Below are positions 1-26,313 of a DNA stretch of 26,313 bases, piece after piece. The translations under genes and the position numbers were made by a program. The notes beneath the pieces are model-generated. The model did not search any database, had not been told where the DNA came from, and worked only from the letters and a program-made list of their open reading frames with translations. Origin of the DNA: Stramenopiles sp. TOSAG23-2 (lineage: Eukaryota; Sar); assembly GCA_900128395.1 (NCBI GenBank), contig LT649437.1, forward strand, positions 1 to 26,313. The letters run 5' to 3'. The stretch's first letter is position 1. Every line of letters begins with the position of its first letter.

Positions 1-572
1 AATGGTATTTGTTTAAACAACAAGATCATTTTTGTTTTATTGGTTCTATATATATCTGTATAGTGTATACTATTCAGACAGAAAAAAGAAGAATTATTCC
101 AGAATTCCTCCTCACTCTCTTTCGTCGTGCGTAGCTTGTGGTTGCTGTGGTGCTGTGGTACAGTATTAATATTACCAGATTACCAGGTAATAACTGGATA
201 GTATAATATATTTATAAATAAAAAAATGTTGGTCCATGATGCCTTAATATTTTGCATTAGCCACAGGTTAGCAGGCCTTATTATAGTGCAGGAATATTAC
301 TTGTAATATTATAGCACCTACTGTATTAATATTATAATATTAAAAATAATTATTAAGTTTTTTTTATACTGTATTTTTTGCTTATCGATCTCTACCTAAA
401 CTCTGGCAACTCTGTGGCACTCTAGCACTCTACCCGAGACGACTAAAAACTCCGTCCAGTCCACAAAACCCCGTACGTTGATGCAATTTTAAATTCCAAA
501 TCTCTCCATAATGTATATCATATTAAATTTTATAGAGCACACAATTCTCATTTATTACGCTTGTAATGCTTA
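1..572. other. AT-rich intergenic stretch, no gene seen
   Basis: No credible coding frame is visible. The plus-strand frames entering from 511 are shadows of the Gly/Lys-rich end of the minus-strand gene that stops at 573. The stretch contains a perfect 13-bp palindrome, ATTACCAGGTAAT, at 179-191, followed by an AT-rich run. It probably includes the 3' flank of the EF-hand gene; nothing else can be assigned. Confidence 0.6.
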
Positions 573-1430
573 CTATTTCCCCCCTTTTCCTTTTTTCCCT
601 CCTTTTTTCCCTCCTTTTTTCCCACCTTTTCCTCCTTTACCATTTTTCCCCCACTTTGGCTTTCCACTATGCCATTTGTTCTTCGTATGTTGATTATTCG
701 GCTTATACTTTTTGTGTGAACCATTATTACCATTATATTTTTGCTTACCTGGCTTATTATTATAATTATTACTACCATCATATTTTCGCTTACCTGGGAT
801 ATTATTCTTACTATTATGTTTCTTAGTTATAGGAAGTTGTCTTGGAGCAATCATATCTATAATAGCATTTACACCGGGGTTGCTGGCATTGTCTTCAGAT
901 GCAAATTCATCGATCGAAATGTGCCCATCTTTATTTTTGTCCAGGTTTGTAAACAATATATCCAAACATTGAATTGAAAATTCTGACATATGCCCATATT
1001 GAGCAATAAACCCCTTTTCCAATTCTTTCTTTGATAATTTGCCATCACTATCGGTATCTAAATAGTTGAAGAAAATTTTTAATTTATCTACACGATTATT
1101 GCTGCTTACCTGATCAGCAAAATAACGAAACAAATTTAACACATCTTCCACATACACAACATCAACACCAGCCGATTTAGCCGCTAGTTCGAAGTATGAA
1201 TTAATATCCGCATCAGAAAGTTTGGCAGTATTACGTTCATACACCCTCATAATTTTATGGAATTCCTCTCGAGTCATAGAATCTTTCTGTGTTAATTGTA
1301 TATGGTTTTGGAGAATTCCAAAAACTTTATTTAAAAAATCAGTATTAACATTTGTATTCGCCATGAAACTTAACATTGCACCAGACAAATCTGCATCATT
1401 TACAAAGGAAGTCCCATTATCAACTTCCAT
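573..1430 (-). CDS. C-terminal part of split EF-hand protein (two EF-hands, Gly/Lys-rich tail)
   Basis: This 285-codon frame is the C-terminal part of the gene that begins at 4000. It encodes a helical region, then two canonical EF-hand loops at residues 125-136 (DTDSDGKLSKKE) and 164-175 (DKNKDGHISIDE). Both have acidic residues at positions 1, 3, 5 and 12 and Gly at 6, so calcium binding is expected. A very basic Gly/Lys/Asn-rich tail follows from about residue 205 to the end. The ATG at 1430 is internal to the ancestral protein: the codons just upstream repeat the Ser/Asn-rich linker of the upstream frame. The break comes from a 101-bp tandem duplication at 1414-1615. Removing one copy would join the two frames into a protein of about 1108 residues. 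Whether the break exists in the organism or only in the assembly is unknown. Confidence 0.8.
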   Translation of the reverse strand: MEVDNGTSFVNDADLSGAMLSFMANTNVNTDFLNKVFGILQNHIQLTQKDSMTREEFHKIMRVYERNTAKLSDADINSYFELAAKSAGVDVVYVEDVLNLFRYFADQVSSNNRVDKLKIFFNYLDTDSDGKLSKKELEKGFIAQYGHMSEFSIQCLDILFTNLDKNKDGHISIDEFASEDNASNPGVNAIIDMIAPRQLPITKKHNSKNNIPGKRKYDGSNNYNNKPGKQKYNGNNGSHKKYKPNNQHTKNKWHSGKPKWGKNGKGGKGGKKGGKKGGKKGKGGK

Positions 1431-1615
1431 ATCACCACTGCCGCTATTGCTATTGAGACTATTGCTTCTGCTTACACTTGAAGGATTCCTAATAATAAAA
1501 GATTTATGAAGATTCCATTATCAACTTCCATATCACCACTGCCGCTATTGCTATTGAGACTATTGCTTCTGCTTACACTTGAAGGATTCCTAATAATAAA
1601 AGATTTATGAAGATT
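1414..1615. repeat. Exact 101-bp tandem duplication inside the EF-hand gene
   Basis: Unit 1 is 1414-1514 and unit 2 is 1515-1615. I see no mismatch between them. The length is not a multiple of three, so the duplication puts the C-terminal 285 codons out of frame with the N-terminal 842. The unit encodes the Ser/Asn-rich linker and the start of the C-terminal part. Confidence 0.93.
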
Positions 1616-4000
1616 CTCACACCATGTTGTCATGTAATCATCACCTTTACAATCTTCTTGTAATAACTTGATAATATTTTTTAACGTTACTGATGCTTTT
1701 TCCCAATTGTCAGGACTATTGGCGTCGTTCCATTTTGCAGCTGCTGTTCCTTTCTTTGGATAAATTTTCCTAACGACAAAATCAACCACTTGCTGCATTA
1801 CTGACATGGCTGTAGAATTTAAAAACGATCCAGTTTGGCAAAGCTCCTCAATGCTATGTAGACACGCAGTAACTAAAGCCCAATTTACCATAGCAGCCAT
1901 ACCGAATTGATGTTGATAAAATGCATCTGTTTTATCAGCAGTTAGCAATGCATGTGCGAATGCTAGGAACACTTGTACTTTTGTGGCCACACCAATTAAT
2001 TTGTGATTTGTACCTTTGCAAAGGTCGGCAAGCAGTTTAACAGCAATTCTTTGTGATCTGCCATCAAGAGAACCTTTAATTAAATTAATCAATCCAGCCA
2101 TTAGAAAACTTTCCCCAAAAATTTTTGGTTTATTTGAAGGATAGTATAACAACACTCGTAAAAATTTCAATGCAATAAGCTGGTAAGATGGAATTAATAC
2201 GTTGTGTAACATGGCACCGATCATTAAAAATGACTTCTGGTAATTACCTTTCATCACTAAATGTTCACGCGAATCATCCATCTCAGCAACTATTGATATA
2301 ATACGTAATGCTTCTTGTCGAACCCGCAAACTTGATGAGACCATATCTTTTCTTACGAGTTTACTCGCTTGAAAAGATGTTTCATTTGGAAATGACGTCA
2401 CTATTTTGACAAACTCCTCCAGGTAGGCTGGATATTTTTCTGCCCAAGAAGTTGAAGTACGTATCACCAATGAGCCATAAGTATACAACACGTTACTTCG
2501 AATATGATTAATTGCTATTGTATAAGATGTATCATCATCAATGTCATCACCTTCATACTCAGCTGACATTGGACGTTTAGAAGCATGCCCAGATTGATAT
2601 AGTATTCTAACACAATTTTGGATATTATCCCCAGTCATTTTATTCCATAATGCAGAAATAATTTTTGTACCTTCAGTTTTTGCATCCTTGTCAATATTGG
2701 GCGAATTTTCACTGCTATTCATTCCACATATGACTGCCATGGTCCATGTCGCAGCTTGTAAACATACAAGAAAAGGTATTGGTGTTACATTCGTTGCAAC
2801 TCGTTCTAGACGTCTAAAAAACCAATCATTCAACCATACGAAGTATTCTTTTTTGCACATCATATCCCGTGCTTCTTTAAGGTAAGAAGCAAATGATCCA
2901 GGTAATCGGAGAAGATGCATGAATGCCATCCTCAATTCTTTTGGCACGTTGTTATCGGCATCCCAAATGTTGTATTCATGTGCAAGATACGTATCCACAA
3001 CGTTAGCTGTGTATTGAAACACATCGTCGACTCCCTGCGCTCGTATCATCTTGTGAAATTGACCTTTGCATAGTTTACTTGTATCATTATCATCTCTTGC
3101 ACCATTTAATAGCATAGGAAAATTTGGCCCAGTCGCATAGTAATTTAAAATGTTAAAGATTTTGCTCAGACAATTGTAATATCTTTTTCTCGTCAAATTG
3201 TTTCCTTCGCTTCGACCACCAACTTCTTCGTCTTCTGTTTGAACTTTAGCTAACGCTTCCATAATTTCCTTGACTTTGTTTAGCAAGCCCTCCGTCATTT
3301 TGTGCTGATAAAATGAATAAAAAACCTTTTCCAAATGCCTTCTTAATTGGAGTTTAAAATCACGCAATGGCCCAATTATATCCAATAGTTCGAAAATACG
3401 TAAATAATTATCTAATAAATTATTCAATGTATTTGTATCCTTCGCATTTTGAAGTTGATCAATATTAAATTCAAATGCTGCCACGTCATCTTTCCATAAT
3501 TTAAAATCATTAAGAACGTTTGTATAATATCTATCTCTGGATAATCCATTGGAAGCAGTAGCAAACAGAAGTTGTGCGTCTCGATTAAATTCAATACCAC
3601 CACCATTGTATTGCAACGATTGATTTCGCTTTGCTTCAAATCTTTTTAGCTCATGATTGTATTTATCATCTACAGCTGAGTGAGAATCTATAAATTCAGT
3701 CAAAACATGAAATGGATTTTGCATTCTCAAGGTATTTCCTCCTTTCTCGCCTATTTCAAAGGTAGCATGGATCTCATTCATAAAAGCCTCGAACTCTGCC
3801 TGGTCCACATGGCCATCATTATCTGTATCCATGCGGGTAAAGACGTCATCAATATGTTTTTTTGCATTTACATCCGCATTTTTAAACATACGAATCAATT
3901 CTGTTTTTGATATCGTTCCATTATTGTCAGTATCAATTAGTTGGAATGTTTGTTTAATTAGTATTTTGAGATCTTTAGTAGTACTAGCTATACTTGCCAT
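1472..4000 (-). CDS. N-terminal part of split EF-hand / helical-repeat protein
   Basis: I chose the ATG at 4000. The frame stays open upstream to 4228, but that extension has no plausible ATG, looks non-coding and overlaps the divergent neighbour. From Met-4000 there are 842 codons. Two canonical EF-hand loops lie at residues 23-34 (DTDNNGTISKTE) and 58-69 (DTDNDGHVDQAE). A long all-helical region of roughly 600 residues follows, and its pattern resembles armadillo/HEAT-type repeats; I cannot name the family. Near the end is a Ser/Asn-rich linker. The last 13 residues, after Gly829, are out of frame because of the 101-bp duplication, and the real C-terminus is the frame at 573-1430. A calcium-responsive scaffold is a reasonable inference; the function is not known. 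Confidence 0.8.
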   Translation of the reverse strand: MASIASTTKDLKILIKQTFQLIDTDNNGTISKTELIRMFKNADVNAKKHIDDVFTRMDTDNDGHVDQAEFEAFMNEIHATFEIGEKGGNTLRMQNPFHVLTEFIDSHSAVDDKYNHELKRFEAKRNQSLQYNGGGIEFNRDAQLLFATASNGLSRDRYYTNVLNDFKLWKDDVAAFEFNIDQLQNAKDTNTLNNLLDNYLRIFELLDIIGPLRDFKLQLRRHLEKVFYSFYQHKMTEGLLNKVKEIMEALAKVQTEDEEVGGRSEGNNLTRKRYYNCLSKIFNILNYYATGPNFPMLLNGARDDNDTSKLCKGQFHKMIRAQGVDDVFQYTANVVDTYLAHEYNIWDADNNVPKELRMAFMHLLRLPGSFASYLKEARDMMCKKEYFVWLNDWFFRRLERVATNVTPIPFLVCLQAATWTMAVICGMNSSENSPNIDKDAKTEGTKIISALWNKMTGDNIQNCVRILYQSGHASKRPMSAEYEGDDIDDDTSYTIAINHIRSNVLYTYGSLVIRTSTSWAEKYPAYLEEFVKIVTSFPNETSFQASKLVRKDMVSSSLRVRQEALRIISIVAEMDDSREHLVMKGNYQKSFLMIGAMLHNVLIPSYQLIALKFLRVLLYYPSNKPKIFGESFLMAGLINLIKGSLDGRSQRIAVKLLADLCKGTNHKLIGVATKVQVFLAFAHALLTADKTDAFYQHQFGMAAMVNWALVTACLHSIEELCQTGSFLNSTAMSVMQQVVDFVVRKIYPKKGTAAAKWNDANSPDNWEKASVTLKNIIKLLQEDCKGDDYMTTWCENLHKSFIIRNPSSVSRSNSLNSNSGSGDMEVDNGIFINLLLLGILQV

Positions 4001-4110
4001 GATATTTGTTATAATATAATGTATATATATATATATGTTGCTTTGTTTACTTATTGTATAGTAATAATTATAATTATTATGTTCGTATTTTCTGTTGTGA
4101 TCCTTATACA
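4001..4110. promoter_or_regulatory. Short divergent intergenic region (bidirectional promoter)
   Basis: Only 110 bp separate the ATG of the minus-strand EF-hand gene (4000) from the ATG of the plus-strand TRPV-like gene (4111). It is AT-rich, with a (TA)n run at about 4020-4036 that could act as a TATA-type element. It must contain the 5' UTRs and core promoters of both genes. The promoter role is inferred from layout alone. Confidence 0.5.
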
Positions 4111-5808
4111 ATGGCACCACGGAAACCTGCATCGAGCAAGGTGAAAAGAGGAAGAAGAAGAAGGAGTAGCCGCGTTGCAAAAAAAGATAAAAAATTAAAT
4201 GATGATGAACAATTCGCCTCGAAGACAAATAATGATAATGATATACTTGCTGATGAGGAGCTATCTTTTTTCAATAAAACCGTTCGTGCTTTGTCACCAC
4301 GTTCAATTAGTAAACGTTTGCGTTCCATCTCTCCATTATTTTCAAGTAGTGGTAGAGTAAATCGAGCTGAATCAGCATTAGATAATGTTGAAAAGCAAAC
4401 TGAACAATTCAACACGGAAGATACGTTTTGGTATGCAGTGAAATTTGGACAACGTGATAATTTAATGAATTTTATTGAAGGAGATAAAGATTGTTTACCG
4501 AAAGAAAAGCGTGTCGAAGCTAATGAAACTTGCTTAGAAGAGCGCGATCCAGTAGGCGCAACTCCGTTGCATTTACTTTGCCTTTTTGGCCATACTTCAC
4601 TTGCAATGGAAATCATATCAAAGTACCCTGAACGTGGATTAGATATGTATGATTTAAAACAATCAAAACAAAATGATGATAATGATGATAATACTGAGAA
4701 CAACAAAAAACCAACTTTATCACCTTATCATGGAGAAAATTGTTTGCATATAGCAATTGTAAAACATGATATGGAATTAGTCAAATGTTTAGTTGAGAAT
4801 TGCGGTGAAGAATTGTTTAAACAGGAAACTATTGGTTCTTTTTTTTTACCTTCCGCGAATGATGCTTTTGACAATAATGATAATAACGATCATGACGATA
4901 AAACAGTTTATTTTGGTGGCTTTCCATTAAGTTTTGCAGTTGCTTCCAATCAACCAGAAATCGTAAAATATTTGATAAACGAAGGTGCTGATATTACAGC
5001 AAAAGATTCTAGTACATACGCATTTGGCAATACAGCTATGCATATATCAATCTTATACGAATTACCAGAGATGTACGATTTGTTGTTGGAATTATGGCAG
5101 GAAAATAATATTCCAGGTGAATTCAGTTCACAATTAAATAAATATCAACAAAGTGCATTGACCTACTCTGCTGCAATTGCTAAAAGTGGTAAAATGTTTC
5201 GACATATATTACACAAGCAAAAAGTAGTGCAATGGAATTATGGTCCAGTCACATGCGTAGCATATCCTTTGAAAGAACTCGATGTCATGCAATTTAAACC
5301 CGGTGATAGAAAAGGATGCTTGGAATATTTTGTAGAAAATGAACATTTTGATTTAATATCGGATAAACTTGTATTGAATTTAATTGATAAGAAATGGAAA
5401 TGCTTTGCAGAGGAAGAATTTAATTTACGATTTTGGCGAACGACAGCATTTATTTGCTCCATTTTTTTGGTTAGTATGTTGCCTCGTATGGAAGAAAGTA
5501 TAGACAACAACACAACACTTTCTTTTAATTCTTTTTTTCAAATATGGAGCAATGGCTCCATTAGTAATTATGTAAAATGTAGATATATATTTGAAATTCT
5601 TGCAGTTTTACTAGCCTTTTATAAATCCCTTGAAGAATTGAAAGAAATGCATTTTCATGGCGTTTTGCAACATTTCACCGCGCAAGGAGCTGCTGTTTTT
5701 GAGAATGTTGCAAGTGCATTTTGCATTGTGACTGTATTTGCACTCTTTATTTTCCGCGTTTTTTTAATATTGAAGCTCATGAAGAAGATGCAATATTGGC
5801 AAGTTTAA
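4111..5808 (+). CDS. TRPV-like cation channel, N-terminal frame (ankyrin repeats to S3)
   Basis: I chose the ATG at 4111; the frame extends 19 codons further upstream but without homology. The first 40 residues are very basic. Ankyrin repeats span about residues 146-395 and carry TRPV signatures: GENCLHIAI, then YFGGFPLSFAVASNQ, then NTAMH, and later WNYGPV followed by a hydrophobic turn. The pre-S1 segment (LIDKKWKCF) leads to S1 (about 440-458), S2 (about 493-510) and S3 (about 530-551). TRPV channels are tetrameric, calcium-permeable plasma-membrane or ciliary cation channels. At 5759-5765 (seven T) this frame ceases to match the family, and the homology continues in the -1 frame to 6143. 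The last 14 or so residues here are therefore out of frame. Family assignment is confident; the true gene end is not. Confidence 0.85.
   Translation: MAPRKPASSKVKRGRRRRSSRVAKKDKKLNDDEQFASKTNNDNDILADEELSFFNKTVRALSPRSISKRLRSISPLFSSSGRVNRAESALDNVEKQTEQFNTEDTFWYAVKFGQRDNLMNFIEGDKDCLPKEKRVEANETCLEERDPVGATPLHLLCLFGHTSLAMEIISKYPERGLDMYDLKQSKQNDDNDDNTENNKKPTLSPYHGENCLHIAIVKHDMELVKCLVENCGEELFKQETIGSFFLPSANDAFDNNDNNDHDDKTVYFGGFPLSFAVASNQPEIVKYLINEGADITAKDSSTYAFGNTAMHISILYELPEMYDLLLELWQENNIPGEFSSQLNKYQQSALTYSAAIAKSGKMFRHILHKQKVVQWNYGPVTCVAYPLKELDVMQFKPGDRKGCLEYFVENEHFDLISDKLVLNLIDKKWKCFAEEEFNLRFWRTTAFICSIFLVSMLPRMEESIDNNTTLSFNSFFQIWSNGSISNYVKCRYIFEILAVLLAFYKSLEELKEMHFHGVLQHFTAQGAAVFENVASAFCIVTVFALFIFRVFLILKLMKKMQYWQV
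5759..5768 (+). other. Frame switch at a T7 run forming a U UUU UUA slippery heptamer
   Basis: In the upstream frame the codons read gtT TTT TTA, giving the heptamer TTTTTTA in the X XXY YYZ phase used for -1 ribosomal frameshifting. A -1 slip leads directly into the conserved S4-S5 frame (next codons Asn-Ile-Glu). A 7-bp inverted repeat, AATATTG / CAATATT, follows with an 18-nt loop and no spacer, which is closer than usual for a stimulatory structure. A single missing T in the homopolymer explains the same data more simply. Confidence 0.6.
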
Positions 5809-6143
5809 ATATTGCAGCATGGATTAATTTGTTATGGTTTTTTGTTGGAATGTCTCCCGATATTGGTATCTTTGTTATTATATTGCATAAGATGATAATA
5901 TCAGATTTAAAAACATTTTCATTGATATCATTTGTTTTTTTAGGTGGATTTTCCACTGCATTTCATTTACTTGGGGAAGAAGAAGGTATTGGTAGCTTGG
6001 GTGCACAAGTTGTTGATATGATGGCAAATATATTAGGTGATTTCGATATTTCATCGTATAGTAGCAAACGATACCCACATGTTGCCACTGGCTTAGCGTT
6101 GCTATATATATTCTTGTTACGGTACATACGAGTATCATATTAA
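5766..6143 (+). CDS. TRPV-like cation channel, C-terminal part in -1 frame (S4 to truncated S6)
   Basis: This is the continuation of the channel begun at 4111, read in the -1 frame from about 5766 for some 125 codons. It supplies S4, the S4-S5 linker and S5 (around HKMIISDLKTF, then FVFLGGFSTAFHLL), a pore helix with ILGDFD at the position of the TRPV filter TIGMGDL, and the start of S6. These are the most conserved parts of the channel, so the pore belongs to this gene. S6 looks incomplete: after YIFLL the frame gives a few polar residues and stops, where TRPV family members continue with a Leu/Asn-rich helix and the TRP box. The gene may be frameshifted twice, decayed or wrongly assembled. 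Confidence 0.75.
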   Translation, partial: NIEAHEEDAILASLNIAAWINLLWFFVGMSPDIGIFVIILHKMIISDLKTFSLISFVFLGGFSTAFHLLGEEEGIGSLGAQVVDMMANILGDFDISSYSSKRYPHVATGLALLYIFLLRYIRVSY

Positions 6144-6490
6144 AAATTTTCATCGTTAAAAATAGGGACATAGAACATATTATCAGAAGAGTAAAAATTA
6201 AATAAAAAAATATACGAGTATATGAGAGATGCATATAGGTTTTTAGAAATATACGCGTTGTATACAATATACGAGTAACATATACGTATATAATATATCA
6301 TATATATATCATAAAATGTATAACCATTTAATTATTAAAATATATGCATATTATTTTTTAAATTTCCTGTATTTATTAAAAATATTACTTCTCCTCTTAT
6401 AAAACTTAGATTTTAAACCCCCATTCAAAAATTATTAATAAAATCCTCATTTTTTTTACGAAGCGTCAGTAAAAAAATCACACACCACAC
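6144..6490. other. AT-rich intergenic stretch between convergent genes
   Basis: It lies between the end of the TRPV-like gene and the stop of the minus-strand small frame. It is strongly AT-rich, with several tacgagtat-like words and TA-rich palindromes. No gene or structured RNA is recognised. In the frame one base back from the channel's end, about 28 codons stay open into this stretch, but they do not clearly resemble an S6 helix. Confidence 0.5.
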
Positions 6491-6811
6491 TCATTTTAAA
6501 CTACTCCATTCACCAAGCTTTTCATAATTTTGAACTTGCAAATAACGATCAGTTGGATGATCGTTATTGATTTCTAAAATCCAATATCGTTTATGCTCCA
6601 TTGCAATTTTTGCTTTTTTGATTTGTTCTTCTAGTTTTGCTTTTTGTCGACGTAGTTCCTCCATTGTTGGAAGCTTTACAGTAAGACTACTATTATTCAC
6701 TTTAATTAATTGTGGTGACAAGGATATTGTTTTACTTATAATAGGCCTTACAACTGAGGAAGATGGTTGTACTTCAACACGTACTTTTGATGTTGATGAG
6801 TAGGAGGACAT
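6491..6811 (-). CDS. Small helical hypothetical protein, 106 codons
   Basis: I chose the ATG at 6811; the frame is open 16 codons further up, overlapping the end of the upstream gene. The protein has a Ser-rich N-terminal third, then a charged helix (EELRRQKAKLEEQIKKAKI) likely to form a short coiled coil, then a mixed C-terminus. Amino-acid use looks like a real protein rather than antisense noise. I do not recognise a family. The ATG begins one base after the TAA of the secreted beta-helix gene on the same strand (TAA-C-ATG), which is unusually tight for a eukaryote. It might be an independent gene with a promoter inside its neighbour, the second frame of a bicistronic message, or a misplaced terminal exon. 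Confidence 0.55.
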   Translation of the reverse strand: MSSYSSTSKVRVEVQPSSSVVRPIISKTISLSPQLIKVNNSSLTVKLPTMEELRRQKAKLEEQIKKAKIAMEHKRYWILEINNDHPTDRYLQVQNYEKLGEWSSLK

Positions 6812-6812
6812 G

Positions 6813-9041
6813 TTAATTGTGATTCTTGTTGTTGGATGGATGAGTATTGTAACAATCATAACTAATTACATCTGGTATTTTTTGAAATCCTAATTTAAAT
6901 GCTTCACTTTCATCATGTAAACGAAAATCATTATTATGTGGATTTAGAAATAATGGATTGATATTTAATTTTGAATGCATATCATACCCATTGCTTATCC
7001 ATGATTTCCAATTACCAACTGGTGTAATTTCCATGTTATTTATTAAATCAATTTCAAATTTTGGAGAATATATTAAATTGTAATCAGATGTATATGCATA
7101 TAATGTATGATTAAATGGTGTTTTTGCGCTTATCAATTTTGATCGATTATTTGTATACCAAATAATATTTTTCAAGAAGGAATTATTATATGAATGATGC
7201 TTCAAAAACGTACCAACATCAGATTGCCCTGCATCATAGTATCCATAACGACCTTTTTTTGGAAAATGATTTGAACAATTGATAAATATATTATTTCGTA
7301 CCATATTATCTTTACCGCCATGGAAAAACACACCACCATTCACATTTGTATTGACAACATTACCTTCGACTAGAAATCCGCTTGCATCATTATCTAAATA
7401 AATTCCCCAATTGAAAAATGGCGTTAATATTGTTCCATTTGGATTTGTATCAAAACCAATTACGTTTTTCACACAATTATTTTTAACAATTGTATTTGTA
7501 GTACCACCACCGATGAATGATAACCCACCTAAATCACGTGTTTTTTCTCCTAAATTTTCTAAACGATTTAATTCAACTATATTATGAATGGACATTCCAT
7601 TTGGACCATCATTTGATCGAATAGCAATACCCCATCGACTACAATTTGAAATATTGTTTTCTTTAATATGTATATAACTGCCGCTACTAACTAATACGCC
7701 ACCCGCACTTGCTAATATTTCCCCAACGCCATCTATTAGATTTGATTGAACTAAACAATGTCGTGCTTGACTTGTTGTATTACCAGTAAATATGATAGGA
7801 CTTTGTCCAATTTTATTAAATGTATTCTTTACAATATTAATATTAGTTGATTGGTTTGTTATATGAATACCACCACTGCCTAAATGATGAAACAAACAAT
7901 TTGTAATATTAATATTTTTAGATTGGCTAATGTGTATACTTGAATCTGATGGCATGCCTATACTTGATGGTAAAATATTAAATCCTTCTTGAAAGCCATT
8001 TGATATATAATCTACATCAATCAAATTTAAATTACGTATTTCATAATTTTGAACATTTTGAAAAGAAAAGATATAATCATTTTGTGGGACATATACATTA
8101 AGTTGTGATTGTGTGAATGGCAGTTTATCATCATCATCATTGTTGTTGTTGTTGTTGTTGTTACCAATTGTAGTAGATATATATAATTGTTTCATCTCAT
8201 AATCTAAATACCATCCATTACCACCACTATCACTTAACGCTTCGATAAAGGAATATATATAAAAACGATTGCCTGGTCGTATATGACAAGAAAGTGATGT
8301 ATTTGTACAATGTTTTGTATACATTAAAAAACATTTATAATCAGTTGGACATAATGGGTCCTGACTTTGTTCAATAATTGATGCTTCAAAATTAATCCAT
8401 GATAATGTTGGAAACATATGCACTTTCGCATTTTTTAACTTTGAATTTGCAATACTTTTCGATTTGATTTGATTTCGTGAGATACCAATTAAAAATGTAT
8501 TATTACCTTTATAAACATTTACCTTTGCATCAACAAATAACCAATCATCCTTTCCTGGAGGATATCGAGCATTTGGTAACAAACCATTTTCATTACGTAA
8601 TGTTTTAAAATCAATAATTTTTAAGTCATTGTATTGTTTTAAATCGCATACATATGTTGTAGATGATGATGGCATCATATCGATGATGTCCGTTTTTTGA
8701 AAGCAATCGTGTGGTATTTTATATGCTGTTGATACATTTACATTAATATTATTATTATATGCTTGATAAATTGTTTTTCCTCCTGAATTATTATTATTAT
8801 TACCGTGAAAATCAATTCCATTTTGTACCGTATATTGTCCTTCAAGAAAATTAACAATTATATCATCAGCAGTATATATTTTACGCATATTTGTAATTAC
8901 AGTTTGCACATGTTTTATGGTCTGATATGGTTTTAATATGGTGCCAGTTCCATCATTATCATTACCAATTTGAGAAGAAATAAAAATTTCAGTGTATGAT
9001 AATTTCTTTGCATCAATTTTGCCATTTACAATGGTTACATT

Positions 9042-9073
<32 letters not shown>

Positions 9074-9125
9074 TCGTCATTGCATTCCAACACCAATAAG
9101 AAGGTATTCGTTTTGTTTGTATCAT
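6813..9125 (-). CDS. Secreted right-handed parallel beta-helix protein (GH141/pectate-lyase-like fold)
   Basis: This frame has 770 codons. The N-terminus is a strong signal peptide: basic start, then nine Leu, then a small-residue cleavage region near VNGK. Met16 (9080) is an alternative start that keeps the hydrophobic core. The mature part opens with a GNDNDGTGTILKPYQTI segment, like the SxxGND.G....PF.TI opening of many carbohydrate-active beta-helix proteins. A segment around LLPNARYPP and one around GWYLDYEMKQLYI resemble the insert regions of GH141-like proteins. From about residue 400 there are repeated beta-helix coils (NI.NCLFHHLGSGGIHI, HIKENNISNCSRWGIAI and similar). Asn and Asp homopolymers lie at about residues 320-334. 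A role in binding or cleaving extracellular polysaccharide is likely; substrate and catalytic residues cannot be fixed by eye. Confidence 0.8.
9045..9071 (-). repeat. (TTA)9 microsatellite encoding the signal-peptide core
   Basis: Nine consecutive TTA codons on the minus strand encode the nine-Leu hydrophobic core of the beta-helix protein's signal peptide. Slippage would change signal-peptide length without changing frame. Confidence 0.9.
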
Positions 9126-9396
9126 GTTTTTATCCTATTGTTCAATAATATTTGTTAATAACAATAATATAAGAATAATATGAAACATCTATATTTTAAA
9201 ATTATGAAAGGAATGTTTACTTCCATATATATTTTTAAGATATATAATGGATATTTTTGTTTCCAATAAATATATTTTTTAAAATAATAAGAATTTTAGT
9301 ATAATCCTGGTATTATTATATATATATTAATTATTATTATTAATAATAAAATATTTTGTTAAATCTACGATTTAATAAAATTATTAATATAAAATT
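9126..9396. other. AT-rich intergenic stretch
   Basis: Between the start of the beta-helix gene and the outer edge of the rhomboid inverted repeat. It is almost entirely A/T with homopurine and TA runs. It should contain the promoter of the beta-helix gene and the 3' flank of the left rhomboid copy; no defined element is recognised. Confidence 0.5.
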
Positions 9397-10070
9397 TCTC
9401 TCTCTCTCTCTAGATACACATAACTTTTATATATTCTTTTTTACATATTATCGTCGATTACGCATCTTTCTATATTCACGGAAAATGAAATTTTCATATT
9501 TACTGATCAAATCACGTCCATTACTATATGCAAACCATAAGCCAAATAATGTTCCAGATAAATGTGCAGCATGCCCAATCGTCGTCCATCCCTTTATTAA
9601 TCCAACAACATCAACTGCAGATATTAAAGCAACAACTTGTTTACCACTCATTGATATCATTGGTAAAAAAATAATACTAAATGCTATATTATCATCTTGA
9701 CTCAAAATAGCTGCACATGCAAGTAATGCACCAGATGCACCTAAACCTGGCATTCCCATATGAATAGGTTTACGTATGGTATTGTAAACATTTGCACCAA
9801 AACTAGAAAATGTACCTGCGGTAACATATAATGCTAATAAATCTTCATGTGAATAATTCAATCGTGAAAGTAATATTGGACCAAAACTATACAATGCGAT
9901 TGAATTCAATGCTAAATGTGGTAATGTTGCATGTGAAAATGTAGATAACAAAAGTGCACGAGAATGTACATTGTAAATAGAAGACATAAAATTATGTTTC
10001 ATGACACCATGAAACGTTGGGATTTGATGCATACCAAATATTGCGACGTGTGAAGCTAATATTGAATTTG
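9397..10070. repeat. Left arm of large inverted repeat
   Basis: 9448-10070 is the reverse complement of 10197-10819 with one mismatch seen and no indels. Outside the stop codons, similarity continues for about 40 bp with two substitutions and two 2-bp indels. The arm then ends in a short (TC)n run at 9397-9411. The spacer between arms is 10071-10196. Confidence 0.93.
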
Positions 10071-10173
10071 TAACTGTTGTATTGTCATAAATCGGTTTAA
10101 AATACTCTTGCAAATTATTATTATTACAAAAATTATAAAATCGTCTCCACAATTTATTTGTAGTATTATCCAA
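9448..10173 (-). CDS. PARL-like mitochondrial rhomboid protease, left copy (5' end uncertain)
   Basis: Rhomboids of the PARL/Pcp1 class are intramembrane serine proteases of the mitochondrial inner membrane. Counting from the first in-frame ATG (10032; 194 codons), the catalytic Ser is residue 100 in GLGASGAL and the catalytic His is residue 157 in GHAAHLSG. LLSTFSHATLPHLALN matches the conserved L1/TM2 region. Similarity to PARL continues upstream of that Met (TVTNSILASHVAIFGMHQIP), so the real protein started further up. The open frame runs to 10239 but contains no ATG, and the codon at 10173 is TTG. The N-terminus, which should hold the targeting peptide, appears to have been cut off where the inverted duplication begins at 10197. 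A spliced upstream exon is possible but not visible. Confidence 0.75.
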   Translation of the reverse strand: MDNTTNKLWRRFYNFCNNNNLQEYFKPIYDNTTVTNSILASHVAIFGMHQIPTFHGVMKHNFMSSIYNVHSRALLLSTFSHATLPHLALNSIALYSFGPILLSRLNYSHEDLLALYVTAGTFSSFGANVYNTIRKPIHMGMPGLGASGALLACAAILSQDDNIAFSIIFLPMISMSGKQVVALISAVDVVGLIKGWTTIGHAAHLSGTLFGLWFAYSNGRDLISKYENFIFREYRKMRNRR

Positions 10174-10234
10174 TTTTTCACTTTTTACAACAGCTGCAAA
10201 TTCAATATTAGCTTCACACGTCGCAATATTTGGT

Positions 10235-10819
10235 ATGCATCAAATCCCAACGTTTCATGGTGTCATGAAACATAATTTTATGTCTTCTATTTACAATGTA
10301 CATTCTCGTGCACTTTTGTTATCTACATTTTCACATGCAACATTACCACATTTAGCATTGAATTCAATCGCATTGTATAGTTTTGGTCCAATATTACTTT
10401 CACGATTGAATTATTCACATGAAGATTTATTAGCATTATATGTTACCGCAGGTACATTTTCTAGTTTTGGTGCAAATGTTTACAATACCATACGTAAACC
10501 TATTCATATGGGAATGCCAGGTTTAGGTGCATCTGGTGCATTACTTGCATGTGCAGCTATTTTGAGTCAAGATGATAATATAGCATTTAGTATTATTTTT
10601 TTACCAATGATATCAATGAGTGGTAAACAAGTTGTTGCTTTAATATCTGCAGTTGATGTTGTTGGATTAATAAAGGGATGGACGACGATTGGGCATGCTG
10701 CACATTTATCTGGAACATTATTTGGCTTATGGTTTGCATATAGTAATGGACGTGATTTGATCAGTAAATATGAAAATTTTATTTTCCGTGAATATAGAAA
10801 GATGCGTAATCGACGATAA
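10235..10819 (+). CDS. PARL-like rhomboid protease, right copy (inverted duplicate)
   Basis: Its 194 codons give a protein identical to the last 194 residues of the left copy, with catalytic Ser100 (GASGA) and His157 (AAHLSG). I see one nucleotide difference in the coding arm: a synonymous Phe codon, TTT here and TTC in the left copy, near the C-terminus. The open frame extends upstream to about 10139 without an ATG, and its residues before ANSILAS are unrelated to the left copy. The copy therefore lacks the conserved TVTNS segment and everything before it. As written it would begin inside the first membrane segment and is probably not a functional protease unless spliced to another exon. Confidence 0.7.
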   Translation: MHQIPTFHGVMKHNFMSSIYNVHSRALLLSTFSHATLPHLALNSIALYSFGPILLSRLNYSHEDLLALYVTAGTFSSFGANVYNTIRKPIHMGMPGLGASGALLACAAILSQDDNIAFSIIFLPMISMSGKQVVALISAVDVVGLIKGWTTIGHAAHLSGTLFGLWFAYSNGRDLISKYENFIFREYRKMRNRR

Positions 10820-10850
10820 TATATAAAAGAATATAAAAGTTATGCGTATC

Positions 10851-11126
<276 letters not shown>

Positions 11127-11161
11127 ACACCCCAAATATTATGTATTGACATTCCCTATAT

Positions 11162-11301
11162 AAACAAAGTAACTTATGCACATACAAAAGATAAAAAAAG
11201 AAACCTTCCGATGCCGGGATTTGAATGTGGGTTTCCTGTGTGAAAGGCAGAAATGCTGACCAACTACATTGGATGTTGTTAAAAGATGCTTCACTTCTTG
11301 A
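11162..11301. repeat. Direct repeat A: duplicated tRNA-Glu locus, decayed copy
   Basis: It shares its 3' flank (AAACAAAGTAACTT, then a near-identical stretch of about 30 bp), the tRNA body and part of the 5' flank (TGTTGT, AGATGCTT, ACTTCTT) with 11387-11601. The copies differ by point changes, a 5-nt deletion in the D arm and absence of the 74-nt insert. Confidence 0.85.
11207..11273 (-). pseudogene. tRNA-Glu(TTC) pseudogene without insert
   Basis: This 67-nt relative of the tRNA at 11432-11577 keeps the 3' acceptor strand CATCGGA and an anticodon loop with TTC. Five nucleotides are missing from the D-arm region, so the D stem cannot form. The acceptor strand has TCCAATG for TCCGATG, the last pair of the anticodon stem is C-A, and three of five T-stem pairs are lost (CCACA against CCCGG). 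Each CpG of the intact copy that I can align, outside the retained 3' acceptor strand and T stem, has become CpA or been lost. A seven-T Pol III terminator remains downstream. It carries no insert in the T loop. It is almost certainly non-functional. Confidence 0.85.
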
Positions 11302-11431
11302 AGCAATAAAAAAATAACTCTGTAGAATAATTTAAATTGTCAAATCTTTTTCCACTGCAAAAACATTGTTATAACACTTACAATTCAAACAAAGTAACTT
11401 ATTCACATACAAAAGATAAAAAAAGAAACCT

Positions 11432-11577
11432 TCCGATGCCGGGATCTATATATATTTATTTTATGATTTATTGTTAGAAAGAATATTTTTCATTTTTTTT
11501 GTTTGTTTTGTGTACATACTCGAACCCGGGTTTCCTGCGTGAAAGGCAGAAATGCTGACCAACTACACTACATCGGA
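11432..11577 (-). tRNA. tRNA-Glu(TTC) interrupted in the T loop
   Basis: Joining 11577-11520 (58 nt) to 11445-11432 (14 nt) gives a complete 72-nt tRNA. The acceptor stem TCCGATG/CATCGGA has seven perfect pairs. The D stem is GTGT/GCAT with G-T pairs. The anticodon stem is TCTGC/GCAGG around the loop CTTTCAC with anticodon TTC. The T stem CCGGG/CCCGG is perfect, around TTCGAAT. The A box (TAGTGTAGTTGG) is intact. A run of seven T about eight nucleotides past the 3' end is a Pol III terminator. The B box GGTTCGA|ATCC is split after nucleotide 58 by a 74-nt insert. The insert's first bases (GT) keep the B-box consensus for nine of eleven positions, so Pol III could perhaps still bind. Without removal of the insert the tRNA cannot fold normally. 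Confidence 0.85.
11446..11519 (-). other. Intron-like insert (74 nt, GT-AG) in tRNA-Glu T loop, position 58/59
   Basis: Read on the tRNA strand, the insert begins GTATGT, has TTTCTAACAAT with a CTAAC branch-point-like core whose A lies 28 nt before the end, and ends TATATATAG. It is about 16% GC. Exact removal restores TTCGAATCC, the universal T-loop/B-box sequence, and the paralogous copy at 11207-11273 aligns without it. Nuclear tRNA introns are normally at 37/38 and removed by the tRNA endonuclease, without GT-AG rules. Position 58/59 is unusual. Ectopic tRNA introns are known in some archaea, in Cyanidioschyzon and in nucleomorphs, where a bulge-helix-bulge guides cleavage. Weak pairing of GTATGTA with the TATATAT end is possible, so that mechanism is not excluded. 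Confidence 0.7.
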
Positions 11578-11601
11578 TGTTGTAAGATGCTTTACTTCTT
11601 A

Positions 11602-12007
11602 TGAGAAATGTGAAAAAAATAGTATATATACAAATAAAAAATTTTCTTCCGAGTTAGAAATAGGGTTCTCACCTTCGAGAAGTTTTTCCGTGATGCTATT
11701 CCTATACTAACTTTTCAAAACAAACGAACACCAAACACAACCACACAAAACTGAAGAATGATGCCGGGCACACAATACCATATCAACAACCAACAATCAT
11801 ATTATTATAATGCACTAATCATCAAAAAAACTCGCAAAAAAAATAATCGAACACTTCACATACACATAGTCACAGTCTACTACACACAATCATCTCTCTG
11901 TCTGTCTGTCTCTTTCTATCTATCTATCTACATACACATAACGTTGTATCAATTTGGATAATTTTGAAAACATAAAACAGACACATTAAAACCAACAAAT
12001 AACAACA
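11602..12007. promoter_or_regulatory. 5' region of the Hsp70-TPR gene with candidate heat-shock element
   Basis: No gene is recognised here. At 11674-11686 the sequence TTC-GA-GAA-GT-TTT gives two perfect heat-shock units and one imperfect third unit, about 320 bp before the ATG at 12008. A short CTGT/CTAT microsatellite lies at about 11898-11932. The 20 bases before the ATG are A-rich (ACCAACAAATAACAACA), like the A-rich leader before 21165. The heat-shock role is inferred from the motif and the chaperone-like product. Confidence 0.4.
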
Positions 12008-14389
12008 ATGGCATCTATTGCAAATAATAATGAAAAAACTGTATTAGGTATTGATATTGGTACGACTAAAATTACTATATCATCTATTACTACAAACCCA
12101 ACAACTTTAACAAAACCATCAAATGACTTTACACCTATAGTATTATCAAGTGATACTGGTAGTAAATCCATTCCACCATTAGTTGGATTTCGTAACAAGA
12201 AAAGAAATATTGGGGAAACGGCTGCGTTAGAAGAAAACTCAAATGCAAAAAATACAATTAAAGATTTGATTTATTTTCTTGGTACCAATAATAATAATAT
12301 TGACAACGTCGTTGCACCAAATAAATTTCGTCAATTTCGACTTGTCAACGACGACAACAATGTATCATATGCAGTTATTGATTACAATAACAAAGAAACA
12401 CAATTGCGATTGGAATTGTTAATCTCTATGTTGATACGAACTGCAAGAAGTTACTCAAAAGCAACTAATATCGAAGGCGTATCTATTACTGTACCAGTAT
12501 CATATACAGAAGGTCAAAGAAAAGCACTTATTGATGCAGTACATATCAGTGAAATGAAACCAATGCCATTTATCAATACCTGTGAAGCTATGGTAATCAT
12601 GTTTGAAATAAAACATCGTGATCGTATTGTAGAAGCATGTAATGGTAGTGAAGAAGAGGAGAGGAATAATTACAATGTAATTTTATTAGATATTGGACAT
12701 ACTACTACTAATCTGGCTTTAGCACAATATCAAGTTGATAATAATAATAATGTTACTAGTAAAATTATTTCATCGGTTGGTAAATCAAATTTAGGTGCAC
12801 GCAACATTGATGATGGATTATTCAATGCAGTGACATCCATATTATCATCTAAGCATAAGTTAGATGTTAAACCAGCATCAAAAGTTGGTTCTAGAATATT
12901 AAGACAATGTAAAAAAGCAAAAGAAATATTGTCAACGATTGGTGAAACAAGTATTGTACTTGAAAATTTACCTGGTGATATTGATGCAAGAATACCAATA
13001 TCAAAATCAACATTGGAAGAATCATCGAAATATGTAGCAACAGAATTGGAAGCTTTATTCCAAACTTTATTTGAAAATTGCTCCTCTGTCGTTTCCAAGG
13101 AAAACGTGCATGTTATTGAAATTAGTGGTGGTGGTGTACGTATACCATTTATTAAAAAGGTAATTGAAAATGCTGTTTCAACAACAACGGCAAAGTGTCA
13201 AACGACATTGAGTCCAGAAGCATCCTCAAAAGCAGCTGCCATTGTTGCTGCTAATGCAATTGTGGCATCAAATAATGGTAGTAATAATAAAGATAAAGAA
13301 GTGGAAGAAGAGGAGAAGGTGAAGAAGAAAGAAGAAGAAGAAGAAGAAAAAGAAACAGATGAAGCAAAAGATGATACAGAAGAAACAACCAATGTTGCAG
13401 ATACAAAAGATGAAGAAACACCAACATCGAGTAGCATTATCACCAGCTTGGCAAATTTAGTAATAGATAATGAGAAATATGCAATTGGAAATATGAAAGA
13501 AAATGAAATAGAAATGGCGAAAAGCCTTGAAATGATAATGCAATTGCAAGATAATGCATTAGCAGAAATTGGGGATGCTAGGAATTCATTGGAATCATAT
13601 ATATATGAAATGCGAAGTATTTGTAATGGAAATACAGGAAGTCAACATTACAAATTGTTAAATAGCGAGAAATTATTACCATTGCTAATGGAAGCGGAGG
13701 ATTGGATGTATGAATCAGATGATTATACAAAAGAAAATTATGTGGAAAAATTAAATGAAATTACTACTGTATTTCAAGAAACATCTCCGGGATATTTTGA
13801 AGCTGTTGAAAAAGAACGATTGAAATTGGAATCAGAATTGAATGAGGGTGAAAAAATAGGCGATAAAGAACGTGCGTTGGAAAGTGAAAATGCGGAAGAT
13901 GATCATGATCGTAGAAAATTGAAAAAAGATGATCGTATGCGTTTAGTTGTACGGAATAAAAACGAAGGGACGGAATTGTTTAAAGGTGGCGTATATAAGC
14001 AAGCTGCCATACGTTATACGAAGGCGTTGCAAAATTGTACAAAATTCTTTGATTTATCAGAAGCTGATGAAAAAGAAGTGAATGAAATTAAAGTAAAATT
14101 GCATTTAAATATTGCAATGTGTTTTTTGAAATTGAAAAATAATCATAAAGTTATTAACAATTGCACAGATGCATTAGAGCTTGATAACGACAATGTAAAA
14201 GCATTGTTCCGTAGGGCAACTGCATATTACAACGAAAAAAAAATTAAAGAAGCAAAAAGTGATTTAAAACGCGCTGTAAAACTTAATCCAGAGGATAAAG
14301 CAATTAAGAAATTAACTGCAAAAATCGATGTAGTTATTAAAAAACAAAAAGCAAAAGAGAAAAAAATGGCAAAACGTATGTTTGGTTGA
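12008..14389 (+). CDS. Hsp70/Hsp110-like ATPase fused to a C-terminal TPR domain
   Basis: This frame has 793 codons. Residues 10-415 form an Hsp70-type nucleotide-binding domain: phosphate-1 motif GIDIGTT (14-20), a phosphate-2 region LLDIGHTTTNLAL (near 226) that resembles Hsp110 (DxGH) more than DnaK (DLGGGT), and the adenosine motif ISGGGVRIP (near 371). No beta-sandwich peptide-binding domain follows. Instead there is a Glu/Lys-rich acidic linker (about 425-470), a helical segment like the Hsp70/Hsp110 lid (about 480-640), and three TPR units (about 645-775) of the FKBP/CHIP clamp type, ending KRMFG. TPR clamps dock on the C-terminal EEVD of Hsp70/Hsp90, so a cytosolic chaperone or nucleotide-exchange scaffold is likely. 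The fusion is open with no break. Its last 163 bp overlap the convergent receptor frame. Confidence 0.85.
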   Translation: MASIANNNEKTVLGIDIGTTKITISSITTNPTTLTKPSNDFTPIVLSSDTGSKSIPPLVGFRNKKRNIGETAALEENSNAKNTIKDLIYFLGTNNNNIDNVVAPNKFRQFRLVNDDNNVSYAVIDYNNKETQLRLELLISMLIRTARSYSKATNIEGVSITVPVSYTEGQRKALIDAVHISEMKPMPFINTCEAMVIMFEIKHRDRIVEACNGSEEEERNNYNVILLDIGHTTTNLALAQYQVDNNNNVTSKIISSVGKSNLGARNIDDGLFNAVTSILSSKHKLDVKPASKVGSRILRQCKKAKEILSTIGETSIVLENLPGDIDARIPISKSTLEESSKYVATELEALFQTLFENCSSVVSKENVHVIEISGGGVRIPFIKKVIENAVSTTTAKCQTTLSPEASSKAAAIVAANAIVASNNGSNNKDKEVEEEEKVKKKEEEEEEKETDEAKDDTEETTNVADTKDEETPTSSSIITSLANLVIDNEKYAIGNMKENEIEMAKSLEMIMQLQDNALAEIGDARNSLESYIYEMRSICNGNTGSQHYKLLNSEKLLPLLMEAEDWMYESDDYTKENYVEKLNEITTVFQETSPGYFEAVEKERLKLESELNEGEKIGDKERALESENAEDDHDRRKLKKDDRMRLVVRNKNEGTELFKGGVYKQAAIRYTKALQNCTKFFDLSEADEKEVNEIKVKLHLNIAMCFLKLKNNHKVINNCTDALELDNDNVKALFRRATAYYNEKKIKEAKSDLKRAVKLNPEDKAIKKLTAKIDVVIKKQKAKEKKMAKRMFG

Positions 14390-17300
14390 GAGTATATATA
14401 TTGTGAATCAGTATGTGATACACTACGTCCTTCAAGAACTATTGTTTCTTTTGGAATGTGGGAAATATGATGAGTTTGTTTTCCTTTGGTAGCGGCGTCG
14501 TTACTATTATGAATTATATCTTTCCTCTTTTCCGTATTCTCAAAACTAACATTACTGCCAACATTTCTAGGTCGAATCTCTACCTTTGACTTAGAAGTGG
14601 AAGATGATTTTTTACAAAATTTTTTACAAAATGTTTTACTTGAAACGAATCCATATCTGCATACACCAATGTACAAAGCATTTTCAAATACTAATGTACA
14701 AAATCCAATAAGAAAAACCGTTGCATTCAGGGTAATCAAAATATAGGCCATAAAAGTATCCTCATATAAACCATTGTCTGGATCGTCCATTTTCAATATT
14801 AATCCACCCAATAACGTTAATAATAATTGTATGCTTGCAAAAATCTGTAACCAATTGTCGGCTGGCTCTTTATATGGTTTTTTATCATTTAGATAAATCA
14901 CATAAAATTGACAAACAAGCAATCCTGATAACACTTGAGCGGATGTCCCAGGCGCTAATAATACCAATCCACCTGTTAATAATGCTTTTCGAAACATTTC
15001 TATTAACTCCCAATACCAAACATCATCTTCATAGGCTTCAAATAATGAGCCATATTTCATAATTATGGATTCCTTCAATATTTCCAATTTATCATTGTCG
15101 TCGTGTGGTAGTGTCAACATTTGACAATTGCATTTTTTTTTAACTTTTTTAATCTTCTTCACCAATTCTTTATTGTTCTTCTTACTTGCAGTAATACTTG
15201 TAGTAAAATCACCTGGAACATTAAAATAAACGCTTCTTCCCTTTCGCAATTGTATTGTTTTGCGTAATTTATTCAGTTCTATGCGATGATTAAAATTAAG
15301 CATTCGTTTATCTGTCGTTTCTAATAATTCTACTTTCTTTTCATCTGCATTATTATGATCATAATTTATCGCGGCAATAACCTTGCGATAGTGTCTTAAT
15401 AAAAGATATAAAAGTATAGGAATTCCTAATATATAAATTACGACAAATATAATTGCATACATTACTGCAATTGTATGTCTACCTTGCATACATTCAACAG
15501 AATAATCAGCAGACAAATAAAATTCATTTTTCGCACCAAGCTTTTCACAACGTAAAACACGAAATATACGAACAGTAAGACCTGGATAAATCAAAAATAC
15601 CATAAACATAAATGATGTTGTTGCACGGTCAAAAATTATATTCCATGTATTTTTTTGCTTGTGCTGTTTTGTATGTTTTCTACATAGTGATCTTGTTTTC
15701 TTTATGCATATTGCAGTGAATGCGGCAAGTAGTAAAATGGCTAAAAATATCGGCAGCACCATCATATGCATATAGAAAGCATCTAAAAATGGTACTGTTA
15801 AATTACAAACATCAACTGTACCAAATATAATTTGCATATCAAAGTTAATAAATGCAAAAGACCGAAAATACGTTTGAAATTGTTTTGGCCATGGTACATC
15901 AAACGTTAAATCTAAGTTGCTTAAAACTTGAATATATCCAACTACAATACGAAGCTGGCGCACTATGCGCTCTCTTTTTGACGATATGCTTTCATTCATG
16001 TGTTTATCAACTTGGCTATTTACTCTGCTTGATATTTGATCTTTTACTTGATTTTGTATATTCTCGTTTATTTCTTCAATCACATCATTGTATGGATCAC
16101 CAAGTGCTTCTTCCATAGCTTCATCTAAGATAGTTTCTTTTACAAAATGTTCTTCCCGTTTTTGTCGCACACGTTTTGTAGCACGCGCAGCACGTATTTT
16201 TAGTTTTGCATAAAAATCAACATGTTTTGTTGGGTTATTATTATTTTTTGTCAACTTTTTTCTTTCTTTCTCTGGTTTTTCCTTATGATTATCTTCATTT
16301 TCCTTTTTCTTATTATTACAAATCCAGCAATTACAACATGATATATCCAAGAGAAATAAAAGTATTACAATGTAAATGAAAAAAACAATACTTTCTATTA
16401 AAACGACCATACTATCACTATTTTGAGTACCTTCACAAATTTGGCAAATTGCAACTTCACCTTGTTTTTTATATCCAGTTTTACATACTTCGCATAATGG
16501 ACCTTTGTGGGAGTCAAAGCATTGGGTTTCATTCTTTGCAGATCCTCCCACACAATAGTTTTCATTATTACATTCAAAAAAATCTGTACTATGTATTGAA
16601 TTGCGCCATGTACCTTTCGCAGAGACTATTGATTCTAATGTTACTCCTAATGTGTCGTCACAATTGGAATTATCAGGGCATATTAAACAGTCCGAATATG
16701 GTGGCAAATAGTAGTTTAAAGAGCAAATGCATTTCCTACCATCCTTACCACGATTATATGCGCCTAAGAATTCACCTAGTCCACAACCGGTAGATGTGAC
16801 ACTTAAATCAAAGGATATTGCAGCAAGATTTTTGTAAACCATATCATCACTATCAACAACATGTTGCAATTCGCAATTGTATGAAACCGATTCTTTGGCA
16901 TAAAATTGACCATCGTCAGCAGCTGAAATTTGTACAGTTTGTGCAATATAATAATTATTAGTGGCAAAAGAAACCAGAGGAGTCATGACTTTGCAATTTT
17001 TATTGGAACTGATAATGTTAATCTTTACATCCAATGCTTCAGGGGCTGTTGTAAGTTTTAAATTGTATTGAAAAATCCCACCTTCCGATACAAACCCACC
17101 ATCTAGTGGAAAGCCAGATATACCAGCCGCTACGTCATTACTTGTAACTACTATGGTTTTACTGCTTTCTTGGTTTGAATATTTAGGATCTGTACTATTA
17201 CTTTTTATAATTAAATTAAACGTTGTGCCGGCTCCATAATTACCTTCTAAAGCTTTCACGACGATAGGATTGTTAATGTTCTTCCAATCATCATGGCCTT

Positions 17301-20300
17301 TTGATATTGTAAATGAGGTTGGGTTTACACTAATTAGACTAGAGACAATTGAAATCGTTATTGTTACATTTTCCATTGGTTTTGATGCAATTCCAGTGAA
17401 AGTAAATGTTTGGGATTGACCAGCTTCTTCCAATTGTATCACATTGTTGTTTGCCAAAACAATACCAGCGGTGTCATCATCCGTTACTTTGGTAATCACC
17501 GTACTATTTGTTGTTTTGCTGAAAAATATATTGTCTAATGTCTGAATGAAGTATAAAACTTCAAACAATTCAATATCAATATCATTGTCGATAGAGTCAC
17601 CACTTGCACTTAGCGTAATTAACTGTGGTATATCCCAATTATTTATCGTAAACGTTACTATCGATGGACTTAACATGATTTTTAACGGCGTTTTCAAACG
17701 CGGAGAAGTGATTTTAGAGTAAACCACCACAGAGTCTGTAGGTTTTGTATCTAATACCATTCCATACGATGTATTTGTCCCCTCTGTAATACCCAGAGGA
17801 CCAACAACTTTTAACTTGTACTCAAATCCACCACCTTGTTTTTGCAATTGTAATTTAACATCAGCATTATCATTGTTAATCGCGGTAATAGTAAATGATT
17901 GTGGGGAAGAATTTGCATCCTCATAAACAATATCTGAACTTGTAACTGTATGTGTTAATGTACATGTAAAGGAAGTGGCATCAGTTCCTTCATCCACATA
18001 GTTATCTTCGACATCTACAGTAACTTCAAAACTAGAATCATAATTGCTGAGGGTAAATATGAAAGAAGATTGTAACAACATGCATTTTGCATCAGAACTT
18101 GCAACTGATACTAGAACATCAGATGCTTCCGGAGCATCTGTTAAACTAATTATGTACGTATATGTTCCGCCTTCCGTAACTTGTTGCGGAGCTGGTATGT
18201 TCACACTACCTACTGCTGTATAGCAAATTGCAACGGAATTGCTCCTTAAACCTGACACAATTAATGTAACATTTTTTTGCAAACAAGTCCCTGGTACACC
18301 AGCTTCAGTGAATGTACATTTCGCATTGTTGTACGAATGGCGGATAGGATTGGGACATGTAGTAACTTGATTAGTTTGAATATCTTGGATTTCAATTGTT
18401 ATACTCGCATTTGCAAATTCAGATCCATTTAAAATTAAATCACCACCACCTAATGTTGGAGAAACTTTGGTAATGGATGGTATTTTGTATGAAAATGTTG
18501 TTGATGAAGCTGCATCTTGTGTTCCAATTTTTATATTTACTGGAAGATTTCCTCCGCTTCCTATAGGTGTTATTGCTGCAATCTCATTAGCAGAAATCCA
18601 AGTTATATTAGTACATGACTGGCCGTTTATTGTAAGTGAAATGATTGAAGATTCACTACCAAAATTTGTACCAGTGAAAGTAGTTAATATATCTCCACGG
18701 GAGGTACTTGGATTTGGAGATATGTGTGTAATGGTTGGAGGTGAATATGAAAATAATTTTGCTACATGTTGCGTATTTGATTTACCATTTGCAGCTGTTA
18801 CATTAATTACATGATTTGCACCATCACTAGGTGGAAGGGTGCATATTATTTCAGTGGAAGTCCATGATGATGGAGAGCAAGTTTTACCTCCGATATCAAT
18901 TTTATTTTGTTCGGATCCAGTTTGAATCAAATATTGCCCACTAAATTTTATTACTATGGCAGTTGTTGGACATTTATTTAAGTGGTTGTATAGACCGTTG
19001 TCGTTTATACAATTTGACGACGTTATGTTTGTGATGTATGGGTATGATGGATCTGGATCGCAGCGGACACCTAACGAAGATGGGCTTTCATCAGCACATT
19101 CTGTACCAGTTATTCCAACTGTGATGTATGGGTATGATGGATCTGGATCGCAGCGGACACCTAACGAAGATGGGCTTTCATCAGCACATTCTGTACCAGT
19201 TATTCCAACATCTAGACACATATTACCGCTAGTAGCGTATGAGCAAGATTTTGCTGCCGAAATCTCATTAAATGGAGTCACTGATGCAGGATATGAAAGC
19301 AATGCACCCATATTTACACGGATGTAAATCCCCTTATCATTTGTTAGATCAAAGTTTCCCATGTTCATACTAGAATCTTCGAATGTACACTCCACTATTG
19401 CCAGTGTCACTGACTCGGGATAGTCATTATAGGTCCTGATATCTATACTATATGTATTACCAGTTCCCGGTGGAGCATGGCCTATTACTGTGACATATTT
19501 TAGAATTATGTAACCAGGTACAAGATATAGATCCCTAGATTTCCCGTTTTGTATTTTGTTTCTAGCTATTATGCTATTGGTCATAATGACTTTACCTAAC
19601 CCGGCTCCTTCAATCGAAAGCCCACATGAATATGGGTAATCATATGTGCAGAGGTTGTCCGACACTTCTATGTCCTTTATTAAAATCGTACCCGTATCTC
19701 CAATCATAGTTACACGCAACCCGGCATGATCTTTCCCTGTGTTCCTGGAGAAGATACAGTTACTAATAGTTAGTGAAACAAAATTGTTTAGGCCATTATC
19801 CTCAATAGCCGCGTTCAGGCCACCACCACCACCTTCGGGGCATGAGTTTTCACTTATAATATTATTATGTATCTTTGTGATACCTGCAGTACCAGCAGAA
19901 ATTCCCCCGCCATAAAATTTAGCCCTATTTTTGGTAACAATGCAGTTCTGCAAAGTAAAATGATCAGCATTCCCGTTTTTTGATAAAAAAACTCCTGCAC
20001 CCCCACCCGAATTTGTATATCCGTGTGTCAATATTAGGTTATCAAGTGTAAAAGATTCCGAATTTAAATTGGCATCATGAAAGTGGTAAAATAATTGCAC
20101 CCCTACGTCTGAGTCCGGAACTTCATCCCATCCACCATCAATTGCAGGTTTTGTTCCAGTAGAATCTGGAATACCTGTAATTTTTAATGCACCCCGAATA
20201 TGAATAGTAGACGTTACTGAACAATTTACAGAAATTGTGTGTTCTCCAGTATAATATTTGTTACCACTGGTCCACGTACTACCATCGGAATTTGTCGATG

Positions 20301-20388
20301 TTCCAAAGTCACACAAACCATAACGTTGCAGCGAGGTTGTTGCGTGGATAAGCAAGACAGCCAACAATACCTTCAAAAATGTTACCAT
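14227..20388 (-). CDS. Giant multidomain membrane receptor/channel-like protein (beta-helix, IPT/TIG, Calx-beta, multi-TM)
   Basis: This frame has 2053 codons and starts with a clear signal peptide (about 1-19). Residues 60-340 form a parallel beta-helix with GGG-containing coils (FYGGGISAG, EGGGGGLNAA). An exactly duplicated 30-residue Cys-containing segment lies at about 394-453. IPT/TIG-like domains follow (about 460-720; SYSPPTITHISPNPSTSRG is typical), then about four Calx-beta-like modules (about 725-1200), then a Cys-rich region (about 1200-1320). TM1 is near 1325-1350, followed by a basic helical cytosolic loop and several more TM segments to about 1910, including YWELIEMFRKALLTGG and a DNWLQIFASIQLL helix seen in large TRP-like/receptor proteins of protists. 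It is probably a plasma-membrane adhesion or sensory protein. The last 53 residues are antisense to the neighbouring gene and may be a spurious extension. Confidence 0.8.
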   Translation of the reverse strand: MVTFLKVLLAVLLIHATTSLQRYGLCDFGTSTNSDGSTWTSGNKYYTGEHTISVNCSVTSTIHIRGALKITGIPDSTGTKPAIDGGWDEVPDSDVGVQLFYHFHDANLNSESFTLDNLILTHGYTNSGGGAGVFLSKNGNADHFTLQNCIVTKNRAKFYGGGISAGTAGITKIHNNIISENSCPEGGGGGLNAAIEDNGLNNFVSLTISNCIFSRNTGKDHAGLRVTMIGDTGTILIKDIEVSDNLCTYDYPYSCGLSIEGAGLGKVIMTNSIIARNKIQNGKSRDLYLVPGYIILKYVTVIGHAPPGTGNTYSIDIRTYNDYPESVTLAIVECTFEDSSMNMGNFDLTNDKGIYIRVNMGALLSYPASVTPFNEISAAKSCSYATSGNMCLDVGITGTECADESPSSLGVRCDPDPSYPYITVGITGTECADESPSSLGVRCDPDPSYPYITNITSSNCINDNGLYNHLNKCPTTAIVIKFSGQYLIQTGSEQNKIDIGGKTCSPSSWTSTEIICTLPPSDGANHVINVTAANGKSNTQHVAKLFSYSPPTITHISPNPSTSRGDILTTFTGTNFGSESSIISLTINGQSCTNITWISANEIAAITPIGSGGNLPVNIKIGTQDAASSTTFSYKIPSITKVSPTLGGGDLILNGSEFANASITIEIQDIQTNQVTTCPNPIRHSYNNAKCTFTEAGVPGTCLQKNVTLIVSGLRSNSVAICYTAVGSVNIPAPQQVTEGGTYTYIISLTDAPEASDVLVSVASSDAKCMLLQSSFIFTLSNYDSSFEVTVDVEDNYVDEGTDATSFTCTLTHTVTSSDIVYEDANSSPQSFTITAINNDNADVKLQLQKQGGGFEYKLKVVGPLGITEGTNTSYGMVLDTKPTDSVVVYSKITSPRLKTPLKIMLSPSIVTFTINNWDIPQLITLSASGDSIDNDIDIELFEVLYFIQTLDNIFFSKTTNSTVITKVTDDDTAGIVLANNNVIQLEEAGQSQTFTFTGIASKPMENVTITISIVSSLISVNPTSFTISKGHDDWKNINNPIVVKALEGNYGAGTTFNLIIKSNSTDPKYSNQESSKTIVVTSNDVAAGISGFPLDGGFVSEGGIFQYNLKLTTAPEALDVKINIISSNKNCKVMTPLVSFATNNYYIAQTVQISAADDGQFYAKESVSYNCELQHVVDSDDMVYKNLAAISFDLSVTSTGCGLGEFLGAYNRGKDGRKCICSLNYYLPPYSDCLICPDNSNCDDTLGVTLESIVSAKGTWRNSIHSTDFFECNNENYCVGGSAKNETQCFDSHKGPLCEVCKTGYKKQGEVAICQICEGTQNSDSMVVLIESIVFFIYIVILLFLLDISCCNCWICNNKKKENEDNHKEKPEKERKKLTKNNNNPTKHVDFYAKLKIRAARATKRVRQKREEHFVKETILDEAMEEALGDPYNDVIEEINENIQNQVKDQISSRVNSQVDKHMNESISSKRERIVRQLRIVVGYIQVLSNLDLTFDVPWPKQFQTYFRSFAFINFDMQIIFGTVDVCNLTVPFLDAFYMHMMVLPIFLAILLLAAFTAICIKKTRSLCRKHTKQHKQKNTWNIIFDRATTSFMFMVFLIYPGLTVRIFRVLRCEKLGAKNEFYLSADYSVECMQGRHTIAVMYAIIFVVIYILGIPILLYLLLRHYRKVIAAINYDHNNADEKKVELLETTDKRMLNFNHRIELNKLRKTIQLRKGRSVYFNVPGDFTTSITASKKNNKELVKKIKKVKKKCNCQMLTLPHDDNDKLEILKESIIMKYGSLFEAYEDDVWYWELIEMFRKALLTGGLVLLAPGTSAQVLSGLLVCQFYVIYLNDKKPYKEPADNWLQIFASIQLLLTLLGGLILKMDDPDNGLYEDTFMAYILITLNATVFLIGFCTLVFENALYIGVCRYGFVSSKTFCKKFCKKSSSTSKSKVEIRPRNVGSNVSFENTEKRKDIIHNSNDAATKGKQTHHISHIPKETIVLEGRSVSHTDSQYIYSQPNIRFAIFFSFAFCFLITTSIFAVNFLIALSSGLSFTARFKSLFASLIFFSL
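19030..19209. repeat. Exact 90-bp in-frame tandem duplication in the receptor gene
   Basis: Units 19030-19119 and 19120-19209 show no mismatch. The length is 30 codons, so the reading frame is kept. The duplicated peptide contains two Cys (TGTEC and VRC) and the run DPDPSYPYIT. Confidence 0.95.
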
Positions 20389-21164
20389 TCGGTGCTATTG
20401 GTTTCTCAATACTACCAATGATAATTGAAGCAAGAAGAGAAATCGCAAAGAGCATTTATGAACTTGTACCAATATAGTACTAATTATTAGTATTTACAGT
20501 TTTTTCAAAGAATAGAAGAAAGAAGAAAGAAGTTATTATATTTTAGAATTATACAATACTATCTGGTTTAGACTAATACCAGGTATTATAGCAAGTGGAG
20601 GCATAACCAGATACCAGATATGAAGTACACTAAATTTCCCCCTATGAAAAGTATACATACAAGTATAATACCAAAAGAAACAAAGAAACCAAGAACTAAA
20701 ACAAGAAACAAAAGAAGGACACCAACAAAACAGTATTTTTTTGATGCTATTATAACTGGGCTAACCAGGCTATAATCCCTTAATAGACCTAATAGCTAAT
20801 AGCTGAATAATTATAATATAATACTAATAATAATATCAAATAGTACAATACTGTAATAATAATAATACAGTAAAATTTTTGTTGCTGGCAATCTGTGCAA
20901 CCTGTTGTCTGGCAATAAACGTTAGAATTTTCTTTAATTAATTACCAATACATATATAAACAAAAGTTTTCCTTCATAAGAACTACACAAACTACCAAAA
21001 CTTCCCCAAACTAACCATACCGACACACACAACAACATCAACCACCACAACATGTTCTAATAAACAAAAAAAAATGTCAAGTCCTACGAAAAAAAAATCA
21101 AAAGCCATAGAAAAGGAAAAAGTTACACCACCTAAATATCGTTTAACATATCCAACAAAAAAAA
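20389..21164. promoter_or_regulatory. Divergent intergenic region between receptor and Tudor/ankyrin genes
   Basis: Nearly 780 bp with no long frame. It should hold the promoters and leaders of both flanking genes. A perfect 13-bp palindrome AATACCAGGTATT lies at 20575-20587, with further CCAG/CTGG words around 20565-20625 and 20758-20772. The plus-strand side becomes A/C-rich (ACCACAACATG) just before the Tudor/ankyrin gene, as before other starts in this window. The 3' end contains the first unit of a 91-bp tandem duplication. Confidence 0.45.
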
Positions 21165-21244
21165 ATGTCAAGTCCTACGAAAAAAAAATCAAAAGCCATA
21201 GAAAAGGAAAAAGTTACACCACCTAAATATCGTTTAACATATCC
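21063..21244. repeat. Exact 91-bp tandem duplication across the start of the Tudor/ankyrin gene
   Basis: Units 21063-21153 and 21154-21244 show no mismatch. Each contains the ATG and first 26 or so codons. Because 91 is not a multiple of three, the first ATG (21074) opens a 50-codon frame ending at 21226, and only the second ATG (21165) is in frame with the main protein. Confidence 0.93.
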
Positions 21245-24200
21245 TTTACATCGACGAAATGGTCGTATTGGTTATAAGTCCTCGACGGGGAGATCTATAT
21301 TTCCAAATCCTCCAAAATATTTAATTGGTAAATTTCGCATCGATGAGGAATATAGAGAAGCGCATCGCAATAGAAAAAAAATATTAGGAGACTTAGCACC
21401 GCCAATAGATTTGTATCACGAGCCATTGCCTCGAACATATGGTGTTCCAGACGATGTTCCAGAAATGCGCGTGGCCAGAGATAAAATATTAAAACGGACT
21501 GGTACAGTAAAAGAGCAAAACGAGGATGATAGATATCGAGAACTTGGATTTACACACGGATTTAAAACCTATGCCAAGGAGGAAACAGATGACGGAGCTG
21601 GTTTTTTACCAGAAGGCACTGCATTTTTCAAAGGCATGCTGGTAGAAGTCAATTATAAAGAGCAAGGACGGTGGTATACTGGTAGAATAACTAAAATACA
21701 TTTACAATATAAAAAAGGTCTTCCAACCACGTTTGATGTTCGATATGAGTGGGGCATACCGGTAGAATATCATGTCAAATGGAAAAATATTAGACCTAGG
21801 AAAAAGTTAAATAAATGGTACGAAAATCAAACGGTAATAATAAATTACAAAGGCAAAGGTGTTTGGTTTACTGGATATATCGCAAAAGTTTATAATGAAA
21901 AATACAATGATGAATTAACTATAGATGTAAAATATGATGGTGGATTTCCAAAATATGAAACTCGTATACCATTTGATGATGTAAGGTCGATAGAATGGCA
22001 TGTCAACCAACCAGTTTTAGCAAATTACAAAAGCAGAGGGCGTTGGGTAAAAGCTGATATAGTGAAAATACACGGTGATGTAATTTGGGGCAATGGAACA
22101 GTTACCTTGCGATATACGGAATGGGGCGATGACAGAATGGAATATTTGATACCACAAACACATATAAGACCACGAATAGATCATGATCGTGATTTATTGC
22201 CCGGTCCACATCAGCATTTAATATCATTAATATTGTCACCTTCACCATCAAAATTAAAACAACATCATGATACTAATAATATAAATAAACCATTACAATT
22301 AACAGAGATGATGAAAGGATTAGTTACAGTTGATAGTATTGTTAATGGAGAAAACGAAGAGGGCATCGACAACAACAAAAAGGACATAGCACCCCACGCT
22401 AATTATAGTAATAATCCTAACTTAACCCCAACCGCATGGTTTTGGAGCAATAATAATGGAGATGGTATGAATATGTATGGCACATCTTCGCATAATTTAG
22501 AAACAATGGATGAAAAAAAGAAAAAAGAGAAGTGGATATTACCAGAAAAAAAAAAAGAATGGGAAATGCCTATTCGTTTGACTGGATACACTTTGCCGGA
22601 AGATCATAAATTTAATCAGTACGACGCAACTGGCCATAAAATACCAAAGCGAAAGAAACAAATGAATGTATTTGAAAAGATGGAGGAAGAGAAACATAAG
22701 AAATTCAAAAAGCATATGAAATTGAAAAAAATAGAGGAAAAGCAATTGCTTGGATTTGGTCAATCAAATGCAGCAATGCGAGCTATATCAAGACCAGAAG
22801 CATTTGATGAAAATCTTAGAAGACGTGGTGCTGGTATGGAACGCGTAACTGTAAAATTGCCACATAAATATTTAGCAACTATTGGAATGGAATTACCTAA
22901 ATATGCAACTAGCATTGATGGAATCGAAACAAAAGGTAAATTTGTATGTTTTTACATTACCATTAAACCAGGCGAATCTGATACATTGCGGAAACGTATA
23001 TCAGATGGCAGCAAAGGTACAGGAAGCGTTACTACGTCTTCTACAAAGGATATACGAAAATTTCAATTAGTATCAACAGATATCCTATATAAACCACTGC
23101 CAAAGGATGAATTTTCCATTCATTCACCATCCTTTTACAATAGTATGCCACATGCGATTAAAAGTGGTAGTACTACTAATAATAGTACGATTGTTGATGA
23201 TAGTCTTCGGCATAGTAGTAGTAGTAGTAGTAGTAATAATAATAATAGTAATAGTAAATCGGAAACAAATGATAAAGATTCTATTTTTAAATCTACACAC
23301 CCATCTCGAGAGCAAAATTTTATTAATGCTTGTAGTTATGCTGCAAGAGGTGAAAGCAAGCGTCTATTAAATATATTAGAGTTGCATCCACATTTGTTAC
23401 ATTGCCATCATCACGTAACTGGAAAAACATTATTGCATTTTTCAGCCCTTAGTGGAGATAAAAAAATATGTGAATTATTAATACATTCAGGAGTAAACCC
23501 ATATACTCGTGATACACATGAAAAATTGGCATGTGATTTAGCTAGGGAAAAAGCATTATCGTACAACAATAATTCAGTGGATCGAGAAGATAAAAATAGA
23601 TATTTGTACGTAACTGGACTTTGTAATGCAAAATCAATTTTTCGTGCCGTCGTGGAAAAAGATATGTTGCATTTAATTTTTTTAGTCGCATATAAAAAAA
23701 AAGAAGGAATTTTAAATTCCCAAAATAACAATGGAATGACGGCATTGCATTTTGCAGTCATGTATCGGCGTAAAGAAATGGTTCAATGGCTTACTTCTCA
23801 AGGCGCTGATTGGTATGTTTCAAATAATGTAGGTCAAACGCCATTGGATATTTTATGGGATAGCGTACCGTCAGAAGAAGAAAGCACACGGGTAGTATTG
23901 ATTGAAAAGCAAATCGAACAATGCCATAAGGAAGAAGATCGTACGAGACGAATTTCAGCGAATGCTTTAAGACAAGTACGGGAAGCAGCAAATTCATTTG
24001 AAAAAGATGCTAGAGAAAAAACATTAGCTTTGGCCAGAGAAGCTCATGCAAAGAGTTTAAAAGCTACTGAAGATGCATTAATACGTTTAGATGTTTCAAA
24101 AGCACATATGGGCGAAGATGTATCGAAATCATTACATGATTTAATCGACGCTCGCGAACGTGGACTTCAGCAATTAAAAGCTCGTATGGAAATAAAAGTA

Positions 24201-24899
24201 CCAGTTCATGTGCCAGAAAAAATACCTCCTTGGCAACATACATCATCCCCTCGTCGTGCTGCAAAACATTCAGTATATTTAAGTGATATAAAGCAAAAAG
24301 AATCATTTGAATCTCGCTTAACGAAGGATAAAGCTTTACGCCAATATCATGATGGATCAAGTATTATAACTTCTTCACCAATGACGGGACGTCGTAGTAG
24401 TAAACGGATGAATGCCAGAAGACACAGTGCTACTAAAAAAAGAAGACCATATACTGCATCAACTTCATATGTAAATCATTCGAGTAAACAATTATCAGGA
24501 TTATCGCATTTATCATCAACAACACGGCTGTTGAATCAACGCCAGAACGAGGAAGGAAAGAATTTTAACAAGAGCAAAAGAAAAAATAAATCAATTTCAT
24601 CCTGTGATACAAAGAAAAAAAGTAGCATTGGGAACAAGAAAAGTTCAAAATATAAAAACAGTGTCGGTAGTAAAAGAAACAATTTTCCAATCAAGAAAAG
24701 ATCATCAATTATTTATGCTAGTAATACTGGTAGAGATGCTACAATGCCATGGCCGCCACCAGTAAATTCACCCCTTTTTGAAGTATGGGCAGAATCAATT
24801 GGTGGATTCGATGGTGTAGATCGTGCATTAGAAAGAGAAGAACGGGAGAAACGATGGTCTCAATTGCATCCTAGAAAAATAAATTACGACAAAATGTAA
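21165..24899 (+). CDS. Tudor-like / ankyrin-repeat protein with coiled coil
   Basis: This frame has 1244 codons. The ATG at 21165 is the second copy of a duplicated start; an identical ATG 91 bp upstream is out of frame. After a basic N-terminus, three Tudor/Agenet-like beta-barrel repeats occupy about residues 155-345. Each opens with a V-x-V/A-N-Y-K-x-x-G-R/V-W signature (VEVNYKEQGRWYTG, VIINYKGKGVWFTG, VLANYKSRGRWVKA). Disordered, Lys-rich segments with Asn/Ser repeats follow. Ankyrin repeats lie at about 715-900 (GKTLLHFSALSGDKKICELL; GMTALHFAVMYRRKEMVQWL), a coiled coil at about 915-1010, and a very basic region at about 1050-1200. The Tudor-like modules suggest binding to methylated or modified partners, and ankyrins bind proteins. 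Function is unknown; a nuclear or cytoskeletal scaffold are both possible. Confidence 0.8.
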   Translation: MSSPTKKKSKAIEKEKVTPPKYRLTYPLHRRNGRIGYKSSTGRSIFPNPPKYLIGKFRIDEEYREAHRNRKKILGDLAPPIDLYHEPLPRTYGVPDDVPEMRVARDKILKRTGTVKEQNEDDRYRELGFTHGFKTYAKEETDDGAGFLPEGTAFFKGMLVEVNYKEQGRWYTGRITKIHLQYKKGLPTTFDVRYEWGIPVEYHVKWKNIRPRKKLNKWYENQTVIINYKGKGVWFTGYIAKVYNEKYNDELTIDVKYDGGFPKYETRIPFDDVRSIEWHVNQPVLANYKSRGRWVKADIVKIHGDVIWGNGTVTLRYTEWGDDRMEYLIPQTHIRPRIDHDRDLLPGPHQHLISLILSPSPSKLKQHHDTNNINKPLQLTEMMKGLVTVDSIVNGENEEGIDNNKKDIAPHANYSNNPNLTPTAWFWSNNNGDGMNMYGTSSHNLETMDEKKKKEKWILPEKKKEWEMPIRLTGYTLPEDHKFNQYDATGHKIPKRKKQMNVFEKMEEEKHKKFKKHMKLKKIEEKQLLGFGQSNAAMRAISRPEAFDENLRRRGAGMERVTVKLPHKYLATIGMELPKYATSIDGIETKGKFVCFYITIKPGESDTLRKRISDGSKGTGSVTTSSTKDIRKFQLVSTDILYKPLPKDEFSIHSPSFYNSMPHAIKSGSTTNNSTIVDDSLRHSSSSSSSNNNNSNSKSETNDKDSIFKSTHPSREQNFINACSYAARGESKRLLNILELHPHLLHCHHHVTGKTLLHFSALSGDKKICELLIHSGVNPYTRDTHEKLACDLAREKALSYNNNSVDREDKNRYLYVTGLCNAKSIFRAVVEKDMLHLIFLVAYKKKEGILNSQNNNGMTALHFAVMYRRKEMVQWLTSQGADWYVSNNVGQTPLDILWDSVPSEEESTRVVLIEKQIEQCHKEEDRTRRISANALRQVREAANSFEKDAREKTLALAREAHAKSLKATEDALIRLDVSKAHMGEDVSKSLHDLIDARERGLQQLKARMEIKVPVHVPEKIPPWQHTSSPRRAAKHSVYLSDIKQKESFESRLTKDKALRQYHDGSSIITSSPMTGRRSSKRMNARRHSATKKRRPYTASTSYVNHSSKQLSGLSHLSSTTRLLNQRQNEEGKNFNKSKRKNKSISSCDTKKKSSIGNKKSSKYKNSVGSKRNNFPIKKRSSIIYASNTGRDATMPWPPPVNSPLFEVWAESIGGFDGVDRALEREEREKRWSQLHPRKINYDKM

Positions 24900-24914
24900 C
24901 ACAAAAAAAAAACG

Positions 24915-24934
24915 TGTGTAAAATATTTTACACA
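24915..24934. terminator. 20-bp perfect palindrome after the Tudor/ankyrin gene
   Basis: TGTGTAAAAT is followed directly by its reverse complement, 15 bp past the stop codon. It could form a cruciform or an RNA hairpin in the 3' UTR. A termination or processing role is inferred from position only. Confidence 0.4.
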
Positions 24935-24940
24935 TATCAT

Positions 24941-24989
24941 ATATAAAAAATTCTCTTATTTATATTATAAATAAGAGAATTTTTTATAT
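24941..24989. terminator. 24+1+24-bp perfect hairpin in 3' flank
   Basis: 24941-24964 and 24966-24989 are exact reverse complements separated by one T. The right arm (AAATAAGAGAATTTTTTA) recurs at about 25336-25353 next to another palindrome. It may be a 3'-end signal or the end of a small mobile remnant; neither is proven. Confidence 0.45.
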
Positions 24990-25326
24990 TATAATAATAT
25001 ACGAAGTATATATGCATATTGATATTATATAAATGCTATGACATATCATATTATTATCATACGAAGCGCGTATTCAATATCATATACGACGTATAATAAA
25101 ATGATCTATCATATATTATGATATTCGTGTATAATATATATATATATGTGTTTTTCTCTTACTCATATGTTATATAAAATTCTTTTACTCCCGTAATATA
25201 TATATATATACTCTTTCATTTTATGCAATTCTGTTTTTCGAAGGTAATATAGTATTAATTATTTCTGGTAACTACACATATATAATGAATATAACATTAT
25301 GAGTAAGTTCTAAATAAAATTTTTAA

Positions 25327-25344
25327 CTCTTATTTAAATAAGAG
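25327..25344. repeat. 18-bp palindrome before the ankyrin gene 3' end
   Basis: CTCTTATTTAAATAAGAG is a perfect palindrome. Its right half, with the following AATTTTTTA, repeats the right arm of the hairpin at 24941-24989. The two sites lie about 370 bp apart between convergent genes. Confidence 0.55.
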
Positions 25345-25411
25345 AATTTTTTAATATTTGTATGATAACAACAAAGTTCGTAAAATATTTGCGTGTTGTG
25401 TATAATTTTTT

Positions 25412-26313
25412 TTACATAAAATTTCTCTCAAGTCTTAGACCACCTTTTGAACGTATAAGATCAATGATCTCTTGTTTAATTGGACCAGTATTACGATATG
25501 CCCTGTCCAAGGGAGAGCGTCCCCACTGGCTCTGCTTATTAATACTGTCAATCGACATGTGATCTAATAATACTTGAATCAAATTAGTACTCCGTTTGTT
25601 TTTACGTGCTGCAAAATGCAACGCATTCCAGTCATGCTTATTTGTAATTTCAGGATCAGCTTCCCCTTGTTCAATTAAATGCTGTACTGTGTGGAAATGT
25701 TCGTTCTGTGCAGCTACCATTAAAGGTGTCTTAGAATAACCCTGACTATCACTACCGGCTTGATTTACCATTTCTTTCAATGCTGTAGTCAATAATTTCA
25801 CATCCTCAAAACGTCCTTTTTCACATGCACATACCAGTGGTGTACCTTTTGGAAATTCTTTTTTATATTTACGTATTATCCTTCTTTCTTCTTCCTCGCG
25901 TTTGCTTCTTGTTTCTTCATGCGTTCTTCTTTTTTCCTCTTCATGCCTTCTTTTTTCCTCTTCATGCCTTCTTTTTTCCTCTTCACGCGTTCTTCTTTTT
26001 TCCTCTTCATGCCTTCTTATTTCTTCCTCCTCACGCCTTCTTTTTTCCTCTTCACGCCTTCTTATTTCTTCCTCCTCATGCCTTCTTTTTTCCTCTTTAC
26101 GCCTTCTTTTTTCCTCTTCATGCCTTCTTATTTCTTCCTCTTCACGCCTTCTTCTTTCTTCTTCTTCACGCCTTCTTCTTCTTTCTTCTTTAATACGCAA
26201 TGCTTCATAATATCGTTTAAATTTTTCATTATGTTCAATTGTATAAATAACACCCTTTTTAATGGAACTTTGATTTTTACATGCATAATACAATGGTGTT
26301 TCTCCATATATAT
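25412..26313 (-). CDS. Ankyrin / charged-helix protein, 5' end beyond the window
   Basis: The frame is open to the window edge. The codons before Leu at 26293 read GETP, giving GETPLYYACKN, the start of an ankyrin repeat, so the gene begins outside. Then comes a block of about 130 residues of almost pure Arg/Lys/Glu (EERRRREEEE, HEEEKRR and similar, roughly 25880-26190). Its alternating acidic and basic groups are typical of single alpha-helix domains or long coiled coils. A second ankyrin block follows (TPLVCACEKGRFEDVKLL; TPLMVAAQNEHFHTVQHLI; NALHFAARKN; GRSPLDRAYRN). The stop is at 25412. The helix would act as a rigid spacer between the two binding blocks. The function is unknown. The charged block is encoded by near-identical short repeats, so its length may vary between alleles. 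Confidence 0.75.
   Translation of the reverse strand, partial: IYGETPLYYACKNQSSIKKGVIYTIEHNEKFKRYYEALRIKEERRRRREEEERRRREEEEIRRHEEEKRRRKEEKRRHEEEEIRRREEEKRRREEEEIRRHEEEKRRTREEEKRRHEEEKRRHEEEKRRTHEETRSKREEEERRIIRKYKKEFPKGTPLVCACEKGRFEDVKLLTTALKEMVNQAGSDSQGYSKTPLMVAAQNEHFHTVQHLIEQGEADPEITNKHDWNALHFAARKNKRSTNLIQVLLDHMSIDSINKQSQWGRSPLDRAYRNTGPIKQEIIDLIRSKGGLRLERNFM

Follow-up and report, generated by a model that had tools for sequence, protein, structure and literature searches.

RESULTS

A tRNA-Glu(TTC) gene interrupted in its T loop

The window analysed here comprises positions 1-26,313 of contig LT649437.1 of Stramenopiles sp. TOSAG23-2. On its minus strand, at 11577-11431, it carries a tRNA-Glu(TTC) gene whose T loop is interrupted between positions 58 and 59 by a 74-nt insert. 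The initial annotation had placed this insert at 11446-11519, with GTATGT at its 5′ end, an internal CTAAC and TAG at its 3′ end, and both the coordinates and the motifs were borne out (Table 1). Removal of the insert leaves a tRNA of 72 nt plus the discriminator A, in which the acceptor stem (7/7 pairs), D stem (4/4), anticodon stem (5/5) and T stem (5/5) are all paired when G-U is counted as a pair. ARAGORN called tRNA-Glu(ttc) for the spliced sequence and made no call for the unspliced one, in agreement with the earlier statement that excision yields a fully paired tRNA. In the raw window, ARAGORN made no call at all and no Rfam family reached threshold. An excision scan run without any splice-signal rule gave three tied best cut pairs differing by one-base shifts, one of which is GTATGT...TAG. 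The T-run terminator that had been suggested is present as seven consecutive T residues beginning 6 bases beyond the discriminator. The A and B boxes that had also been assigned to the gene stand for the spliced form only; in the DNA the B box is split.

Table 1. Coordinates of the tRNA-Glu(TTC) gene features in the window, and insert positions of six further interrupted tRNA genes of the same assembly
Feature	Location	Strand	Details
tRNA-Glu(TTC) exon 1	11520..11577	-	nucleotides 1-58
tRNA-Glu insert, probable spliceosomal-type intron	11446..11519	-	74 nt, between tRNA positions 58 and 59
5′ splice site of the insert	11514..11519	-	GTATGT
Branch-point motif of the insert	11473..11477	-	CTAAC; branch A to 3′ end, 28 nt
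3′ splice site of the insert	11446..11448	-	TAG
tRNA-Glu exon 2	11431..11445	-	nucleotide 59 to end, including discriminator A (11431)
T7 run, polymerase III terminator-like	11418..11424	-	3′ of tRNA-Glu
Upstream element TATATATAC...	11603..11630	-	starts 53 nt 5′ of tRNA-Glu; common to other tRNA genes here
Decayed intronless tandem copy of tRNA-Glu	11206..11273	-	ends set by hand
tRNA-Thr-CGT	L012		one insert, 55/56
tRNA-Leu-CAA	L018		one insert, D loop, 3′ of linear nucleotide 19
tRNA-Arg-ACG	L060		one insert, 42/43
tRNA-Arg-TCT	L016		two inserts, 8/9 and end of variable loop
tRNA-Leu-TAA	L017		two inserts, 6/7 and 38/39
Elongator tRNA-Met	L052		three inserts, 11/12, 31/32 and 47/48

The window also contains an intronless tandem copy of this gene, which forms no cloverleaf and received no ARAGORN call, and TATATA was not found in its aligned upstream stretch. 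Since it is the intronless copy that has decayed, the interrupted copy is the intact one that was kept. A DNA search of the assembly showed no second intact tRNA-Glu copy. The initial annotation had held that the tRNA is still used, a suggestion that gains support from the intact cloverleaf adjoining the decayed copy. The pair does not distinguish gain of the intron after duplication from its loss from a dead copy.

Two other features of the window were noted. An inverted repeat at 9432-10835, with two 650-nt arms that are 99% identical and separated by 104 nt, encodes a rhomboid protease on either strand and could be either real or an amplification chimera. At 5721-5808, an ankyrin-repeat gene (4054-6143) is broken by a change of frame near a T run and not by an intron.

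Seven interrupted tRNA genes in the assembly

A genome search for tRNA genes restored by the removal of 60-100-nt GT-AG inserts had been proposed, and in the loci scanned it added six genes and ten inserts. In the same assembly (17.45 Mb, 793 contigs), seven tRNA genes on seven contigs are interrupted by 11 inserts of 59-80 nt; for the organism, these counts are at least what is present. The inserts lie in the acceptor, D, anticodon, variable and T arms, and their standard tRNA position numbers were assigned by hand. None of the 11 is at the canonical position 37/38, the nearest being the second intron of tRNA-Leu-TAA at 38/39. The three-intron solution for tRNA-Met was assembled by hand from T-stem and motif scans and then checked by ARAGORN and stem pairing.

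The Rfam tRNA model, applied to 63 of the 786 candidates from a first look at the assembly, gave at least 16 matches; four of them (L012, L016, L017 and L018) are partial matches to genes later resolved as interrupted. A T-arm pattern search returned 55 places versus 45 with the reversed pattern, and each of the 55 either was included in the loci examined or was known beforehand. A fully paired T stem was present at 12 distinct places among the loci examined, nine of which were recognised as tRNA genes. Another pattern search gave 51 places versus 112 reversed, and scanning 30 loci from the 51 yielded no new gene. A third gave 39 rows versus 48 reversed, three known tRNA genes being recognised among the 39, and two more (five and three matches) returned known tRNA genes or half copies only.

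After excision, all acceptor, anticodon and T-stem pairs are present in five of the seven genes (Glu, Thr, Leu-CAA, Arg-ACG and Arg-TCT), while Leu-TAA has an acceptor stem of 6/7 and Met an anticodon stem of 4/5. The D stem lacks one pair (3/4) in Leu-CAA, Arg-ACG and Leu-TAA and is complete (4/4) in the other four genes. All seven spliced sequences were called by ARAGORN with the expected anticodon, compared with none of the seven unspliced ones. When single introns were removed, no call was made for Arg-TCT or Met, whichever intron was taken out, and removal of intron 2 alone gave one weaker call for Leu-TAA.

Ten intronless tRNA genes were all called by ARAGORN (Thr-AGT, Phe, Ile, Arg-TCG, Val, Arg-CCT, Ser, Ala, Pro and Sec, the last present as two tandem copies counted as one). 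Interrupted genes therefore make up 7 of 17 resolved tRNA genes, and because the search favours intact genes this share is likely an underestimate.

These data bear on the possibility that the interrupted genes are dead, broken by insertions, with intact copies elsewhere serving the cell. In the accessible text of a review (PMC4090602), eukaryotic tRNA genes with D- or T-arm insertions are mostly presumed to be pseudogenes. The searches may also have overlooked other copies, or the assembly may lack them. Against this stand the full or nearly full pairing of seven genes with eleven inserts, the decay of the intronless and not the interrupted tRNA-Glu copy, and the outcome of the copy searches: besides the DNA search for Glu, no other intact copy for the interrupted anticodons was found among the T-arm and D-arm pattern matches, a search that copies with other arm sequences would escape. 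We regard death of these genes as very unlikely.

Several further observations were made near tRNA genes. In a tRNA-Cys-like gene (L013, 1501-1605), GT-AG excision does not restore the T arm or the 3′ half of the acceptor stem, and the gene was left out of every tRNA count. At about 260-500 of L060, exon 1 and part of the intron of tRNA-Arg(ACG) are repeated upstream as a tandem half copy. The two tandem selenocysteine tRNA genes (L014/L015, G000:C227:11215-11476) have near-identical flanks. A GCTATTCCTATG-like stretch, possibly a dispersed repeat, recurs in the upstream flanks of L012, L016, L017 and L018 and at window position 11691.

Splice signals of the inserts

All 11 inserts begin with GTA[A/C/T]GT (GTAAGT in seven, GTACGT in three, GTATGT in one), end with AG, and contain a branch motif (CTAAC in seven, TTAAC in four) whose branch A is 13-34 nt from the 3′ end. 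The branch motif played no part in picking the introns. For the four single-intron genes GT..AG was sufficient, and for the multi-intron genes a GTANG[T/A] rule was required, so the agreement among donors of the multi-intron genes arises partly by selection.

The motif scan covered 305 kb, comprising the window and 107 loci with overlaps included. The GTANG[T/A]..AG scan gave 11 solutions with scores of 23-28, including alternatives for the same genes, compared with 0, 0, 0 and 3 solutions (best score 24) for four scrambled-motif controls on the same 305 kb. A plain GT..AG dinucleotide scan gave 14 solutions, compared with 2-16 for seven control pairs; the 14 comprise four true solutions, four slips in Leu-CAA or Arg-ACG and six re-paired pieces of intact tRNA genes. 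The 23 control matches shown include 10 slips in Leu-CAA or Arg-ACG and 11 re-paired fragments from intact tRNA genes; the top score of 28 is attained by two of the GT..AA slips.

When no splice-signal rule was applied to Thr-CGT, the single best excision (of 12) was GTAAGT...TAG. Structure alone thus fixes the insert ends for Thr and, for Glu, narrows them to three one-base shifts; for Leu-CAA and Arg-ACG it does not fix the exact ends. In a random-excision control, ARAGORN called 209 of 2100 sequences overall and 8 of 900 for the three multi-intron genes; for single-intron genes this control is uninformative, as ARAGORN still makes a call when an excision of the correct length is misplaced by a few bases.

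The inserts might instead be tRNA introns of a non-canonical kind that a relaxed tRNA splicing endonuclease removes, as in Cyanidioschyzon merolae or perhaps the Guillardia theta nucleomorph, their GT-AG look being a coincidence or a matter of composition. There are precedents for such an arrangement, since tRNA genes of C. merolae have D-, anticodon- and T-arm introns, up to three per gene, as does the G. theta nucleomorph, where many lack a defined bulge-helix-bulge (BHB). The BHB check that had been recommended argues against it: the strict BHB central helix has only one or two of four pairs in all 11 inserts. Relaxed BHB helices average 3.5 versus 3.7 in shuffles. On these two tests, neither of which had a set of known BHB introns as positive control, BHB introns were rejected. 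The presence of donor, branch and acceptor motifs in 11/11 inserts also speaks against an endonuclease, and we consider this explanation unlikely.

The insert of tRNA-Glu had been read as a spliceosomal or introner-like intron, or else as a non-canonical tRNA intron. The spliceosomal reading is supported by the donor, branch and acceptor found in every insert; the introner-like one is not, the similarity among inserts being within the shuffled range. Mobile introner-like elements spreading through the genome, tRNA genes included, would fit the GT-AG ends and the one intron-present/absent pair, that within the tRNA-Glu tandem duplication. However, the best pairwise score among the eleven inserts is 39, compared with a best of 40 in 20 shuffled sets, and mRNA introns look rare in the DNA scanned. 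With no pair of the eleven inserts more similar than shuffles, an introner family was rejected, and such an origin appears highly improbable. Self-splicing group I or II introns were likewise discarded: the inserts measure 59-80 nt, their fold energies are like those of mononucleotide shuffles, and no Rfam family exceeded threshold in the window.

A shared upstream element and T runs

A TATA-type upstream element is common to interrupted and intronless tRNA genes. TATAWA occurs at -100 to -40 in 15 of 17 tRNA genes versus 19 of 85 flank stretches from the same loci; it occurs in 30% of shuffles of the same stretches, giving an overall background of 22-30%. A Gibbs search upstream of the tRNA genes found the motif TATATATAnCAAAAATTTnCAATTTT, with an information content of 23.1 bits compared with 13.8-15.3 in ten shuffled sets searched with equal effort. 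The two genes without TATAWA are Leu-CAA, in which a weaker form is present, and Arg-ACG, which sits behind its own half copy with the TATA element in front of that copy. Upstream of the U6 gene, at a distance of about 30 nt, lies a TATATATATGAAAAATGACA stretch.

Contiguous A and B boxes are absent where inserts split them: the B box in Glu and Thr, the A box in Met. The shared upstream element makes transcription despite split boxes explainable, and, as was proposed for C. merolae, it may allow these genes to be transcribed here.

A run of four or more T begins within 44 nt downstream of all 17 tRNA genes. Avoidance of terminators within the introns was also considered, the introns containing no T5 or longer run and two T4 runs versus 33 runs of A4 or longer. 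It was dismissed because same-composition shuffles average 1.5 T4 or longer runs, so that low T content suffices.

Spliceosome, mRNA introns and tRNA-splicing enzymes

A U6 snRNA gene with an ACAGAGA box is present in the assembly (82.5 bits). The PROCN domain of Prp8 had no match in the assembly in a search run without positive control, so the spliceosome is only partly shown. The tRNA endonuclease domain (PF01974) and RtcB (PF01139) were not found in the assembly, which may be incomplete; the controls matched in prokaryotes. As the Prp8 domain was likewise not found, these absences say little, and that of PF01974 counts only weakly against a relaxed endonuclease.

Introns of mRNA genes look sparse in the DNA scanned, and no clear intron was noticed in the long reading frames of the window. 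An open-frame search with GTANGT and [C/T]TAAC gave 10 candidates versus 16, 3, 15 and 12 in controls, and is thus not above background; three of the ten are tRNA loci described above. A codon-score search was too strict for use. One candidate mRNA intron (L086) has 122 nt, with GTAAGT, a CTAAC about 50 nt from its end and CAG, and is supported by a Glyoxalase domain that spans the joint. Another of 79 nt (L034; GTAAGT...CTAAC...CAG) connects two long reading frames; its Rieske and ring-hydroxylase domains both lie on the downstream side of the joint. A further locus (L096) is likely an mRNA intron. L086, L034 and probably L096 have GTAAGT, CTAAC and AG, but there are only two or three of them and they were picked with motif filters similar to those used for the tRNA inserts, so any agreement with the latter arises partly by selection.

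DISCUSSION

Judged from the DNA, the nuclear tRNA-Glu gene is most probably (at roughly 0.8) interrupted by a spliceosomal intron of the U2 type, and is one of seven tRNA genes that together carry at least 11 of them. This suggests that the spliceosome helps make tRNAs in an uncultured single-celled eukaryote, three of whose proteins match environmental sequences at 99-100%; the close homologues are mostly environmental proteins. RNA polymerase III, the enzyme that we infer, would start from the TATA-type upstream element, whereby a split A or B box would be tolerated, and would stop at the T run. The spliceosome would remove each intron by way of the GT, the branch A and the AG, either ahead of tRNA folding or while it proceeds, and the ends would be trimmed by the usual processing enzymes to give a tRNA that is presumably used.

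A wider version of this reading can be put forward tentatively. In this lineage the whole of tRNA splicing may have been handed to the spliceosome, with the endonuclease and ligase pathway lost, all nuclear tRNA introns spliceosomal, even those next to the anticodon, and external TATA promoters freeing the A and B boxes so that introns can settle anywhere. We regard this as possible and somewhat less probable than not.

Known tRNA introns are self-splicing, cut by an endonuclease or, in a nucleomorph, unexplained. If the main reading is true, spliceosomal introns in seven or more tRNA genes of one nuclear genome would add a further class. They would show that the spliceosome can handle, within a single cell, several transcripts that are short, fold strongly and probably come from polymerase III, and the extent to which splicing needs polymerase II coupling would become testable. 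Finders of tRNA genes overlook such interrupted genes, as ARAGORN did with all seven in unspliced form, so interruption may be why some tRNAs seem to be 'missing' from protist genomes.

Among the matches listed from the open literature, in the portions accessible, none reported a tRNA gene with a spliceosomal intron; subscription papers and preprints lie mostly outside that body of text. The same matches describe tRNA introns in unusual positions, either of BHB type or without explanation, as well as spliceosomal introns of U6 and U3. A 2025 intron survey (PMC11782384), in its accessible text, mentions tRNA-gene introns of the archaeal type and of group I.

In what is accessible of the reports on C. 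merolae, multi-intron tRNA genes resemble those described here in having up to three introns, in the D, anticodon and T arms, and a TATA-like upstream sequence for which TFIIIC-independent transcription was proposed (PMC9602550, PMC3978253); an upstream promoter was put forward to explain transcription of split-box tRNA genes (PMC3978253). Its tRNA-Ile(UAU) has BHB introns in the D, anticodon and T arms (PMC9602550). The C. merolae introns are BHB introns, whose removal is attributed to the tRNA endonuclease, whereas those found here have splice signals and no strict BHB.

Ectopic tRNA introns of the G. theta nucleomorph are also similar in part, as they occupy non-canonical positions, number up to three per gene and in many cases lack a defined BHB; removal of several was demonstrated by RT-PCR, its mode being given as unknown (PMC4090602, PMC3978253). 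They are 3-24 nt long, and splice signals are unmentioned in the accessible text, whereas the inserts described here are 59-80 nt long with full splice signals. The canonical introns at 37/38 share with these inserts a location in nuclear tRNA genes (PMC4090602, PMC13149111, as far as accessible) and differ from them in position and signals, the nearest case being intron 2 of Leu-TAA (38/39), which has GTAAGT, CTAAC and TAG.

Fungal U6 snRNA and U3 snoRNA genes offer the likeness of mRNA-type introns in genes for small structured RNAs (PMC8917221, PMC5832005). The accessible part of a 2017 paper singles out U3 and U6 as the sole small structured RNAs in which an intron is known to occur often, and tRNA genes are not named there (PMC5832005). 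According to the same partly accessible sources, the U6 RNA of S. pombe is a polymerase III transcript that is spliced by the spliceosome (PMC8917221, PMC5832005), the combination that is proposed here for tRNAs.
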